From a virus, in the IMG/VR virus record IMGVR_UViG_3300022925_001882, positions 25,403-89,402 of that record: a stretch of DNA of 64,000 nt. One strand, written 5' to 3'. Of this stretch, positions 1 to 64,000 are shown piece after piece. The notes under the pieces were generated by a model. It was not told the DNA's origin and made no database searches. It saw only the letters and a list, made by a program, of their open reading frames with translations. The stretch's first letter is position 1. Each line of letters starts with the position of its first letter. Position numbers and translations under genes: made by a program.

Positions 1-444
1 CTCATTGATTCCCCATGTAGAAGAAGTTGTGTTTAACCAAAACGAACCGTTTTGTGGTGCCCCTGTTGGACGACCTGTTGATCCTACTAAACTTGCTAGA
101 TCAACGTCTGCTCTTAATACAAATACTTGATTTGAAATACCAAGTGCTGAGTAAGCCGCTAATAGTCCATATTCATTTAACTCATAGCCTTGCAACGGAG
201 TACCGTTTGATGCTGTGTAAAAGAATGGGTTACCATATAAAGTAACTAGATCACGTTGAGAAGTTACTCTGTATAATTTACCTGCGTTTGCGGCTGTTGT
301 GGCTGCCGCAGTTGCTGTTGATGTTGGATCCGCTTTATCTTGTGCTGTTGCTAACAAGAAGAAGGGAATCGATGCTGTTGCGCCTGGCAAGTATTGACTT
401 TCATCAATGATGCTTACTTCTACGCCTGGTGATGTTAGTGCCAT
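1..444 (-). CDS. 18: Tail sheath protein gp18 (partial, C-terminus outside window)
   Basis: Reading frame open from ATG at 444 to the window edge, giving the first 148 residues. The N-terminus MALTSPGVEVSIIDESQYLP and the following segment about calling up residues from a protomer rich in Ala/Thr match what I know of gp18 from marine T4-like phages. Gp18 polymerises around the tail tube and contracts at infection. An AAGGAAT Shine-Dalgarno lies 7 nt before the ATG, and a late promoter plus a hairpin-bearing leader precede it. The rest of the gene (normally several hundred residues more) lies left of the window. Assignment is from family resemblance; the truncation is seen directly. Confidence 0.88.
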   Translation of the reverse strand, partial: MALTSPGVEVSIIDESQYLPGATASIPFFLLATAQDKADPTSTATAAATTAANAGKLYRVTSQRDLVTLYGNPFFYTASNGTPLQGYELNEYGLLAAYSALGISNQVFVLRADVDLASLVGSTGRPTGAPQNGSFWLNTTSSTWGINE

Positions 445-497
445 AATAATATTCCTTTTGTATGATTTTGAGGGTTACACCCTGATTGTTTTTTCAT
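435..497 (-). other. Leader of gp18 mRNA: 20-codon upstream ORF with hairpin
   Basis: Immediately after the late promoter (TAAATA, 5 nt, ATG) an ORF of 20 codons runs into the gp18 start region and ends at a TAA 7 nt inside gp18. It contains the inverted repeat AGGGT-GTA-ACCCT (5-bp stem, 3-nt loop). It may be a leader peptide or simply a structured 5' untranslated region; no Shine-Dalgarno precedes it. Confidence 0.4.
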
Positions 498-502
498 ACT
501 AT

Positions 503-508
503 TATTTA
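503..508 (-). promoter_or_regulatory. Late promoter of gp18
   Basis: GATAAATAATAGTATG on the minus strand, the T4-type late -10 element (T4 consensus TATAAATA). It lies about 59 nt upstream of the gp18 ATG, so the transcript would carry the hairpin leader described above. Confidence 0.7.
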
Positions 509-556
509 TCTTGTTGCACAAAAATTTATGGTTTAACATACCTTCGAAGGCATTTT

Positions 557-564
557 TATAAATA
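557..564 (+). promoter_or_regulatory. Late promoter, exact TATAAATA, 5 nt before start codon
   Basis: TATAAATA followed by CAGTT and then the ATG at 570. The whole T4 late consensus is present. Initiation about 6 nt downstream would place the 5' end of the mRNA at or next to the start codon. Confidence 0.75.
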
Positions 565-569
565 CAGTT

Positions 570-920
570 ATGAGTTTACCTAGACCAATATGTAAGATTT
601 GCAACAGAAAAGTTTGTGCCGTAAACTATATTAAGAACGGCAAACGACATTATAGAAGTATGTGCAATCAATGCGGTAAAGTAAACAAAACAAGAAAGCC
701 CATATATCTTTGGCAAAGAGCAGGATATGAAAAACAAGATAATTGTTTTTTATGTGGATTTAAAAGTTTATATTCTACACAAATGGTAGTGTATCATATA
801 GACGGAAGACCTCAAAATACAGATTTTACAAATTTAAGAACGATATGTTTAAATTGTATTGAAGTTGTAAAAAGAAAACATGTAATGTGGCACAGGGGAG
901 ATTTAACTGTTGACTATTAA
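570..920 (+). CDS. Zinc-ribbon HNH-like small protein
   Basis: 116 residues with four Cys pairs: CKIC near residue 9, CNQC near 33, CFLC near 59 and CLNC near 93, plus a YHIDG segment around residue 75 between the last two. This arrangement resembles HNH or zinc-finger endonuclease-like phage proteins (His in the centre, flanked by CxxC knuckles), but a full HNH catalytic triad is not clear. It is alone on the plus strand, converges with the dNMP kinase gene and overlaps its 3' end by 18 bp. Function is inferred only. Confidence 0.6.
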   Translation: MSLPRPICKICNRKVCAVNYIKNGKRHYRSMCNQCGKVNKTRKPIYLWQRAGYEKQDNCFLCGFKSLYSTQMVVYHIDGRPQNTDFTNLRTICLNCIEVVKRKHVMWHRGDLTVDY

Positions 921-1523
921 CTCCATATGTTTGTGCAATTCATCGATTGTACCATTATTGTCAACTTGATAATCATAATCTAATCCGACACTACTATACT
1001 CACTAGCATGAACTCCTAAATCAACTAACCTTGCTAGTGCTTGAGGGTTTTCGTAATAATTATAATCGACTGCATCATTTAACCATGTAGGTTGTTCGCC
1101 TCGATTGACTCTGACTGTAGTTCCACCTGCATTTTTAATTGCTTGTACCTCATTTTTAAATCTACAATCAGTAATAACTACGTTATCTTCTATTTTACGT
1201 AATTGATTTTCGATAGACGATACCCAAATATCATTATGAAATGATCGTCTACCTACTTCAGTTCCCCAATACTGTAATACCCAACGAGGAGTTAAATGAG
1301 GCATGTCTAATCGGTTTGCCCACCACTCGTCAACTTCTTCTCGCCACTCTCTACTAGATTGAGTTGTACCTTCTAGCATTTCTCTGTCCCAGCCAAAGAT
1401 AGCAGATACGCAATCTTTTAGAGGACCTGCATAACTGAGTTTTCTAAAACCATGAAATCTGATAAGATAGTCAGCCGCAGTGTCTTTGCCACTGCCGATA
1501 AGTCCTGTAATACCTATAATCAT
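903..1523 (-). CDS. 1: Deoxynucleoside monophosphate kinase (T4 gp1-like)
   Basis: 206 residues. The P-loop is at residues 7-15 (GLIGSGKDT). A downstream RWVLQYWGTEVGR segment and VITDCRF segment are typical of the phage dNMP kinase family. The enzyme phosphorylates dNMPs to dNDPs for phage DNA synthesis in the cytoplasm, which fits the thymidylate synthase ThyX encoded elsewhere in the window. It has its own consensus sigma70 promoter (1553-1581) and an AGGA Shine-Dalgarno before ATG, consistent with early expression. Confidence 0.85.
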   Translation of the reverse strand: MIIGITGLIGSGKDTAADYLIRFHGFRKLSYAGPLKDCVSAIFGWDREMLEGTTQSSREWREEVDEWWANRLDMPHLTPRWVLQYWGTEVGRRSFHNDIWVSSIENQLRKIEDNVVITDCRFKNEVQAIKNAGGTTVRVNRGEQPTWLNDAVDYNYYENPQALARLVDLGVHASEYSSVGLDYDYQVDNNGTIDELHKHMELIVNS

Positions 1524-1552
1524 ATTGGATAGTCCTGTAGTAAAGTAATAAT

Positions 1553-1581
1553 ATTATACAGGATTTATAAAAGAGTGTCAA
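1553..1581 (-). promoter_or_regulatory. Consensus sigma70 early promoter of dNMP kinase
   Basis: TTGACA (1581-1576) and TATAAT (1558-1553), both perfect, separated by exactly 17 bp, about 30 nt upstream of the ATG at 1523. It should be read by unmodified host RNA polymerase. Confidence 0.85.
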
Positions 1582-1586
1582 GTATT

Positions 1587-2906
1587 TTATTGAACAATTT
1601 TCCCAGAATATTTGTCAATCGTGTTTGTGTATATGTTGTGGTCATAGGGTGTTATAAACATTCGTAAGATTTTCTGTTTGGGGACATGTTTTAATGGAGG
1701 ACAAAATCGGTATAATAATTGCCATTCTTGGTCTAACACATATTTCCAATGTTTGTAATTATATTCGATATCTTCCATTATACCGTACTTATAGCCTTCC
1801 ATATATTCTAAAAAAGAAATTATTCTTTTATGTGCAATGTCAATATATGTTTTTGTTTCTAATGAAGGCTCTCCATAACCACGGTCTACTATTAGATCAG
1901 GTTCAGATGTATATTTTCTAAATGTTTTAAACCCTAACCCTTCTAATGTTTTTTCTTGTAAATCATTTTTACTAATTCCTATAAAAGGTTTCTTAGTTAC
2001 AATAGGTTTCCAAGTTTTTTCTGTAGTAGCATAAATGTTATGTTCCCAAAAAGGACGAACTTCCATTTCTTCATTTACTTCTTCAGTATAATATTGCCAG
2101 TGAGGAGGATTAGGATTATCAAACCATGTCTCAGGCATAACAATTAATGATGCATCATTCCATTCATCGGGAAAAAGATAGTTAGCAAGGTCAAAACTAT
2201 TTACTAAACCTTTTTCTGTCACTTCAGTGAATCTATCTCCGGGCAATGTTTTTTTAAGTTGATTATAAATTTTTACTAAGTCGTCTAATGTTAAATTTTC
2301 ATCGATAGCATCTAATATTGGTTGATAATCTTGTGTATCGAAATCTTTAAAAGGGTTTTCATAATTGTTTAGTGTATTTGTTAAAGAATAATCTAAATGT
2401 TCAAGTGTATTTTCTTTTAAAAATTTATACAACAAAGGTAGTTTGTGGGGTCTACCTGAAATGTCTCCAATTAACCAAAGTGCTTTACGATCTTTATTCT
2501 GAAAAGTATCTAACCAACTATTGTTATTATCTAATCCATAACTTCTTTCTTCTGTTCCTTCGGACCTTAGTAAAAAATATCGAGTGTTGTGTCCAAAGAC
2601 CATATAGTGATCAGGCAATTCATTTATGTTAACTCTAGTTCCTTCATGTAGTAAATACACATGTGTTAACTTGGGGAACATTTGACTTGTGTGTAAATAT
2701 TCTAAAGTCTGCTTTGTCCATTTTGTATAATCCCAGCCACATTGTGGCTCATACAACATAAAACCAATAATTAAATGTTCGATTTGTTGAGTGTCATATG
2801 GTTCAGCAGAATCGATGTGTCCATTGAATGGTATATTGCGATCATGTCCGCATTCTACATTAAGACACCAAATTGATTCTGTAAGTTGACAACTATGAAT
2901 CGTCAT
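1587..2906 (-). CDS. Glycosyltransferase-like protein with EK-x-KPI/KPF motif
   Basis: 439 residues, no signal peptide or membrane segment. The C-terminal third has a TEKTWKPIVTKKPFIGIS stretch followed by LEGLGFKTF. This looks like the acceptor-side motif of GT10-type fucosyltransferases and related phage proteins (an 'EK...KP..' motif and a 'GFKTF' motif). The protein at 54052-55428 has the same element (QQPMWFRKPFILMAPPGTLK, then GYKTF), so the two are probably distant paralogues. Sugar transfer is an inference from the motif. The gene lies directly upstream of dNMP kinase and downstream of gp13 in the same orientation. Confidence 0.45.
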   Translation of the reverse strand: MTIHSCQLTESIWCLNVECGHDRNIPFNGHIDSAEPYDTQQIEHLIIGFMLYEPQCGWDYTKWTKQTLEYLHTSQMFPKLTHVYLLHEGTRVNINELPDHYMVFGHNTRYFLLRSEGTEERSYGLDNNNSWLDTFQNKDRKALWLIGDISGRPHKLPLLYKFLKENTLEHLDYSLTNTLNNYENPFKDFDTQDYQPILDAIDENLTLDDLVKIYNQLKKTLPGDRFTEVTEKGLVNSFDLANYLFPDEWNDASLIVMPETWFDNPNPPHWQYYTEEVNEEMEVRPFWEHNIYATTEKTWKPIVTKKPFIGISKNDLQEKTLEGLGFKTFRKYTSEPDLIVDRGYGEPSLETKTYIDIAHKRIISFLEYMEGYKYGIMEDIEYNYKHWKYVLDQEWQLLYRFCPPLKHVPKQKILRMFITPYDHNIYTNTIDKYSGKIVQ

Positions 2907-2915
2907 GCAATGTGA

Positions 2916-3701
2916 TTAGCCCTGTATCCAAGTAAGAGGTTGTGAGTAATCTACGTAATCACGCAAGTCTTTAAGACATTTTTCTTGCCCTGCTAATCCT
3001 TCAGCCTTCATTGCCGCTCCATTAAGAGCAGTGCCACCTGCAGGGCCTGCAATAGTTGAGAATTTTTCACGTGCTTGGCCAATAGAAATAGTTACAGTTG
3101 CTAATGTAAAATCTTCAATCCAAGGTGCAATGCCCGGATCTTGCAATAAAGATGTTTCTGGGCGTTGGATGTCAGCCCAAATAAGAACTTGTTCACCTGA
3201 TCCTTTGAAGTCTCTAACAAATCTAATTGTTTTAGTTACTGGATCAAAAGTATAGATAACAAATCCACCAAACATTCTAGCGGCAAGTTCTACATACCCT
3301 GCATAGAAGTCATATGTTGCTAATCCACCTGCATAATTATAGTTTAACAAGTAAGTGTTTAGAATAGCAGATGAGAATGGATCGAATGATGATGCGGCTG
3401 GACCAGTTTCAAGACCGATTGTACGTCTGAAACATTGCCTTACATTAATAAATTCAGTAGGAAGTGTGTATGTATCAATATCTTTTTCTATTGTCAATAA
3501 AGTATAAGATTCTTGTACTGAATTCTCTGCACGTTGTCTATATGTTTTAATGCAATAGTTATATGCGGCTTCATAATGTTCTGGATCTAATTCTAAGTCT
3601 ACAATACCGTCGCCCAACCTATAACGGATGTTGTCGAACATATTTTCTTTTAACTGCTCGAGGTTTTCTCCGTTTGGTACTGCTAGTTGTTCTGATGACA
3701 T
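2916..3701 (-). CDS. 13: Neck protein gp13
   Basis: 261 residues. The early region (RYRLGDGIVDLELDPEHYEA) parallels T4 gp13 ([20 protein letters not shown]), and the centre carries the Tyr/Gly-rich loop region of the family. Gp13 forms the neck ring that joins the filled head to the tail, with gp14. T4 gp13 is slightly longer (about 309 residues). ATG at 3701 has an AGGAA Shine-Dalgarno and a late promoter 22 nt upstream. gp14 and gp15 are nearby but on the opposite strand. Confidence 0.78.
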   Translation of the reverse strand: MSSEQLAVPNGENLEQLKENMFDNIRYRLGDGIVDLELDPEHYEAAYNYCIKTYRQRAENSVQESYTLLTIEKDIDTYTLPTEFINVRQCFRRTIGLETGPAASSFDPFSSAILNTYLLNYNYAGGLATYDFYAGYVELAARMFGGFVIYTFDPVTKTIRFVRDFKGSGEQVLIWADIQRPETSLLQDPGIAPWIEDFTLATVTISIGQAREKFSTIAGPAGGTALNGAAMKAEGLAGQEKCLKDLRDYVDYSQPLTWIQG

Positions 3702-3723
3702 ATTGATAAATTCCTATTTCTAG

Positions 3724-3729
3724 TATTTA
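3724..3729 (-). promoter_or_regulatory. Late promoter of gp13
   Basis: GATAAATACTAG on the minus strand. A 22-nt gap with an AGGAA Shine-Dalgarno separates it from the gp13 ATG. Confidence 0.65.
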
Positions 3730-3734
3730 TCAGT

Positions 3735-4493
3735 CTAAATGTTTTTCTGTTTTATATAATTAAACAAATCAGTGGCTCTGGATAGATGTGCGTCTGCTCC
3801 ATGATGGCCATATTTGGCATTTGGGTTAATCATTCCTGCTTCTTTATATTTTTCATAGAAACCATACTTATTGTCTCTATACATGTAATAACGTTTGGCA
3901 TCAATTTTTGACAAATAAGGTCTTAACCATTTCATATTTCTATTGTTAAAAGCAATACCAGAATTTGTCATTAGATATCTGATATTTTCTGCTTTGAAAA
4001 AATATTGCAATGATAAAGCATCCTTGGCAGTCAGACATTCAGTATAAATTTCTGAATATACCAAAAATCTTTGTGCTGTTAAAAACTGTTCTTTTTCTTG
4101 CGGAGCAACATGATGTGGATCTGTCATTGCATTTACTTGAACTGAACTTAAAAATGATGGGTCTGCCCAATCAGCACAAGTATCTTGGTCAATACCTACA
4201 TCGTGTGGAACAGGTGCTTCTATTCTACAACTCTCTGCCCAATTGACTAAAACAAAAAGGTTGTTTGCTTTATTTGACACTAAATCTTGGTTAAGTGTAA
4301 ACCAATTTAGTACACTACGATGTATAGCACCATTAGAAGAACCGTTCCTTGCAATATTGATGGGAACATGATCCATCATTTTTGCTAATTGGTTACCAAA
4401 ACTTGCTTGACGATTTTCTGGGCTTGATAAGTTCCCATCTATTTCCGAACCAGCGGCATGACTACACCCCGCAATCAACATATAATTTGCCAT
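3735..4493 (-). CDS. SGNH/GDSL-like hydrolase family protein
   Basis: 252 residues. Block I is MLIAGCSHAAGS (residues 5-16, Ser near 11). An Asn/Gly-rich block II (INIARNGSSNGA) follows at about residue 50. A C-terminal HHGADAHLS segment looks like block V (Asp-x-x-His equivalent). SGNH proteins are esterases or acyl/sugar-modifying enzymes. The family occurs as repeated copies in marine T4-like phages, and two further copies are in this window (15576-16463, 50333-51070). The substrate is unknown; modification of a surface glycan or lipid is a guess. Confidence 0.6.
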   Translation of the reverse strand: MANYMLIAGCSHAAGSEIDGNLSSPENRQASFGNQLAKMMDHVPINIARNGSSNGAIHRSVLNWFTLNQDLVSNKANNLFVLVNWAESCRIEAPVPHDVGIDQDTCADWADPSFLSSVQVNAMTDPHHVAPQEKEQFLTAQRFLVYSEIYTECLTAKDALSLQYFFKAENIRYLMTNSGIAFNNRNMKWLRPYLSKIDAKRYYMYRDNKYGFYEKYKEAGMINPNAKYGHHGADAHLSRATDLFNYIKQKNI

Positions 4494-4497
4494 ATAA

Positions 4498-5640
4498 TTA
4501 AAACGCCTTTAAAATAATCATTGAATCGTTAAAACGACCCTTCGGTTGAACACCGACTGCTTTAATATCATCAAAGAATTTACGTGCCGCGGGCTTACTG
4601 CCCATAATTTCTTTTAATTGTTCTTTGGGTTTACGTAATGTCTTAATTGCACTCTTAGACTTGTCAAATCCATACAAAGTGTTTCCTTTAACAAACATTT
4701 CTCCACCAAGATCGTCTGCGATATAGTGATGAAGTTTTCTTTTAGCAGTATCATAGCACCATGCTTCTTTAGACAGATGCAACTCTGTGGGTCTAATGCT
4801 TTCTAATTTTAAGTTAGTTGTTTCGCATTCAAACCTTTTCTGATATTTTAAACTTCTAGTTGCTTTTTCAGGAGTGATAGGTTTAGTTTTACGTTTAGCC
4901 CTATTTTTAATTTTAAGGGCTTGATATGAATTTAATACTCCAATCATTGCATCATAGGCGCTGATAATACTTTTAATTTTTCTTTTATTAAAATGACTAT
5001 ATGCTTCAATTAATTGTTCATCTTTCCCTTCAATAACTTCTTTAAATTCTTTTTGTTCAAATGTATAACTTTCGACTAGTTGAGGGATATGATTTGGTAA
5101 AGGATTGTATGTGTTTAATATTCTTAGAATAGCAGTATTAAATTTAGCATCAACTTTTATTTCATCTTCAAACAGTTGATCCATAATGCCATCGATCTCT
5201 CCACCTGCTTCCATTAACTTGCCAAGCATGATTTCTTGTATAGAAGGACGATTGGGTTTGTCTTTTGCTTTTTCTTCTTTTACTTGAGCAATCTTTTTAC
5301 CTTTCTCTAACCATTCTTCTTTGAGTTTGGCAATATGATTTATATGCCCTTCTGGCATGTAACCAACTCTATTTAAAAAATAGACTGATGTACCTGTAGA
5401 ATTAAAGTTCCAGTCTGGGTTCCTAAGAATAATTTCGATTTCTTCTTCGGTGTAGCCAGATTCTTTTTTAAGCCAAGTCTTAAATTCAGTTAGTCTTTTC
5501 TTATCACTGATTTCTGTACGAATAAAGTACTGGCAGTCTTGGTATGCTTTTGCCTGGCCTTCGGGGTCTTCGATGTTTTTGTGTTTTTCCCAGTCTGGCT
5601 CAGGGGTCAGATAAACTGTTTTTTGCTTACGTCTAGCCAT
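4498..5640 (-). CDS. Conserved-looking hypothetical protein, Lys/Glu-rich
   Basis: 380 residues, highly charged, with helical Lys/Glu-rich segments and no recognisable catalytic motif, signal peptide or membrane span. ATG at 5640 has an AAGGGA Shine-Dalgarno. A near-consensus sigma70 promoter (5682-5710) and a TAAATA box (5714-5719 on the minus strand) lie upstream, so both early and late transcription are possible. The stop is 4 bp before the SGNH gene, suggesting co-transcription. I do not recognise the family. Confidence 0.7.
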   Translation of the reverse strand: MARRKQKTVYLTPEPDWEKHKNIEDPEGQAKAYQDCQYFIRTEISDKKRLTEFKTWLKKESGYTEEEIEIILRNPDWNFNSTGTSVYFLNRVGYMPEGHINHIAKLKEEWLEKGKKIAQVKEEKAKDKPNRPSIQEIMLGKLMEAGGEIDGIMDQLFEDEIKVDAKFNTAILRILNTYNPLPNHIPQLVESYTFEQKEFKEVIEGKDEQLIEAYSHFNKRKIKSIISAYDAMIGVLNSYQALKIKNRAKRKTKPITPEKATRSLKYQKRFECETTNLKLESIRPTELHLSKEAWCYDTAKRKLHHYIADDLGGEMFVKGNTLYGFDKSKSAIKTLRKPKEQLKEIMGSKPAARKFFDDIKAVGVQPKGRFNDSMIILKAF

Positions 5641-5681
5641 TTTGTCCCTTAATGAAATGAATGTTCATACTTAGTGTTCGC

Positions 5682-5710
5682 ATTGTACATCAAATAATTT
5701 TTTAATTCAA
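5682..5710 (-). promoter_or_regulatory. Probable sigma70 promoter of the 4498-5640 gene
   Basis: TTGAAT (5710-5705, 4/6) and TACAAT (5687-5682, 5/6) with a 17-bp spacer on the minus strand. Confidence 0.5.
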
Positions 5711-5749
5711 CCTCTATTTACCCAAATTCTGCGTCTCATTGTGTTGAGA

Positions 5750-5755
5750 TAAATA
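5750..5755 (+). promoter_or_regulatory. Late promoter of gp14, 5 nt before ATG
   Basis: GATAAATA followed by TATAT and the ATG at 5761. There is no Shine-Dalgarno between the box and the start codon. Confidence 0.65.
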
Positions 5756-5760
5756 TATAT

Positions 5761-7518
5761 ATGCCAAGATTAAGTTTATACCGGGAACAGAAACAAAACG
5801 ATTACCGTTTTTTAGACAGAAGTATTTCTGAGCAGTTGACTGTTGGCGGTACTGATCTCTATGTCCATAAGTATGCAGGCCCGATGGATCAAGGACCTTC
5901 TGCTGATTTTACACAACCTCAATATAGTTCTTTAGACCCAACAAATATACAAGATTTGTTGTTTTTAGAGAACAGAGACAGAAAATATGAAAAGGATATT
6001 TATCGATTACGGGGCCATTATAACGTACAAAACTTAGACTTTGATCTTAGTCAGTTTGGTTTATTTTTAAGTAATGATACTATTTTTATTAATGTTCATT
6101 ACAATGACATGATCGATATCATAGGCAGAAAGTTAATGGTAGGTGATGTTATCGAATTACCTCACTTACTAGATTACAATCCATTAAACGATGATGCTAC
6201 AGAATTTCCAGTAGCACTAAAAAGATTTTATCAAGTTACAGATGCTAACTATGGCAGTGAAGGTTTTTCACAAACATGGTACCCTCATCTATGGCGTATC
6301 AAATGTGAAAAATTAGTAGATAGCCAAGAGTTTCAGGATATCTTGCGTCAACCAACTGACAAAGACAATTACTTAGGTGATTGGGATAAAAACAAAACAT
6401 ACCCTGCAGGGTATACAATGACATTTGGTGACAAAAATTATATTGCATTACAAGAAGTACCTGCAGGAACAAAACCCGGTGATACTGATCCGGATCCGTA
6501 CTGGGAACTGGATACAGGTAAAACACTTAAAGATGTTCTAGGTCGATATAATGAAAATATTAGAATCAATGATGCTAATTTAAAAGAAGCCGCACGTATT
6601 GTACCGAAGGCCGGGTATGATACATCTAATTTATATGTCGTACCTGGCTATGGTATCTTTGAAGCAAACGGTGTACCATCTGACAAAGAAAATCAACCCG
6701 CACCTCCTGTCGATGTACGTTCATGGATGCCCGGTAATAGCCCATTAACTGCTACTGGTGAAGTCATTACTATGAAAAGTGACAAATACAAATATGAATC
6801 TACTGGTATAAGAATACCAAAAGAAGTCATTGACGTAATGCAAGCCAAACATGGTGAACAAGATATAGACTTAGAAGCAATGATAGCAAAGTTTGTACAA
6901 GCAAACTTATCCATTGCAGTTGAAGCACCAGAAATGTCATCAACTGGCTCAGGTCAGATGGAAGGCACAAAATTATTAACAGTTAATATAAGTGGTCCTG
7001 TAACAGGTCCATATGGTACTGCTGATAACACTTACGCAACAGCAGATCAGGATCCTACTCAACCAGGCTTTACAGGTACAGAACCATATGGTCCAAATAC
7101 AATGGACTATCGTGCTGATTGTGATCCTCGTTTTCAATACATAGCAAGATATACTCCTCGTGACTTTGGTTATACATCAGGTTACTTAACAGGAGAAGGT
7201 GCTCCCCCTAATGGACTCCCAGCAGGTGCAGGTATTTCGTTCCCGCAAAGTCCACAAGTTGGAGATTATTTCTTACGTATAGATTATACACCTAATGTGT
7301 TATATCGTTGGAACGGTACTTTATGGTTAAGAGTCAGTGAAGATGTAAGAACGTCTACAGGCTTTACTAGTGATGACACATCACAATTATCTGGATTCAT
7401 TAATAATGATGATACGATATATAGTAACAACGATGAAGCAAACGTACCATCTGCTCAAGGACTAAGTGGTATCTTAGATTTGGAACCAGATGACAATCCA
7501 CCAAGTGACGGAACATAA
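5761..7518 (+). CDS. 14: Neck protein gp14
   Basis: 585 residues, longer than T4 gp14 (256) as is usual in marine T4-like phages. The N-terminal half (including VGDVIELPHLLDYNPL around residue 140 and YQVTDANYGSEGFSQTWYPH near 160-180) corresponds to the 'EGDLIYFP...FEINWVEPYDPFYQLG' core of gp14. The C-terminal part has a short carbohydrate-binding-like WDKNKTYPAGYTMTFGDKNY segment (about 210-230). It completes the neck with gp13. It overlaps the gp15 gene by one base (TAATG), so the two are co-translated. Confidence 0.78.
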   Translation: MPRLSLYREQKQNDYRFLDRSISEQLTVGGTDLYVHKYAGPMDQGPSADFTQPQYSSLDPTNIQDLLFLENRDRKYEKDIYRLRGHYNVQNLDFDLSQFGLFLSNDTIFINVHYNDMIDIIGRKLMVGDVIELPHLLDYNPLNDDATEFPVALKRFYQVTDANYGSEGFSQTWYPHLWRIKCEKLVDSQEFQDILRQPTDKDNYLGDWDKNKTYPAGYTMTFGDKNYIALQEVPAGTKPGDTDPDPYWELDTGKTLKDVLGRYNENIRINDANLKEAARIVPKAGYDTSNLYVVPGYGIFEANGVPSDKENQPAPPVDVRSWMPGNSPLTATGEVITMKSDKYKYESTGIRIPKEVIDVMQAKHGEQDIDLEAMIAKFVQANLSIAVEAPEMSSTGSGQMEGTKLLTVNISGPVTGPYGTADNTYATADQDPTQPGFTGTEPYGPNTMDYRADCDPRFQYIARYTPRDFGYTSGYLTGEGAPPNGLPAGAGISFPQSPQVGDYFLRIDYTPNVLYRWNGTLWLRVSEDVRTSTGFTSDDTSQLSGFINNDDTIYSNNDEANVPSAQGLSGILDLEPDDNPPSDGT

Positions 7519-9113
7519 TGGCACAATATTTTTACGACAATCAAATAAGAAGATTTTTACTACAGTTTGCTAAAATTTTTAGCAACTGGTATGTGACTTC
7601 AGGTACTGATCCTAACGGCAATCCTATACTCGTTAGAGTACCTATCCAATATGGAGATGCAAGTAGACAAGCATCAACAATTATTGCAAACAACTCTGCA
7701 AGTAATTTACCTTCTGCACCTTTGATAACTTATTTTATTAATGGATTAGAGTATGATCAAAGACGTACACAAGAGCCTTACTTTGTAGAGAAACAAAATG
7801 TACGTCAAAGAGATTATGATCCTACTACAGCCGCTTACGGAGAGACACAGGGTCAAGCATTTACTGTTGAAAAGTTAATGCCAGTTCCATACACACTTAG
7901 ATTACAAGTAGACTTTTGGACGACTAACTATCAACAAAAATTAGAATTGATTGAACAATTAGGAACATTATTCAATCCGTCATTAGAAATTCAAAATACT
8001 GATAACTTTATTGACTGGACATCTTTAACAGTTGTATATCAGGATGGACTTACATTCTCATCTCGTACTATACCACAAGGTACAGGTAATCCTATTGATG
8101 TTATGTCATGGAAATTCTACTTACCCATGTGGTTAACGACATCTGCCAAACTTAAAAAGTATGGTGTTATTAACAAGATTATCACTTCTATCTTTGAAGG
8201 TAAAACACAAGAAGATATGAAAGATGATGACCTGTTATTAGGTACAAGACAAAAGATATCTCCATATGGTTATCAAGTATTATTCATAGGTAATTCATTA
8301 CAGTTATTACCGCAAGATCAACCAGATCAACCTTCTAACTTCTCATTAGATAAGCCAGTTAATCCAGACACTGACTTGTATTGGTCATCTATCTTAAACA
8401 TGTATGGTGCATACCGAGGAGGTATTTCACAAGTTGCATTACAAAATCCATATATGGATACAGAGATTATGGGTACAATTGTTATTGATCCTCTTGATGA
8501 TCGTTATCTAATTTATAATGTCGATGAAGATACATTACCACAGAATACATTAGACCCTGTAACATCAGTTATTAATCCTCAAGTATCAGGACCAAACAAC
8601 GGACTCCCCGGGCCTATTCCTAATGTGAGATATTTGTTAACACAAGACATAGGTTATCAAACTTCATCATGGGGAACAATTATAGGTAGTCAGACAGGTA
8701 CATCAACGTTACCTGAATCTCAAGTTGCAACAACAATGACCCCTGGTACACTGTATCAAATTGCTACTATAGGTACAACTGATTTTAGATACTATGGTGC
8801 TCCGAATAATAATATAGGCACCCAGTTCACAATGAATAATGTACAACCAGAAGGCACAGGTACTGTATACACTGTAGTAGAAGCAAAAGCAAATGACATT
8901 ATACAATTTAACGCAGACATTATGACTTGGTTTGTTGCGTTTGATTCTGTCATCAATGAAGATGAACTTGAATATGTAACTAACTTAACTACAGAAATTC
9001 AATATCGTTGGGCGGCTACACCTTCTGATTCAACTCAGCCCGGTTTGCCTGCACAATGGATGAAGTCTTACGAAGGTTATTACAACGAAGGCGATTACAG
9101 TATAGTTATTTAA
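7518..9113 (+). CDS. 15: Tail completion and sheath stabiliser protein gp15
   Basis: 531 residues. The N-terminus (MAQYFYDNQIRRFLLQFAKI) matches T4 gp15 (MFGYFYNSSFRRYATLMGDL). The segment with LRLQVDFWTTNYQQKLELIE near residues 130-150 and LFNPSLEIQ matches the 'YELSIFTRYEDDMFQIVEQILPYFQP' region. Gp15 caps the tail and binds the neck. It is about twice the length of T4 gp15 (272) with a divergent C-terminus. It follows gp14 in the same transcript. Confidence 0.82.
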   Translation: MAQYFYDNQIRRFLLQFAKIFSNWYVTSGTDPNGNPILVRVPIQYGDASRQASTIIANNSASNLPSAPLITYFINGLEYDQRRTQEPYFVEKQNVRQRDYDPTTAAYGETQGQAFTVEKLMPVPYTLRLQVDFWTTNYQQKLELIEQLGTLFNPSLEIQNTDNFIDWTSLTVVYQDGLTFSSRTIPQGTGNPIDVMSWKFYLPMWLTTSAKLKKYGVINKIITSIFEGKTQEDMKDDDLLLGTRQKISPYGYQVLFIGNSLQLLPQDQPDQPSNFSLDKPVNPDTDLYWSSILNMYGAYRGGISQVALQNPYMDTEIMGTIVIDPLDDRYLIYNVDEDTLPQNTLDPVTSVINPQVSGPNNGLPGPIPNVRYLLTQDIGYQTSSWGTIIGSQTGTSTLPESQVATTMTPGTLYQIATIGTTDFRYYGAPNNNIGTQFTMNNVQPEGTGTVYTVVEAKANDIIQFNADIMTWFVAFDSVINEDELEYVTNLTTEIQYRWAATPSDSTQPGLPAQWMKSYEGYYNEGDYSIVI

Positions 9114-9132
9114 GAGGTACCTTGTCACCTAC

Positions 9133-9138
9133 TAAATA
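9133..9138 (+). promoter_or_regulatory. Late promoter of the Nudix gene, 5 nt before ATG
   Basis: CTAAATA followed by ATTGT and the ATG at 9144. Confidence 0.65.
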
Positions 9139-9143
9139 ATTGT

Positions 9144-9560
9144 ATGGCGATTATTATAAATCAATCTGCTGGTATTTTCTTTTATTGTAAATCTACCAAA
9201 CGATCTCTATATCTTTTAAGAAATGAATCTAAAAACCCTACATGGTCTATACCAGGGGGCAAGATTGAAAAGAATGAAACTTTATTAGCAGGATTAAAAA
9301 GAGAATGTTTAGAAGAAATCTCACATTGGGACGATGATTTTAAATTAGTTCCTATCCAAAAATTCGTCAATAATACATTTGCATATCACACCTTTTTTTG
9401 TGAGATTGAAAAAGAATTTTCCCCAATTCTTAATGACGAACATTGTGGGTATGCTTGGGTAGGTGGTGACAAATACCCAAAACCTCTACACCCCGGATTA
9501 TTCTCTACAATCAATATCGATAACGTAGTAGACAAGTTATCTAGTCTAAAGAACTTATAG
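9144..9560 (+). CDS. Nudix hydrolase
   Basis: 138 residues, the usual size for a single Nudix domain. The Nudix box is complete at residues 39-59: G39, five residues, E45, seven residues, R53-E54, then E57-E58. These acidic residues bind the metal that hydrolyses a nucleoside diphosphate linked to another group. Likely substrates are oxidised or modified dNTPs, ADP-ribose or NAD derivatives; sequence alone cannot decide. T4 also encodes a Nudix protein (NudE). Its own TAAATA box indicates late expression. Confidence 0.85.
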   Translation: MAIIINQSAGIFFYCKSTKRSLYLLRNESKNPTWSIPGGKIEKNETLLAGLKRECLEEISHWDDDFKLVPIQKFVNNTFAYHTFFCEIEKEFSPILNDEHCGYAWVGGDKYPKPLHPGLFSTINIDNVVDKLSSLKNL

Positions 9561-9728
9561 AAAGCCCTCAGAGACGTTCTAAGACGCCACAAAACATATA
9601 GTAGTGTCTTTAGATGTCTTCAAATAACGTTGCTCACAGGCTACGTTATGCGGTTTTATGTAGCCTGAAGGCTACATACCCAAAAAGAAAGGGCGACTAG
9701 CACCCTTTCTTACCTAAATAACTAAAAT
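9561..9728. terminator. Structured region between convergent genes (nested hairpins, bidirectional terminator)
   Basis: No gene of useful length. It holds TATGTAGCC-TGAA-GGCTACATA (9657-9678, 9-bp stem, tetraloop) and AAGAAAGGG-N9-CCCTTTCTT (9685-9711, 9-bp stem with A/T arms). The segment CAGGCTAC at 9637-9644 can pair with GTAGCCTG at 9660-9667 instead, so the first hairpin has an exclusive alternative. An imperfect repeat pair TCTAAGAC / GTCTTTAGA lies further left. Position between the ends of the Nudix and XhlA-like genes fits termination on both strands. Confidence 0.6.
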
Positions 9729-10058
9729 TTAGTGCGACATCCAAAACTCAATGACTGAATAGCCTAGAGTTCCTGCCACCATACCTGCTCCGATAAGCAT
9801 CCATCTCCAACGTTCTAACGCAGTAATTTTTTGCGCCATATTGTCGTGTGACTCTTGGTTTGACTTTTGGAAGTCAGTTAAGAGTTTGTGAGTTGATGCC
9901 GTGCCTTCTTTAATTAATGTTTCACATTCTTTAATATCATGTTTAACATCATTTAATGCAGTATCAAACTTTTCATCCAAGTTTTTAAATTCGACTTTGA
10001 GAACCGCAATATCAGTGTCGTACTGTTGTAATTGCTTTTGTGCGTTACTCTGTGCCAT
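9729..10058 (-). CDS. XhlA-like coiled-coil protein with C-terminal membrane anchor
   Basis: 109 residues. Residues about 15-82 form an amphipathic helix or coiled coil. A single hydrophobic segment at about 86-106 (WMLIGAGMVAGTLGYSVIEF) ends the protein. This topology, with an ERWRW motif just before the span, resembles the XhlA (haemolysin-like) phage family linked to lysis or membrane association. Function is inferred from topology only. It lies downstream of the 10075-10527 virion-type gene on the same strand. Confidence 0.5.
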   Translation of the reverse strand: MAQSNAQKQLQQYDTDIAVLKVEFKNLDEKFDTALNDVKHDIKECETLIKEGTASTHKLLTDFQKSNQESHDNMAQKITALERWRWMLIGAGMVAGTLGYSVIEFWMSH

Positions 10059-10074
10059 TTATAAACCCCTCAGA

Positions 10075-10527
10075 TTATAAAGATTCAACTGTTACAATCG
10101 GGTAAGGTTGACCACCGTATGTATCTGCAGGATATGCTGTATTGAAAGATATGATGTAAGGGTTGCCAGAAAAGTCTAATGCACGTCCTGATCCTTTAAT
10201 TCTTTCTAATCTTACAGTACTTAGATCGTCTAAAGTTACAGTAACAGTCATAGTGTTGTCTGCTAATGCACCATCAGCCGAATCCGCTAAAGTACAAATA
10301 CCTTGGTTTCCGGAACCATCATCAACAAGATACTTTCTAGCACCTTTTTGTCTGATAATAAAGCCGTCGCCTTCTATGTTAGAGCCTACTTTGCATCTAC
10401 ATACAGTTTGAGGCCCTGTCTGAGTTGTGTTACCAGCAACAATACGGTAAGTGTTTGATAAACCTGCCGGGTTGTTATAAGTGGTATCAACATCAGAATT
10501 TTTCGATGTTTTCATTGGTCGTCCCAT
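10075..10527 (-). CDS. Probable virion structural protein
   Basis: 150 residues from ATG at 10527. This start is chosen over an upstream in-frame ATG (10587) because an AAAGGAGAT Shine-Dalgarno lies 6 nt before it and the extra 20 residues are Arg/Pro-rich and look untranslated. The N-terminus MGRPMKTSKNSDV resembles 'MGRP(L/M)' virion proteins of marine T4-like phages. The rest is Gly/Asp/Thr-rich and beta-sheet-like. A TATAAATA promoter about 105 nt upstream and a leader containing GCGG-TGCCCG-CCGC support abundant late expression. Confidence 0.55.
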   Translation of the reverse strand: MGRPMKTSKNSDVDTTYNNPAGLSNTYRIVAGNTTQTGPQTVCRCKVGSNIEGDGFIIRQKGARKYLVDDGSGNQGICTLADSADGALADNTMTVTVTLDDLSTVRLERIKGSGRALDFSGNPYIISFNTAYPADTYGGQPYPIVTVESL

Positions 10528-10631
10528 TTTTTGATCTCCTTTAATATTAGTGAGTGACGTTCTAGGTCTACGCGGCGGGCACCGCATAAGTCTCGTTTGA
10601 TGTTATCTTACAAAACAAGAACATTCATATG

Positions 10632-10639
10632 TATTTATA
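10632..10639 (-). promoter_or_regulatory. Late promoter, exact TATAAATA
   Basis: TATAAATACATATG on the minus strand, about 105 nt upstream of the 10527 start. The leader between them contains a short GC-rich inverted repeat at about 10570-10590. Confidence 0.7.
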
Positions 10640-10661
10640 GTTTTTGCGTAAAAACGTTGGA

Positions 10662-13600
10662 TTAGAGACGGCCGACTGCTATCTCAATAACAGATACTTC
10701 ATTAGTTTCTTTGTCTTCGATAGCCTTACCTATAGTCATTCCAGGATGCATTATAGTAACAACATGATACCAAGCAGTTGCACCGCCTTCTCCATTTGCC
10801 ACCATTATGTCACCTTTTTCACATGTACCTGTAACCTTACATGGTACTCGACCTTGTAGTGCAATAGCAACTTTGTCTCCAGGACATTCTGCATTCATAA
10901 TATATGCAGGATTAGTTGATACGACACCTGCTACTCGTTTGCTACCTACTTCATTAGAAATGTGTACTTCTTTAGTGCCACCAAACGATACAACAGTACC
11001 TGCTTCGTATACTTCTTCACCTTCGTAGTATTCTGCTAAGTCAGCATAAGTTGCTTGTAAACGTGAACCGCCACTTAATAACCAATTACCTTTGATATAA
11101 GCGGTTGTATTTTCATCAGATGTTGCCGGGTCATTTCCAGCATGTAATTCTCCAGTGAATACTTCATTGAATATACCGCCTGCACCTACTATGTTACCTG
11201 TTGCAGAAATATGTACTTCTTCTGTGCCACCTTTTTGAAATGCAGACCAAACATTACCGGGAGTAGTATTTGATGTTGCTTGATTATTTAATTGGAAAGC
11301 ATCATATACATTAGCGGGTCCTGCTGAGCCTTGTAGTCCTAGACTTGTTAACTCTGTAAGAGTTGGAGTGCCTACAGCAGGGGAATAACTATTGTTCCAA
11401 GTTGCTGTAAATTTACCACCAGTTGCTTTAAATTCTGTATCTCCTACTATACCACCAGACGTTCCTCCGACTAACGTAATACTTGAGCCTGGTGATGCGC
11501 CGCCCGTAACATTGAGGTCAACAGTTGCAGTACCCGGTGTATCAAGACCTACAAGATTACCTGTAAATTGAGTAAGATTATCGACACCAAGATTAATATC
11601 ATTTTCAACAATAATAGTGCCATCGACTCTTAAGTTTGCAACTACAGTTGCGTTGCCATTAATAGTTGCGGCTTGAGTAACAATATTTGCAGTAGTAATG
11701 TTTCCAGCATTTAAGTTACCAGTGATATCTGTTCCACCGTCAATATTTGCATAGGTAGCCGAAATACTTTCTGCTGACATGTCTTGTTCAAAATGACCAT
11801 AATTACCAACAATATTACCTGTTGCTACGATATGAGTAGGTGTTGATGATGGGTGACTAGCAGTCCATGTGGGTCCCGGAGTAAGTAAATTACTACTTGA
11901 CTGATTTAATTTAAGGTATGCGTTTTCTGTAGTGCCATCTAAATCATAACTTTGTAGACCATCCATTTTTAAACGCATCTTACCAGGCATACCCGGTACA
12001 ATACCATCAGTATCTATCAGTGCATCAAAGTATTCTGTTTCTACCGTTGCACTTACTGGTCCTAAACCACTGTTAATACCTACGAATGAATGTTTGTTGT
12101 TAACAAAATCGTGGTGTACGTAACCGTTTGCACCACCTTGCTCACCTGTTACAAACAAATTACTAGTTGCGGCTTGGATATTACCAGTCAATCTAATATT
12201 AGATGATGTTGTCTCTCCAGTAAATGATATGCCAGAAGCATTAGATGTAATTTGCTGATCACCAACATAAATTGTAGTTCCAGACAAATATAAATCATTA
12301 AATCTATTTGTGTTATTACCTAAGTCGTATGTAACATTAGCATCAGGAGTAATGTTGCCTGATACTTCTAAACCATTAAGTGTGCCAACACTAGTAATGT
12401 TTGGTTGTGATGCTGTTGCTAGAGGGCCTTCTAATACAGTTGCAGTTAATGTACCTGTAGACTTATCAAATGTGAGACCATTGTTGCCTGCTAATGATCC
12501 AGCATCGTTAAATTGAACTTGTGTGTCAACACCTGCTGGGGTAGTTGCTGGCGCAACCATTACACTGTTAATGTTAGTGCCACCACCTGTAATTGCCGCA
12601 TAACCTGACAAAGCAGTGTCCCATGTCATTGTAAGGTTATTAGCATCTACATATTCTATCGTTGGATAGTTATAACGACCGTTGTATGAAATGCCACTGC
12701 CATCGATTGCTTCGACACCCACATATCTTCTGTTGAGACCATGATTAACATTCCAAACAGTTGCGGCTACAGTCTGTTCATGTAAGAAATAACCACCGTC
12801 TGGGTTAGTCCAACTTAAGTTACCTGCTCCGTCTGTTTTAAGAATATAATTTGCAGTACCGCCGTCTATTTGTACATTGCTTACATCACCTAAATCAGAT
12901 GCACCTGAAACTGTGAGTGTAGTTAAATTACCTGCAATACCAGATAACGTTCCACCAGTTGCTGTTATATTACCAGCACTTAAATTACCTGAAACATCTA
13001 ATGATGTTAAAGTACCAACACTAGTAATGTTTGATTGTACTGCACCTGAAACTGTACTTGCGATTGCGGCTAAAGGTACTGTACCTGTTACGTTTGCTCC
13101 GGCAACAGTATTAGCAGTTGCGGCAAAGTTAACTTCACCTGCAACGTTTGCACCTTGAACATTTGAAATGTTGCCTGCATCACCTGATAAAATACCAACA
13201 ACGTTACCTACGAATGTTTCTGCCGCTATTCTATTAGTAAATGTTGTATGAGTTGCGTTTGATGTAATTTCTTGGAAGCCTAATGTGATAGACGATCCTG
13301 ATAGATATAAATCTCTAAATCTATTTGTGTTGTTTCCTAAATCATATGCTATGTTTGCATCAGGAGTAATGTCTCCTGCTACTTCTAAACTTGTAAGAGT
13401 ACCAACACTTGTAACGTTTGGTTGTGCGGCTGTTGTTAAAACACCGGTTAATGTTGAACCTGATACATCATATGTTGCTTCAACATTACCTGCTACGAAT
13501 TTTGCGTTAGCAGTATCAAATGTATAACTACCACTTACATTCAGTGGTTTATTACCTGTTGCAGAAGTAGATACTAATGCTGGGAAGTAATTTCCTGTAG

Positions 13601-14822
13601 TAAGATTGCCTACTACACTGTTGTCTGCTACGTTAGCATAATCAACATTTAAATTTGCTACACGTGTTGTAGAGTCTACGACAATAGGTGTCGTACCTGT
13701 TGCTACGTTTGAAAATAGTCTGGATGCTACTACTGAATTTGTAGCATTTAAGTTCCCTACATTTGCATTACCATTAACAGTTAAAGTTTTATTTGAACTA
13801 AAATCCCAAACAAAATCTCCGTCACCATCAATAACACCCGAGTTATTATATTGTACACTTGTGTTACTGCCTTGAGCCGCTGATGTGCCACCGCCACCTG
13901 TTGATGCGATTGCTCTACCACCATAACCGAATACGTTTGCTGTTAAACCTGTTGCTGTACCGATAGGTTTTTCAGGTCCTGCAACACCATTTGCATAGAT
14001 TGTATCAGAAAGTACAATAGTTGTGCCTGAGGGTATTGCATTAATATAATAAGTGGTTCCAGTGTTTATTAATGTAGATCCACTATCCATATCACCAGTG
14101 AATCTTACAGGATCATTTACAGAAAATACTGATGAATCGCCAATTGTAACTCTTTTAGTTACTGTATTTGATGATGCAACACTTGAAAAAGCATACTCAG
14201 TAAATGCAGAAGTGTCTACTGGTGTTAATAAATTTGTGTCAGAGTATAATGTAAACGTAGTTGAAGATTGAACGTTAGCATAATATGTGCCGCCGTTTAA
14301 TTCTGTCATACCTACAGCATCTGTAATTGTAACTTCTTGTCCGTCTGTTAAAAAGTTTTCTACAGTTGAAGTAACTTCACCTGGGTTTGCTTTTGATACA
14401 TTTTCGATGTATGCTGTAATTGTGCCTTTAGGTGTCCAAGATAAATTACCTAGACCATCTGTTTCGATTGTATAGCCAACTGAGCCGCCGTCTATAGCAA
14501 CATTACTAATCTCTCCTAGATCAACTAATCCTCCGGCGTCTCCGCCTCTATTGACCCAGTTATTGCCGTCAAATGCTAAGACTTGTCCGTCTGCAACTGT
14601 ACTATTTGATATGTTTAAGTTACCGACTGATCCGTCGATTTGACTGAATGTAATATCAGAGTATGAAGTTAAAACTTCAATATTTTCTAATCCACTAGTA
14701 GTTTTACCTATAAAGACTCTTTTTGCATCACTGGCAAAACCGATTTCTGCTTCGTCTAATTGTGGTAAATCAACTAGGTTACCAGCCCTTTGTTGAATTT
14801 TAGAGATTTGTATAATGCTCAT
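10662..14822 (-). CDS. Large tail fibre-like adhesin
   Basis: 1386 residues, dominated by Gly/Asn/Thr/Ser-rich beta-structure with repeats (for example YDLGNNTNRF followed by DLYLSG, twice, about 340 residues apart). The N-terminus (MSIIQISKIQQRAGNLVDLP) is the kind that attaches to a baseplate or proximal fibre in marine T4-like phages. The C-terminal 130 residues, starting at ADLAEYYEGEEVYEAGTVV, resemble the conserved end domain of cyanophage and pelagiphage fibre proteins. It is likely the host-recognition fibre. ATG at 14822 has an AAAGGA Shine-Dalgarno and a late promoter. I cannot say whether it corresponds to gp34, gp36 or gp37. Confidence 0.75.
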   Translation of the reverse strand: MSIIQISKIQQRAGNLVDLPQLDEAEIGFASDAKRVFIGKTTSGLENIEVLTSYSDITFSQIDGSVGNLNISNSTVADGQVLAFDGNNWVNRGGDAGGLVDLGEISNVAIDGGSVGYTIETDGLGNLSWTPKGTITAYIENVSKANPGEVTSTVENFLTDGQEVTITDAVGMTELNGGTYYANVQSSTTFTLYSDTNLLTPVDTSAFTEYAFSSVASSNTVTKRVTIGDSSVFSVNDPVRFTGDMDSGSTLINTGTTYYINAIPSGTTIVLSDTIYANGVAGPEKPIGTATGLTANVFGYGGRAIASTGGGGTSAAQGSNTSVQYNNSGVIDGDGDFVWDFSSNKTLTVNGNANVGNLNATNSVVASRLFSNVATGTTPIVVDSTTRVANLNVDYANVADNSVVGNLTTGNYFPALVSTSATGNKPLNVSGSYTFDTANAKFVAGNVEATYDVSGSTLTGVLTTAAQPNVTSVGTLTSLEVAGDITPDANIAYDLGNNTNRFRDLYLSGSSITLGFQEITSNATHTTFTNRIAAETFVGNVVGILSGDAGNISNVQGANVAGEVNFAATANTVAGANVTGTVPLAAIASTVSGAVQSNITSVGTLTSLDVSGNLSAGNITATGGTLSGIAGNLTTLTVSGASDLGDVSNVQIDGGTANYILKTDGAGNLSWTNPDGGYFLHEQTVAATVWNVNHGLNRRYVGVEAIDGSGISYNGRYNYPTIEYVDANNLTMTWDTALSGYAAITGGGTNINSVMVAPATTPAGVDTQVQFNDAGSLAGNNGLTFDKSTGTLTATVLEGPLATASQPNITSVGTLNGLEVSGNITPDANVTYDLGNNTNRFNDLYLSGTTIYVGDQQITSNASGISFTGETTSSNIRLTGNIQAATSNLFVTGEQGGANGYVHHDFVNNKHSFVGINSGLGPVSATVETEYFDALIDTDGIVPGMPGKMRLKMDGLQSYDLDGTTENAYLKLNQSSSNLLTPGPTWTASHPSSTPTHIVATGNIVGNYGHFEQDMSAESISATYANIDGGTDITGNLNAGNITTANIVTQAATINGNATVVANLRVDGTIIVENDINLGVDNLTQFTGNLVGLDTPGTATVDLNVTGGASPGSSITLVGGTSGGIVGDTEFKATGGKFTATWNNSYSPAVGTPTLTELTSLGLQGSAGPANVYDAFQLNNQATSNTTPGNVWSAFQKGGTEEVHISATGNIVGAGGIFNEVFTGELHAGNDPATSDENTTAYIKGNWLLSGGSRLQATYADLAEYYEGEEVYEAGTVVSFGGTKEVHISNEVGSKRVAGVVSTNPAYIMNAECPGDKVAIALQGRVPCKVTGTCEKGDIMVANGEGGATAWYHVVTIMHPGMTIGKAIEDKETNEVSVIEIAVGRL
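12291..13450. repeat. Internal duplicated module of the tail fibre gene
   Basis: About 130 bp near 12291-12420 recurs imperfectly near 13310-13440 (shared blocks such as AATCTATTTGTGTT, CATCAGGAGTAATGT and CCAACACT). In protein this is the module ITPDAN(I/V), YDLGNNTNRF, DLYLSG. A third, partial copy (TLTSLDVSGN) lies near 12980-13040. This is a typical source of fibre-length variation. Confidence 0.65.
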
Positions 14823-14850
14823 AAGTCTAATCTTTTCCTTTGATTATACT

Positions 14851-14856
14851 TATTTA
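14851..14856 (-). promoter_or_regulatory. Late promoter of the tail fibre gene
   Basis: GATAAATAAGTAT on the minus strand, followed by an AAAGGA Shine-Dalgarno and the ATG at 14822. Confidence 0.65.
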
Positions 14857-14886
14857 TCATTGATTTTAAATCAATGTGGCATTTTA

Positions 14887-15576
14887 TCAGATGTACTTAG
14901 TGTAGTATTCTTCTAACTTCTTTAGCCATTGTTGATGATACTTATCAAACTCATTGCCTTCTACAATAAACTCTTGGTATTCATAGTCTTTGCTACACAT
15001 AAACACGACACCTTTCTTAATCTTTGTGCCATATAAGATGTTGTGTGCATCTGCATATGCGGCTAACTGAATAAAATAATCATCAATCCATTCACGTTTC
15101 TTGGGTCTATTCGTTTGCTTGTGATCCATGATTGCTTCATCACCTTTATGCAAACCAACTAAGTCAGTTGTACCTGCATAGATTTCAGGATAGTATAATG
15201 TAACTTCAGTTCCCCAAAATTCTTCACAGTTTACTAGACCTTTGTCAACAATTTCTTGTGCCATAATATGACTTTGTTTGCTGTATGGATTAGATCCGTA
15301 TTGCCCCATGTCTCCAGTGTCACTTAACACATAGTTTTCTAACCATTTATGCATACGTGTTCCGCGACCTGCGGCTTCAGTAGTGATCTCTTGTGCTTTT
15401 TTATGTCCAACTCTGTTACGCCATTCTTGTAATGATTTTTTCTTTTCTTCAGATTGTGTAGCAGATAAGATAGTCGTTACACTAGGAAGTTTACCTCCGT
15501 CTGGTGTAAGATATTTACGTGAACCATCAAAGTTTTTCTTTTTTAGTTCTTGGTATGGATATTTTTGTGTTATCAT
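14887..15576 (-). CDS. PD-(D/E)XK (RecB-like) exonuclease
   Basis: 229 residues. Family positions are all visible: H76 in GTRMHKWLE, E124 in WGTEVTL, D138 in GTTDLVG, D151-H-K153 in IMDHKQT, and Q170 with Y174 in QLAAYA. This is the order seen in the MGME1/RecB-like single-strand exonucleases common in marine T4-like phages. It probably trims or degrades DNA in recombination or host DNA breakdown. It starts at ATG 15576, sharing one base with the stop of the SGNH gene upstream (TAATG-type coupling). Confidence 0.78.
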   Translation of the reverse strand: MITQKYPYQELKKKNFDGSRKYLTPDGGKLPSVTTILSATQSEEKKKSLQEWRNRVGHKKAQEITTEAAGRGTRMHKWLENYVLSDTGDMGQYGSNPYSKQSHIMAQEIVDKGLVNCEEFWGTEVTLYYPEIYAGTTDLVGLHKGDEAIMDHKQTNRPKKREWIDDYFIQLAAYADAHNILYGTKIKKGVVFMCSKDYEYQEFIVEGNEFDKYHQQWLKKLEEYYTKYI

Positions 15577-16463
15577 TATGGCCTCATATGATCTGTTTCT
15601 GGTTTGCCTGCCCAGTTTTTATTTAAATAATCTAATCCTAATTCATGGAAGTAATATACGTTTCTACAAAATTCAAGTGGATAAAAATTTATAGTATTAG
15701 TATGGTTATATTGTACATCTTTTTCCGTTTCTGGAGTATGTATTAGTATATCATGTAACTTAGCATGGTTGCAGTCAATCACTTCGATTTCATCATAACG
15801 TTTTTCTATTTCTTTCCAAACATAATCTGCAAGATGTTTATGTCCTTCTACTGTTTCATGTAAACAAGGCGTCTTGTCAAAATCTTGTGTAACTTCATTA
15901 AAATTTCTTAATTTGCCAGAGTGTAATTCTAATTCATTTATCAAAATTGTCTCGTAACGTTCTATAAAATCTTGTACTACCGCTGAAGTATTTGGCATAT
16001 AATCACTCATAAGATGAGGTATATTGTTTGTATCTAACAAACTATTAATACTTGTCCAACGATGTAATTTATCTTGTTCCATTAAACAATAATAGTGATC
16101 ATCAGAGTTTAAAATTATTTCTTTTTCTAACTGAGAGTGAGTTCCGTAACCATCAACAATATGAAAATGATGGGGAGGCGCGCCGGCATAGGCATCTGCC
16201 AAGTAACATTCTCTACGTGATGATTGAGTATATGCATGTATATAGAAAGGATTGTTGTCATGCAAAAGGTCTTTGTAAAAGTATTGCATCGTTCTACGAA
16301 AGACTGCTTGATTTCCCTGTCCGGGTAGAGCAAGATTAACTAGCGGAACTCCTAAACGTTTTGCAATGATAGAAGCCCAACAATCATTGATTGGATCTGC
16401 TATTCCGTGTCCATATGTATAACTACAGCCGTTAACGACTAAGTGTGATATTTTTAAATTCAA
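15576..16463 (-). CDS. SGNH/GDSL-like hydrolase family protein (second copy)
   Basis: 295 residues from TTG at 16463. I choose TTG because it overlaps the iscA stop as TTGA and has GGAGAG 9 nt upstream; the in-frame ATG at 16490 would add only residues that are translation of the iscA 3' end. Block I is VVNGCSYTYGHG. A block II-like ALPGQGNQA follows. CLHETVEGHKHLAD near the C-terminal third looks like block V. Substrate unknown. It lies between the Fe-S carrier and the PD-(D/E)XK nuclease, all overlapping. Confidence 0.58.
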   Translation of the reverse strand: MNLKISHLVVNGCSYTYGHGIADPINDCWASIIAKRLGVPLVNLALPGQGNQAVFRRTMQYFYKDLLHDNNPFYIHAYTQSSRRECYLADAYAGAPPHHFHIVDGYGTHSQLEKEIILNSDDHYYCLMEQDKLHRWTSINSLLDTNNIPHLMSDYMPNTSAVVQDFIERYETILINELELHSGKLRNFNEVTQDFDKTPCLHETVEGHKHLADYVWKEIEKRYDEIEVIDCNHAKLHDILIHTPETEKDVQYNHTNTINFYPLEFCRNVYYFHELGLDYLNKNWAGKPETDHMRP

Positions 16464-16777
16464 ATCGTAAAACTCTCTCCACAACCACAACGTGCCTTTT
16501 CTAACGGATTAATAAATTCAAAACCTTCATTTAATCCTTGTTTTTGATAGTCTACTGTGATTCCTTCAAGTATAGTGTTAGCCTTAGGATCAATTAATAT
16601 TGAAAACCCATCATATTCATTGATAATATCTTCTTCGTTAATATTATCTGCATATTCAAGTTTGTAAGCATATCCACTACACCCTGTAGTTTCTATGCCT
16701 ATACGAATACCAACGCCTTTGCCGCGTTTTTCTAAATGGGCTTTAATTTTATCTTTTGCAATGTCTGTAACTTCCAT
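16460..16777 (-). CDS. A-type iron-sulfur carrier (IscA/HesB family)
   Basis: 105 residues from ATG at 16777, the normal family length. The three ligand cysteines are present: C33 in TTGCSGY and C97, C99 in CGCG near the C-terminus. These hold a [2Fe-2S]/[4Fe-4S] cluster for delivery to apoproteins. The start is set by the exact TAAATA, 5 nt, ATG spacing seen at other late genes; an in-frame GTG at 16792 is less likely. An early promoter (16804-16832) also precedes it. Possible clients in this genome are the radical SAM enzyme and the RecB-like nuclease; this is inference. Confidence 0.85.
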   Translation of the reverse strand: MEVTDIAKDKIKAHLEKRGKGVGIRIGIETTGCSGYAYKLEYADNINEEDIINEYDGFSILIDPKANTILEGITVDYQKQGLNEGFEFINPLEKARCGCGESFTI

Positions 16778-16782
16778 ACTTG

Positions 16783-16788
16783 TATTTA
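16783..16788 (-). promoter_or_regulatory. Late promoter of iscA-like gene, 5 nt before ATG
   Basis: TTAAATA then CAAGT then the ATG at 16777. Confidence 0.6.
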
Positions 16789-16803
16789 ACACCTCAATAT
16801 GTT

Positions 16804-16832
16804 ATTATAAAGTAATTTATATTACGTGTAAA
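16804..16832 (-). promoter_or_regulatory. Sigma70-type promoter of iscA-like gene
   Basis: TTTACA (16832-16827, 5/6) and TATAAT (16809-16804, 6/6) with a 17-bp spacer. Together with the TAAATA box this gene may be read both early and late. Confidence 0.6.
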
Positions 16833-16843
16833 GTGGATTGGGT

Positions 16844-17215
16844 TTATATTTTAAAGGCGCCGCGATCTTTTTTCATAGCAGACTTTGCCATTTTATCAAC
16901 GGTTTTTTCACTATCAGATTCTTTGTCTTTTCCAGGTTCAATGTTAACAGGTTCGTGTCCTTTGAATACTACTTTATCTCCCTGAATATTTGAAATGACA
17001 CTTTTTAAAAGAGGCTTTTCCATCATTTTGTACAAGTCTTGTACGTCAAGTATAATGTCATTGTCTTGGAATGTGTCTAGCAGTTGATCAACTGTAAAGT
17101 TATCAGGATCAATGGACCCATCTTCTACATGTTGTTTTAGTTGATTGGAAACAGCCACGATACTGGCTGCCATTGCGTTGCTATCCTGAGCATCAACAAA
17201 CTCGTAAAGCCTCAT
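16844..17215 (-). CDS. Hypothetical protein with capsid-targeting-like N-terminus
   Basis: 123 residues. It begins MRLYEFVDAQ, which resembles the T4 capsid-targeting sequence (MKTYQEFIAE). The centre is helical (DPDNFTVDQLLDTFQDND) and the last 30 residues are Lys/Asp/Glu-rich with low complexity. It follows the 17221-17958 gene by 5 bp and is probably co-transcribed. A role in the prohead core or as an internal head protein is a hypothesis from the N-terminus and neighbour. Confidence 0.6.
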   Translation of the reverse strand: MRLYEFVDAQDSNAMAASIVAVSNQLKQHVEDGSIDPDNFTVDQLLDTFQDNDIILDVQDLYKMMEKPLLKSVISNIQGDKVVFKGHEPVNIEPGKDKESDSEKTVDKMAKSAMKKDRGAFKI

Positions 17216-17220
17216 GTGCT

Positions 17221-17958
17221 TTACCTTTTTGCTCTACCGACTGGTCCTGTTGATACGTCTACGTTTACGTCTTCGACATCGCCGACGACTTCTGGAGCAT
17301 TAACGTCTACTACGTCAGTTCCTTCATCACCTGTTACGTTCATTACAGGATCAGAAACATCCATACTGTCAACACCAACTTCTCCGTCACCTAAACCTGA
17401 GTCTACGTCACCGTCAAATGCATCTACAACATTTCCACCTGTAATACCTGCTAATGCTTGATCAAGTTGACCTTTAACAGATACTAAACACTGATTTAAT
17501 TCTGCAAGACCTTGTCCTGCTGTTTGATCAAATGCTTGTGCTTCGTTAACACCGATTTCTGTTTGCACAGAATCTACTAATGCAGGCATTTCTTTGACTA
17601 ACATATCTGAAACTTCTTCTAACATTTTCTGTACAGAATCAACCATGTCTTGTGCGGCTAAGATTACTTGTGATCTATTAACTTCTTCATTTTCTGTAAT
17701 GATTTTAGTTCTAGGTGCTTCAGGAGCAATTTTGTAATGCTCTCTGAGAGCCTGCTCTACAAACACTAACTTCATATATGCTGGATATTCAGCACCAAAG
17801 TTCTGAGATTCTTTTGCTTCAGCAATTAAACCCTTTACTTTATTATGCATAGTTTGAGTCTGGATTTTGTTCAAGCCCTTGACGTTAAAATCAACTTCAA
17901 AGTTTTCTTTCAAAGCCTTGACTGCAACTTCTTGTGTGTTTAAATCATTAAGTTTCAT
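17221..17958 (-). CDS. Probable prohead core or virion-associated protein
   Basis: 245 residues. The first 170 are strongly helical, with ENEEVNRSQVILAAQDMVDS (about 90-110) and a LVKEMPALVDSVQTEIGVNE helix. The last 70 are Asp/Val/Gly-rich and very acidic. I recall the helical pattern from a conserved marine T4-like phage protein of unknown role. Helical, acidic proteins with such tails are typical of scaffold cores. ATG at 17958 has a TAGGAA Shine-Dalgarno, and a TAAATA box at 17993-17998 suggests late expression. Confidence 0.6.
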   Translation of the reverse strand: MKLNDLNTQEVAVKALKENFEVDFNVKGLNKIQTQTMHNKVKGLIAEAKESQNFGAEYPAYMKLVFVEQALREHYKIAPEAPRTKIITENEEVNRSQVILAAQDMVDSVQKMLEEVSDMLVKEMPALVDSVQTEIGVNEAQAFDQTAGQGLAELNQCLVSVKGQLDQALAGITGGNVVDAFDGDVDSGLGDGEVGVDSMDVSDPVMNVTGDEGTDVVDVNAPEVVGDVEDVNVDVSTGPVGRAKR

Positions 17959-17967
17959 ATTAAATTC

Positions 17968-18528
17968 CTAGTAATCTGTCGTAGATATATTGTATTTATC
18001 TTGTTCCGTAGAATTTCTGGGTTTTTTAAACCGATTTTTTTTGTGTTCTTCAAAAATTCTACGTTGTTGTTCTTTAGATGTATTTATTAGTCTTTCTAAG
18101 TTATACACAATTTGTTTCTTGCGACCTAAATCATCCTGTAATTTAGTTAACTGTATTAATCTATGATCTAAATCCTTTGTTGTACTTTTGTAACCTCTAG
18201 TATGAACTGCAATGTCTAAATTGATGGATGCCATTTTGCCATCTAGGCTATAAACTTCTTTTGCCCTTTCAGTATTACGATTGTGAGAAAATACGCAGTA
18301 TGCCATTGCATTTCTTGCATTTATAAATTCATATGATTCTTCCCAATCATTGCATGATACTTTGTACAAGTGACTGCCTTGATCTTTTCGTATTCTGTAT
18401 TTGCCAAAGGCTTTGATACCAGACCTGTCGTTACTAATATAAAGATTTTTTAATTCTCTAATTAGTTCTCCTTTAAACATCTGTTTAATTTTGTTGCGAG
18501 TTTCTTCTGCATTTATCTTCTTTTTCAT
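17968..18528 (-). CDS. Hypothetical basic protein
   Basis: 186 residues, Lys/Arg-rich, with a predicted coiled segment near 118-150 (LIQLTKLQDDLGRKKQIVYN) and a basic tail. Charge suggests nucleic-acid contact but no known domain is visible. The start overlaps the stop of the upstream gene by 4 bp (ATGA). Confidence 0.6.
   Translation of the reverse strand: MKKKINAEETRNKIKQMFKGELIRELKNLYISNDRSGIKAFGKYRIRKDQGSHLYKVSCNDWEESYEFINARNAMAYCVFSHNRNTERAKEVYSLDGKMASINLDIAVHTRGYKSTTKDLDHRLIQLTKLQDDLGRKKQIVYNLERLINTSKEQQRRIFEEHKKNRFKKPRNSTEQDKYNISTTDY
17993..17998 (-). promoter_or_regulatory. Late promoter of the 17221-17958 gene
   Basis: GATAAATACAATAT on the minus strand, inside the 3' end of the upstream gene. 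Confidence 0.5.
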
Positions 18529-18965
18529 ACGTTCTCCATAAAGTATATATTATTCAATTCAGGTGTAGTATCTAAAAAGTCAGGTAAGTCTACACTTTCT
18601 GTACCGCATTTAATCATAGGTATTTCATGGCAGTCTTTTACAAGAAAGCCTAAAGGTCCTATGTCATCATCAAACACCGAATTGTTTTGTACTTTAAAAT
18701 CAAATTTCCAATAATGAAAATCTTGTATGCTTTTGTCTATTAAAAATCCAAATGAAGAATTTTCTGTGTTGTCCTCTATACGATGAGGATAATGTAATAT
18801 TTCTGGGTTGCCTCGCAAACTTATGCATTGCAATATAGTATCAAAGTTTGCTTGTGAATTTCTTTGAACTTGCCATAACGTATGGTTGTCCCCAACAGGC
18901 TTTGATCTGTTGAGAACATTAGTATGAGTAATGTCAAACAATGTGAAGCAAGTTATGGTTTTCAT
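18525..18965 (-). CDS. Conserved-looking hypothetical protein
   Basis: 146 residues with Trp/Phe/Asp-rich segments and no known motif. It starts directly after a late promoter at the 5-nt spacing, and a strong bidirectional terminator separates it from the 19032-19403 gene. A similar protein occurs in marine T4-like phages as far as I recall; function unknown. Confidence 0.65.
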   Translation of the reverse strand: MKTITCFTLFDITHTNVLNRSKPVGDNHTLWQVQRNSQANFDTILQCISLRGNPEILHYPHRIEDNTENSSFGFLIDKSIQDFHYWKFDFKVQNNSVFDDDIGPLGFLVKDCHEIPMIKCGTESVDLPDFLDTTPELNNIYFMENV

Positions 18966-18970
18966 AGTTG

Positions 18971-18976
18971 TATTTA
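18971..18976 (-). promoter_or_regulatory. Late promoter, 5 nt before ATG at 18965
   Basis: CTAAATA then CAACT then ATG. Confidence 0.65.
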
Positions 18977-18982
18977 GTAGCC

Positions 18983-19013
18983 AAAAAAAAGCCTCTAATA
19001 AAAGAGGCTTTTT
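18983..19013 (-). terminator. Rho-independent terminator of the 19032-19403 gene
   Basis: AAAAAGCCTCT / AGAGGCTTTTT, 11-bp stem, 6-nt loop, followed by eight T on the minus strand. It can also work in the plus direction. Confidence 0.85.
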
Positions 19014-19031
19014 AATTCTTTAACTAAAAAC

Positions 19032-19403
19032 TTAGTTAGTGAATGTTGCTGATGCTACAACTGTTGATGTTCCACCAGTTGCTGTATCGATAGCAGATGC
19101 TAAAGTAGTTGCGTCCCAAGCGCCAGTAGGATATACTGCGATTGAAAGATCATCAGTTGCATCGTTAGTGAACTCGTAAATGTAAACAATTGCTTTCTGC
19201 TGAATTGTTAACATTGCGATGTTTGCTAAAGTTGTGTTTGCCGCGATGTCTGCTAACTCAATGTTGAAGAAGTCTAACTTCGGCCCTTGAGGCTGAACTG
19301 TTGAACCGCTTGAAACTGCGTTAACACCCGGGTTTGAATATCCAGTTGCGTCTAAACGTAATACTGGATAAAAGTCACCATTTGCTCTTGTAAATTGTGC
19401 CAT
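19032..19403 (-). CDS. Small, probably abundant virion protein
   Basis: 123 residues, Ala/Thr/Gly/Ser-rich, beta-type, with no Cys. The composition resembles the virion proteins at 52052-52606 and 24629-25348. It is a single-gene unit: late promoter at 19479-19484, a 70-nt leader with two hairpins, an AAGGAA Shine-Dalgarno and a strong terminator. That is the arrangement expected for a highly expressed structural protein. A head-decoration or tail-tube-like role is possible; I cannot choose. Confidence 0.6.
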   Translation of the reverse strand: MAQFTRANGDFYPVLRLDATGYSNPGVNAVSSGSTVQPQGPKLDFFNIELADIAANTTLANIAMLTIQQKAIVYIYEFTNDATDDLSIAVYPTGAWDATTLASAIDTATGGTSTVVASATFTN

Positions 19404-19419
19404 TTTTCTTTTCCTTAAT

Positions 19420-19473
19420 TTAAAGACTCGTTCCGAGCCTGTATAGTTTGTTGTCCCTCACCGTGAGGTTCAT
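19420..19473 (-). other. Leader of 19032-19403 mRNA: 17-codon upstream ORF with two hairpins
   Basis: ATG 5 nt after TAAATA opens a 17-codon ORF ending TAA just before the AAGGAA Shine-Dalgarno. It contains CCTCA-CGG-TGAGG and GGCTCG-GAA-CGAGTC, both GC-rich in an AT-rich genome. The layout parallels the gp18 leader. Confidence 0.4.
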
Positions 19474-19478
19474 ACTAT

Positions 19479-19484
19479 TATTTA
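19479..19484 (-). promoter_or_regulatory. Late promoter of the 19032-19403 gene
   Basis: AATAAATAATAGTATG, sharing the 13 bases after the first A with the gp18 promoter region. Confidence 0.7.
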
Positions 19485-19514
19485 TTCCGATTATGAAAAA
19501 ATGCGGTGATATTA

Positions 19515-20663
19515 TTACTTTGCGGCGAGATTTTGAGCAGAAAAGCCCATTCTATTGACAAACTTGAGTCCATTAGCAACGAAACCTTCGTGTGTTTCAC
19601 TGCCATCATCTAAGTATCCTTTAACAGGACTAGCCTCTGCGGCTTTGTCTAATTGATCTACGATGTTCTGTTTTAGATTATACAATGCAATCCAAATCTT
19701 AAATGCACCCATAACACCGTCCTTGTGAGCATTGAAGTGATTAGTAATTTTAGTACGCATTGAGTCAGTCATTGGACGTTGCTCAACAAACTGAATAAAA
19801 TCATTATACAAATTTGACAGGTCTTTGGCAACAATCTTTTTATTAATGAATACAGTAAACAAAGAATTAAATGCAGTACGTGCCTGTGGCGCTGAATTCA
19901 TTAAGATACGAACAGCATCACCGTGTTGAGCAATTTCTGCTTCTGCTTGTGATTTCAATTTCGTGGGCATTTTAATCTTTGGTGTAATGGGCATCTTGCT
20001 AGGTACAATTGCTACATCACTATTGTTATGTAAGTTACCTATCGTACCGTCTAGTGATGATGACTCATCTGTAGTTTGTGCGTTAACTGGAATAAATGTA
20101 TGCACACCTACTCCTGCTGTTTTTCCTTTTAGCATGTGACCAACTTCACTATCTGCTTTTACTTTGTATGCAATACCATTTGGATTCATTTTAAATGAGT
20201 AGTATCCGTCTTGGTCTTCTAATGGTTTTGCAAACAATAAGTCTCCCCAATAATAACCTAATGATCCTCTATCTGCTTTTTCTAATCCAGGCCATATATC
20301 ATCAATCAACTGATACAAGTCTCCTCGATCAACACCTCTATTCTTATCATACTGTCTAAACTCTTGGGGAGAAAACACTTGTCTTCCTGTACCGTCTTTC
20401 TTATTGAACATATGTTTGTCCATAATAGAGAATCTACCTTCTTTATTACGTCCAAAGATAAGAGCGGGATAGCCGTCCCACTTAATTGTGATTGTACCCG
20501 GTTGTGCGATTGTTTGTTCTATTGCACTAATTGCTTGTCTAGCACCCTCAACATCGCCTAAGAACACTAAATCTTCTGGGTGATCTAAGTGTCCCTTTGC
20601 TTCGACTAAGTTGATTTTTTCTAATGTACGTAAAGTATTAGATAATGATTCACTGAGGTTCAT
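19515..20663 (-). CDS. Ligase/nucleotidyltransferase-like protein of unknown role
   Basis: 382 residues. K61-W-D63-G64 in ITIKWDGYPALIFGR matches motif I (KxDG) of the covalent nucleotidyltransferases (DNA and RNA ligases, capping enzymes). YYWGDLLF (about 137-144) and GIAYKVKAD (163-171) sit where motifs IIIa and IV/V would be. The glutamate usual in motif III is replaced by Asp. The C-terminal 180 residues are helical and unassigned. I recall this family in marine T4-like phages as uncharacterised. Catalysis is therefore a hypothesis. It shares an operon with 20666-21907. Confidence 0.6.
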   Translation of the reverse strand: MNLSESLSNTLRTLEKINLVEAKGHLDHPEDLVFLGDVEGARQAISAIEQTIAQPGTITIKWDGYPALIFGRNKEGRFSIMDKHMFNKKDGTGRQVFSPQEFRQYDKNRGVDRGDLYQLIDDIWPGLEKADRGSLGYYWGDLLFAKPLEDQDGYYSFKMNPNGIAYKVKADSEVGHMLKGKTAGVGVHTFIPVNAQTTDESSSLDGTIGNLHNNSDVAIVPSKMPITPKIKMPTKLKSQAEAEIAQHGDAVRILMNSAPQARTAFNSLFTVFINKKIVAKDLSNLYNDFIQFVEQRPMTDSMRTKITNHFNAHKDGVMGAFKIWIALYNLKQNIVDQLDKAAEASPVKGYLDDGSETHEGFVANGLKFVNRMGFSAQNLAAK

Positions 20664-20665
20664 TG

Positions 20666-21907
20666 TTACCTCGTTTTCAGTGATGGTATTTTTTCTGCTC
20701 TAATTGCTGATTGAGTTTTAGATTCTTTAACAGATTTCTTTTGTGGTGCAAGTTCTGTTTTATAGAAGGTTTTAGGATCCATCGCATACATTTTTGAATA
20801 CTTTTGCTGTTCTTCTGCTGACAACGCATTACCACTAGAATCAGTCCACTGTTCTCCGTTATAAAAATATTCTGTTCCGCCTGCATCTTTAATTGCTATG
20901 CCTGCAGGTATCTGTACGGGCTTCATTGGTGTTTCTTTTGATTTTAATTCAGGTTCTTTTGCACCTTGGGCTTGTACTGATTTTTGTATTACTTCTGCAC
21001 CTTGTGCATTCTTTGCTCCTACGGGTGTAACACCTACTGTAGAAGTTGCCGCCCAAGCACCGTCGGCTAACTGAGTTAAAATATCTCTATCAATGTTTGG
21101 CTTAGATGGATTCTTTGAATTGTTATACACATGTTCTAAGTTATCAATGATTTGATATAATACATCTTTACTTTTGGTATAATCAACATTTTGCATCCAC
21201 TGACCAAACCAGTCTTTCATAAAAACACTAAGTAGTCTACCACCTGCGGCTTCTACATCTGTTTCATGTGCTTGTTCGTCTATGATACTTTCTAAGATCA
21301 TATTCATTTCGACAAATTTAACCCACTCATTAAGATTACCGTTCCAACCAGGGTATGCTCTCCTAATTTCTTGTGTAGTCAAACCTTTATCAATTAAATC
21401 TTTGATACTGTGTTGTTGCCATTTCATTTTACGTTTAGTAGGTACTTTAGGCTTGTTAAAGCCGTCTGTTTCTTTACCGAAATCTGATGTATCAGGTTTG
21501 TACTCACCGTACTTTTCATGTCCTTTCATTTTAGGATTAAACATTCTTCTCATTTTTTCTTGGAAGCCAGGCATTAAACGTTGTTTGTTGTCCGGATCCA
21601 TATTTCCTTGAGAGTCTGGATTATTTGGATCATCACCAGTGACTGATCCTGGACCTAAAGGCGGATTAATTAATCCTGCTCTAAGACCTGAATCGATTGT
21701 ACTCAATGCATCACTAACAAAGTCTCTTACAAATAATTTGTATGCTAATTTATCTTGTTTTGTTAGTCCACCTTTAAGTCCTAAACTAGGTGCTTTTACT
21801 GTAGGGCCTCCTGTACCGCCCATGCCGCCCTGACCGCGGTATCGTTTGTCTCCAAACATCCAGTCGCCTAATTTATTTTCTTTGATAATGACTTCATCAA
21901 ACTTCAT
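20666..21907 (-). CDS. Conserved-looking hypothetical protein, Gly-rich N-terminus
   Basis: 413 residues. It begins MKFDEVIIKENKLGDWMFGD, an N-terminus of the capsid-targeting-like style, then a Gly-rich stretch (RGQGGMGGTGG). The middle part (residues 165-260) contains a helical region with LIDKGLTTQEIRRAYPGWNG; the C-terminus is Lys/Ser-rich. No catalytic motif is seen. Stop is 2 bp before the ligase-like gene, so they are probably co-expressed. Confidence 0.6.
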   Translation of the reverse strand: MKFDEVIIKENKLGDWMFGDKRYRGQGGMGGTGGPTVKAPSLGLKGGLTKQDKLAYKLFVRDFVSDALSTIDSGLRAGLINPPLGPGSVTGDDPNNPDSQGNMDPDNKQRLMPGFQEKMRRMFNPKMKGHEKYGEYKPDTSDFGKETDGFNKPKVPTKRKMKWQQHSIKDLIDKGLTTQEIRRAYPGWNGNLNEWVKFVEMNMILESIIDEQAHETDVEAAGGRLLSVFMKDWFGQWMQNVDYTKSKDVLYQIIDNLEHVYNNSKNPSKPNIDRDILTQLADGAWAATSTVGVTPVGAKNAQGAEVIQKSVQAQGAKEPELKSKETPMKPVQIPAGIAIKDAGGTEYFYNGEQWTDSSGNALSAEEQQKYSKMYAMDPKTFYKTELAPQKKSVKESKTQSAIRAEKIPSLKTR

Positions 21908-21913
21908 TGATAC

Positions 21914-22156
21914 TTACCCTTGATACTTTTTAATCGTCTTTGAAAAACGAGTTTTGTCTCTACCTCGGATAGCACTTAGCAGTTTCTTTTCTAACTGTTC
22001 AGCCTGAACATCATCGTAATTACGTTGAATGAATTCAATTAAATTGACCGCACTAGTAATAATATTGTTGCCACGAGACTCTACAATATGTGGGATATCT
22101 CGGTTGCTACCAAAATTTTCTAGTTCTTCTAAAAGGCTTTTAGTTTTTTTCTGCAT
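21914..22156 (-). CDS. Small helical hypothetical protein
   Basis: 80 residues, helical and basic (ends RFSKTIKKYQG). ATG has an AAGGAA Shine-Dalgarno at normal distance and a TAAATA promoter 19 nt before the start. It precedes 20666-21907 by 6 bp. Family unknown to me. Confidence 0.6.
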   Translation of the reverse strand: MQKKTKSLLEELENFGSNRDIPHIVESRGNNIITSAVNLIEFIQRNYDDVQAEQLEKKLLSAIRGRDKTRFSKTIKKYQG

Positions 22157-22175
22157 AAGTATAATTCCTTACTAC

Positions 22176-22181
22176 TATTTA
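22176..22181 (-). promoter_or_regulatory. Late promoter of the 21914-20663 gene group
   Basis: ACTAAATAGTAGTAAGG on the minus strand. Confidence 0.6.
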
Positions 22182-22204
22182 GTCAATCGTGACCATTTTG
22201 GATA

Positions 22205-23620
22205 TTATTTGTCTTTCAAAGTATTCAATAATGATTTTAATTTTGTACTTTGTACATCACCATTTACTCGTTTTTGCTCGGGCTCTACTTGATTTTCTAC
22301 TATTTCATTAGTCTGCCCTACTTGTGATGTTGTTTTAAACTTATCCATGATAGATTGTGCAGATGGTTGTGATGTGTTATGCGTTGGTGCATTAGTTCCT
22401 GGGTCTGTAATACGCAATGTTTCTATATCGAATGCTAATTCTACTTTTTGTCCTACCCCTGAACTTGATCTTGTCTTCATTAACTGAATTTGATACTGAC
22501 CACGTTCTCTCATGCTACGTGATGTAAAGATACCAAACACATTGTCTGCTGTATTGATTTTTGATATACCACCTGAGATATGACTGTGATCAAATTCAAT
22601 TTCATCAACTGAACTTCTGTTTAACTGTGATGCAGTTACGAATACTAAATCAAACTCTTTCGCCAAGTTACGTAATTCTTCTGATACATATTTGTCTTTA
22701 ACAAACAAGTCACTAGGACTTACTTTAGCACTTACTGGCATTAACAAATCCAAATAGTCAACGCACATAAAGTCTAGTTTCATACCTGTTTGTATTTGTA
22801 ATTCTTTGACATATGCTCTCAAATCATTTACTGTAGATTGAGCAGGCATATATTTAATTCTAAAGTTACCTGCGGCTTTTTGTTTCATCTTAACTTTCAT
22901 TTCAACATTGTCTAAGTCTTTAAATACTTCCTTAGACTTTGTATCAGTCAACATAGAATCGATACGCATTGCTGATAGTTCTTCACTCAATTCTAGTGTG
23001 ATGTACACGCCTGATAAGCCTTGCTCTACCCAATTGACTGATAGATTTTGCATGAACAATGATTTACCTGAACCCGAACCCCCAGCAAAGATTTGCAGTT
23101 CACCTTTATTAAAACCACCATAGAGTTTTTGATCTAAGCAGGGCCAACCACATGATACTTGACCGTTGCTAGATTTAAGATGCATAAGACGAGCCCTAGG
23201 ATCTTCAAAGTAATCGATACCTAAGTCTCTTTGTAATGATATTTGTACTGCATCTTTAATTAACTTTTCAACAGGATCATAATCACCTTTCTCTAACAAG
23301 TCTGCTGATGACATGATTGCTCTTTCTAATTCTTGTCTGCGAGTAAACGATTCAAACTCAGTCATAAACCATTCGTAATGACCATCGTCTAATTCATCAA
23401 CTGTGTCGATTGTTTCTCCTGTTGTTGCTTTGATTTGCGTAGAGTCAGGCAATACCTTATATTGCTCTGAATGTTCTCTCATAAACTCTGCGACAGGTCT
23501 TAATCTTCTATCAAAGTTTTCTGCGTTAAAGATATTATTGACCCTAACAAACAACTCTGCATTTGTTATCATCATTCGCAAGAATAATTCTTGTACTTCT
23601 ACGTTAAATTCTTTTAGCAA
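22205..23620 (-). CDS. 41: Replicative DNA helicase gp41 (DnaB-like)
   Basis: 471 residues (T4 gp41 475). Walker A is GGSGSGKS at 180-187. The preceding SCGWPCLDQKLYGGFNKGEL is the DnaB-family lead-in, and FDLVFVTASQLNRSS is the motif 3 region. The start is TTG at 23620, with GAGGAA 6 nt upstream; no better ATG is available. It overlaps gp61 by 17 bp, as expected for the helicase-primase pair that forms the primosome. Confidence 0.92.
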   Translation of the reverse strand: MLKEFNVEVQELFLRMMITNAELFVRVNNIFNAENFDRRLRPVAEFMREHSEQYKVLPDSTQIKATTGETIDTVDELDDGHYEWFMTEFESFTRRQELERAIMSSADLLEKGDYDPVEKLIKDAVQISLQRDLGIDYFEDPRARLMHLKSSNGQVSCGWPCLDQKLYGGFNKGELQIFAGGSGSGKSLFMQNLSVNWVEQGLSGVYITLELSEELSAMRIDSMLTDTKSKEVFKDLDNVEMKVKMKQKAAGNFRIKYMPAQSTVNDLRAYVKELQIQTGMKLDFMCVDYLDLLMPVSAKVSPSDLFVKDKYVSEELRNLAKEFDLVFVTASQLNRSSVDEIEFDHSHISGGISKINTADNVFGIFTSRSMRERGQYQIQLMKTRSSSGVGQKVELAFDIETLRITDPGTNAPTHNTSQPSAQSIMDKFKTTSQVGQTNEIVENQVEPEQKRVNGDVQSTKLKSLLNTLKDK

Positions 23621-24578
23621 TTTTATTCCTCATAACTTCTACTTTAATTTTGCTGTTTGTTGCGGAGTCTAATATACTTAGTAGAGTATTCAGACGACCA
23701 TATTTAATTACAGCATCATTTGCATCTTTAATATCTTCTGACCAGTTAGGTAAAGACACATCAAAACCTAGTTCTAATGCTCTTTCACATATACTTAAAC
23801 CTGTTTTATCCTGATCAGGAACAACAATAACACGTTTACCCAATTTGTTAATGACAGCAACTTGATTGTCATTAATTGTGTCATGTGTCAGTGCTAAACC
23901 GTTCATTGAGATAGCATCAAAAATACCTTCAAAAACTAATACGACTTCCCAACTATCTTTTTGTAAATCAGTACCAAATACATATCCTTGTTGTTGATCA
24001 TTTATGAACTTAGGATTTCTATCGTCCATAAATCTTATTGTACTACCTACAACTTTGTTTTCATATGTGTAAGGGATAATTATACCCTGCGATTGTCTTC
24101 CCTCTGCATTGGGATTAACCATAAAAGGATAGTCGTTGTGTTGTAATCCTCTTTTGTTCAAGTAGTCAATGTACACTTGATGATCTTTATTAGCAGTATA
24201 AATCAACTCACCTTCTGGCATTGGCTTTTCTTTAAACGTAGGTAACTTCTGTTGTTTCTTTTTGTGTAGGATAGAATCTATCAAATCTTTGTGTTGAATA
24301 GAATGCAACGACCATTTATTAATATCTTGGTCTGGCATATTACACCATGATAAAAAGTTACGTGTGCGTTTACTAATTGCTCTGCCTAGTTTGAAACCGC
24401 ACTTAAAGCCACAATTAAAACAATGATAGTTCCAATCATCACCGTCTGCTTTAATTCCCCCTCGCATTCTTTTGTCAGGGTTATGTCCATTGTGATGGCA
24501 ACAAGGCGCATTGAATGAAGTCCATCCACTCTGCGTCTGCTTCTTTTTGCCTGGGACAATCGTAAGTATATCAAACAT
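23604..24578 (-). CDS. 61: DNA primase gp61
   Basis: 324 residues (T4 gp61 342). An N-terminal zinc-binding region has C26, C27 and C53-x2-C56 with a further C60. A TOPRIM-type core follows: VLVFEGIFDAIS (motif with catalytic Glu) and VIVVPDQDKTG (Asp-x-Asp). It makes RNA primers at the fork with gp41. A promoter with perfect TATAAT lies directly upstream. Confidence 0.88.
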   Translation of the reverse strand: MFDILTIVPGKKKQTQSGWTSFNAPCCHHNGHNPDKRMRGGIKADGDDWNYHCFNCGFKCGFKLGRAISKRTRNFLSWCNMPDQDINKWSLHSIQHKDLIDSILHKKKQQKLPTFKEKPMPEGELIYTANKDHQVYIDYLNKRGLQHNDYPFMVNPNAEGRQSQGIIIPYTYENKVVGSTIRFMDDRNPKFINDQQQGYVFGTDLQKDSWEVVLVFEGIFDAISMNGLALTHDTINDNQVAVINKLGKRVIVVPDQDKTGLSICERALELGFDVSLPNWSEDIKDANDAVIKYGRLNTLLSILDSATNSKIKVEVMRNKIAKRI

Positions 24579-24585
24579 ATCTGAT

Positions 24586-24614
24586 ATTATAGACGAAAAT
24601 AAGAGTTAAAACAA
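24586..24614 (-). promoter_or_regulatory. Sigma70-type promoter of gp61-gp41
   Basis: TTGTTT (24614-24609) and TATAAT (24591-24586) with a 17-bp spacer; only 7 nt separate the -10 box from the ATG, so this mRNA may also have almost no leader. Confidence 0.5.
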
Positions 24615-24628
24615 GTAAACAGGGTAAC

Positions 24629-25348
24629 TTATCTAGCCAAAATAGTAACTATGTTACCCACATTAGATTCAAATTTAACCTTTACGAATGGATGATAGCC
24701 GTCGATTGTATAACCTATAGTCCTAGATTCACTCTCGCCTGTTTCTGCATTACCATATGTGTGTGTTTCAATATCATAAAAGTTTGCATCAACTAAAGTT
24801 GATCCTTGAATAGTGACATTGCCTACATAATTTGCATAGTCGATTGAAGTAGTTAATACAGGATTATCTTGCGTGTTGATAATACTTGAATAAAATGTTA
24901 CTGCTTCTGAATTTGCATTAGCATTTGCATTAGGAAATGGTTGATCGTTTGGTATTGTTACGTTCTGTGATGGTACAAACGAAGGTAGTATTGAGTCAAC
25001 AATATTTAAATCACCTCTAGCACCTGCTTTAGAATCTACAAAGACAGGTAAATTAAGATTACCACTTGGCCATTCTAATGAATAAAAACATTTTTGCGAT
25101 TCAATATCTTCAATTTCAGCCGCTGTTGTGTTTAATTGAAATATACCGTTGACATCAAGTACAGGTGTCAATGCCTTTCTGAAAAGGATTTCGGTACCAT
25201 CTGAGTTGATGGCTCTAAATGATATTTGTTGACTTTCAGTTGCAATATATGACAAGTCAACAGGCTTTTGTTCCTGATTTAGAAACTGAAACTGTAATTG
25301 ATTATCGACACCTTTATTTAAGGTTAATGGTTTTGAATAAACTGGCAT
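24629..25348 (-). CDS. Probable virion structural protein
   Basis: 239 residues from ATG at 25348, preceded by GAGGAAATAT. An in-frame GTG at 25429 also has an AGGAG sequence and would add 27 residues; the N-terminus MPVYSKPLTLNKGVDNQLQF looks like the start of homologous phage virion proteins, so I prefer the ATG. The content is beta-rich with no Cys in the C-terminal half. A late promoter lies at 25453-25458. Exact role unknown. Confidence 0.55.
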   Translation of the reverse strand: MPVYSKPLTLNKGVDNQLQFQFLNQEQKPVDLSYIATESQQISFRAINSDGTEILFRKALTPVLDVNGIFQLNTTAAEIEDIESQKCFYSLEWPSGNLNLPVFVDSKAGARGDLNIVDSILPSFVPSQNVTIPNDQPFPNANANANSEAVTFYSSIINTQDNPVLTTSIDYANYVGNVTIQGSTLVDANFYDIETHTYGNAETGESESRTIGYTIDGYHPFVKVKFESNVGNIVTILAR

Positions 25349-25452
25349 ATATTTCCTCGGGCTTGTGCCTGACAAAACCACAACGATTTGTCTGACTGTA
25401 TAAGTATATACTGATGTAGTGTAAGACACAAATTTTAATCTCCTATAGAATA

Positions 25453-25458
25453 TATTTA
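25453..25458 (-). promoter_or_regulatory. Late promoter of the 24629-25348 gene
   Basis: GATAAATATATTC on the minus strand; a TAGGAG/GTG start pair lies between it and the preferred ATG. Confidence 0.5.
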
Positions 25459-25505
25459 TCTTTAGGTGCGTTTACCAAGAAATTTGACCATTTTTTTCAT
25501 CGTAC

Positions 25506-25511
25506 TAAATA
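25506..25511 (+). promoter_or_regulatory. Late promoter of the 25522 gene
   Basis: CTAAATA then 10 nt to ATG at 25522, with no clear Shine-Dalgarno. It forms a divergent pair with the 25453 promoter. Confidence 0.55.
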
Positions 25512-25521
25512 CTTTACAGAC

Positions 25522-25914
25522 ATGACAGATTCAAAGAAACCCATCGACTTTTTTGTCAAATTGACAGAGACTCACCCGTTTATTTCGGTGTTACAATATG
25601 CCGGACAAGACTTTGTGGGCATTGTTCAAAACCGTGATGATCTTGTTACAACTATCTATGACTATGGTGCAATAGTTGATCCTGAAAAAAGACTAAAGTT
25701 TTTAGAATTAGGAGATGTTTGGTGGTGGGAATCAAATCGTCAAATACCAATTCATTTATTTCTTAAGCAAGAGTGGGCAATGTTTAAACCTTTCTTAAGA
25801 ACATTCAATAATAAGTCATTAACATTGTTGCATGGACCGATTGTGTCAATGACTGACTTCCAAAAGAAAAGAGTTAAAAGAAAATCGATTACTTTAGTAA
25901 AACGACCTTACTAA
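25522..25914 (+). CDS. Small hypothetical protein, lone plus-strand gene
   Basis: 130 residues, with a WWWESN cluster near residue 70 and a basic C-terminus (KKRVKRKSITLVKRPY). It is the only plus-strand gene between 9.6 and 39.8 kb and overlaps the peptide deformylase stop by 4 bp head-on. I believe similar proteins occur in marine T4-like phages; function unknown. Confidence 0.65.
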   Translation: MTDSKKPIDFFVKLTETHPFISVLQYAGQDFVGIVQNRDDLVTTIYDYGAIVDPEKRLKFLELGDVWWWESNRQIPIHLFLKQEWAMFKPFLRTFNNKSLTLLHGPIVSMTDFQKKRVKRKSITLVKRPY

Positions 25915-26465
25915 GAAACAGAAGGGAATTTAAGTCTTCTAGCCAGTTTAGCACTTTGGCGTTTCTTTTTTGCTCTGCGTTTTCTAGCCAATTCTAAACT
26001 AAGTTTACTTTGTACACGTTCTTCAAACGTGATACCTAATAGGTGATCATATTCATGTAAAAATACACGTGCTTGAATACCAGTAAGATGTTTTTCTTTA
26101 ACGACTTCACCATCGATTTGTTGATAGGTGACTACGCATTCAGGTTGTCTTGGAACATGCAACCATAGATCAGGATAACTTAAGCACCCTTCTAAAAATA
26201 ATTCTTTTTCTCCTCTAAGTTCATCTACTTGAGGATTAATAAAAGCCATTAACTTTTCATCTGTGCCCATGATTAATATATTTTTCATTACGCCACATTG
26301 TGGTGCGGCTAAACCAATGCCAGGATGATTAGGATTAAACATCACTTTAGTCATTGCTTTAATTAGTTCAGTTGGATCACCGTCGAGTTTAAAGTCCCAA
26401 GGCTCACAAGGTTCCTTTAATTTAGGATCGTTTTCTGGTATTAAGTTTAGTGTCAATTCTTCCAT
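25911..26465 (-). CDS. def: Peptide deformylase
   Basis: 184 residues. All three signature motifs are intact: GIGLAAPQ (49-56), EGCLSYP (92-98, metal-ligand Cys) and HEYDH (137-141, metal ligands and catalytic Glu). It removes the formyl group from new proteins. Phage-encoded deformylases are known from cyanophages as auxiliary genes supporting translation or photosystem upkeep. The C-terminus adds a basic tail (ARKRRAKKKRQSAK). It overlaps the next gene upstream by one base. Confidence 0.9.
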   Translation of the reverse strand: MEELTLNLIPENDPKLKEPCEPWDFKLDGDPTELIKAMTKVMFNPNHPGIGLAAPQCGVMKNILIMGTDEKLMAFINPQVDELRGEKELFLEGCLSYPDLWLHVPRQPECVVTYQQIDGEVVKEKHLTGIQARVFLHEYDHLLGITFEERVQSKLSLELARKRRAKKKRQSAKLARRLKFPSVS

Positions 26466-26737
26466 TAGATGTGCCTCTGATACTCAAACAATAACATTTC
26501 ACCTTTAAGTTTTGTTCCTATTATTTCTTTTCGACCTGATACTATGTATTCTCTTTCTACTGTGCCGTCATTATATTCTATATCTAATACACGTAAATCA
26601 TCACCTGTTCTATCTGGGTTTGTTTCGTAATGCATAGTAGTAAATGAATGTGCATGTATTGCTTTTACGCCTCTTGACCACTCTTCGGCCGCTAACATTT
26701 GTCTCTGTCTTTCTACTCTATCGTCATATTGACTCAT
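26465..26737 (-). CDS. Small hypothetical protein
   Basis: 90 residues, no Cys, moderately acidic. Segments such as FTTMHYETNPDRTGDDLRVLD suggest a compact beta-fold, but no family is recognised. It sits between the DnaE-like gene (14-bp overlap) and def (1-bp overlap) in one operon. Confidence 0.6.
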   Translation of the reverse strand: MSQYDDRVERQRQMLAAEEWSRGVKAIHAHSFTTMHYETNPDRTGDDLRVLDIEYNDGTVEREYIVSGRKEIIGTKLKGEMLLFEYQRHI

Positions 26738-27305
26738 CTTGCTCCTCTAATAAATTCATATGCACTACAACTAATTGTGCATATGCCACTGCATGTGACT
26801 TTTTAAACGTGTATCCTGTATTGTTGTCAATCCACACAGTTTTACTTATCTCTTTCCATGTCTTCCCAATAAGATTTCTTTTTGCTGGACGAATAATAGC
26901 CAAGAACATTGCTAATCTTGGAATACTATTAATAGGCTCTGGCATTTGTTGCATAACATCATATTGTTTGTTTAGATGCAACAACACAGATACAAAATTT
27001 CTTTCTTTTAATCGTTCCCAATTAGGCTCAGTCATAAGACTAATTAAATGTAATTCATCTTTTACTGCTTTATAGATGTTAACATTTAACAGGTCTAACT
27101 TAAAGTATCCTCTTTGATCTGCTTCTTTATAATCTAAAGAACACATATCATTTACAGGGTCATAGGGTACATCTGTTATGTATACACCAGTAGGATGTTT
27201 CTTTATTGGCTCTACATCACGCATTGCCGCAGGTACATGTTTAATCAACTTGAGTAGTTTTTCTCTATCTCCAAAGTCAATATCAATATCTGACTGTATA
27301 CTCAT
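26724..27305 (-). CDS. Condensed DnaE (DNA polymerase III alpha)-like protein
   Basis: 193 residues. Pieces of the C-family polymerase core appear in the right order. DIDIDF (6-11) matches DFDVDF, so D8 and D10 align with the catalytic Asp pair of E. coli alpha (D401, D403). KKHPTGVYI (35-43) matches the KHAGGVVI motif. GYFKLDLLNV (66-75) matches GLVKFDFLGL, with D71 at the third catalytic Asp (D555). IIRPAK (137-142) matches LFRPGP, and FKKSHAVAYA (167-176) matches FNKSHAAAYA. DnaE is about 1,100 residues, so fingers, PHP and most of the palm are missing. Whether it still binds DNA or nucleotides is open. The gene overlaps dexA-like by 4 bp. Confidence 0.6.
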   Translation of the reverse strand: MSIQSDIDIDFGDREKLLKLIKHVPAAMRDVEPIKKHPTGVYITDVPYDPVNDMCSLDYKEADQRGYFKLDLLNVNIYKAVKDELHLISLMTEPNWERLKERNFVSVLLHLNKQYDVMQQMPEPINSIPRLAMFLAIIRPAKRNLIGKTWKEISKTVWIDNNTGYTFKKSHAVAYAQLVVVHMNLLEEQDESI

Positions 27306-27844
27306 TTAAGTCCTGCTTGTTTAAGTTTCTGATATGCACGTTGCACAACGATTGCTTGGTGTTCTGCGTCTTCTACAGCCTTGTGAGACGTTACTGCTTG
27401 ACCATCTTTAAGAGATACGTTGCAAAGATCATATATTGTTCTTGTGTCTCTAATAGTGTAGAAAGGCCAGGGTATCGGCATTTCTAATTGCCTAAAGGCA
27501 TTCTCTGCAACAACAATATCAAAACCAGCGCCATTAGACCAAACTGCTCTGCGATTCCAGCAGAACTTGTATAACTGATCCATTGCATCTTTAAACGGAA
27601 TCCTATCTCTGTCACCCATTGCTTCATCAATTGCATCCTCACTTTGTTCTCCCCACCACCTTAATGTATCAGGGTTTATATGTCTATTTAATTCTTCTGT
27701 TTGCGAATCTATCTCAGGACGTAGTTCTAGTTTTTCTACGACTCCAGTACCCATAGGATCAAAACGAACAGCACCGATTGTTAAAATAACACAATCAGGA
27801 TCTGTACTTAGAGTTTCCATATCTATCATTACGTCATTTGCCAT
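27302..27844 (-). CDS. dexA: DexA-like 3'-5' exonuclease (DEDDh)
   Basis: 180 residues. Catalytic residues are all visible: D8 and E10 (MIDMET), D109 (NGAGFDIVV), H154 and D159 (HKAVED). This is the RNase T/DexA-type fold; T4 DexA is a single-strand 3'-5' DNA exonuclease. The T4 protein is longer (227), but the core is complete here. It overlaps the next gene in both directions and so belongs to the replication operon. Confidence 0.8.
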   Translation of the reverse strand: MANDVMIDMETLSTDPDCVILTIGAVRFDPMGTGVVEKLELRPEIDSQTEELNRHINPDTLRWWGEQSEDAIDEAMGDRDRIPFKDAMDQLYKFCWNRRAVWSNGAGFDIVVAENAFRQLEMPIPWPFYTIRDTRTIYDLCNVSLKDGQAVTSHKAVEDAEHQAIVVQRAYQKLKQAGLK

Positions 27845-28640
27845 TAGAACTCCATACGTTATCTTCGTCTTTTATTTCTTTTATTATATCATTTCTGAGG
27901 TAATTAATCAACAAAATGGAACGTTTTTTGGGTAAATGTAATGGCATAGTAGAATGCATTAAACGAGTATTGTAAAACAAGATACTACCTTTTGGCATAT
28001 CATATTGTTCTGCATTCTCTAAAAAGTATTCATCATGCACGCCTTCATAGCAATCTTGTATATCCCAATCTTGTTGATGACTATAAGGAATAAGTCCAGT
28101 TGCTCCTGTGTCTTTGTCTAAGTCATCAAGTGGAATAATAACTTGTATACCACAGACATCATTGTTTTCTCTTTTATTATATTTTTTAAATCTGTGCGGT
28201 GTATCAATATGAGGTCCTACCCATCTGCTTGGACCATTGATTGTTACGATATCACTTGCATAAAATGTTGCATCAGTTAAATGCTTTTTGATTTCAGGAT
28301 AGATGAGTTCATGTATCTCTTGTACTTCGTCCCAATCATCCGTGAGTTGACTCCACCATACAGCAATGCCAAATAGTTTCTTACATGCCTCTGCTTCTGC
28401 ATACTGCTTCTTATGTGTGGATGCACGTACAGGGTAGAGTTCGTCCTTTCTGTCGTTTATACGTTGAATAAGGTCGTCTGATACGATATCATTTATGATA
28501 TCAAAACCCCTGCCTTCATGTGATAATTGATCATTAATGATATCTTTTTTACCGAAGATACGATCATAGTTAGCGGCATAGGCTTTTTGATTTTCACCCT
28601 TTCTAGGTGCGGATCCTTTTCCGCCGTGCCACTGACTCAT
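27834..28640 (-). CDS. PhyH-type 2-oxoglutarate/Fe(II) dioxygenase with phage N-terminal tag
   Basis: 268 residues from ATG at 28640, which overlaps the upstream stop as ATGA. Residues 1-30 (MSQWHGGKGSAPRKGENQ, then YDRIFG) look like a short conserved phage motif. The rest is a double-stranded beta-helix: H144-x-D146 (PHIDTP) binds iron, GLIPYSHQ is the family's 'IPGSH' motif, H229 (LMHSTM) is the third ligand and R240 binds 2-oxoglutarate. The family hydroxylates small molecules, nucleobases or proteins. In a phage, DNA-base or host-metabolite modification is possible; I cannot choose. Confidence 0.7.
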   Translation of the reverse strand: MSQWHGGKGSAPRKGENQKAYAANYDRIFGKKDIINDQLSHEGRGFDIINDIVSDDLIQRINDRKDELYPVRASTHKKQYAEAEACKKLFGIAVWWSQLTDDWDEVQEIHELIYPEIKKHLTDATFYASDIVTINGPSRWVGPHIDTPHRFKKYNKRENNDVCGIQVIIPLDDLDKDTGATGLIPYSHQQDWDIQDCYEGVHDEYFLENAEQYDMPKGSILFYNTRLMHSTMPLHLPKKRSILLINYLRNDIIKEIKDEDNVWSSNGK

Positions 28641-29029
28641 TGCCACCTCGTTTCTAGCCACACACGTTCTTCGTCACCTGCTAGATATATTCTACGTTGC
28701 TTATGATCTTCTTCATTAGACCAACACCAGTTTTCATTTAGTGTATCGTATGTACTGTCGTTGTATTGTGCTAGGCTCATAAAGTTTGATAATTCATGTA
28801 CTCTGTCGTAATCTTTCATATCACAACTAGGTCCCCATGTATCCCAACACCAATCTCGTACTTTATTAAAATTTATAATAGAAGACAAATCAGTATGTGC
28901 TAAAGGTCTAGGATGAAAACGTTCATATCTGGGAGGAGTTTTAGTGACACAACACCACTTGAATATGTCATGTCCTTTCCATCGACCATCTAGTTCATAA
29001 AATTGTAAATGTACTTCTACTGTATTCAA
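28637..29029 (-). CDS. Hypothetical Trp-rich protein, TTG start
   Basis: 130 residues with unusual Trp content (about ten Trp). No known motif. The start is TTG at 29029, overlapping the previous stop as TTGA, the same design as at 16463. It lies inside the replication operon between the zinc-finger gene and the dioxygenase gene. Confidence 0.6.
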   Translation of the reverse strand: MNTVEVHLQFYELDGRWKGHDIFKWCCVTKTPPRYERFHPRPLAHTDLSSIINFNKVRDWCWDTWGPSCDMKDYDRVHELSNFMSLAQYNDSTYDTLNENWCWSNEEDHKQRRIYLAGDEERVWLETRWQ

Positions 29030-29736
29030 TACCCTGCTTGCCTCAATAACTCTTTTACTTCAACTACAACTTCTGCATCACGGTTAAATTTAATCGCCCA
29101 CTTCTCAGGGTCAATATATTCTAATACCATTTTTTGTTGTACTTCATCTAACTTACTTAGAAACTCTGCACCAGACTCACTCTGATACAACGACCAAGGC
29201 GATACTCTTCCTGTTGTGACTTCATAACAGATTCTATTTGGAGCACCATATCTAAATGCATCTTTACTTTCTATCTGATCATCTTTACAAATTTCGATAA
29301 GAGTCTCCATGCTACGAGCAATTGCATCTAATGGATCTTCTTGTCTAAGATATTCAACAATAAACTTAGTGTAGTTTTTATCACTAGTCCAACTGTCAAT
29401 TCTAATTTGATTTCTAAGCAACCAATCAGCATAACGATTCACATTGATACATCTTGTGTTAACACAATAATGACCGAACTTAACAAAGGCTAGATAATAA
29501 GAACTTTTAGTAAAGTCCACATAAGTTTTTTGTTTTTTGCTAGAAGTGTTTTGTGCATAGAAGTTTAACCATGCATTAAAACCTATACGATTACCTTTAA
29601 GGTTCCTATCACCATATCTGCGTTTCTGTTCACAAAGATGTTTTTCAATAGTACTTTCTTTTGCAAAACTTCTTCCGCAAAAATCGCAACCAAACTTTTT
29701 AGTTGCCGAGTTCTTTTTCGTATTCTTCGATTTCAT
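29026..29736 (-). CDS. Zinc-finger protein of unknown role
   Basis: 236 residues from ATG at 29736 (an in-frame GTG at 29754 is an alternative). A CDFCGRSFAKESTIEKHLC finger at residues 17-35 reads as C2H2/C2HC type, a form rare in bacteria but seen in marine T4-like phages. The remaining 200 residues are helical without further motif. It overlaps the gp62-like gene by 38 bp, suggesting tight coupling to the replication operon. Confidence 0.6.
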   Translation of the reverse strand: MKSKNTKKNSATKKFGCDFCGRSFAKESTIEKHLCEQKRRYGDRNLKGNRIGFNAWLNFYAQNTSSKKQKTYVDFTKSSYYLAFVKFGHYCVNTRCINVNRYADWLLRNQIRIDSWTSDKNYTKFIVEYLRQEDPLDAIARSMETLIEICKDDQIESKDAFRYGAPNRICYEVTTGRVSPWSLYQSESGAEFLSKLDEVQQKMVLEYIDPEKWAIKFNRDAEVVVEVKELLRQAGY

Positions 29737-30286
29737 TATCTGTAACGAGTTCACTAAGTAATTCTACCTCATCAAATTTTAATTCTGGAAACTTTTCTGC
29801 TAGATACATTTTGCGTTTGTGTTGTTCACAAAACAATTTTGCTATCTCAGTGAGTTCTCCTGCTGTTAGTTTAGGATATACTTTTTTATAGTAATCTTTT
29901 ATATCTTTAGGCTTTGCAGTATCTTTTAACTTGCTTACGCCTGCTTTAATGTGAGGGATCCATTGATGAAATTGTTTACCAATGCCTGGACTCGCCGCAC
30001 ATAACATCAACCATTGTAATTTAGGATGATGCATTACGTTTTCATTAAACAAATGTGTGTTGGCATGATAGTCAACACTCTGTAAATAGTATTGCGACAA
30101 CTCACGTTTACCTTTTACTACACTAATCCAATGTAGCATCATAAACGGAACAAACTTCTTTTGTTGTTCAGGAGTTAGTCTATCGTAATAATCATAATCT
30201 TTTTTATCGATTGCCGCTATTGCTTCAAACAAGTTGAAGTCTTGTTTTTCAAACTTTTCATCTGTTGGAGTTTTTGCTCTAGCCAA
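29699..30286 (-). CDS. 62: Clamp-loader small subunit gp62-like
   Basis: 195 residues from TTG at 30286 (AGAGG 5 nt upstream); a second TTG at 30301 is possible. The segment PKLQWLMLCAASPGIGKQFH parallels T4 gp62 ([20 protein letters not shown]), and NLFEAIAAIDKKDYDYY fits the N-terminal helix. The 'PGIGK' here is not a true Walker A. Gp62 works with gp44 to load the gp45 clamp; neither partner lies in this window. Length is close to T4 gp62 (187). Confidence 0.65.
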   Translation of the reverse strand: MARAKTPTDEKFEKQDFNLFEAIAAIDKKDYDYYDRLTPEQQKKFVPFMMLHWISVVKGKRELSQYYLQSVDYHANTHLFNENVMHHPKLQWLMLCAASPGIGKQFHQWIPHIKAGVSKLKDTAKPKDIKDYYKKVYPKLTAGELTEIAKLFCEQHKRKMYLAEKFPELKFDEVELLSELVTDNEIEEYEKELGN

Positions 30287-30434
30287 AGTAACCTCTTGCA
30301 AACCACCCTATTGCTATCGATAAGGGTGCTATAATAAACAAATCAACTATCCAGTGCAATGCAATAGACAGTGTAACTATTTCTTTCCAATGTAGTTTGC
30401 AGACATTCTTCCAATGATCAAAAGACTTGAGCAT
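30279..30434 (-). CDS. Small membrane protein (51 residues)
   Basis: ATG at 30434 to TAG at 30281. It has a strong hydrophobic stretch (about residues 19-45, including LFIIAPLSIAIGW) after a basic, Trp-containing N-terminus. It fills an otherwise empty gap and overlaps the genes on both sides (17 bp upstream, 8 bp into the gp62-like start), a style typical here. Function unknown. Confidence 0.55.
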   Translation of the reverse strand: MLKSFDHWKNVCKLHWKEIVTLSIALHWIVDLFIIAPLSIAIGWFARGYFG

Positions 30435-30918
30435 AATCTACAACTTCACAATTTCTACTAATTTCTTTAACAAAGTAGATACATCTTGGCTTGGGACCAT
30501 CATCTAAAGGCACACATAAGAACTGACCGTTACGTAGTCTTGGTGCGTACCATGTTACATCTGAATAAATGTCTACAATCTCTATTGGGAGAAAGCCTGG
30601 AGAGAATGACGATAACGGATTAAATGAAAAGACTGAAAAGCCTCTGTCATTCAAAGATGAGAGGGGAAGTGTTTCTAAGTCTCCACCTTCTTCATCACCG
30701 ATCAACACTTGCCAATCAACTGGCATCTTAATCTGCTTGTCACCAACTTGCAATACAACTGCTGGAGCATTGAATGACTCTAAAAAGATAAGTGGAATGT
30801 AATAGTAATCCACGAATGTAGGATTAGAATTATCTAAAATTGCAAATCGAAGGTCATCGATTTCTTCTGGTAACGTTTCTAAATTATAGTATTGGTCTTC
30901 TAATGTTAGTATTCTCAT
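30418..30918 (-). CDS. Hypothetical protein in the replication operon
   Basis: 166 residues, acidic, no Cys cluster and no membrane span. It starts MRILTLEDQYYNL. There is no motif I recognise; its place between uvsW and the gp62-like gene suggests a replication or recombination link, but nothing in the sequence shows it. Confidence 0.6.
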   Translation of the reverse strand: MRILTLEDQYYNLETLPEEIDDLRFAILDNSNPTFVDYYYIPLIFLESFNAPAVVLQVGDKQIKMPVDWQVLIGDEEGGDLETLPLSSLNDRGFSVFSFNPLSSFSPGFLPIEIVDIYSDVTWYAPRLRNGQFLCVPLDDGPKPRCIYFVKEISRNCEVVDYAQVF

Positions 30919-30967
30919 TTTGTTATTATACTGCTCCTTGCAGAATTATTCAAGTTAATCGGTAAAA

Positions 30968-32428
30968 TCATTTGTAGTTTAATTTTTCTACAACAAACGG
31001 ATAGTTTGCTTCTCTGTAGAAATGTTTACGTTGGGTTAAATGTCTTTTTGCAAAACGACAGGAACTTGTTAAGTCCCAAATTTGAACAAAGTCTTTATCT
31101 TCTGCTTTACGAATGCCACGACCGATTGACTGTATGACACGAACAAAAGACTTACCTGGCTCAATGAGTACAAGATTAAAAATCCTAGGAATATTGATAC
31201 CAGTAGAAGCCACGCCATAAGTAGCAACAATGATTTTATTATCACTAATGGCAACGTCATCATATTCTTCTTTTCTGTCATTTACTTTCATGCCTCCTGA
31301 TACAAAAACTGCATCATCTAAACGTTCAACAAGGGCATGTCCTGCCGCGATACGATCAACAAGAATCAAAGTATTACCCGACTCTTGTATTGTATCGATC
31401 AGACTTGCCATCTTATCTAATCGTTTTTCATCACTGAGCAAATGCTTTAGTTCACTTTGATAGTTACTGAACTCCTGTTCGTCTTGTAACTGTACTATGT
31501 TCACGTGACACTTAGCAAGTACTCCTTTATCTTGCAATTCTTTTGCAGATAGTTTATTAATAACAGGACCTAAACTTACTTGCAAAGCAATTGATTCATA
31601 CTTTGCTTTGGGTACTGTTCCTGTTAGTCCCCATCTGATGGGAACATGTGCCATTACACCTGTTAACAGTTGCTTCAATGCATCTGCTTTTGCCATATGT
31701 ACTTCATCTACAATGACACAAACAACACCTTCAATGAACTCTCCTATAGTACAATCTACTTCACCTCTTTTCGTATTCTTTAACAGAATGTTTAGAGATT
31801 GCCAAGTACAAATAGTATGTTGTTTAAAATATTCTTTACGATCACCAAAGTATACACCTACATCTAAACCCATGTTGATATAATCTTCTTCGGTTTGTGA
31901 TACTAAACTTTTGTTAGGTACGATCACAATACTTCGACCATATGATTCTACACTCTTACTTAGTGCCGCAGTCATAATAGTCTTTCCTGCGCCTGTAGCC
32001 ACTTCTTGTATCGATTGAGGATTCTTTAAGAACTCGTTAACAACTTGAACTTGATAGTCTCTAAGTTCAATAGGTTGCCCCTCACAGACATGTCCTTTAG
32101 GCCACAGAACATCTTTAAATGAATCTTTCTTAACTTCTTCAAATTGAAATTGCGTTTGATACTCACGCATGTCTTCCAATTCAATTGAATAGTTTAGTTC
32201 TTCTAATACTGGAATGATTTCTTCCAATAAATTAATATAAGTAGAACCGGCAAGACTACAATAACTAACCTTGCCGTTCCACCTCCCCAACTTAACACTG
32301 GGCATGTATCTTGCGCCTGGAACCTCAAACTCAAACTTTTGCATTAGTGCCCTTCTAGCATCTAATTCAAGTCCGGCAATCTTTAGATTGACTTCATCTT
32401 TAATTTGTAGTGTTGCGATTCCTGGCAT
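30968..32428 (-). CDS. uvsW: UvsW-type DNA helicase
   Basis: 486 residues (T4 UvsW 503). SF2 motifs are intact: Q-region before it, Walker A ATGAGKT (144-150), DEVH (241-244), LTGT (268-271) and the C-terminal SIGRGIRK arginine motif. UvsW is the recombination and branch-migrating helicase that also removes R-loops. It starts 3 bp after the TonB-receptor stop, so the two genes share a transcript. Confidence 0.88.
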   Translation of the reverse strand: MPGIATLQIKDEVNLKIAGLELDARRALMQKFEFEVPGARYMPSVKLGRWNGKVSYCSLAGSTYINLLEEIIPVLEELNYSIELEDMREYQTQFQFEEVKKDSFKDVLWPKGHVCEGQPIELRDYQVQVVNEFLKNPQSIQEVATGAGKTIMTAALSKSVESYGRSIVIVPNKSLVSQTEEDYINMGLDVGVYFGDRKEYFKQHTICTWQSLNILLKNTKRGEVDCTIGEFIEGVVCVIVDEVHMAKADALKQLLTGVMAHVPIRWGLTGTVPKAKYESIALQVSLGPVINKLSAKELQDKGVLAKCHVNIVQLQDEQEFSNYQSELKHLLSDEKRLDKMASLIDTIQESGNTLILVDRIAAGHALVERLDDAVFVSGGMKVNDRKEEYDDVAISDNKIIVATYGVASTGINIPRIFNLVLIEPGKSFVRVIQSIGRGIRKAEDKDFVQIWDLTSSCRFAKRHLTQRKHFYREANYPFVVEKLNYK

Positions 32429-32431
32429 CGA

Positions 32432-34024
32432 TTAAGGCCTATATTGTAGTGTTATGAAGTATTCTAATCCACCTGCTCTGTAGTTAGGTACTAATTCAAA
32501 TTCATCATCTAGTATATCTCTTATAGTAAATGATAGCAAGTATTTAGGAATAACTTGCCTTTCGATTTTGTAGTCAATTGAACTTACATCATCTAGCATT
32601 TCTGTACCATCGTATGGACCAGGCGTTCTGTTAAACAATCCAGTATATCTAAATGAAATATCATAACCACCTAAGTAAGTTGTAGATGATATGATTGCTT
32701 TGTATTCGGGAATACGTGGTTGATCAGAGTTTGTGTATCCTAACTCAATACCTACTAGAGTAGTATTAAGTCTTTCAACAACAAAACTGTTTACATATCT
32801 AACACCTTCAGTGTCGTATGATCCAGTGTTAACAAACTGTGAGTCTGCAAAACTATAATCAATACCTTCACTAAATTTGTATTTGAATACTGTAAAGTTC
32901 TTGTATCCAATCTCTCCACCTACTGCTTCTTCAGGGTCTAAACTTTTATTAGGTAAAGTCCAAGCATCACCGTTCAGTTCATAAAGAGTTGGGTTACGAT
33001 ATGATGTACCGAAACTACCAAACCAATTATTAGATTCTGCACCTATACGATATACAAATGCATCTTCACTTAATCTAAAACCTAGATCAAACAGATCGAA
33101 TGATGTTAAAGAGTAAACTGATAATTGAGTTTGGCTAAAGTCTTCATACTTTTCATTTTCAGCAGTTGCACCCAGTAATGTGTTTCCAACTTGATGTCTA
33201 GTATCTGCATAAAATCTTTCCGCATCACTCTTATATGTTTCTACACTTTCTGTTTTATAGTTAGCATTGTTAAATGAGTAACCGAATGTGTAGTTATCAT
33301 TCCTTATTGATAAGGAACCTTTATCTCCTGATTGTACGCAATCATTTGACTGTGAGAAACTTGCAGTATAGCAGTTATCATAGTCATACTCGTATGATGT
33401 ACCTGATAGATTTACTTTCCAGTCACCGAATTCTTTCTGTCCTTTGACCGTTAAATTGTTATAACTATCCTTTTCATCGTTGTCTGTTCTAACACTATCA
33501 TTCTTTGCATCAAAGTAACTTAGATTAAAACCACTACCTGTGTGACTTACAAATGTATTACTACCATATCTGATAATAGATCCATCTTTAAGATCATCAG
33601 TAATAAAAATAGCACCACCTAAACTACCAGAACCATATAGGACTGAAGTTGGACCATTGACTATTTTTACATTTTCGTTTCCAGTAGCAAAGTCATGACC
33701 AAAATCATACCATCCGCTACCTGCATCATTAGCAGGTACACCGTTTCTGAAAATAGTCGTGTGAATCGTTTGTGTTCCTCTTTCTGTATAACCTAAAAAA
33801 GAACCATAACCACCTGAAGTTGTTGCTTCGGGTATAATTGATTCTAATACGTTAACATCAGTCGAAGGATCTGATTCTGTTTCATATATGGTTGCGCCTG
33901 TGACTACTACTTCTTCGATCTCCTGTGCTTGTACTTCATTTGCTACTATCATTAGTAACATAAATACTACCACTGCATAAAGTGGAGCAAAGTTGATGTG
34001 GAAGTTTTTGTTTTCTTCTTTCAT
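32432..34024 (-). CDS. TonB-dependent outer membrane receptor
   Basis: 530 residues. A signal peptide with a hydrophobic core at 14-28 probably ends at A33 (VQA). A TonB-box-like EIEEVVVTGA follows at 35-44. The plug domain (about 55-145) ends with the diagnostic VNGPTSVLYGSGSLGGAIFI (122-141). A beta-barrel with alternating aromatic residues closes at LEYFITLQYRP. It is short for the family (usually 600-900), near BtuB size. In bacteria these import siderophores, haem, cobalamin or sugars. In the phage it could boost nutrient uptake, mask a receptor or exclude other phages. It lies inside the replication operon and has its own late promoter 4 nt upstream. Confidence 0.88.
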   Translation of the reverse strand: MKEENKNFHINFAPLYAVVVFMLLMIVANEVQAQEIEEVVVTGATIYETESDPSTDVNVLESIIPEATTSGGYGSFLGYTERGTQTIHTTIFRNGVPANDAGSGWYDFGHDFATGNENVKIVNGPTSVLYGSGSLGGAIFITDDLKDGSIIRYGSNTFVSHTGSGFNLSYFDAKNDSVRTDNDEKDSYNNLTVKGQKEFGDWKVNLSGTSYEYDYDNCYTASFSQSNDCVQSGDKGSLSIRNDNYTFGYSFNNANYKTESVETYKSDAERFYADTRHQVGNTLLGATAENEKYEDFSQTQLSVYSLTSFDLFDLGFRLSEDAFVYRIGAESNNWFGSFGTSYRNPTLYELNGDAWTLPNKSLDPEEAVGGEIGYKNFTVFKYKFSEGIDYSFADSQFVNTGSYDTEGVRYVNSFVVERLNTTLVGIELGYTNSDQPRIPEYKAIISSTTYLGGYDISFRYTGLFNRTPGPYDGTEMLDDVSSIDYKIERQVIPKYLLSFTIRDILDDEFELVPNYRAGGLEYFITLQYRP

Positions 34025-35142
34025 TTTATATTTATGGGTCTCCCATTTGTTATAATTATAATTTTGCCATTTTGATTATCTCCATGACATTGTTCGGGTT
34101 CTACAATTGAATTAAATTGCATTAAAACAGGTAAACTTTTTACAGTTGTTTCTGTATAATCATCAGGTTGATCAAACAAATCCCCGCTCTTATGCATGTT
34201 TAACGAATGTTCAGAAATTGCTTCCCGGCATTCTTTAAAGACTCCAATTCTAGTAGCCTCATCTTTAGACGCATGTGATCTCCACTCTGGAGTTCCCCTC
34301 CCTAGTACGACATCACTTACACCAATTTCGACAAGCCATTCACAACAATCGTTTATCGCATCTACATCTATTTCTGTAATGTAGTTTGCGGCAAACTCCA
34401 GTTTAGGATCATCATTGATGATTGCCTTGTCTACTTTTATACCAAGTTGTGACATTCGGTATAAACATTTTGCACTGTTGTCTAAAGTTACGCCTGCAAG
34501 TAACTCATCTAATACTGAATTAGATTTGACAACAGTATATTGTCCATTAGTTAAGACCAACGTTGGATCTTTGTATTCTACTTTGGTTTGTTCTAATGTA
34601 TCAATTACGTCTTTTACTTCATTGTGATACACTGTTGTAAAGTATTGAGGTAAAATATTGTATGCTAGTTTCAAAGATGATGTGCTTGGATCTGCTTCAT
34701 ATCTTTTGCGTTCACTATTCCATACCCAAGGTTGTGAGTTATCTATTGGACCATAATCATCAATAGGAAAAAAGGTTGTCATTTCCTTTCTGAAGTTAGA
34801 TATAAATTCTTTTTTGAATGGAACTCTGATAACCATTTTATTCACACTATCGTCCCAATCAACATTTGCATTTGTATACTTAGGAAGACTTGGTACAACT
34901 ACACACTTCCATGTTAAGGTTTCTAACTCATCGACTGTATATCCGTTAGTAGCAAATTGCTTTCTGTACTTGTGCAAAAGTTTATCAAACAACTCTGCTT
35001 GACCAGATGTAATCTGCTTTTTGTCTTGGGTCAATGATTGCATGTTGGATATGAATTTGTGATCATAGTGAGACAAACTAATGGAAGTGGTCAACATAAA
35101 GTAGATCACTTGTTCTTTAGATGTAAATTCAATCTTTTGCAT
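34021..35142 (-). CDS. Hypothetical protein, possible helicase-associated N-terminal domain
   Basis: 373 residues from ATG at 35142 (an in-frame GTG at 35169 is possible; AAAAGGAAG lies before the ATG). The N-terminal ITSGQAELFDKLLHKYRKQ resembles the 'lt.kQ..l..kll.kY.rQ' segment found before some phage helicase cores, but no Walker motifs follow. The C-terminal part has LGRGTPEWRSHAS. No function is claimed. It overlaps the TonB-receptor start by 4 bp (ATGA), and a strong terminator lies just upstream of it. Confidence 0.6.
   Translation of the reverse strand: MQKIEFTSKEQVIYFMLTTSISLSHYDHKFISNMQSLTQDKKQITSGQAELFDKLLHKYRKQFATNGYTVDELETLTWKCVVVPSLPKYTNANVDWDDSVNKMVIRVPFKKEFISNFRKEMTTFFPIDDYGPIDNSQPWVWNSERKRYEADPSTSSLKLAYNILPQYFTTVYHNEVKDVIDTLEQTKVEYKDPTLVLTNGQYTVVKSNSVLDELLAGVTLDNSAKCLYRMSQLGIKVDKAIINDDPKLEFAANYITEIDVDAINDCCEWLVEIGVSDVVLGRGTPEWRSHASKDEATRIGVFKECREAISEHSLNMHKSGDLFDQPDDYTETTVKSLPVLMQFNSIVEPEQCHGDNQNGKIIIITNGRPINIK
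34029..34034 (-). promoter_or_regulatory. Late promoter of the TonB-receptor gene
   Basis: CATAAATATAAAATG: TAAATA with only 4 nt before the start codon. Confidence 0.6.
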
Positions 35143-35190
35143 GTTTATATTATACTTCCTTTTGTACACTTAACCTATTAAAACGGTAAT

Positions 35191-35216
35191 AAAAAAGGGG
35201 CGACCTAAGCCGCCCC
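35191..35216 (-). terminator. Rho-independent terminator of the AAA ATPase gene
   Basis: GGGGCGGC-TTAG-GTCGCCCC, 8-bp stem with one G-T pair, followed by six T on the minus strand. Confidence 0.9.
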
Positions 35217-35233
35217 CAACTCCTGACACAGAG

Positions 35234-36274
35234 TTATCTGATTTTCATGCAAGTTGACTCTGCTAACACTTTCCAGTTATTAACACCAGTCACTTTGAAT
35301 AAGTCAGCAATCTTAAGAGCCATTCTCATTGAGATTTCTCTAAGTTTGTGAGCATTCTCTTCCATGAAGTCAAAGATTTCTTGACCTTGACCATCGTTGA
35401 AGTCGTAGTCTTTGAACAAACCACCGTCACTGTCTCTGTCAACCTGCTTGATTCTAAGCATTTTGTCTCTAGCACTGTCGATAGTCAGATCCAAGAAGTG
35501 ACACCTTGACTGAAGGGCTTCTAAGTGATCCTGCAACTTCTTAGACTTCAAGTGTTCAAACTTCAAGTTAGTAATGAAGATACATGAACCTTTGAACTCA
35601 AAAGAGTTTGGAATACCTTCTCTGTTAAGAAGACTAGAATCAGAGTTCCAGCAAATCCTTCTGCTTTTGCCTGAGTCAAGGGCTGCCTTAAGAATGTTAA
35701 GAGCAAGATCGTCCTGAAAAACAGAGTCACAGTCATCAAACACTAAAACGTTTTTAGCATCAGAATACTTGTAAAGAACTGCGTAAAGACCTAGAGCAGT
35801 CATTGCACCTTTAACAACTTCATACCTAGTTCTGCTGTTAGTCAGTTGATCAAACAATGAAGCCTTCTCCATTTGTTGTTCAACACCATAAGACTTACCT
35901 ACACCTGGAGGGCCTGAAACGATCATTGCTCTAATGTCGCCTGCGATAGTAGCCTTAGCCATATCATCAAGGATGTCGAATCTAGTTTTGATTCTGTCCA
36001 TAGCCTCAGTTTCTGTTTCAGTCACCTCGGGTGCTAGTTCTTCAACTGCTTGATTAGCCATAATTGGTTTCTCAGTTCCCCATGTGATATCGTTAATGTT
36101 ATTAACTTTGATTTTAACATTAGCAATTTGAACTTGGGGAAACTTACCGTCATTTTTGACAGTAACGAATCCACCGCGTTTGCCTGTTGCGTAACCCTTA
36201 ACCAACTCAAATTGTTGATTAACGATTGGTTGATTTCTGTACTCTCCGTACTTTACTGTGATAGTCTGTGTCAT
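35234..36274 (-). CDS. AAA+ ATPase
   Basis: 346 residues. Residues 1-70 form a small N-terminal domain without motif. Walker A is GPPGVGKS (121-128), Walker B VLVFDDCD (176-183), and a sensor-like SCIFITNLKF follows near 260. It does not match gp44. It resembles a phage AAA protein found alongside VWA proteins in marine T4-like genomes. It is a single-gene unit with two perfect sigma70 promoters upstream and a strong terminator, so it is expressed early and heavily. Possible work with the VWA protein at 61901-63193 is suggested by the shared promoter box. Confidence 0.8.
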   Translation of the reverse strand: MTQTITVKYGEYRNQPIVNQQFELVKGYATGKRGGFVTVKNDGKFPQVQIANVKIKVNNINDITWGTEKPIMANQAVEELAPEVTETETEAMDRIKTRFDILDDMAKATIAGDIRAMIVSGPPGVGKSYGVEQQMEKASLFDQLTNSRTRYEVVKGAMTALGLYAVLYKYSDAKNVLVFDDCDSVFQDDLALNILKAALDSGKSRRICWNSDSSLLNREGIPNSFEFKGSCIFITNLKFEHLKSKKLQDHLEALQSRCHFLDLTIDSARDKMLRIKQVDRDSDGGLFKDYDFNDGQGQEIFDFMEENAHKLREISMRMALKIADLFKVTGVNNWKVLAESTCMKIR

Positions 36275-36309
36275 ATTAACTCCGTTGTGTCAGTTTAAGT
36301 TATACAATA

Positions 36310-36338
36310 ATTATACTACCTTTGGGTAGTAATGTCAA
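36310..36338 (-). promoter_or_regulatory. Consensus sigma70 promoter P1 of the AAA gene with CCCAAAGG box
   Basis: Perfect TTGACA (36338-36333) and TATAAT (36315-36310), 17-bp spacer. The spacer contains CTACCCAAAGGTAG, an inverted repeat. A second GCCCAAAGGC lies just upstream of -35, 21 bp away (two helical turns). The same box occurs in the VWA-gene promoter. Confidence 0.85.
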
Positions 36339-36390
36339 GCCTTTGGGCAAACTTTTTTAAGATTTTTTTGTTTGCTTTTTGACTTTTCAT
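36316..36390 (-). other. Possible 24-codon micro-ORF between the two AAA promoters
   Basis: ATG follows the TATAAT of the upstream promoter by 7 nt (TATAATAGATAGTATG). The 24-residue product would be Lys-rich (begins MKSQKANKKILKKFAQR). It ends inside the P1 spacer. There is no Shine-Dalgarno, so expression would need leaderless initiation. Confidence 0.25.
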
Positions 36391-36397
36391 ACTATCT

Positions 36398-36426
36398 ATT
36401 ATACGGAAAAAGGTACCAAATGTCAA
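36398..36426 (-). promoter_or_regulatory. Consensus sigma70 promoter P2 of the AAA gene
   Basis: Perfect TTGACA (36426-36421) and TATAAT (36403-36398), 17-bp spacer, preceded by AAAAGGC as P1 is preceded by AAAGGC. Spacer has GGTACC rather than CCCAAAGG. Confidence 0.85.
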
Positions 36427-36481
36427 GCCTTTTTACCATTATTTTACCATTATTTCGCCTAGTAAAATCAATGAGTTACGA

Positions 36482-36940
36482 TTAATCTACTTGGATATCT
36501 TCCATACCAGCAGTTCTGAGACGTACAATATGTCCCATTTGCCACTGTTTTGCGTCTAGGCCTTTCATTATGCCCAGATACTTATTTCTAAGCAGGGCTA
36601 CTTCGTTGATAAGATACTCAAAGTCTATCACTTCATCTTCTCCATCTACATACTTTTCAGCATCACGTGAAGTTAAGGCTCGTTGATATTTCTCTAAGTA
36701 TTTTTGAAAATGTGTTCTGCGAATCTTACGTAGTTTGATATTAAGAAGGTTGAGCACCGCTTCAATCTCTTGTAGTTGATTGAAACGATGTTCTGTTATG
36801 CCTGGCAGTGCTGATATATGTTTCTCAACATAACCACTGACAATGCAATCCTTTTTACTAGACAGCAGTTCTGATTCGTAATGAGCAATGAAGTCAGGTA
36901 TTACTGACAAGTCATGGCTAATACGTGTATACCAATTCAA
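36482..36940 (-). CDS. uvsY: UvsY-like recombination mediator
   Basis: 152 residues from TTG at 36940 (AGGGG upstream). Helical and charged. The C-terminal half, LLRNKYLGIMKGLDAKQWQM then IVRLRTAGMED, parallels T4 UvsY (YWGILLDFCSGALDAIKSRG then IKHIQDMRAFEAG). UvsY loads UvsX on gp32-coated DNA. Position next to uvsX supports this. Identity is low, so the call is moderate. Confidence 0.65.
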   Translation of the reverse strand: MNWYTRISHDLSVIPDFIAHYESELLSSKKDCIVSGYVEKHISALPGITEHRFNQLQEIEAVLNLLNIKLRKIRRTHFQKYLEKYQRALTSRDAEKYVDGEDEVIDFEYLINEVALLRNKYLGIMKGLDAKQWQMGHIVRLRTAGMEDIQVD

Positions 36941-36949
36941 GTAATACCC

Positions 36950-37201
36950 CTAATCCCACTCATCATCAACTTCATCATAGTCATCATCGTCTTCTTCCCA
37001 AACTTCATCTTCGTCTTCTGAAAAGTAAGATAATGCTTCCTTGATCTTTTTATCGTCTTTAAAGGCTTTCTTTATTTCTTGTGCAGTCATGCCTTCATCG
37101 ATTAAATGATTGACGAGTACGTCAGCCGCTTCGTGTATATCACCATCTTCAATCGAAGGTTTGATGATTTCCCAGATTCTGGCTAAATCATTCAAATTCA
37201 T
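36950..37201 (-). CDS. Small acidic protein
   Basis: 83 residues: a helical N-terminal half with GMTAQEIKKAFKDD and a very acidic tail (SEDEDEVWEEDDDDYDEVDD). It lies between uvsX and uvsY with gaps of 3 and 9 bp. An acidic tail like this could bind a basic partner such as UvsX or compete for single-strand DNA sites; that is speculation. Confidence 0.6.
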   Translation of the reverse strand: MNLNDLARIWEIIKPSIEDGDIHEAADVLVNHLIDEGMTAQEIKKAFKDDKKIKEALSYFSEDEDEVWEEDDDDYDEVDDEWD

Positions 37202-37204
37202 ATG

Positions 37205-38281
37205 CTATTCCTCTACAGTTTCTAATACGTCTTCTTCGTTATTTACATTATCCAACGCAGTTTTAACTTCAGAGTATTCTGACATAAGCATATCCAAACA
37301 CCCGTCTTCATTTGCTTCCCAAGGCTTTCTAAACTTGAGAACTTCTTCACCAGATTGAGTGATATACTTTAAACGATTGCCTTGCTTAGTTAGTAAGCCT
37401 GATTTCTCAAACAAATCAACTAAACCAGAATAGGGATTCATACCTGTTTCATAAGGAATCTTCACTTGCACACCCTCGAAAGGTTTTGCATAACGAGTCT
37501 TCATTACTTTACAACCTGCACGAATACCTCTGACATCAGAGATTTTATTTCCTGCGGCGTCTTCTTTTAGTTTCATTTTCTTCATAGCAACTACGATACT
37601 TGATGCATAGATAAAGCCTTGACCACCAGAGATTTTATCGTCTGGGTCAAACATATCTTGTGATGCATATGTATGATTAGTTGCAACGAGTCCAACGTTA
37701 TAACTACCGAACATGTTAACTGAGTTCCTAACTAAAGCAGTCAATGCCTTAGGCTTACGACCCATGTCACCTTTCATATCACCTTTGTCAAATTGATCAA
37801 CATCAGTTGGGGTCAGTAACATACCCAATGAGTCAATTACAAATAACACTTTAGGACGTTCTTCGTCTGCCATGTCTTTATAATCTTTCATAAAGGTTGA
37901 GATAGTTTTTGCTACATCGTCAATCATACTCATGCTCAACTTCAAAAGTTTTTCTTCTGAAGTATCGACACCCAATGCATGTAGCCAAGTTTCATCAAGT
38001 GCATTCTCTGAGTCAATTAAGACTACAAAGATGCCCTGATCTTGTGCTGACTTTACAATGTTGCCTGCGGCGAAATATGATTTACCTGCGCCTGATTCTC
38101 CTGCAAATACAGTAACCTTACCTAAAGGAACACCTCTGTGAAAATCACCTGAGATAAGATAGTTGAGTGCATAAGAACCCGTTGAGATCCAGTCTGTTGG
38201 ATCATTGAATCCTATTGACAAGCCGTCAATGGATTTGGTTATGTCTTTCCTAAATTTGGAAACGTCAAATGGTTTTGCCAC
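37205..38281 (-). CDS. uvsX: RecA-like recombinase UvsX
   Basis: 358 residues (T4 UvsX 391). Walker A is GESGAGKS (61-68), preceded by GVPLGKVTVFA. Downstream VLFVIDSLGML is Walker B, and a VATNHTYASQD loop and SGGQGFIYASSIVV match RecA-type L2/motor segments. It performs strand exchange. Start is GTG at 38281 with AGGAG 5 nt upstream. It begins a run with UvsY-like and the acidic protein. Confidence 0.92.
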   Translation of the reverse strand: MAKPFDVSKFRKDITKSIDGLSIGFNDPTDWISTGSYALNYLISGDFHRGVPLGKVTVFAGESGAGKSYFAAGNIVKSAQDQGIFVVLIDSENALDETWLHALGVDTSEEKLLKLSMSMIDDVAKTISTFMKDYKDMADEERPKVLFVIDSLGMLLTPTDVDQFDKGDMKGDMGRKPKALTALVRNSVNMFGSYNVGLVATNHTYASQDMFDPDDKISGGQGFIYASSIVVAMKKMKLKEDAAGNKISDVRGIRAGCKVMKTRYAKPFEGVQVKIPYETGMNPYSGLVDLFEKSGLLTKQGNRLKYITQSGEEVLKFRKPWEANEDGCLDMLMSEYSEVKTALDNVNNEEDVLETVEE

Positions 38282-38289
38282 AATTACTC

Positions 38290-38526
38290 CTATTGATTAG
38301 ATTGTTTGTTGTTAATTCTACTAGAGTTAGAAGGCTTTTGCAAGATTTCTGGGCAGGCTTCTGCCATATCATCTAAATCGAAATCAGCAGGGTAATGTCT
38401 TAGTGCGGCTCTTGCCCTATCTCTGATAAGACTTGGTACACGCGGAGTTTTACCCGGATCGCATAATTCTTCTAATAATTTCTTCCCTTGTTTAAGGGCT
38501 CTAAATCTTTCGTCTGGTAGTGTCAT
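38290..38526 (-). CDS. Small hypothetical protein (BPSL0761-like)
   Basis: 78 residues. MTLPDERFRALKQGKKLLEE, then DPGKTPRVPSLIRDRARAAL and RHYP, match the BPSL0761 family of short proteins found in proteobacteria and phages. Function of the family is unknown. It precedes uvsX by 8 bp and follows gp32 across a hairpin. Confidence 0.65.
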   Translation of the reverse strand: MTLPDERFRALKQGKKLLEELCDPGKTPRVPSLIRDRARAALRHYPADFDLDDMAEACPEILQKPSNSSRINNKQSNQ

Positions 38527-38539
38527 TTTAATTTTCTCC

Positions 38540-38568
38540 TACAAAATATGGGGGAGTTGCCTCCCCCA
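38540..38568 (-). terminator. Hairpin with GCAA tetraloop after gp32, likely terminator
   Basis: TGGGGGAG-GCAA-CTCCCCCA (8-bp stem) then TATTTTG on the minus strand. The T-tract is interrupted, so it may only attenuate transcription into uvsX. Confidence 0.65.
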
Positions 38569-38577
38569 GACTAACAA

Positions 38578-39573
38578 TTAAGAATTGTTTTGTCTTGCAC
38601 GGATCATTGCTAGAATGTCTTGTGCTTTATCACTTGATGGTTCAGAACTTTCTGCTGGGGCCGCTGAAGGAGTTTCTACTGCTGGTGCAGTTTCTACTAC
38701 TGGTTCTGCGACTGGGGCAGGTGTCTCAACTGCGGGTGCTGGTGCACTTGAAGTTGATTCATCTACTTTAGCAGTCTCGGGTGCATCGATACCGAAAGGA
38801 CGATAGTATGCTCCAAACTTGTCAGTGTCATATGGACGACCATCTACTGATGCCTCGAACATTTCTTTAATGACTCTGAGTTCTGCTTCTGAAGGCTTCT
38901 TAGGTAAGAAGTCTGCTAGATTAAATAGACCGTGTGCTTCGATAGCCGCTTGTTCTACATCTGTTAGTGCAGATTCTTTCCTAGACCATGACGATGTTGA
39001 ATAATCAGCATACTGACCTTTTGTAGTCTTTCTGATATTAAAATCAAGACCACGCATCATATCAGTTGGCAATTCTTCAATCTCAGGATCCATCAATGAA
39101 CTTTTGATAGTTTGAAAGATTTGAGGTGAAATAACAAATCTACGAATAGGATTCGCAGGGGTGCTGTCTTCCCCAATTGGATTTTGACGAACAAAACCTT
39201 GAAAGATATATGATCTTTTCTTCCAGTATTTGTTTGCCATTTCTTTAAGAGTTTCGTCTTTGTACCAAGGACGAACTTCTGCTAATACAGGACAATTTTC
39301 ACCGAACATTTCTACGCACGGTACTTGTACTGTTACTTGTCTCACATTAGGATCACCTTTCACGCCATTAAACGGTAGTTTAATAACTTGTCTCTCAATC
39401 CAAAAGAACGAATTGTTAGTATCCGCATCGGGTAAGAAACGTAGTGAGCAAGATGCTCCTTCGTCCATTTTCCAATGTGGATAGATCGCTCCATCAGATG
39501 TTGGATACTTAGATCCAGATGATTTATTTTCTTGTGCCGCGAGACGGGCACGGATGTCTGCTAGACTGGCCAT
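38578..39573 (-). CDS. 32: Single-strand DNA-binding protein gp32
   Basis: 331 residues (T4 gp32 301). An N-terminal cooperativity segment (MASLADIRARLAAQ) is followed by a Phe/Tyr/Trp-rich OB-type core, then a Pro/Ala linker (APAPAVETPAPVAEP) and a C-terminal helix (SDKAQDILAMIRARQNN). The T4 zinc motif is not clear here. AAGGAG precedes the ATG, and the mRNA would carry a 100-nt leader with a UUCG hairpin, which recalls autoregulation of T4 gene 32. Confidence 0.85.
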   Translation of the reverse strand: MASLADIRARLAAQENKSSGSKYPTSDGAIYPHWKMDEGASCSLRFLPDADTNNSFFWIERQVIKLPFNGVKGDPNVRQVTVQVPCVEMFGENCPVLAEVRPWYKDETLKEMANKYWKKRSYIFQGFVRQNPIGEDSTPANPIRRFVISPQIFQTIKSSLMDPEIEELPTDMMRGLDFNIRKTTKGQYADYSTSSWSRKESALTDVEQAAIEAHGLFNLADFLPKKPSEAELRVIKEMFEASVDGRPYDTDKFGAYYRPFGIDAPETAKVDESTSSAPAPAVETPAPVAEPVVETAPAVETPSAAPAESSEPSSDKAQDILAMIRARQNNS

Positions 39574-39626
39574 AATGTTTTCTCCTTTAATGTATGCCTA
39601 AGTTTAGTTTTATATGTGTTGTCGCA

Positions 39627-39638
39627 AGACCGAAGTCT
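39627..39638 (-). other. UUCG-tetraloop hairpin in gp32 leader
   Basis: AGAC-TTCG-GTCT on the minus strand, the most stable tetraloop type, in the 5' leader of gp32. Could stabilise the mRNA or help nucleate gp32 binding. Confidence 0.55.
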
Positions 39639-39677
39639 CACTAGTTTAGTTTTGTTAAAAACATGACACATGAATCT

Positions 39678-39705
39678 ATTATACACTAATATCTTCCTAT
39701 GTCAA
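39678..39705 (-). promoter_or_regulatory. Consensus sigma70 promoter of gp32
   Basis: TTGACA (39705-39700) and TATAAT (39683-39678), both perfect, 16-bp spacer, about 105 nt upstream of the gp32 ATG. Confidence 0.8.
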
Positions 39706-39832
39706 TAAGTATTTATGCCTGATTTACCCATTTATAAAAAACTTATAAAAAGTGCGATCTCCAAGTTTAGGGACCTGAGTAACAACAATCTCTGTATCAT
39801 GTGCTATATATGAAATTTCTGACCCAGAATCA

Positions 39833-39838
39833 TAAATA
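39833..39838 (+). promoter_or_regulatory. Late promoter of the plus-strand secreted-protein cassette
   Basis: CATAAATACTAGTG; leader of about 40 nt then AAGGGA and the ATG at 39878. The 304-bp gap with gp32 holds this box, the gp32 promoter and the gp32 leader, and nothing else evident. Confidence 0.65.
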
Positions 39839-39877
39839 CTAGTGCGAACTAACTTACGATTAAGGGAATCACATACC

Positions 39878-41203
39878 ATGCATATGAGACAATTGAAAAT
39901 CGCACTAATTTTATTTAGTGTCGGGGTTGCCAGCCCAAATATTTTTGCACAGGCTACTGGAACTTGTACAGCCGGTACTGAGAATTGTACGGCATCAACT
40001 ACAACCAGTACATCAACCAATACCAATACAAACACTAATACGAATACTAATACTTCAACCAGTACTAGTAACAATACCAACACCAACACCAACACTAATA
40101 CCAACACTAATACCAACACCAATACCAATACTAACACCAATAATAACACTAATAACAATACCAATACTAATACTTCAACCAGTACATCAACAAATACCAA
40201 TAACAATACCAATAATAATACGAATACTAATACGAATACTAATACTTCAACCAGTACTAGTAACAATACCAACACCAATAACAATACTAATACCAACAAT
40301 ACCACAAGTAACAACACCAATACCAATACGAATGTAAACACCAATACTAATAATACTACAAGTAACAATACCAATACTAATACCAATAACAACACCAATA
40401 ATACAACGGTGAATAGTACTTCCAATAATACGAATACTAACAATAACAATTCTAACATTAACCAGAACGTAAATAGCAACAGCAATTCTACGTCAACCAA
40501 TACGAATAATAACAATAATAATACGACCTCAAATAATACTAATACCAATAACAATAACAACACTTCGACTAGTACAAGTGAGTCCAATGTTACGACTAAC
40601 AACAAGTCTGAAAACAATAACACCAACACGAACAATAACACCAACATAAACAAAACTGATCAGACTATCAAACAAGAGATCACTACAAAGGCGCCACCTG
40701 CTAGTGCAATTGCACCAAGCATAGGGTCAAGTTATTCACAAGATTTATGTACAACTGGTGTGTCTGGTGCGTTTCAGGGGCAAGTATTTGGTATATCAGG
40801 TGGTAAGTCTGTTAGAGATATGAACTGTGAAAGGATCAAACTATCTAAAACAATATATGATATGGGTATGAAAGTAGCCGCAGTATCATTAATGTGTCAG
40901 GATCCTAGAGTGTTTAGAGCAATGGAGATGGCAGGTACACCTTGTCCATATATGGGTGCTATTGGTCCAGCCGCTTCTGAGCAGTGGGAAGAAAATGAAG
41001 GAAGAAGACCTGACTCAAGTGCAACTACTAAAGACAAGTTTTTAGGTTTATTTACGAACAATGATGAAATAGAAGAAGATAATATTTCTAATGTGACTGC
41101 TGATCAAGCCGCTTTCATCGAAAAATGTACTAGACCTGACTTTAAAGGAAGACGTAAATCTAGTAGGACTTGTGAGAGAGAATGGTTCGAATTAAACTCT
41201 TAA
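39878..41203 (+). CDS. Secreted protein with long Asn/Thr repeat and Cys-containing C-terminal domain
   Basis: 441 residues from ATG 39878 (AAGGGA 10 nt upstream; a GTG at 39842 lacks a good site). A signal peptide ends at AQ (about residue 25). Residues about 43-260 are almost purely Asn and Thr with some Ser. The final 180 residues are a folded domain with six or more Cys (DLCTTGVSG, RDMNCERIKLSKTIYDMGMK, LMCQDPRVF, TPCPY). I recall the C-terminal domain from other marine phages. The tract suggests a flexible extended stalk. A role on the host envelope or virion is inferred. Confidence 0.7.
   Translation: MHMRQLKIALILFSVGVASPNIFAQATGTCTAGTENCTASTTTSTSTNTNTNTNTNTNTSTSTSNNTNTNTNTNTNTNTNTNTNTNTNNNTNNNTNTNTSTSTSTNTNNNTNNNTNTNTNTNTSTSTSNNTNTNNNTNTNNTTSNNTNTNTNVNTNTNNTTSNNTNTNTNNNTNNTTVNSTSNNTNTNNNNSNINQNVNSNSNSTSTNTNNNNNNTTSNNTNTNNNNNTSTSTSESNVTTNNKSENNNTNTNNNTNINKTDQTIKQEITTKAPPASAIAPSIGSSYSQDLCTTGVSGAFQGQVFGISGGKSVRDMNCERIKLSKTIYDMGMKVAAVSLMCQDPRVFRAMEMAGTPCPYMGAIGPAASEQWEENEGRRPDSSATTKDKFLGLFTNNDEIEEDNISNVTADQAAFIEKCTRPDFKGRRKSSRTCEREWFELNS
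40005..40650 (+). repeat. Low-complexity (AAYACN)n repeat encoding Asn-Thr
   Basis: About 640 bp of AAT/AAC and ACN codons in varied order. Synonymous codons are mixed, so selection appears to act on the peptide rather than on exact DNA repeats. The opposite strand shows a long Leu/Val-rich open frame only because of this composition. Confidence 0.9.
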
Positions 41204-44004
41204 TATTATTACTATTAACATTACCTAACTTTGCAGTAGCCGGTAACGGCACTGCATGGACAACAGGGACAGGCCAATACCAATACTCCCTAGAAACGAA
41301 TGCCGATGGTACCGATACGGTTTACGAAATTAATAATACGTTTGGAGATTTATACAATCTTTATGACAGACAAGCCGCAGGAGAAACAGGTATTAAGGGT
41401 TGTTGGAATTTCAATAATATCAACAGCAGTGGATATTTTCAGGATGACGGTGGATGTCCTGCCAAAGTAGAATTTGGTTTTTCATGGGAGTGGCACAACG
41501 ACTCATTTACTGGTGGTTACATGAGTACTAATGGTTGTTTTATGTTAACTAAAGCAGATGAAGGGCCTAGATATTGTTCAGACTGGACACCAGATCAATT
41601 AAACACAACTTCTGGAGGACAATGGGGATGGTACGATGTTCTTTTTCCTTTCTATACTGACATGATCGGTATGAATAATGATAGTGCATTATTATACAAA
41701 ACATTTGATGACTACGTTATATTAGGATGGTACAATTTAATGGAATATAACAGGGCTTCTAATAATAGTTTTGAAGTTTACATATACGATTATAATGACT
41801 CTTTAGCAAAATGCGGAGAAGACCGTTGTACTGATGCTGAAAGAGCAGAAGTTAATATGCCTGACAATTATACATTTGCTTATGGTGAATTAGATATTGT
41901 ACAACATGATGTTTTAATTGGAGAGAAAAAAGATAATTCAAATTATACTCAATATGTATTTTATGATGACGAGACAAATGGGAATGCAACCTGGGACGAG
42001 TTTGACGGCGGATACTTAGAGGGCGGCGGAGCCATATATTACCATGAAGGCAATAATGGACAATCTTTACTTGACCCTTGTACAAATGATCCATTATCCA
42101 GTACTGAGTGTTCTGGCTATGAACAAGCATACTTAGATCAACAATGTAATTTAGATGCTCAATATGATTCTCAATGTCCTGGATACATAGAGCCTGAGCC
42201 GGAAGTAGATCAATGTGATATTAATCCTTTAAGTGATCCTTCATGTCCTAACTATCAAACTGCATTAGCAGAATCATCTGGTTCAGAGTATGATTCTTCG
42301 ACAGGAAGTTTTTCATCAAATGGATCTACCGGGTACGATGACGAATATAGTGAATTTACTAATGATGGATCTACTGGATATAGTGATGACGGCTCTGACC
42401 TGGGTTTTGTAAGTAATGACGGATCAGACGACGGAGCAATGACCGGTAACGAAACTTTTGAATCTGATTTCAGTGGTGCCGATGATGGCTCATATACTGA
42501 ACAAGATATGACAGAAAACATGTTTACAACAACAGGGGTTGAATCAATTGCAGTATCAGGAGAAGAGTCGTTAATAGATTCAGGAGTTGAAATATTTCAG
42601 GTTGATAATACTAATATAGATGTAATAAACTCTGTCTCTAATGTTGATCCAATTGTAGAAATGAACATGCCTGTTGAAGAATTTCAACAGCAACAAACAG
42701 AACAAGAAATCGCATTAATAGAAACATATGAAGTTGAAACATATGAAGTTGAAACAACAGTATACCAACAAGAAGAAAATACAGTTGATTATGAACTTTA
42801 TGTAGCAGGTGCACCCGAAGAAGAAGTTTGGGTAGCAAGTGAAGAAGTTTCTGAAGAACCTATATTTGTAGAGTCGGAAGAAGTGTTTAACGTTTTAGCA
42901 GAAGAAGACGAGGCATTAGCAGAATTAATCAGTGAAGACGTATTAGAAGAATTAGTAGCAGAAGACTCTATTGAAGAACTTACTGAAGTAATAGAAGAAG
43001 CCGAAGAAGTCATCGTTGCTGAAGAACAAGAAGAAATTAAAGAAGAAATTAAAGAAGAAATTGCTAAAGTTGAAAAAGAAGCCTCACAGGCTAAAAGCAG
43101 TTCTTCAACATCATCTAAGAAACCAGCATCTCAATCTGTTGCTATTGCACAGGTTCTTACTGAGGTTTCTGATGATACCCAAACTGCTAACGTTATTGAA
43201 AATGTAATATCTGATGGTAGTGCTGAATCAGTTCAAGTTGATTCAGGATCACAAAGTATTGCAATGCAACAAAACGATGGTAGTTTTAACAGCACTGGTT
43301 CCTCAGGTAGTGAGTCAACCGGTGTTGCAGATGATTCTAGCCAACAACAATTTGAACAGATTACTGGTCAAGTTGATACATCAATCGATGCGGCTAATAC
43401 ATCTGTAGATGTCGTACAAACTTCTGCGTTCCAAGTTGCTGAACAGCAACAAGAACAATTACAAGAAGAACCATTATTTATAGACTCATTTGACGACGGT
43501 AGTGGTGTTACTCAAGCCGATGCTGATTTTGGAGACAATTTAACTGAAGCATTATCAACGGGTACAGGATTGACTGAGTTTTTAAGTCAACAAACACCAA
43601 ACTTTCAACGGTTTGAAGTACAGAATTCTGTCCAAGAACAACGTACTACCCAAGCAGTTGAAAGTCTAGCAGACAAAGTAGGTTCGCAAGTTGCCGCACA
43701 AAACTTACAAGAGCAATTACAAAGTATTCAGGAAGGCGGACCAACTGAAGATGGCGGATACGCAGACCAAACTGTTGCTGTTGCTTATATAGGTTATACA
43801 GCAGGCTTTAGTGCATATACAGGTGTACAAGTTTATGCTAATAATGAAAATCAATGGTACGACAGCAAACAAATGCCTGACGGTAAGATAGATGATAACA
43901 AGATGGGATTCTATCGTATGGCCGGGCAAACACAAGACAAGTTGTATAAGATGGTTCTTATGCAATATGGAATAAACCCAGATGAAGACACAGGAGAAAA
44001 ATAA
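41182..44004 (+). CDS. Large secreted acidic protein with NIDO-like N-terminal region
   Basis: 940 residues. Signal peptide 1-20 (cleavage after AVA). Residues about 60-280 contain FPFYTDM, SALLYKTFDDYVILGWYNL and SFEVYIYD, which read like a NIDO (nidogen-type) beta-domain. Residues about 299-355 have repeated 'C-x3-PLS...C-x-GY' units (DPCTNDPLSSTECSGY, DQCDINPLSDPSCPNY). The middle is Ser/Gly/Asp then Glu-rich (EEIKEEIKEEIAKVEKE). A conserved-looking end (VAVAYIGYTAGFSAYTGVQV) is last. It overlaps the previous gene by 22 bp. An adhesive or envelope-exposed role is inferred. Confidence 0.65.
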   Translation: MVRIKLLILLLLTLPNFAVAGNGTAWTTGTGQYQYSLETNADGTDTVYEINNTFGDLYNLYDRQAAGETGIKGCWNFNNINSSGYFQDDGGCPAKVEFGFSWEWHNDSFTGGYMSTNGCFMLTKADEGPRYCSDWTPDQLNTTSGGQWGWYDVLFPFYTDMIGMNNDSALLYKTFDDYVILGWYNLMEYNRASNNSFEVYIYDYNDSLAKCGEDRCTDAERAEVNMPDNYTFAYGELDIVQHDVLIGEKKDNSNYTQYVFYDDETNGNATWDEFDGGYLEGGGAIYYHEGNNGQSLLDPCTNDPLSSTECSGYEQAYLDQQCNLDAQYDSQCPGYIEPEPEVDQCDINPLSDPSCPNYQTALAESSGSEYDSSTGSFSSNGSTGYDDEYSEFTNDGSTGYSDDGSDLGFVSNDGSDDGAMTGNETFESDFSGADDGSYTEQDMTENMFTTTGVESIAVSGEESLIDSGVEIFQVDNTNIDVINSVSNVDPIVEMNMPVEEFQQQQTEQEIALIETYEVETYEVETTVYQQEENTVDYELYVAGAPEEEVWVASEEVSEEPIFVESEEVFNVLAEEDEALAELISEDVLEELVAEDSIEELTEVIEEAEEVIVAEEQEEIKEEIKEEIAKVEKEASQAKSSSSTSSKKPASQSVAIAQVLTEVSDDTQTANVIENVISDGSAESVQVDSGSQSIAMQQNDGSFNSTGSSGSESTGVADDSSQQQFEQITGQVDTSIDAANTSVDVVQTSAFQVAEQQQEQLQEEPLFIDSFDDGSGVTQADADFGDNLTEALSTGTGLTEFLSQQTPNFQRFEVQNSVQEQRTTQAVESLADKVGSQVAAQNLQEQLQSIQEGGPTEDGGYADQTVAVAYIGYTAGFSAYTGVQVYANNENQWYDSKQMPDGKIDDNKMGFYRMAGQTQDKLYKMVLMQYGINPDEDTGEK

Positions 44005-44411
44005 TGAGTGACAAAGAAAACATCGAAATCGAGGGCGGCGACGGAGTCGTTCAAAATTTAGATTTAGACAAATATACTGATCTACTTCTAAAACTAGACG
44101 AGGCTAATGACAAAATCAGAGAGATGGAAGCATTAACTCAGGACTTAAGAAAAGTTTCCCATGAAGTGAAACCAAAAGAAAAATTCAAATTTAGTCATCT
44201 ATTTATGGACGACAACAAAATCAATGAGAAATCAATCATTGGATTTGCATCGTTCTTTATGATGGTTGCGTTTGGTATCGTAGACTTAGTGACAGGATTA
44301 GACGGCACTGATTTAGTTATATCAGACTTTATCTATACGTCTTTTGTTGTTGTCACATTAGGATCATTTGGTATTGCTGAAGCAGGAAAAGCATTTAGCA
44401 GTAAACAATAG
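44004..44411 (+). CDS. Two-span membrane protein with N-terminal coiled coil
   Basis: 135 residues: acidic coiled coil (20-55), membrane spans at about 77-97 and 104-125, short C-tail. It starts by TAATG overlap with the previous stop and has AGGAG. Two short spans with a small loop is holin-like, but the long cytoplasmic coiled coil is not typical. It probably assembles with the 44421-44852 product. Confidence 0.6.
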   Translation: MSDKENIEIEGGDGVVQNLDLDKYTDLLLKLDEANDKIREMEALTQDLRKVSHEVKPKEKFKFSHLFMDDNKINEKSIIGFASFFMMVAFGIVDLVTGLDGTDLVISDFIYTSFVVVTLGSFGIAEAGKAFSSKQ

Positions 44412-44420
44412 GAGTATAAT

Positions 44421-44852
44421 ATGGCAAGTGTAGAGTATGAAGGCATAAAGATGAGTGGTAGCAAACTGCTATTCATTTTACCCTTATTAGGTACATTAAT
44501 TGGTGGTTTATGGGGAGGCTTTGAACTCTACAATAGACTACTTGAAGCAGAAGAAAAACTAGAAGCATTACAACCAGAAACAATCGAACAAGAAATTATT
44601 AGATTGACTGAACTTACAGAAGTTATCAAAGATAATCTGCAAGGAGAAATCACAGAAGCCGCTCGTTTAGCACGTAGAGTTGAAAGTGAAACTGCCAAAA
44701 CTCAACGTGAAGTACGTGATGATGTCTATGAGATGGAACGTGAGATGCAAGAACGTTTCAAAGAGCAAGACAAAGAAATGCGTGAGATGAGGAAAGACTT
44801 AGAAGAAAGAATTCAAACGATCTTAGAAAATCCTTTGAATGATGTAGAATAA
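44421..44852 (+). CDS. Membrane-anchored coiled-coil protein
   Basis: 143 residues: one span at about 15-36 (LLFILPLLGTLIGGLWGGFE), then a long charged helix with heptad pattern to the end. This is the outline of an inner-membrane spanin or a membrane scaffold. AGGAG precedes the ATG. It is the last gene of the plus-strand cassette and abuts the next minus gene with no gap. Confidence 0.6.
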   Translation: MASVEYEGIKMSGSKLLFILPLLGTLIGGLWGGFELYNRLLEAEEKLEALQPETIEQEIIRLTELTEVIKDNLQGEITEAARLARRVESETAKTQREVRDDVYEMEREMQERFKEQDKEMREMRKDLEERIQTILENPLNDVE

Positions 44853-45542
44853 TTAATTAAGTTTTTTATTCTCTGCTGGCCAACTATAAATGTAAGAGCC
44901 TGCAAAGTCTTTTACTAAGCAGAAGATTTGATCTTTATACTCATAAACACGAATATCTGCTTCATATCCGGGGAGGATTCTATCGAATTTCATTTCATAG
45001 TCTCCTCTTCGTTGCCCATAAGTATCAACCATACCAGCAACAGCATTTAGTTCTCGTTGCTCGTTTGGTCCTTGATCTCCTAGATTAGCAAGTACATTGA
45101 TTTCATTAATCGGAGTTGCTGTTAAAGATGAAAAAACTTTTTGACCCATCATACGAATAGCATCGACTAAGTATCCTGGTAAGTTTTCTACAGAATGAAA
45201 TCTTGCAGTTACATCACCGTGAGTTCTTAAATCTCGTCTAATTTCTTGTGGTAATGTATTTGGTTCAGAAATACCTTCATCTGCCCCTTCTTCCTCTTCT
45301 TCGTCATCAACAGGAACAAGATCAGTCATTTCATCATCGGTGTATTGATAGATTAAGTCTTTGTTTTGAGCAAGTTGAGCCATGCGATCATCCATGCCTT
45401 GTATCTGACTTCTATCTACAGTAGATAAAGCATCTTCAGTGTCATCTTTTGATACGACATCTCTGGATTTGATATCCATTGGAGGAATATTTCTTTTTTT
45501 CTCTAGGTCGTTTTCTTCTGTAAAGAACTCTTTAAATCTCAC
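44853..45542 (-). CDS. Virion-associated hypothetical protein with capsid-targeting-like N-terminus
   Basis: 229 residues from GTG at 45542 (AAGGAT upstream). The N-terminus MRFKEFFTEEN closely mirrors T4's capsid-targeting sequence (MKTYQEFIAEA) with an F-x-E site where gp21 could cut. An acidic linker (DDEEEEEGADEG) divides it from the C-terminal half, which has FHSVENLPGYLVDAIRMMGQ. The gene precedes no obvious partner; neighbours are virion proteins. Confidence 0.55.
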   Translation of the reverse strand: MRFKEFFTEENDLEKKRNIPPMDIKSRDVVSKDDTEDALSTVDRSQIQGMDDRMAQLAQNKDLIYQYTDDEMTDLVPVDDEEEEEGADEGISEPNTLPQEIRRDLRTHGDVTARFHSVENLPGYLVDAIRMMGQKVFSSLTATPINEINVLANLGDQGPNEQRELNAVAGMVDTYGQRRGDYEMKFDRILPGYEADIRVYEYKDQIFCLVKDFAGSYIYSWPAENKKLN

Positions 45543-45551
45543 AACAAATCC

Positions 45552-45755
45552 TTATTTTGAATGAGGGGGTAGTTTTGCTTCTACAAACCACTCATGTTTT
45601 CTTTTAACCGGATTGTACTTCTTAAGTTTTAACTTAGTATTGCTTACGGTTAAATTTTTTGTTTTGATAGCAGTGTAATGATATGTATGATGATCTCTAG
45701 TTTCACCTTCGGGTATCAGATAAATCTTTGACTGTTTCTTTTTCTTGTCCGCCAT
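45552..45755 (-). CDS. rpmG: Ribosomal protein bL33-like
   Basis: 67 residues. The segment YHYTAIKTKNLTVSNTKLKL then KKYNPVKRKHEWFVEAKLP lines up with bL33 ([36 protein letters not shown]), including the ELKK(F/Y)(D/N)PV core. A 12-residue basic extension precedes it. It lacks the zinc-knuckle Cys found in some bL33, as E. coli RpmG does. Other phages carry ribosomal proteins such as bS21 and bL12. It could modify ribosome choice during infection; this is inference. Confidence 0.68.
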   Translation of the reverse strand: MADKKKKQSKIYLIPEGETRDHHTYHYTAIKTKNLTVSNTKLKLKKYNPVKRKHEWFVEAKLPPHSK

Positions 45756-45852
45756 TGAATTTACCCTCTACTGCTTGTTGACTTACTACAAAGGTAAAAC
45801 CACCACAGATCATCGGTAGCATCATCAGTATTCCTATGAAAATTGCTTCCAC
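45703..45852 (-). CDS. Small membrane protein, GTG start
   Basis: 49 residues with one hydrophobic span near the N-terminus (AIFIGILMMLPMICGGFTFV) and a charged tail. GTG at 45852; the gene fills the gap after 45859-48744 and overlaps the bL33-like start by 53 bp. No good Shine-Dalgarno, so moderate at best. Confidence 0.4.
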   Translation of the reverse strand: MEAIFIGILMMLPMICGGFTFVVSQQAVEGKFNGGQEKETVKDLSDTRR

Positions 45853-45858
45853 TTATCA

Positions 45859-48744
45859 TTATTTCTGGTATTTACTATATCCACTTAAACGTAAGATATC
45901 TTCTAACATATTGTCAGGTGCATGATCATGTGATTTGTCGTTTGCAACTTCTTCTGCATGTTCTCTATCTGCTTTAACATCCTTAACATCTACGTTAAGA
46001 TAGTCTGCTAAATCTTCATCAGACATTTGATGAATAGACATTTCATCATCTGCATGTTTACTTTCGGCTCCAACTAAGTCACCTACTTTTGCAGGGCCAC
46101 CTACAGGTCCTAATTGTCCTGCACGTTTTTGATTAGCATCTAAGCCTTCTTTTAAATCACCTTTCCAAGCACCCATATTTGATAATTGCCATGCAATATG
46201 ATCTCTAACAGCAGTATCTAGGTGATCACCATGATTGAATGACTGCCACCAATGTGTTGTGCCGTTTTTCTGATGGTCTGCTAATACTGATTTGAAGAAA
46301 ATTAATATATCTTCCATGTCTTGTATATTTGTATCGGTTCCATTAACGTCCCATAGCATATCCCATTTCTCATTGTCATCTGCTTGTTGATACCTTTCGT
46401 CTTTTTCTATTTCTGCTCTTTGTTTTTTAGCAAGTTTTATATCATCAATAATTTCTTGTATTTTATTTTTTATTTTACTTTCTAAGGGTTGCCCTATTTC
46501 TTCTTCTTTGATAGGATGACCTGGGTTGTAACCTTTCATTGGTATATCTCCGTATTCTTCTTTATAATCACTATACATTTGAGTAATTGTAGGGCCTTCT
46601 GCAGGATAATTATGTGCGACCATGATATCAAAGTAATCATCAAATTTAAGTGGGCCACCATATTCGTTAAATACATCTCCATTTAATATTGTGTATTTGA
46701 TTTCTTTACCTGTCATTGGACTTTTAATTTTTTCAATTGGTAAGTTTGCTTCTTCTAAATTATCAGGCTCGTTTTGTGTTTTATAGATTGCTCTTTTAAC
46801 TCCTGGATGCTCAGATAGTCCTGCTTTAATGCCTTCAATTGCTTTGATTGCTCCAGTTTGATTGCCACCTTTATATCTAGGATCATTTAAAATGCCATAT
46901 GCCATTTTAATTTCTTTATCTGAAAAATCTTTTTCATCAATAACTGACTCTTCACCTAACAGTCCTGCTAAAGCAGTACCGATAGTTACTTTATCTGCTG
47001 GTCTTGTATACGGATCGGGTTTCTTGTTTAATATTCTATCTGCTTCAATTCTTGAGGCATCCTTTGCATTTTTTGCTGAACTGGCTTTAGTAAAATCATA
47101 TTGATTTTTGTACTTTTCATATTCTCTGATTTGCGATGATATTTCTTTACGTTTTACCGGATCACTTTCTTTTGGTATTTGTAATTTAAGATCCCTAATT
47201 CTTTGTTTGATTACTTCTTCATATGCTTTTGCATTTGAAGAGGCTTGTTGTATTTTCTGTACGTCTAAATTAACTAAAGTTCTGAAATCAGTATTCTCAG
47301 ATAAATCTAATTCAGGTTGCACAGGTTTTTCTAGTTTATTTTTTAAGTCTTTTTCACTAAATGCGGCTATAATATCATTATATCTATGTGCTACAGCAGG
47401 ATGTTTTTCACCAAATTCTTTTTCACTCATTTCTAAAGCATCTACGACTAATTGATTATGCTTACCTTCGTTTAAATGATCATCGTCTGGATCAAACGGA
47501 TGAGGTTTGATTCTTTTGCCTGTTTTAGGGTCATGGTTTTTACCAGATTCTTCATCTCTTAAATCATCATCTTCAGTACCCATTCCACCTGGCTTTTCAC
47601 TTTCTTCTTTTAATTTTGCATTACAGTTGCAATGTGGACAGTCTGGTGAACATGTGCAGTCCTCTGCTTTTACGTCTGCACCACAGCACTTATCTGAACA
47701 ATGTGTGTCTCTTTTTCCTTCGTCTATCTGTTCCATTTCAGTAATAGACTTTGCCCATTGATCTAACTCGTTAACTTCTTCGATTTCATTAATGATGTTA
47801 CTATTAAGTTTGTTTAAGATTGGCAATACTGATTCAATTCTAGGATCGATGCTTTCATGCGAAAACATTTCTGCAATGCTTGAATGATCAGCATCATCTT
47901 CCATAAGAGGAGGAGTCCATGACTCAAAATAGTGATTGTATCCTCTATGACTTTGCATCTTTTGCAGTGTTTCTTTTAATGATCTGTGATGTTTGACACC
48001 TTCTGCTATGAGTTGTGCTACAGATTCATTGAATTCTCCTCTACGAGTAGCACGTACAAAGCCTGCCATTTTAGTATATTCTTCTACTAATGCAGTGATG
48101 TGTTTACCTCTGTCGTCATATGGAGTTCCACCTTCTGCTACATGTCTACCATATACACGTGCAATACCTGGCATTCTAGTTGGGACTGCAAAACGTTCAC
48201 CTTCAGTATTTTCAACAAAAATCTTGTGTACGTTTCTCCAACGTTGCTCTCCTTCACCAATCTGTCTATCATGCTGAATTACAACTTTTACGTTAGGTAT
48301 GTTATCGTTATATGATGTTCTTTTATTAACAGCATGATAACCTTCATTCATTTTTTCTTTCATTTTATAGTAATCCCTTTGACGCATATCGTCACCTAAA
48401 CGATCACTGTCATGTAATCCAAAGTTTAGTTGTTTTGATAATGCCCATTGCTTTAAATGTTTTAACAATCCAGACCATGAATCATCATACTCAACACCAT
48501 TAGTTTGTCCTGGAGGACTACCTGCTTGATTATCGTCATAATAGATATTTAACGATGATGTTTTATCAATGGTCGCCCATGCTTTACCATAATTTTCACC
48601 GTCTTTAATAAATTGAAACTCAAAAACATCTGCTGTTTCTGGATTTGTTCTTTCATTTTTTGAGTCTTTGGGTGCTGGTTTGTATCCACGAGTCTTAAAG
48701 ATATCGTAGAGTCTTTTATTGAAGGATTCCTGATCAATTGCCAT
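45859..48744 (-). CDS. Large virion-type protein with Cys-rich insert
   Basis: 961 residues. No signal peptide. The N-terminal 250 residues are beta-rich. Residues about 349-377 form a Cys cluster (CSDKCCGAD, CTCSPDCPHCNCN) that probably binds metal. The remainder is charged and helical. Late promoter at the 5-nt leaderless spacing, and terminase starts 17 bp upstream. I recall a similar long protein in marine T4-like phages labelled as structural. Function unknown. Confidence 0.6.
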   Translation of the reverse strand: MAIDQESFNKRLYDIFKTRGYKPAPKDSKNERTNPETADVFEFQFIKDGENYGKAWATIDKTSSLNIYYDDNQAGSPPGQTNGVEYDDSWSGLLKHLKQWALSKQLNFGLHDSDRLGDDMRQRDYYKMKEKMNEGYHAVNKRTSYNDNIPNVKVVIQHDRQIGEGEQRWRNVHKIFVENTEGERFAVPTRMPGIARVYGRHVAEGGTPYDDRGKHITALVEEYTKMAGFVRATRRGEFNESVAQLIAEGVKHHRSLKETLQKMQSHRGYNHYFESWTPPLMEDDADHSSIAEMFSHESIDPRIESVLPILNKLNSNIINEIEEVNELDQWAKSITEMEQIDEGKRDTHCSDKCCGADVKAEDCTCSPDCPHCNCNAKLKEESEKPGGMGTEDDDLRDEESGKNHDPKTGKRIKPHPFDPDDDHLNEGKHNQLVVDALEMSEKEFGEKHPAVAHRYNDIIAAFSEKDLKNKLEKPVQPELDLSENTDFRTLVNLDVQKIQQASSNAKAYEEVIKQRIRDLKLQIPKESDPVKRKEISSQIREYEKYKNQYDFTKASSAKNAKDASRIEADRILNKKPDPYTRPADKVTIGTALAGLLGEESVIDEKDFSDKEIKMAYGILNDPRYKGGNQTGAIKAIEGIKAGLSEHPGVKRAIYKTQNEPDNLEEANLPIEKIKSPMTGKEIKYTILNGDVFNEYGGPLKFDDYFDIMVAHNYPAEGPTITQMYSDYKEEYGDIPMKGYNPGHPIKEEEIGQPLESKIKNKIQEIIDDIKLAKKQRAEIEKDERYQQADDNEKWDMLWDVNGTDTNIQDMEDILIFFKSVLADHQKNGTTHWWQSFNHGDHLDTAVRDHIAWQLSNMGAWKGDLKEGLDANQKRAGQLGPVGGPAKVGDLVGAESKHADDEMSIHQMSDEDLADYLNVDVKDVKADREHAEEVANDKSHDHAPDNMLEDILRLSGYSKYQK

Positions 48745-48749
48745 ACTAT

Positions 48750-48755
48750 TATTTA
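48750..48755 (-). promoter_or_regulatory. Late promoter of the 45859-48744 gene, 5 nt before ATG
   Basis: GATAAATA then ATAGT then ATG. Confidence 0.7.
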
Positions 48756-48761
48756 TCTCTT

Positions 48762-50324
48762 TTAGTTAATCACAGCAAAGAACGGCAAGGGTGCAACCAT
48801 CTCATCGTGGTCTCGCATATGTTCAGTTAAGTCACTGTGAAAGTCTGTAATGTCTTGTAATATGCGTACTACAAGCAATGTAGCCATCACTAAGTCATCG
48901 TTATCCCCAATCTTTGCTTGATAACTACCACCAGATGCAACAAAAGTTTTTAACTCACTAATTAATGCTTTGCTTTTTACATTCATTTTTTTACTTTCCA
49001 TCAATGTTTTGAATTTAGCACATGCGGCAAGTTTAACTTTGTGTGTTGTATTGTATCCTCTACGTTTTTTACCTTTCTCACTTAAGAATATACCTTGAAT
49101 ATTTGATTCTCCGTATTCTGATAGTGAGATCAATGCGGCTTCTCCTATCGAATTGTTTTCAAGTGAATAATATATGTTGTTTGGTTCACCTGTTTCTTCT
49201 GCTATGTATTGTGTAATCTGCCCCAACAATTTAATCTGCTGAGGAATATCTGTTTTATTATCTTTCCATTCGCCGATTTGTGTTGTTGTGTTTGCTTCAA
49301 AGATTTGTATTGCGGCTGGATCTCCACCTGTACCCAATGACGGATCTAACCCTACACAATAGACCATGCCTTTCTTGGGTTTTTGAAACCATCTGACTTG
49401 ACCCATTCTATTTGTAGGTTCTACTGATTCTAACATGATTAATGTATTAGGATTGATTAATGTTTCATCTGCTATTAAGAATTCACAACCGATTTCACGT
49501 GCAAATCTGTCGTCTCCTAATTGTGCTTTTATTTCTTCTGCCCACTTATTATCACGTCCGGGTTGTTCATGCCAGTATGATCTAAAAGGTTTGAATCCAT
49601 TAACACCTAGTTCTGTTTCTTCTCCGTTAGCATCTATATTTTTATTTGCTTGTTTCCAAATCAATGCAAACTGATCTTCATCAGAGTTCGGAGTAGATGT
49701 GATGATTGCTTTACCACCTGTTGCTAGTGTTGGTGTAATAGAAGTCCAAAACTGTTCGGCAATTGTAGGTCTTACGAATGCAAACTCATCCAGATACAAG
49801 AGTGTGATCGACATACCACGACCCGTATTCTCTGTAGTCGTTGCTGACACAATACGAGAGCCATTCTCAAAGTCTAACGATCCTTTGTTGTATGTAACAA
49901 CACCTGCTTTGATATGGGTAGGACAGTTTTCATATGCATATCTGATACGTTGCATAATCTCTTGTGAACCTGTGTACTTATGTGCGGCGATTAGAATCGT
50001 AGCATCAGGTACAAACATAGCATACCATAATAAGTAACCTGCGGCTGATGTAGACTTACCTGACTGTCTAGGCATAAGAGCAATTGAATATCTATAATTA
50101 TGATAAGTGTCGATTAAACGTTCTTGGTATTCATAAGGATGATATTGAATTGAACCTTGCGTTGGATGCTGAATATAAAAGAAGTTATCCATAAAGTATA
50201 GATAACCAGTATCAGGATCACAACACTTTACAAAATCATCAATTTCTTTTTGATTTTTAAATGCCGTTTTCTTATATGCTGGCTTGACTAATTCGCCCGT
50301 ACCACTTGCGTTAAAGTTGCTCAT
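48762..50324 (-). CDS. 17: Terminase large subunit gp17
   Basis: 520 residues (T4 gp17 610). ATPase: Walker A MPRQSGKS (84-91), Walker B LLYLDE (175-180), coupling motif ITSTPN near 208-213. Nuclease: D327 in GLDPSLGTGGD and further Asp (IGDNDDLVMA) at the end. It drives DNA packaging and cuts concatemers at the portal. No gp16 or portal gene is in this window. It has a late promoter at the 5-nt spacing. Confidence 0.93.
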   Translation of the reverse strand: MSNFNASGTGELVKPAYKKTAFKNQKEIDDFVKCCDPDTGYLYFMDNFFYIQHPTQGSIQYHPYEYQERLIDTYHNYRYSIALMPRQSGKSTSAAGYLLWYAMFVPDATILIAAHKYTGSQEIMQRIRYAYENCPTHIKAGVVTYNKGSLDFENGSRIVSATTTENTGRGMSITLLYLDEFAFVRPTIAEQFWTSITPTLATGGKAIITSTPNSDEDQFALIWKQANKNIDANGEETELGVNGFKPFRSYWHEQPGRDNKWAEEIKAQLGDDRFAREIGCEFLIADETLINPNTLIMLESVEPTNRMGQVRWFQKPKKGMVYCVGLDPSLGTGGDPAAIQIFEANTTTQIGEWKDNKTDIPQQIKLLGQITQYIAEETGEPNNIYYSLENNSIGEAALISLSEYGESNIQGIFLSEKGKKRRGYNTTHKVKLAACAKFKTLMESKKMNVKSKALISELKTFVASGGSYQAKIGDNDDLVMATLLVVRILQDITDFHSDLTEHMRDHDEMVAPLPFFAVIN

Positions 50325-50329
50325 ACTAG

Positions 50330-50335
50330 TATTTA
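50330..50335 (-). promoter_or_regulatory. Late promoter of gp17, 5 nt before ATG
   Basis: CTAAATA then CTAGT then ATG, in the 3' end of the upstream SGNH gene. Confidence 0.7.
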
Positions 50336-51070
50336 GTGGCTTTTTAGTTCTTTAAACATATCCTCGGCAAAATCTATATGATATTGTCTACCAGGATGCT
50401 CATCATTACATATTATTAATTGATCTTTGTTTAAAAGTATTTCAGATTTAGGTATATTTAAATCTTCTGGTTGGTCTTTAAAAAAGGGTTTTACTTCTTT
50501 TAGTATAGGAAAAAATCTAGGTAGTAATTCATTGTTACGCAATTCATTTTCCTCACTCACAGAATAAACTACTTTGCAAATATCTTTTAAATAATTGTGA
50601 GCACCTTCGATTAATAATCCTAGTTCCCATAAATTGTCAAAATCAGTGTTGTATTTTCTATAATAATCGTCCATGCCTTGGTAATGCGGTGATATTTCTG
50701 TATAAATTTTAGGATTATGAGGTGTGTAATTTCCAGTCTGCCAAGGCCCTCCACCGTCGATATTATTTTCATTGGCCCAAACGACTTTGCGATGAGAGTT
50801 AGGCCATTGAATAATTACTGTATCACTAGGTTGAAATTGAAATTCTTTGATCATTTGAAACACAAATTTAGGTGAAGAGCCTCCCCTACCTAAATTTATA
50901 CATTCTAAATTTAACTTTTCGGCTAACAAAAAAGGCCATGCATGTTCACTTGCAGGCTTAATATAAAGAATAGCATCTTGAGGTGATCTATAGTATTGAT
51001 GGTCCATAAATCCGCCACCGTCTAACCCGATGCCTTGTGTAAAACTACAACCAAAAGTAATTAAACGCAT
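50333..51070 (-). CDS. SGNH/GDSL-like hydrolase family protein (third copy)
   Basis: 245 residues. Block I is ITFGCSFTQGIG (4-15), block II NLGRGGSSPKFV (about 57-68), and block V NDEHPGRQYHID at the C-terminus. It is the clearest of the three copies. It sits between methyltransferase/small membrane protein and terminase. Acyl or sugar-ester hydrolysis of a surface compound is plausible but unproven. Confidence 0.65.
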   Translation of the reverse strand: MRLITFGCSFTQGIGLDGGGFMDHQYYRSPQDAILYIKPASEHAWPFLLAEKLNLECINLGRGGSSPKFVFQMIKEFQFQPSDTVIIQWPNSHRKVVWANENNIDGGGPWQTGNYTPHNPKIYTEISPHYQGMDDYYRKYNTDFDNLWELGLLIEGAHNYLKDICKVVYSVSEENELRNNELLPRFFPILKEVKPFFKDQPEDLNIPKSEILLNKDQLIICNDEHPGRQYHIDFAEDMFKELKSH

Positions 51071-51283
51071 TTAATGTGATTTTTTATAATCTTGGTAGTC
51101 TAAAAAGAAACCAATAGCAACTAAAATATTCATTCCTAATGATGCTATAATCATATGAATATCTTCATAGACATCCATCTTAAGACTAAGATGCAAATGT
51201 CCTACTGCCCAAAACGGAATAGCCAATTGCTGACTAATCCATGACAGTGTGTATCTTATAAAAATAAACTTATTTGATATCAA
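51071..51283 (-). CDS. Small two-span membrane protein
   Basis: 70 residues from TTG at 51283; hydrophobic spans about 14-32 and 43-62, basic C-terminus. Overlaps the methyltransferase 3' end by 14 bp and touches the SGNH start. Unknown function; could be holin-like in shape. Confidence 0.5.
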   Translation of the reverse strand: MISNKFIFIRYTLSWISQQLAIPFWAVGHLHLSLKMDVYEDIHMIIASLGMNILVAIGFFLDYQDYKKSH

Positions 51284-51977
51284 GACCTTTTGCTTTCCTT
51301 GCTACGATACAGTAATAATGTTCTCTCATTTTTAATGGTTCTCCTTCAGGATCCTGTGGGTTTTGTTGTGATAAGTCAAATTCTAAATTATTAAATTGTT
51401 CGATTTCAAAACCTGTACGTTGTAATAGAGCCGCTAGTTGCGAATGTCCAAATATACTGTAGTGATTTAAATTAAACTCATGTCTTCTATCACAATCTGG
51501 TGCCGGCACTTCAATATAAATCCTTGATCCTTGTTTTAAAATACGGTTGTATTCCATTAAACTAAAGATAGGATAAGGGGAATGTTCTAATGCATGACGT
51601 AAGAAAATAAAATCTACACTTTCGTCATAGTAACCATCTTTCTGAGGCAAAAATGACAAATCATATCCTTTAGTTTCATGTCCTTTATCTTTACAGATTT
51701 TAATGTCTCCAGGAGACAAGGTAACTCCTAACACATCTTCAAACCCTCTTTCTTTCATTTCATCTAAGAAATATCCCGGGCCGCAACCCAAGTCTAAAAT
51801 TTTAGAATCTTTGGGTAATGCTAGTGGATCAATGTAGGTTTCAACTACTTGTTTTGTTAGGTCTTTATGAAATGGGCTGTCCCCTTCATCGTAAATGTGA
51901 GCAGTATATAGCCACTCGTTATAAAATTTTAACTTGATTAAGTCAAGTGTGTTATTAATATCATATGGGATTTCCAT
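51270..51977 (-). CDS. SAM-dependent methyltransferase (class I)
   Basis: 235 residues. Motif I is LDLGCGPG (61-68); downstream VDFIFLRHALEHS is the family's post-motif region and YNRILKQGSRIYIEVPAP the usual motif III region. It belongs to the Methyltransf_11/23 group that includes many sugar and small-molecule methylases. ATG has AAGGAG. With the sugar cluster at 54-59 kb it may act on an envelope or glycan substrate; inference. Confidence 0.78.
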   Translation of the reverse strand: MEIPYDINNTLDLIKLKFYNEWLYTAHIYDEGDSPFHKDLTKQVVETYIDPLALPKDSKILDLGCGPGYFLDEMKERGFEDVLGVTLSPGDIKICKDKGHETKGYDLSFLPQKDGYYDESVDFIFLRHALEHSPYPIFSLMEYNRILKQGSRIYIEVPAPDCDRRHEFNLNHYSIFGHSQLAALLQRTGFEIEQFNNLEFDLSQQNPQDPEGEPLKMREHYYCIVARKAKGLDIK

Positions 51978-52017
51978 TCATTGCTCCTTCGTGCAGATAT
52001 AAGAAATAGTATGATAA

Positions 52018-52023
52018 TATTTA
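52018..52023 (-). promoter_or_regulatory. Late promoter of the methyltransferase gene
   Basis: ACTAAATATTATC with a 40-nt leader containing AAGGAG before the ATG. Confidence 0.55.
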
Positions 52024-52051
52024 GTGACAGGAACTGTCTAAGAATTATTTT

Positions 52052-52606
52052 TTATGTCCAAGGTCTGCTAGATGCTAATGGAACTGTTGAAGTAGGTGTT
52101 GCTGTATTTCCAACATACTTAGCAGGAAGTAAGTTTAAATCAGCAGTGTTTAATGCGTTATATGCGGGTAGACTAACATTGCCAGTAGCGCCGCCCTTTC
52201 TGTTTAGTTGTGCTATTTCTGATACTCTTAATTCTTGTCTGAATTGTAATGCCGTAGCAGGAGCACTTGCAGTAGATGCCGGTGTTGTTAGAAATATATC
52301 GGTTGCTGGGATCGTTGTTTGTGTTGCATTATCAATTGTCTCACTAACAATAGCACCTGAGGCGAAAGGATCAGTGCCTGTAGCACCTACAAAGTTCATT
52401 GAAGCAAGTGTAGCAGTTGGAGTGTCGTTATCGTTGATACTTGTATCTCTAACTAATGCTAAGTTATAATAGTTGCCTGCGGCTATGCCATCTGATGCTA
52501 TGATTGATGCTAATACGTCTGCGACAGTAGTTGTCGCATCATCAGCATATGTAAAGATAGTAATTAATCCTGTTAATCCTTTAACTGGAACGTTGACGGC
52601 TGCCAT
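52052..52606 (-). CDS. Probable virion structural protein
   Basis: 184 residues, Ala/Thr/Asn/Asp-rich, no Cys, composition like other small virion proteins here. Start ATG overlaps the upstream stop by one base. It is the last of a three-gene late run (53552 to 52052). Exact role unknown. Confidence 0.55.
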   Translation of the reverse strand: MAAVNVPVKGLTGLITIFTYADDATTTVADVLASIIASDGIAAGNYYNLALVRDTSINDNDTPTATLASMNFVGATGTDPFASGAIVSETIDNATQTTIPATDIFLTTPASTASAPATALQFRQELRVSEIAQLNRKGGATGNVSLPAYNALNTADLNLLPAKYVGNTATPTSTVPLASSRPWT

Positions 52607-52989
52607 TATCTTTCATACCCTTTAAAACCTTCTACTGGACTTTGTTTATTAATTGAAGGTAATTCAGATGAACGCATATCACCTGAGTTTAAGTCTTCCC
52701 ATTCAGAGCCCACTGCTTTGTATGCTGACTTTAACATATTAGATTCTACTTCAGTATATGGTACAGCCATGTTGCTTGTGCCTATCCAACTTTCTGAATC
52801 TAAGTCTATCTTTTGATGATCTGATTCTCCATCTGCTTGTGCAAGAGCCATCATTACACGATTTAATTCGTAGACTCTATCTCTGCCGTCTACATCTTGG
52901 AACTTATGCATGCCTCTTGAACCATAACGTTGACGTTTAGTTAGTTTGCCAGGTGCATTATCTTCAGTTATAAATTCTCTTGCTCTCAT
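52606..52989 (-). CDS. Hypothetical head-associated candidate with capsid-targeting-like N-terminus
   Basis: 127 residues. MRAREFITEDN is almost the same as T4 internal-protein leaders (MKTYQEFIAEA), with I-T-E as possible gp21 cut site. The body is charged and mostly helical. It lies between two virion-type genes, with one-base overlaps on both sides. Internal head protein is the hypothesis; no further motif. Confidence 0.55.
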   Translation of the reverse strand: MRAREFITEDNAPGKLTKRQRYGSRGMHKFQDVDGRDRVYELNRVMMALAQADGESDHQKIDLDSESWIGTSNMAVPYTEVESNMLKSAYKAVGSEWEDLNSGDMRSSELPSINKQSPVEGFKGYER

Positions 52990-53552
52990 TATGGTGTTTC
53001 TTCAGTTGTAATTGTATCGTCTACTTCAGTTGCAAGTTCAGAATCTACATAGCCATCAAGTGCGATTGGCAATCCTGCTGGTGCTTCTCCTTGGAACATG
53101 ACTGAAGAATTAATAAAATGAAATAGTGTTTGTGAACCAGATACGTTTGCTGGGTCAGGATCAACTAATATCCTAACGTTACCAGCATTGACATCCATAT
53201 CATATCCGGTGCCTCTTATTAACACATTTCCCCACTGTGTAGATGAGTATGCTGAAAATTTAATATTGGCTGAGTTAGCACTTAATTGTGCATCTAATCT
53301 AACATCTTGTTGATCAATTGTGCCGGGGTCGTTTGTTTTAATAAAAAATGAACCCAATGTAAATGCGTTTGCTGGGTATTCCCAAATGACTTGTTGTGCT
53401 GTATTACCTGTTGTGTATGTATTAGATGATATAACAGCAGTAGAGTATAGGTTCGCAAAGTTGTTATTGATCTTATCAAAGGCAACTCTTAACGGATCAC
53501 CTGAACCGTCATTTGGTAACGCACCTATATTAATAATTTCGTATGTAGCCAT
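52989..53552 (-). CDS. Tail fibre or baseplate-type structural protein
   Basis: 187 residues. The N-terminal INIGALPNDGSGDPLRVAFD and KINNNFANLY is the widespread 'PNDGTGDPLR.AF.KIN.NF..LY' module of phage fibre and baseplate proteins. The rest is beta-rich. Late promoter 24 nt upstream. Confidence 0.7.
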   Translation of the reverse strand: MATYEIINIGALPNDGSGDPLRVAFDKINNNFANLYSTAVISSNTYTTGNTAQQVIWEYPANAFTLGSFFIKTNDPGTIDQQDVRLDAQLSANSANIKFSAYSSTQWGNVLIRGTGYDMDVNAGNVRILVDPDPANVSGSQTLFHFINSSVMFQGEAPAGLPIALDGYVDSELATEVDDTITTEETP

Positions 53553-53575
53553 ATTTTTATCCCAGTCTTATATTG

Positions 53576-53581
53576 TATTTA
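53576..53581 (-). promoter_or_regulatory. Late promoter of the 53552 gene group
   Basis: CATAAATACAATAT on the minus strand. Confidence 0.6.
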
Positions 53582-53603
53582 TGCGATTGGGCAAGTAACA
53601 ATG

Positions 53604-54026
53604 CTATTGCTTTGGTGGAGTAGCCTTCATATTTTCTCTGGCTAATCCATTCATTTTTTCAAAACTACGCATACCACCTAAACCTAACATAGATAATGTA
53701 AGTGTCATCAAACCTTCTGTTTGAATAACAGGTAGTGTTACTTGTGCTCCACTAATAACAACTCCCCAATTTAAAATTGGTGCTAAGACATAAGACCATG
53801 CTAAACCAAATGCACATATCCACATAATTGCAGGTCTTGCTCCTGCTACAAAAATACTTGGATGTTTTGCTTGTTCTAAATTGATTTGATTTTGCTGGAG
53901 ATTAGCATTATGTAACACCATTTTAAGTTCGTGTTCCATTTCTGCTTTCTTGTCTTTGTCTACGATAAACTTATCTAATATTGGCCCTGCGGCGCCTATA
54001 ACTGAATCAATAATTCCTAATCCCAT
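53604..54026 (-). CDS. Holin-like protein of the 3TM (GTA) family
   Basis: 140 residues. The segment KHPSIFVAGARPAIMWICAF (54-73) is the signature of the 3TM holin family, with further spans at about 74-95 and 105-120. An N-terminal amphipathic helix (GLGIIDSVIGAAGPILDKF) is also typical. The family punctures or prepares the inner membrane for lysis. Late promoter and GAGGAGG Shine-Dalgarno. No endolysin is evident in this window. Confidence 0.75.
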   Translation of the reverse strand: MGLGIIDSVIGAAGPILDKFIVDKDKKAEMEHELKMVLHNANLQQNQINLEQAKHPSIFVAGARPAIMWICAFGLAWSYVLAPILNWGVVISGAQVTLPVIQTEGLMTLTLSMLGLGGMRSFEKMNGLARENMKATPPKQ

Positions 54027-54051
54027 TAGAAACCTCCTCTATAATATACTA

Positions 54052-55428
54052 CTATTTATCGCCTCTCCACTGGTAAATGCTTTTCTCTACGTGAATACGA
54101 TTATGATCCAGTATAGGTCTCATGTCTCTATAGATGTCTCTTAATTCAGTAATTGTTTTACTTTCGATATATTTTATAATTTCAAATATTTTATACAACC
54201 GTTTTTCATGGTCGGTACAGTCATCATATGACTCGTCCCAAAAGTCACTAAAAGTCTTATAACCGTGTTCATGTAAATACTTTAATGTGCCTGGGGGTGC
54301 CATAAGAATAAAAGGTTTGCGAAACCACATGGGTTGTTGTACTTTTTCACTATAGTTTGGGGTAGGCTGTGCAAATCTGGATTCAGTAACAACATCACAA
54401 AATATATCTTTATAATATTTTTCTATCGGCCATACACCAGTGTGGTGTACATCCGCATTTTCCAAATGCAGTGCTTCATCTACAGAAGGATCAAAGTGTT
54501 CATCAATTGTAGTGTTGACCGGGTATGGCGTCTTTTCTATATCAAGCAATTCTTCAAAAACTACATCTACATTTAAAGGCCCATCATTATCTATTTTATA
54601 TATACCCTCATATAAACGTTTTCTGTATTTTTTAGGACAATTTCTAATATCGAACCAAGGTAAAATCTGTAATCTTTCTAGTTCAGTTTTAAAAACAAAA
54701 CTAACATCTGCATTACTGTTCGCAAGATATGCGGCGATAAGATTTCTATGTGGTGCCCATCTCCAATTTAAATTTATAAACTTTTTTGTAAAATTTTTAG
54801 AGGCTTTACCCAATATATCCGCGTTGTCGTATGAATCATCTAATATATTAACGTACGGTGCATTTTTAACAAAAGTATCTTCACATGTTATTGTCATCCA
54901 TTCAGTGTAATAAGGAAACACTTCTTCTGACTTATAATCACATGTTTTTACTTTGACATTTGTAAGATTGTTTCTAACAATATAGTCACGTATGCAATCT
55001 AATTCTTCAGCCCTCAAATCCTTAAATTTTTCTGTACCATTAAATTCTGAATAGAATGTCAATGTATGTTCGGGTATTGCTGTAGCATCATACATACACA
55101 GAGGCTCATTTAGATAGAATGTTACATCTGTTTCATTTAAGTGTTCAACTACTTTTGGAGTATGATTAATACTTTCTAGTTCGTCCATACGTCCATTGTG
55201 CATATACACATATGTTGGTTTATGGTCGTTGTAGTTTACACTAGGTAAGATACGTTCTTGTAAATGTTCGTCTTGTGATGCAGGTCTTTCTACTAAGTCA
55301 GGAAAATAAAACCAGTGTAATTTATCCCAAATCCACAAATCAGATTTGTCATCTTTTGAAATATCGATACCTTCTCTTTTTTCTACAATTTCTTCTGCAA
55401 TATCAGCAGGTACAATTTTTTTAGACAT
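54052..55428 (-). CDS. Glycosyltransferase-like protein (paralogue of 1587-2906)
   Basis: 458 residues. The QQPMWFRKPFILMAPPGTLK and LHEHGYKTFSDFW elements near 370-395 match the 'KPF...GxKTF' element of the 1587-2906 protein. The remainder is Asp/Tyr-rich with no membrane span. With the sugar genes that follow, glycan transfer is plausible. Transcribed from a leaderless-type late promoter. Confidence 0.45.
   Translation of the reverse strand: MSKKIVPADIAEEIVEKREGIDISKDDKSDLWIWDKLHWFYFPDLVERPASQDEHLQERILPSVNYNDHKPTYVYMHNGRMDELESINHTPKVVEHLNETDVTFYLNEPLCMYDATAIPEHTLTFYSEFNGTEKFKDLRAEELDCIRDYIVRNNLTNVKVKTCDYKSEEVFPYYTEWMTITCEDTFVKNAPYVNILDDSYDNADILGKASKNFTKKFINLNWRWAPHRNLIAAYLANSNADVSFVFKTELERLQILPWFDIRNCPKKYRKRLYEGIYKIDNDGPLNVDVVFEELLDIEKTPYPVNTTIDEHFDPSVDEALHLENADVHHTGVWPIEKYYKDIFCDVVTESRFAQPTPNYSEKVQQPMWFRKPFILMAPPGTLKYLHEHGYKTFSDFWDESYDDCTDHEKRLYKIFEIIKYIESKTITELRDIYRDMRPILDHNRIHVEKSIYQWRGDK
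54054..54059 (-). promoter_or_regulatory. Late promoter of the holin-like gene
   Basis: GATAAATAGTAGTAT, inside the end of the upstream gene. Confidence 0.65.
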
Positions 55429-55433
55429 GACAT

Positions 55434-55439
55434 TATTTA
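55434..55439 (-). promoter_or_regulatory. Late promoter of the 54052-55428 gene, 5 nt before ATG
   Basis: AATAAATA then ATGTC then ATG. Confidence 0.65.
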
Positions 55440-56549
55440 TTAAGGCTCATAAAAAATGCAAACTTGATTTGCAACTTCTTCGACTTCTGCATCAGTTAAT
55501 TCAGGATACATAGGCAAACTTAATAATGATCGGGTAAGTAATACACTTGTAGCCATCAAGTCTGGTTTTTCTAAATTTTCTGCAATAGGGTGTTCACTTA
55601 ATGCTTGTTTATAATGTATTTTAGTTTCTATATTTTTACTATTTAACCATGCTTCTAAATGCTGACGTTCCGCTCTAGCATTAACTACAAACTTTGAATC
55701 AGCATGTATGTCAAACCCTTCACTTAAACATTTTAATGATTGGATATGTTTAAATCTGTCTATGTAGTATTTTCTAATTTGTTTTCTACGTTCTTGCCAT
55801 TCATCTATATACTTTGCTCTTACTAACAAATGAGAACAATCTAGTTCACTCATTTTAGAATTTGTTCCAGAATAAAAATGATAAGGTTTTCCATTGTCTC
55901 TCCATTGCGTAGCAAATTCATATAAGGCTTGGTTATTAGTAACAATGGCTCCACCATTGCCCGAAGCATTTAAATTTTTAGTAGGGTCAAAACTAATTGC
56001 CATTGCAGTTCCTATGTTACCGTCTGCAATTAACCAATGTTGTGCTCCGTCTATAATTGCAACATTATTGTTTAATACTCCAATACCATTATCACTTTCT
56101 ACTGCTACAGTTGGTGCACCGAATAAACCAACATGACATTCAATTTTTTGTAATTGATCTTCTGGTTGAGGTAGAATGATTCCATTTGAATCTGTATCTG
56201 CCAATTCTACATTTAATCCAGCACTTAAAAATGCATTCATTGTTGCGGGGTATGTTAGATTAGGAACTCTAATTGTTCGATATGATTCTTGGTCGTAATC
56301 CCATTTAGTAAATGGATCTTGGTCCGGAGACGTATCTCTTTCGTAACGTGCAATAATTTCTAATGCTTGAGTTCCACTATGACACAGTATGACAAATTCA
56401 GCCTTTGTTTTTATTGATAACCAATCTGTAAATTTCTGTGAATACTCACCGTCATTAAGACCGCCACTAGAAAGAACTGAATCAGTCGCATCAAGCAATT
56501 CATCTTTAAGATTTTTGTATTGTCTGTCTAATCCAAAATACTTAATCAT
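55440..56549 (-). CDS. DegT/DnrJ/EryC1-type sugar aminotransferase
   Basis: 369 residues, standard length. SGTQALE (58-64) is the PLP-phosphate region, D167 (IIDGAQHW) contacts the pyridine ring, and K191 (FDPTKNLNASGNGG) is the Schiff-base lysine. This family places an amino group on a UDP- or dTDP-ketosugar. The neighbouring epimerase and glycosyltransferase-like genes suggest an amino-sugar product; the acceptor is unknown. Overlaps the radical SAM gene by 8 bp. Confidence 0.85.
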   Translation of the reverse strand: MIKYFGLDRQYKNLKDELLDATDSVLSSGGLNDGEYSQKFTDWLSIKTKAEFVILCHSGTQALEIIARYERDTSPDQDPFTKWDYDQESYRTIRVPNLTYPATMNAFLSAGLNVELADTDSNGIILPQPEDQLQKIECHVGLFGAPTVAVESDNGIGVLNNNVAIIDGAQHWLIADGNIGTAMAISFDPTKNLNASGNGGAIVTNNQALYEFATQWRDNGKPYHFYSGTNSKMSELDCSHLLVRAKYIDEWQERRKQIRKYYIDRFKHIQSLKCLSEGFDIHADSKFVVNARAERQHLEAWLNSKNIETKIHYKQALSEHPIAENLEKPDLMATSVLLTRSLLSLPMYPELTDAEVEEVANQVCIFYEP

Positions 56550-57759
56550 ATTCTTTTAACAGTGTATGCAAATCGTAGTTACAATCTGCTAGTCTCTGTC
56601 CTCTATGATCATCTAACAAATTATTAAATTTAATATATTCTTGTAACATGTTTATGTCTTTGCTTTCTTCTTGGCACTTTTCTTTTAATGCGTTTATTGT
56701 ATCTTTAAAAATCTGTGATTGCCATTTACAATCATTCAACATCCACATAAATATTTTTGCAAAGGCTTTTTGTTTAAAGTCTTTAGGCAAATAATCGATA
56801 TTTAAATGTTGTGGATCTTGCAACAAAATCGGTCTAATATCAATTAACGGCTTGTTTTCTTTAACGTTGATGTCTTCAAAGTATTTAAACAGATCAACTA
56901 TCTTGTTTAAATTTCCTATTTGAATGACAGGTGTTGCCCACAATTTAACATTGTGCATTTTAATAAGTTTGTGTATGCTTTCATCAATTTGACTAAACTT
57001 GCTAGGATATCTCAAATACTCTTGTACTTCTCCGTAACCATCGATACTTAATTGTAAGATAACTGATTTGAAGTTGGGTAGATACTGATAAAATCTTGGA
57101 TTAGTATTTGTAAGATTTGTATTGATAATTAAAGTAATATCTTTACTTTTGTCTGTTTTAATCAAATCACGTAATATTTCAAAGTTTTTTTCGATAACAG
57201 TGGGCTCTCCACCTGTCATATAAATTGTGTCTATGTTGTCTACTTGACTTTTAATATTTTCATCAAACGTATCTGTCTCCCACCAGTAGTTACTTTCTAC
57301 ATCAAACTGCGGATAAAATCTAGTGTACTCTGTATTATTAATTTCTAAAATTTCTTTTTCTATTTGACTGCTGTTTGTAGGATTACAACTTCTGCATTTT
57401 AGATTACATAGATTACCAAAACGTAAATCAAAAAATTTAATTTTAAGATCACTTTTAGTTGTAGTAGGTATGATGTCTTTGTATTGTTCGTTGTTAATTA
57501 GTCTGCGACTTTGACGACCATACTTTTCATTATGATAGCAAACATCACATCCAGAAATATATTCATTGTTCAACATCTTTTGTCTTAACTCTATAAAGTT
57601 TTGACTGTTATAGATGTCATCAATACTATCGTAGCCTAAATTAAATTTAGTGCCATCTTCTTTTTTAATATAGTCGTGTGAAATACAACAAGGCTTGATT
57701 GCGCCGTCCGGGTCAACCGTAATGTTTACCCAAGGTAAAACACAAAATGACTCCGTCAT
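56542..57759 (-). CDS. Radical SAM enzyme with N-terminal Cys cluster
   Basis: 405 residues. CNLKCRSC at 118-125 gives the CxxxCxxC cluster site (C118, C122, C125). Upstream Cys (C6, C24, C25, C71, C74) in VLPWVNITVDPDGAIKPCC suggest an additional cluster of the SPASM/twitch kind placed before the core. MTGGEPT is the GGE motif that binds SAM. I recall such 'twitch' radical SAM proteins in marine T4-like phages. Substrate unknown. It overlaps epimerase by 4 bp. Confidence 0.82.
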   Translation of the reverse strand: MTESFCVLPWVNITVDPDGAIKPCCISHDYIKKEDGTKFNLGYDSIDDIYNSQNFIELRQKMLNNEYISGCDVCYHNEKYGRQSRRLINNEQYKDIIPTTTKSDLKIKFFDLRFGNLCNLKCRSCNPTNSSQIEKEILEINNTEYTRFYPQFDVESNYWWETDTFDENIKSQVDNIDTIYMTGGEPTVIEKNFEILRDLIKTDKSKDITLIINTNLTNTNPRFYQYLPNFKSVILQLSIDGYGEVQEYLRYPSKFSQIDESIHKLIKMHNVKLWATPVIQIGNLNKIVDLFKYFEDINVKENKPLIDIRPILLQDPQHLNIDYLPKDFKQKAFAKIFMWMLNDCKWQSQIFKDTINALKEKCQEESKDINMLQEYIKFNNLLDDHRGQRLADCNYDLHTLLKEYD

Positions 57760-58874
57760 TTTTTCGGCTTTGCTTTTGCTCTAGGTTTTCTTGTTGTTTT
57801 AGGCTTTGTTGGCTTTGTCTTAACATTAGTAACTTTTGCTGGAGCAACTTTAACTTCTTGTTTAGGTTTAGGATTAAATTGTTCTTGCCAATAAGCAGAG
57901 TTTTGTAGCCAGTTATAATAAACCATTAAGCCTTCATTTAGATTTGTAACTGGATTAAAGTTGAAATCGTTTTTTGCTTTTTCGATACTTAATGCGCCTC
58001 TGCTAGGGAAATTGTTATCTTTTTGTTTGACTTCAATATTACCTTTTCCTACTATTTGTTTAACCATTGTTGCGGCATCATAAAGTGTTACACCCTGTGA
58101 TTTAGTAAGATTATATGTTTCATTTTTTGCTTTAGCACTTGTTGTTGCTTGTACAATACCAGTTGCAACATCATTTACAAATGTAAAATCTAATTTCTCC
58201 ATCTTGCCATTAACAACAATTTTTTCACCTTTGATTGCATTGTAAAAGAATTTAGATATAACTCTATCACACACATCTAAAGGACCGTACACAGCACTAG
58301 GACGAATAATAGTATGATTTAATCCATATTGCCTAGTGTAATCTTGCACTAACAACTCTCCAGCATACTTCATAATTGCATACTGACCTTTGGGTATGCA
58401 GTCTTCCCATTCTTCAACGCCATCTGAAAAATCTCCGTATACCATTGAAGAACTGATATATGTAAAACGATCTACTCCTGTTGTCCTACTTAGTTCTAAT
58501 AAGTTTAACAAACCTTCACTCATTACTTTAGAGCCAGCAGTTGGATTGTTATTGACTACTTTTTGTCTAGGGAAACTTGCAAGATGAATTACGGCATCAA
58601 ACTTTTCTTTTTCAAATAAAGTTTTTAGTTCAGGGTTAGCAACATCAATCGTGTAGATGTTTAAATTGGTAGCGCCAGTCATTCTACCTGCTATACCAAA
58701 AAATCTTTCTTTTGTTACAGCATCCAATTCGTCTTGGTCTATGATACCATAATCTGTTTTAGTATCTAAAATAGCAATATCATGTCCTTCGTTAATTAAT
58801 TTAACTACAACATGGGCACCGATAAATCCTAATCCACCTGTTACGCATATGTTTAATTTTTTCTTACGTGCCAT
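57756..58874 (-). CDS. NAD-dependent sugar epimerase/dehydratase (SDR)
   Basis: 372 residues. GGLGFIG (13-19) binds NAD; S141-S143 and Y165-x3-K169 complete the catalytic set. The last 45 residues are a Lys/Pro/Thr-rich tail (KTKPTKPKTTRKPRAKAKPK), unusual for the family and likely a nucleic-acid or membrane-charge contact. It modifies a nucleotide sugar, feeding the aminotransferase. Overlap with radical SAM places both in one operon. Confidence 0.85.
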   Translation of the reverse strand: MARKKKLNICVTGGLGFIGAHVVVKLINEGHDIAILDTKTDYGIIDQDELDAVTKERFFGIAGRMTGATNLNIYTIDVANPELKTLFEKEKFDAVIHLASFPRQKVVNNNPTAGSKVMSEGLLNLLELSRTTGVDRFTYISSSMVYGDFSDGVEEWEDCIPKGQYAIMKYAGELLVQDYTRQYGLNHTIIRPSAVYGPLDVCDRVISKFFYNAIKGEKIVVNGKMEKLDFTFVNDVATGIVQATTSAKAKNETYNLTKSQGVTLYDAATMVKQIVGKGNIEVKQKDNNFPSRGALSIEKAKNDFNFNPVTNLNEGLMVYYNWLQNSAYWQEQFNPKPKQEVKVAPAKVTNVKTKPTKPKTTRKPRAKAKPKK

Positions 58875-58877
58875 AAT

Positions 58878-59135
58878 TTACTCGTATTTTAGTTTCCAAT
58901 ATGTAACTTCTTTGTCTGTGAAGTATGCCTTTATCGTATATTTATGTCCCATATAACTATCGTCAATACTTCTTACCCACTTAGCAGTTGGGTTACTATT
59001 CTCCATAACATACTTGCCGGCTTCTGTTTGTTGCCATTCATATATAGCAGGTGCTACCATCAGATCCGGATCTTCGACATCACCCATATTAATATAATGT
59101 ACGTCTACTTCAGTTGCTTCCCATTCTTCTTTCAT
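58878..59135 (-). CDS. Small hypothetical protein
   Basis: 85 residues, acidic, aromatic-rich C-terminus (VTYWKLKYE). It begins the leftward run into the sugar cluster (3 bp before the epimerase start). Promoter not clear; function unknown. Confidence 0.6.
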   Translation of the reverse strand: MKEEWEATEVDVHYINMGDVEDPDLMVAPAIYEWQQTEAGKYVMENSNPTAKWVRSIDDSYMGHKYTIKAYFTDKEVTYWKLKYE

Positions 59136-59189
59136 ATCTATAAGTGTACGTTATACAGACTCATTTTGCAAACTTATTGGGAAGATTTC

Positions 59190-59891
59190 TCAAAACCGAT
59201 CATCATATTCACTGATTTTAGGGATACCCGGGGGAGGGGGTGCAGTACCTAACATGTCATGCATAGGGAATATATCAGAAATAACTTTTGCTACTGCATG
59301 AGCAATTTCAATGTGTTCTTGTTGTGTACCATTGGCGCCACGTAACTCAATGTAATGAACCCAACTACGTAAGGTACCATTTACATACATTCGACTTACA
59401 GTATTTCCTTCTGGTAGTACTGCCCTTGCTTGTTCTTTAGCAATGCCGTTATCGATAGCCCAGTTGTATGCATCTAGTGAAGCATTGATGACACTACGTT
59501 GCTTGTCTTCCCACATTGCTTGTAACTCTACATCATCAGTAACCACACTGTTCTGTCTATTCTTAGGGTCTTGCAGTCTTGCTTCACGTACTTCAAAGTC
59601 TAAGTCTTTTGTAGGGTCTGCGTAACGTTGACTGAACTCCTGAAAAGAAAATGATCTATGACGTAAAATCTGTCTAGCAATATCACGTGTAGTTTCAATC
59701 TCTAAACATGCTGATACCATTTCAAGTGGTGACCAATGTTTGTGTTTCATCAAATACTTTACAAGTTTTTCACTTGTTTCTTTGTTGTTTTGATTATCAG
59801 GATTACTTACTCTTGCACAGTATGCAACTAAATCTAATGCTGACTCATTAAAGTCCGGTGCTTGTGAATGACTAATTAGTTTAACTTTCAA
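59190..59891 (-). CDS. thyX: Flavin-dependent thymidylate synthase ThyX
   Basis: 233 residues. The signature RHRSFSFQEFSQRY (77-90) is complete. ThyX makes dTMP from dUMP with methylene-THF and FADH2, supplying T for the phage's AT-rich DNA. Start is TTG at 59891 with AAGGA 7 nt upstream; no in-frame ATG is better. Common in marine T4-like phages. A UUCG hairpin lies 25 nt upstream. Confidence 0.93.
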   Translation of the reverse strand: MKVKLISHSQAPDFNESALDLVAYCARVSNPDNQNNKETSEKLVKYLMKHKHWSPLEMVSACLEIETTRDIARQILRHRSFSFQEFSQRYADPTKDLDFEVREARLQDPKNRQNSVVTDDVELQAMWEDKQRSVINASLDAYNWAIDNGIAKEQARAVLPEGNTVSRMYVNGTLRSWVHYIELRGANGTQQEHIEIAHAVAKVISDIFPMHDMLGTAPPPPGIPKISEYDDRF

Positions 59892-59915
59892 GTTTGTTCC
59901 TTATTATAATAGAGT

Positions 59916-59935
59916 GAAGGGACCGAAGTCCCTTC
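59916..59935 (-). terminator. UUCG-tetraloop hairpin between the 59953 gene and thyX
   Basis: GAAGGGAC-TTCG-GTCCCTTC, perfect 8-bp stem. No T-tract follows, so it may be a processing or stability element rather than a terminator. Confidence 0.55.
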
Positions 59936-59952
59936 TATAGTTTACAGAGATT

Positions 59953-60255
59953 TTATAGACCACTTAGTAGTTTATCTGTTTCAGGCTGAACTGCATCTGC
60001 AATTCTTTCTATATTAAGAATAAAATCTATTGATAAGATTTCATCTTCATACTCCTCTAACAGTTTACCAACTATAATTTCTACTGTTTCTGAGTCAAGT
60101 CCTTGTTTTAAGAACTTTTCAATGTTAATGGTTTTTTGCTTACGTCCTGTCATTCGTAAGACTAGTTTTTGCAAAAATTCTACAGGTATTTTATGTTTTT
60201 CTACATCTTCTAGGAGCCGTTCCCAGTCCTGTATTGAACGAGATTTATCTCCCAT
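59953..60255 (-). CDS. Small helical hypothetical protein
   Basis: 100 residues, all helical, charged. GGAGG Shine-Dalgarno directly after a TAAATA box. No known motif; gene order with the next is conserved only within my recollection. Confidence 0.55.
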   Translation of the reverse strand: MGDKSRSIQDWERLLEDVEKHKIPVEFLQKLVLRMTGRKQKTINIEKFLKQGLDSETVEIIVGKLLEEYEDEILSIDFILNIERIADAVQPETDKLLSGL

Positions 60256-60266
60256 CGGAGACCTCC

Positions 60267-60272
60267 TATTTA
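60267..60272 (-). promoter_or_regulatory. Late promoter of the 59953-60255 gene
   Basis: AATAAATA then GGAGG and ATG, 11 nt spacing. Confidence 0.6.
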
Positions 60273-60953
60273 TTTTGCGACTGTTTTCTTACGTGTTGCT
60301 CTTTTCGCAGGTGTCTTCTTTGCTGGTTTCGGCATCATTGCTTTTGCTTCTTTCATCAACCTTTTAGACTCGGCAATTAGACCCTTGGCTTCTGCTTCCA
60401 TGCGTTCTGCTTGTGCCATAAAATCTCTTGCTAGTACATCATCGTTTATTGCCATGTTAGGATCAACAACATTAGTTCCCATAGTAGGCTCAGGTCTTAC
60501 TTGTTCTCCGATTAGACCTTCTTTTCTACGTCTAACATCTGCTGGGTCTTGTAGACCTGCTGATGCATCTGCTTCTGCAAGTTTGCGAGTTGCTTCTTCG
60601 CCTGCTTTCATTTCGCCTAAGATTTTGTTCAATTCATCTAAACGAATTGATTGATTAGGACCCGGTGTCATTACAACATCTTCGGTTCTAATCTTCTTAA
60701 GCATTCCTTCTGAGTGTAATACTTGAAGGATACGATCACCTGACTTAGTATATTGTCTGTTTAACGCATCAGCAAGTTCTTCACTATTCTGACCGATATC
60801 ACTTTCAATAGTTTCCATTAATGGATCGTGGATATTTTGATTCAACAATTGTGTATATGCTACTAAACACATATGTTCTTCGTTTGGTACTTCACGGAAA
60901 ATCACTGCAACCTTACGATCACCGTGTTTTCCTACGTGTCTTAAAAAACTCAT
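60270..60953 (-). CDS. Conserved-looking phage protein with basic C-terminus
   Basis: 227 residues. The N-terminus MSFLRHVGKHGDRKVAVIFR and EEHMCLVAYTQLLNQ is familiar from marine T4-like phages as an uncharacterised protein. A coiled coil (about 170-205) precedes a Lys/Ala/Pro tail (AKKTPAKRATRKKTVAK) like histone-type DNA-binding tails. AGGAG precedes the ATG. DNA or RNA polymerase contact is conceivable; no motif shows it. Confidence 0.6.
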   Translation of the reverse strand: MSFLRHVGKHGDRKVAVIFREVPNEEHMCLVAYTQLLNQNIHDPLMETIESDIGQNSEELADALNRQYTKSGDRILQVLHSEGMLKKIRTEDVVMTPGPNQSIRLDELNKILGEMKAGEEATRKLAEADASAGLQDPADVRRRKEGLIGEQVRPEPTMGTNVVDPNMAINDDVLARDFMAQAERMEAEAKGLIAESKRLMKEAKAMMPKPAKKTPAKRATRKKTVAK

Positions 60954-60992
60954 TATATAATTTCTCCTGTAAGATTTTTACATTAACAGTAA

Positions 60993-60998
60993 TATTTA
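60993..60998 (-). promoter_or_regulatory. Late promoter of the 60270-60953 gene
   Basis: CATTAAATATTAC; leader contains an AGGAG Shine-Dalgarno. Confidence 0.5.
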
Positions 60999-61033
60999 AT
61001 GCGAATTGAAGTGATGAAAATATTTTTAGAGGT

Positions 61034-61192
61034 TCAATTTGCCCGTTTTATCAACTTGGCATGTTTCTTGTTAAACTTCTTTTGTTTTTTCTCTGGTAAA
61101 GGCTGTAGTAAACATTTACCGCATTTGGTTCCTATAAGATGGTATCTGTCAACCTCGCCTTCTCTAACAGCATGACAGATACATTTAAACAT
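61034..61192 (-). CDS. BFD-like [2Fe-2S]-binding small protein
   Basis: 52 residues from ATG 61192, directly after the stop of the upstream gene. C4-x-C6 (FKCICHAV) and C24-x2-C27 (GTKCGKC) give the CxC...CxxC ligand set of bacterioferritin-associated ferredoxin, with the family's 'G-x-x-CGKC' ending. Spacing between the two Cys pairs is 17 residues versus about 31 in E. coli Bfd, and a basic tail follows. Bfd reduces ferritin-stored iron for release. Here it might feed Fe-S or radical SAM enzymes; inference. Confidence 0.6.
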   Translation of the reverse strand: MFKCICHAVREGEVDRYHLIGTKCGKCLLQPLPEKKQKKFNKKHAKLIKRAN

Positions 61193-61450
61193 CTACGACC
61201 AAGTGAGTTCAAACTGAACTGCTTCTTTTGGATCTTCAAACGCAAATGTCTTTTGATAGTATGACATGAAATCATCATTATCGAGGTTTACGTTGCTGGC
61301 TATAGCAAATCGACCATGCATTCTTTCTAATACCCATTGCATGTTTTCTCTGGTAGCACGTGTTTTTACTATCGTAAAATGAGCAGGGATTTGATCAGTC
61401 AACATACGATTGTTGTACCAAGTATCTAAATTGATGTCCTCAAACTTCAT
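61193..61450 (-). CDS. Small hypothetical protein
   Basis: 85 residues, MKFEDINLDTWYNNRM start, ends with FELTWS. Compact, no motif. ATGA overlap with the gene upstream. One operon with 61447-61611 and BFD-like gene. Confidence 0.6.
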   Translation of the reverse strand: MKFEDINLDTWYNNRMLTDQIPAHFTIVKTRATRENMQWVLERMHGRFAIASNVNLDNDDFMSYYQKTFAFEDPKEAVQFELTWS

Positions 61451-61611
61451 ACGATGTGTTGCTCCCTAGATTTTTTAGCAGTGTGTATTTTACCGCTTTT
61501 GGTTTTATACTCACCAGTGATACCCTTAGTACCACCACTTTCATTTAATAATAAACTCACAATAGCAATCAAACTTGCCATCATGCCTGCGGCTAATATT
61601 ACACCGTCCAT
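61447..61611 (-). CDS. Small membrane protein (54 residues)
   Basis: ATG at 61611 overlaps the previous stop (TAATG) and the stop overlaps the next start (ATGA), a perfect fit to the gap. Residues 4-22 are a hydrophobic span (VILAAGMMASLIAIVSLLL); the rest is basic (KTKSGKIHTAKKSREQ). Function unknown. Confidence 0.65.
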   Translation of the reverse strand: MDGVILAAGMMASLIAIVSLLLNESGGTKGITGEYKTKSGKIHTAKKSREQHIV

Positions 61612-61904
61612 TACTTTCTATCCTCACTTAAATTATAAACAATCTCTACTTGTTCTAATAACTTACTTAGAGCAGGATTGTTTTTAGAGACTTCTAGTAT
61701 ATCTCTATACATGTGCCATCGTTCATAAAATTTCTTTTCTTCTAACATTTCTGGGTTTTCGTAAACCTTTTTTCTTTGTGCCATTTCATGTACACCTAAC
61801 GGTCTTGCATACACTGTGTTGCCACCGTCTGGTGATTCGTAAATGAACTTATCCTCTGGGCCTGCATTAGCAGGCCTGTGAGGTTCTAAATGATCTTTGC
61901 TCAT
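61611..61904 (-). CDS. Small hypothetical protein after the VWA gene
   Basis: 97 residues, charged and helical (KVYENPEMLEEKKFYERWHM). Starts inside the end of the VWA gene (4-bp ATGA overlap). No known motif; partner to the VWA protein is possible. Confidence 0.6.
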   Translation of the reverse strand: MSKDHLEPHRPANAGPEDKFIYESPDGGNTVYARPLGVHEMAQRKKVYENPEMLEEKKFYERWHMYRDILEVSKNNPALSKLLEQVEIVYNLSEDRK

Positions 61905-63193
61905 GCGGCTTGTTTATGTTTATGCTCATCATAGATTGCCCAAGTACCGAAAGGGGGATTCGGCTCAGGATCACCATGAATAATCCATGTAGTGTCGCAA
62001 TAGTTTTCATCGCCCCAACTACCAAACGGGTAACCATCTGTGAATACAATTAGACGATTGGGTACACGACCTTCGTTTTTAAGATAGTTAAAGATACAAT
62101 CAAAGTCAGTACCACCGCCACCGTAGATTTCGTAGTCAGTGATTTCATCTAAGTTGTCACTGTCGAATGTTTGTGGATTGTAAACTTCAGTATCAAAACA
62201 ATGTACATGAATTTTGTAGTTAGTAAATGTCTCCATAATACCTTGAATCTCTGAAAGGAAAAAGGTTCCTTGTTCAGATCCAATAGACCCTGACATATCT
62301 AAAAACACATCAATGTCAATCATTTCGCCTGGAGTCATACCTGGCATGATTGCATCCTGATGCCAACCCCTACGAGAAGGTTTGATAAAAGAATAGTCAT
62401 TGTTCATTGTGCTGGTCAGATTAGTTTGAATAATGTCGTCCCAGGGCATTACAGGAGATGTTAAATCTTTAACTAAACGTTCAACACCTTTGGGTAATGA
62501 TCCTGCTTCAGCACCTTGAGCCGCATTGATGATTGCTTCCTTCATCTCCTGCTTGAGTGCATCCTTTTCTTCCTTAGACATTTTGACTGGACCGGGCTTG
62601 TCACCTTCTTCGCCATCACCATCACCAGCGCCTGCACCCTCGCCTTCTAAATGTTCATCAAGCAATTGCTCAAGCAACTGGTCAATGTCAATAACTTCTG
62701 CATTTTCATACAGAATGTCATAGACTTGCTCTGCTGACATACGGTCATATTTGTAGTCATACAAGCAAGGAACAGTAGTGATGAACTCACCAATGTTGTG
62801 ATTTTTCAAATCTGCGTTGACACAATAGTCATCAGCAATGTTCCATAGTTGAGGATCTCTAGTACCTCTACGATCCATGTGATCATAAACTACGTGGAGT
62901 ACCTCATGTGCTACAAGAAATTCTACTTCCTTCTTCTTTAGCATCATAATGAAACGTGCATTGTAGTAAAAATGCTTGCCATCAGTTGCGGCAGTTGGAC
63001 ACCATTCATCAGCATTGATGAGTGTCAAACGAGTAGCAAGATTACCAAAGAATGAATGTCTGAGTAAGAGTGCAATACGGGCAGTGATAAGACGATCACG
63101 GGCTTGTGCATCTACTTGAGGGTCTGTAGGACCTACTAGATGAGCCAGTTTGCTTTCTTTGTCGTTATTAGTTGTTGAAGAATTCTTAGTCAT
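61901..63193 (-). CDS. VWA-domain protein with metallopeptidase-like N-terminal half
   Basis: 430 residues. HEVLH at 96-100 is an HExxH zinc motif in a DUF2201-type domain. An acidic linker (EGEGAGAGDGDGEEGDK) follows at about 183-199. The C-terminal VWA domain has MIDAS DMSGS (299-303) and GGGGTDFD near 343. Such proteins work with MoxR-type ATPases, one of which lies directly upstream. Cleavage activity is unproven. Its sigma70 promoter shares the CCCAAAGG box with the AAA gene at 36.3 kb. Confidence 0.8.
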   Translation of the reverse strand: MTKNSSTTNNDKESKLAHLVGPTDPQVDAQARDRLITARIALLLRHSFFGNLATRLTLINADEWCPTAATDGKHFYYNARFIMMLKKKEVEFLVAHEVLHVVYDHMDRRGTRDPQLWNIADDYCVNADLKNHNIGEFITTVPCLYDYKYDRMSAEQVYDILYENAEVIDIDQLLEQLLDEHLEGEGAGAGDGDGEEGDKPGPVKMSKEEKDALKQEMKEAIINAAQGAEAGSLPKGVERLVKDLTSPVMPWDDIIQTNLTSTMNNDYSFIKPSRRGWHQDAIMPGMTPGEMIDIDVFLDMSGSIGSEQGTFFLSEIQGIMETFTNYKIHVHCFDTEVYNPQTFDSDNLDEITDYEIYGGGGTDFDCIFNYLKNEGRVPNRLIVFTDGYPFGSWGDENYCDTTWIIHGDPEPNPPFGTWAIYDEHKHKQAA

Positions 63194-63225
63194 GTGTCAG
63201 TTCCAGTTGTCTAAAGTATTTAATA

Positions 63226-63254
63226 ATTATAGCACCTTTGGGGAGACATGTCAA
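63226..63254 (-). promoter_or_regulatory. Consensus sigma70 promoter of the VWA gene with CCCAAAGG box
   Basis: Perfect TTGACA (63254-63249) and TATAAT (63231-63226), 17-bp spacer containing TCCCCAAAGGTGC. Aligns with the AAA-gene promoter P1 at 24 of 29 positions. A TAAATA box at 63217-63222 lies just downstream. Confidence 0.85.
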
Positions 63255-63256
63255 GC

Positions 63257-63304
63257 AAAAAGTTCGGGAAAGTGTAAGGAATGTCTCGGACCTTACACTC
63301 TCCC
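63257..63304 (-). terminator. Rho-independent terminator of the MoxR-type gene
   Basis: GGGAGAGTGTAAGG / CCTTACACTTTCCC, 14-bp stem with one G-T pair, 11-nt loop, then GAACTTTTTG on the minus strand. It separates the MoxR-type gene from the VWA-gene promoter. Confidence 0.85.
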
Positions 63305-63316
63305 AGGTCAGCAATT

Positions 63317-64000
63317 TTAGTTGCCAGCCTCAACAATGTAGTTACCATAACGTTTATGGAAGTCATCAAAGTTCTTCAATTGAGAAGGTTCGATTGGTAA
63401 CTTGTAAGTTTTCAGTGCAACTTTTGCACCCATAACCACTAACTCTGTTTCAAAGTTAGCCATGATATAGCCAAAGAAGTTATCGCACATTTCGTGGAAC
63501 TTCTTGTTATCGACCTTATCAGTCTCAAGGGCACTTTTAAGTTCGTAGCACATTGAGATAGTCAAGGAATACATTGCAGAGATTTCTTTGACAGACAGTT
63601 CTTTGACTTTGCCTGACAAGATATCAGATGGGTTGGGCATTTTACTAGCAATCTTACGATGTGCTACAAACTTAGTAGCAAGACCCTCACCAACAGTACC
63701 AGCAACAAGATTGTACAGAGTATCGGGATCCATATCCTCTTCTTGTAGCAATTGAGACACAAATGTCCATGTACGTGGGGTAGCAAATGCACGTGAAGAA
63801 GACTTAGCATCGAAATCATACAAGTCCTGCTTTGCAAATGACAAGTAACCAACTACGTCCTCATGCACTTGATTTTCGATAGCCCAGTTTTGCCATGAAG
63901 CAAAGTCAGGACGCATTTCTAAATGAATGAAACGATTAGCAAGGGGCATCGGCATACGATATGTGACACCTTTGTCAGAGTCACGGTTACAGCGGCTACA
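63317..64000 (-). CDS. MoxR-type AAA+ ATPase, C-terminal part (N-terminus outside window)
   Basis: Frame open to the right edge: 227 residues, not the 212 that start at an internal ATG. The first visible residues (CNRDSDKGVTYRMPMPLANR then FIHLEM) are the sensor/pore region of MoxR-family ATPases ('N..D..G..Y.MP.PLANRF'). The remainder is the helical lid (SVKEISAMYSLTISMCYELK). Works with the VWA protein downstream, as in many bacteria and phages. A strong terminator ends it. Confidence 0.8.
   Translation of the reverse strand, partial: CSRCNRDSDKGVTYRMPMPLANRFIHLEMRPDFASWQNWAIENQVHEDVVGYLSFAKQDLYDFDAKSSSRAFATPRTWTFVSQLLQEEDMDPDTLYNLVAGTVGEGLATKFVAHRKIASKMPNPSDILSGKVKELSVKEISAMYSLTISMCYELKSALETDKVDNKKFHEMCDNFFGYIMANFETELVVMGAKVALKTYKLPIEPSQLKNFDDFHKRYGNYIVEAGN

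Follow-up and report, generated by a model that had tools for sequence, protein, structure and literature searches.

Drastically shortened relatives of bacterioferritin-associated ferredoxin form a family found only in viruses

In bacterioferritin-associated ferredoxin (Bfd), loops L1 and L3 carry the cysteines that hold the cluster and make up the interaction surface for bacterioferritin (Bfr) (PMC12363616), and residues Y2 and L5 lie within the Bfr interface (PMC13136788). Bfd (PF04324; 4e6k) starts with M-[Y/F/I]-x-C-[I/V/L]-C and has a G-[T/S]-x-C-G-x-C loop further along. Bfd-like sequences also occur in other settings. Alphaproteobacterial ORFs of ~820 to 900 residues contain BFD-like domains, and the jumbo phages Acinetobacter phage ME3 and Stenotrophomonas phage RAS14 carry Bfd-like proteins.

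Here we describe a family of drastically shortened Bfds that is restricted to viruses and was previously uncatalogued. These proteins, which we call mini-Bfds, share with Bfd the starting motif, the loop motif, the position of both near the N terminus, and mostly hydrophobic residues at positions 2 and 5, which contact Bfr in Bfd. However, only 17 or 21 residues separate their cysteine pairs (N17 and N21), compared to 30 to 33 in Bfd. The shortest also lack the C-terminal helix found in Bfd, and mini-Bfds are free-standing only in viruses or are joined to phage enzymes. The viral fusions resemble the alphaproteobacterial ORFs in placing a four-cysteine domain within a larger protein, but the bacterial domains are internal and full length (N31 to N32), whereas the viral module is N-terminal, half length, and joined to DNA enzymes. 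The jumbo-phage proteins are phage-borne, as mini-Bfds are, but their genes are full length (with a spacing of 30 in RAS14) and were out of reach of mini-Bfd tblastn queries. RAS14 (L220:1501-1671) and another jumbo phage, XacN1 (L221:1501-1656), have Bfd-like ORFs that are unannotated and span ~57 and ~52 codons, respectively, with a NadM/Nudix-type gene a few hundred bases downstream in both.

We began with one gene in a 64-kb stretch of an 89.4-kb virus record. This stretch is called the window below, and Table 1 lists its features. The rest of the record was searched with the mini-Bfd protein, with profiles, and for tRNA and tmRNA genes. In the window protein, the CxC motif is at residues 4 to 6 and CGKC is at residues 24 to 27, with 17 residues between them.

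Table 1. Coordinates of the window mini-Bfd gene, its neighbors, and regions with a mini-Bfd core in a tmRNA gene
Feature	Coordinates	Strand	Details
Mini-Bfd CDS	61034..61192	-	52 aa; stop codon included; protein MFKCICHAVREGEVDRYHLIGTKCGKCLLQPLPEKKQKKFNKKHAKLIKRAN
Conserved 27-codon core	61112..61192	-	MFKCICHAVREGEVDRYHLIGTKCGKC; N17-type four-Cys module, common to 44 distinct cores
Lysine-rich C-terminal tail	61037..61111	-	25 aa; 9 K/R, 1 D/E
Upstream gene	61193..61450	-	85 aa; no family; 0 nt to mini-Bfd ATG
Downstream gene	60270..60953	-	227 aa; PHROG 15894, unknown function
Region with core in tmRNA intervening segment, L044	4905-5299		
Region with core in tmRNA intervening segment, L025	4901-5317		
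Region with core in tmRNA intervening segment, L060	4905-5306		
Region with core in tmRNA intervening segment, L179	4049-4483	-	

The initial annotation had considered this short ORF to be a probable gene, and our data agree. Relatives of 52 aa are encoded by eight IMG/VR loci at 75 to 100% identity and by a ninth at 69%, all in the same frame and of the same length. Two of them (L001 and L002) are identical to the window gene in DNA and therefore carry no information on selection. When the core was compared to those of the seven non-identical relatives, substitutions were mostly synonymous (pS of 0.12 to 0.53 and pN of 0.016 to 0.078). The core of the window clade is under purifying selection at the protein level. 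In L007 and L009, the two more distant relatives, constraint on the tail is weaker. A broken frame in close relatives had been set beforehand as evidence against the gene, and the frame is intact in them. The in-frame DNA pattern lengths described below also support a real gene.

The gene had been thought to abut both of its neighbors perfectly. This is correct on the upstream side, but an 80-nt gap separates its stop codon from the start of the downstream gene. A protein related to the upstream gene product precedes mini-Bfd in seven neighborhoods, and close relatives in the window clade retain one syntenic position. The neighborhood in the window includes ThyX, an ATPase-family match, and a metallopeptidase/VWA-like protein (DUF2201). 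The DUF2201 protein (61901-63193, minus strand) has PHROG 1314 as its best match, which is labeled HNH endonuclease. Its homologues in phage records are variously labeled HNH/homing endonuclease, hydrolase, or DNA repair ATPase, and the group looks mislabeled.

We collected relatives from IMG/VR. A search built on an alignment of the first relatives gave 72 loci, with N17 spacing in 62 and N21 in 10, and all four cysteines were kept in 72/72, each locus having been fetched through only one of two short peptide stretches. We also used a DNA pattern, MY-x-C-x-C-[HN]-gap-G-x-x-C-G-x-C, which accepted any gap of 30 to 60 nt and left gap length and position 5 free. There were at least 117 matches to it in newly fetched loci. 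Among the matches listed, the pattern was 93 nt (76 matches), 81 nt (40), or 87 nt (1) long; these are the only lengths found out of 31 possible, and all are in frame. This ruled out a chance origin of the motif. Longer gaps with [HN] at position 7 had no match in IMG/VR. With any residue allowed at position 7 there were five matches, of which three were Bfds of full length and two were N25 intermediates.

In total, the search of metaviromes for short-spaced CxC/CGxC proteins, which had been suggested at the outset, yielded 104 distinct relatives in IMG/VR, with spacings of essentially N17 and N21 and one N19. The four-cysteine order CxC ... G-x-x-C-G-x-C is present in the window protein and in 44 N17 and 49 N21 distinct cores. 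Cores are 27 to 31 residues long across the family, and free-standing proteins are as short as 31 aa. Position 2 is Y, F, I, or L and position 5 is I, V, or L, with H twice; position 2 is partly fixed by patterns that demanded MY or MI at the start and is therefore biased. The lysine-rich tail is restricted to the clade of the window, and the tails of other members are unrelated to it.

The family appears to be confined to viruses. In 257 Gb of cellular genomes, the DNA pattern had two matches, one of them in frame. The out-of-frame match is inside a longer Bfd-like ORF. The in-frame match (L192) is identical to a viral member and lies on a 6.3-kb MAG contig, which is possibly a misbinned piece of phage. 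No mini-Bfd was found in 50,697 phage records by tblastn, in which the only hits were Bfd-like segments of longer alignment span. This collection does contain Bfd-like genes of greater length. Neither Pfam nor PHROGs has a family that covers the window protein or the other members searched, probably because the proteins are so short. Open literature searches returned no report of a phage-borne shortened Bfd. The suggestion that this might be a distinct minimal protein is supported by a virus-only family with N17 and N21 spacing.

Several profile comparisons connect the family to Bfd. When N17 profiles were run against all PDB sequences, Pseudomonas aeruginosa Bfd chains came first (4e6k and 6e6q/r/s). 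The alignment consists of two pieces that flank the missing middle and fall on the two cysteine loops. The E value was 0.007 to 0.015 with the first set of relatives, for which the search had no Bfd-derived constraint, and 0.0005 to 0.0015 in a second search. The signal is weakest for N17 alone (0.0005 to 0.015 overall). An N21 profile matched Bfd in the PDB at 7.5e-7 and independently recovered the window gene at E = 1.5e-7, and one N21 protein as the query found Bfd at 0.006. Profile-profile comparison links N17 to N21, N21 to cellular Fer2_BFD, and N17 to cellular Fer2_BFD, and N25 intermediates bridge mini-Bfd and full-length Bfd. The Pfam model itself (Fer2_BFD, PF04324) scored 12 bits against the window protein (cutoff of 26) and at most 14.9 bits against other members, with no match above the cutoff anywhere in the record, which fits a family that has not yet been catalogued. 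From these sequence matches, the family is very probably derived from Bfd, as the label BFD-like had implied. The remark that the 17-residue spacing is about half that of Bfd was also accurate, because all 22 Fer2_BFD reference segments (21 cellular and 1 from a jumbo phage) have 30 to 33 residues there.

We did not build any claim on structure. AlphaFold2 modeled the window protein poorly (pLDDT of 58). An N21 model was confident (83) and showed three short helices. Foldseek placed Bfd first among the PDB matches to this model, but the hit was not significant (E value of 1.4, TM of 0.35).

What might a Bfd of this size do? The middle between the cysteine pairs would have been trimmed from about 31 residues to 17 or 21. 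The part retained would be the two loops that hold the [2Fe-2S] cluster and dock on Bfr in Bfd, with the scaffold behind them lost. The protein is most likely made during infection. Its conserved cysteines (C4, C6, C24, and C27) are likely to bind a metal or cluster, and with less confidence we predict a [2Fe-2S] cluster. The protein would then serve as a small donor of single electrons, with host Bfr as its likeliest target and docking through mini-Bfd residues 1, 2, and 5. Electrons would pass to the Bfr heme, and stored Fe3+ would leave as Fe2+ for iron enzymes of the phage or host. A ferritin gene was not found in 16 phage records, so the Bfr partner would have to be that of the host. As a whole, a Bfd-derived viral [2Fe-2S] electron donor with host Bfr as its likeliest target is a tentative proposal. 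That its main role is iron release from host Bfr is more doubtful. With the spacing halved and the scaffold lost, the protein may be unable to bind a cluster or to dock on Bfr. Furthermore, a role with Bfr does not explain the enzyme fusions and tmRNA placements described below.

Some cores are joined in frame to the UvsW helicase (L031, L036, and others), some to a PD-(D/E)XK exonuclease (PHROG 298/PDDEXK_1; L085, L140, and others), and some to other phage proteins. These fusions fit a different role, in which the module supplies single electrons or a cluster to phage enzymes in general and has no role with Bfr. For example, it might repair the NrdB radical site in class I ribonucleotide reductase or exert redox control over the joined helicase or nuclease. 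NrdB is encoded in 11 of 30 phage records, which adds to this possibility. However, most of the records, which are often fragmentary, yielded no NrdB, and neither NrdB nor NrdA was found in the 89-kb record of the window. The link to ribonucleotide reductase is only suggestive. The joined enzymes also do not appear to need the module. Among the matches listed, the alignments of 15 UvsW homologues from phage records begin at fusion residues 21 to 35. Those of 14 of the 15 exonuclease homologues listed begin at residues 26 to 43, and one begins at residue 5. Thus, the module is missing from the UvsW homologues listed and from almost every exonuclease homologue listed. In each fusion shown, a Met follows the core at a distance of a few to ~15 residues, so either a fusion protein or separate translation is possible, and the partners may begin at their own Met. 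Selection on the core is visible in one UvsW-joined pair (pS of 0.68, pN of 0.16) and not in three close exonuclease-joined pairs (pS of 0.05 to 0.15, pN of 0.055 to 0.108). We regard this general enzyme role as possible but unlikely. The exonuclease family covers only about the first 250 residues of the 650-aa ORF in L085 (766-2715, minus strand), and the remainder has no family match and may be a second joined protein.

Alternatively, the four cysteines could hold zinc in a treble-clef or knuckle-like arrangement, and the protein would bind nucleic acid or another protein. The tail of the window protein, with K/R at 9 of its 25 residues, would then contact DNA or RNA, and the association with DNA enzymes and tmRNA genes would suit such a role. 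But in other clades the tails are acidic or neutral. Weak zinc-ribbon matches exist, all of them below their cutoffs. In the window protein, zf-ChsH2 scored 13.5 bits (cutoff of 23.2) over residues 15 to 27 only, and zinc_ribbon_6 scored 10.6 bits (cutoff of 27) over residues 12 to 27 only. The best score of a zinc-ribbon family in the other members was 15 bits (cutoff of 27). Such matches are mostly on the CGKC side, whereas Bfd matches both cysteine pairs in the right order, and the first pair is CxC, as in Bfd. These comparisons make a zinc protein rather improbable.

In some lineages, a permuted (two-piece) tmRNA gene (RF04321) encloses or follows the core. Among the 104 distinct proteins, eight have a core enclosed in this way (seven are N17 and one, L179, is N21), and all eight have an [IV]SDGG tail. 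In L044, the core begins 3 nt past the CCA and continues into the tmRNA 5' half, which read in frame is the [IV]SDGG tail. In six more N21 loci, the tmRNA starts 110 to 146 nt past the core start on the same strand. Therefore, 14 of the 104 distinct cores are inside or within 150 nt of a permuted tmRNA. Three more have a tmRNA at 0.5 to 1.2 kb, and two long-distance cases are both from L107. Rfam RF04321 supports a permuted tmRNA in nine of the submitted loci. L107 (1-8487, minus strand) is an 8.5-kb contig with two permuted tmRNA genes, each with its own mini-Bfd core upstream. We had considered whether N21 tails such as DGERVTYLTN are tmRNA 3' halves in frame, but we dropped this idea because a tmRNA can be absent from loci with tails of this kind (L082 and several others). 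Read-through into tmRNA holds only for the SDGG group, with the tail as the tmRNA 5' half.

No mini-Bfd was near any of 51 other viral permuted tmRNAs that we fetched with a tmRNA-only pattern. Therefore, we rejected a general partnership, and the association is confined to some lineages. The window copy is not among them, because no tmRNA gene was detected in the window or the rest of its record. A core nested in a tmRNA gene is an unusual arrangement. In the passages available from a tmRNA database paper, the presence of a tRNA gene within one intervening segment is highlighted as unique, and no protein gene is mentioned in such segments (PMC11915505).

These placements raise the possibility that mini-Bfd is chiefly a mobile coding cassette. 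It would settle wherever it is tolerated, such as at gene starts, in tmRNA intervening segments, or next to tRNA genes, and its benefit would be minor or generic. The core is sharply conserved while tails and neighbors are unrelated, and cores lie within or just upstream of permuted tmRNA genes or shortly ahead of the Met of a partner. Even so, protein-level selection is visible in the tmRNA-embedded cores (for N17 copies, pN of 0.016 to 0.187 was below pS of 0.06 to 0.87 in 15/15 pairs) as well as in the window clade, which also holds its one syntenic position. Each of 10 records searched with the N21-type profile contained one match only, and the window gene was the sole match to its own protein in the whole record. 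A mainly mobile element is very unlikely. A Bfd mimic that would sit in the docking site of host Bfr, or of another Bfd partner, and obstruct it while delivering no electrons fits the retained docking loops and lost scaffold. Such a mimic is highly improbable, because a pure blocker would not need the four cluster ligands that all 72 loci keep.

We return to the [2Fe-2S] electron donor that would act on host Bfr. The fixed half-length spacing, the restriction to viruses, and the odd genomic placements are the surprising features of the family. In the boldest form of the proposal, a self-sufficient, virus-only Fe-S domain of 27 to 31 residues would spread among phages as a coding cassette, alone, fused to a helicase or nuclease, or in tmRNA genes, and would open the host Bfr iron store during infection. 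This complete version is unlikely to hold in full. If true, phages would have a direct handle on host iron stores, and phage iron supply could be tested with one small gene. If a cluster is bound, mini-Bfd would be a minimal model for the Bfd-Bfr interface, and the shortest members (31 to 36 aa) would be very small natural iron-sulfur proteins. One mini-Bfd of 35 aa (L017:5001-5187) stops 4 nt ahead of a tRNA-Cys gene.
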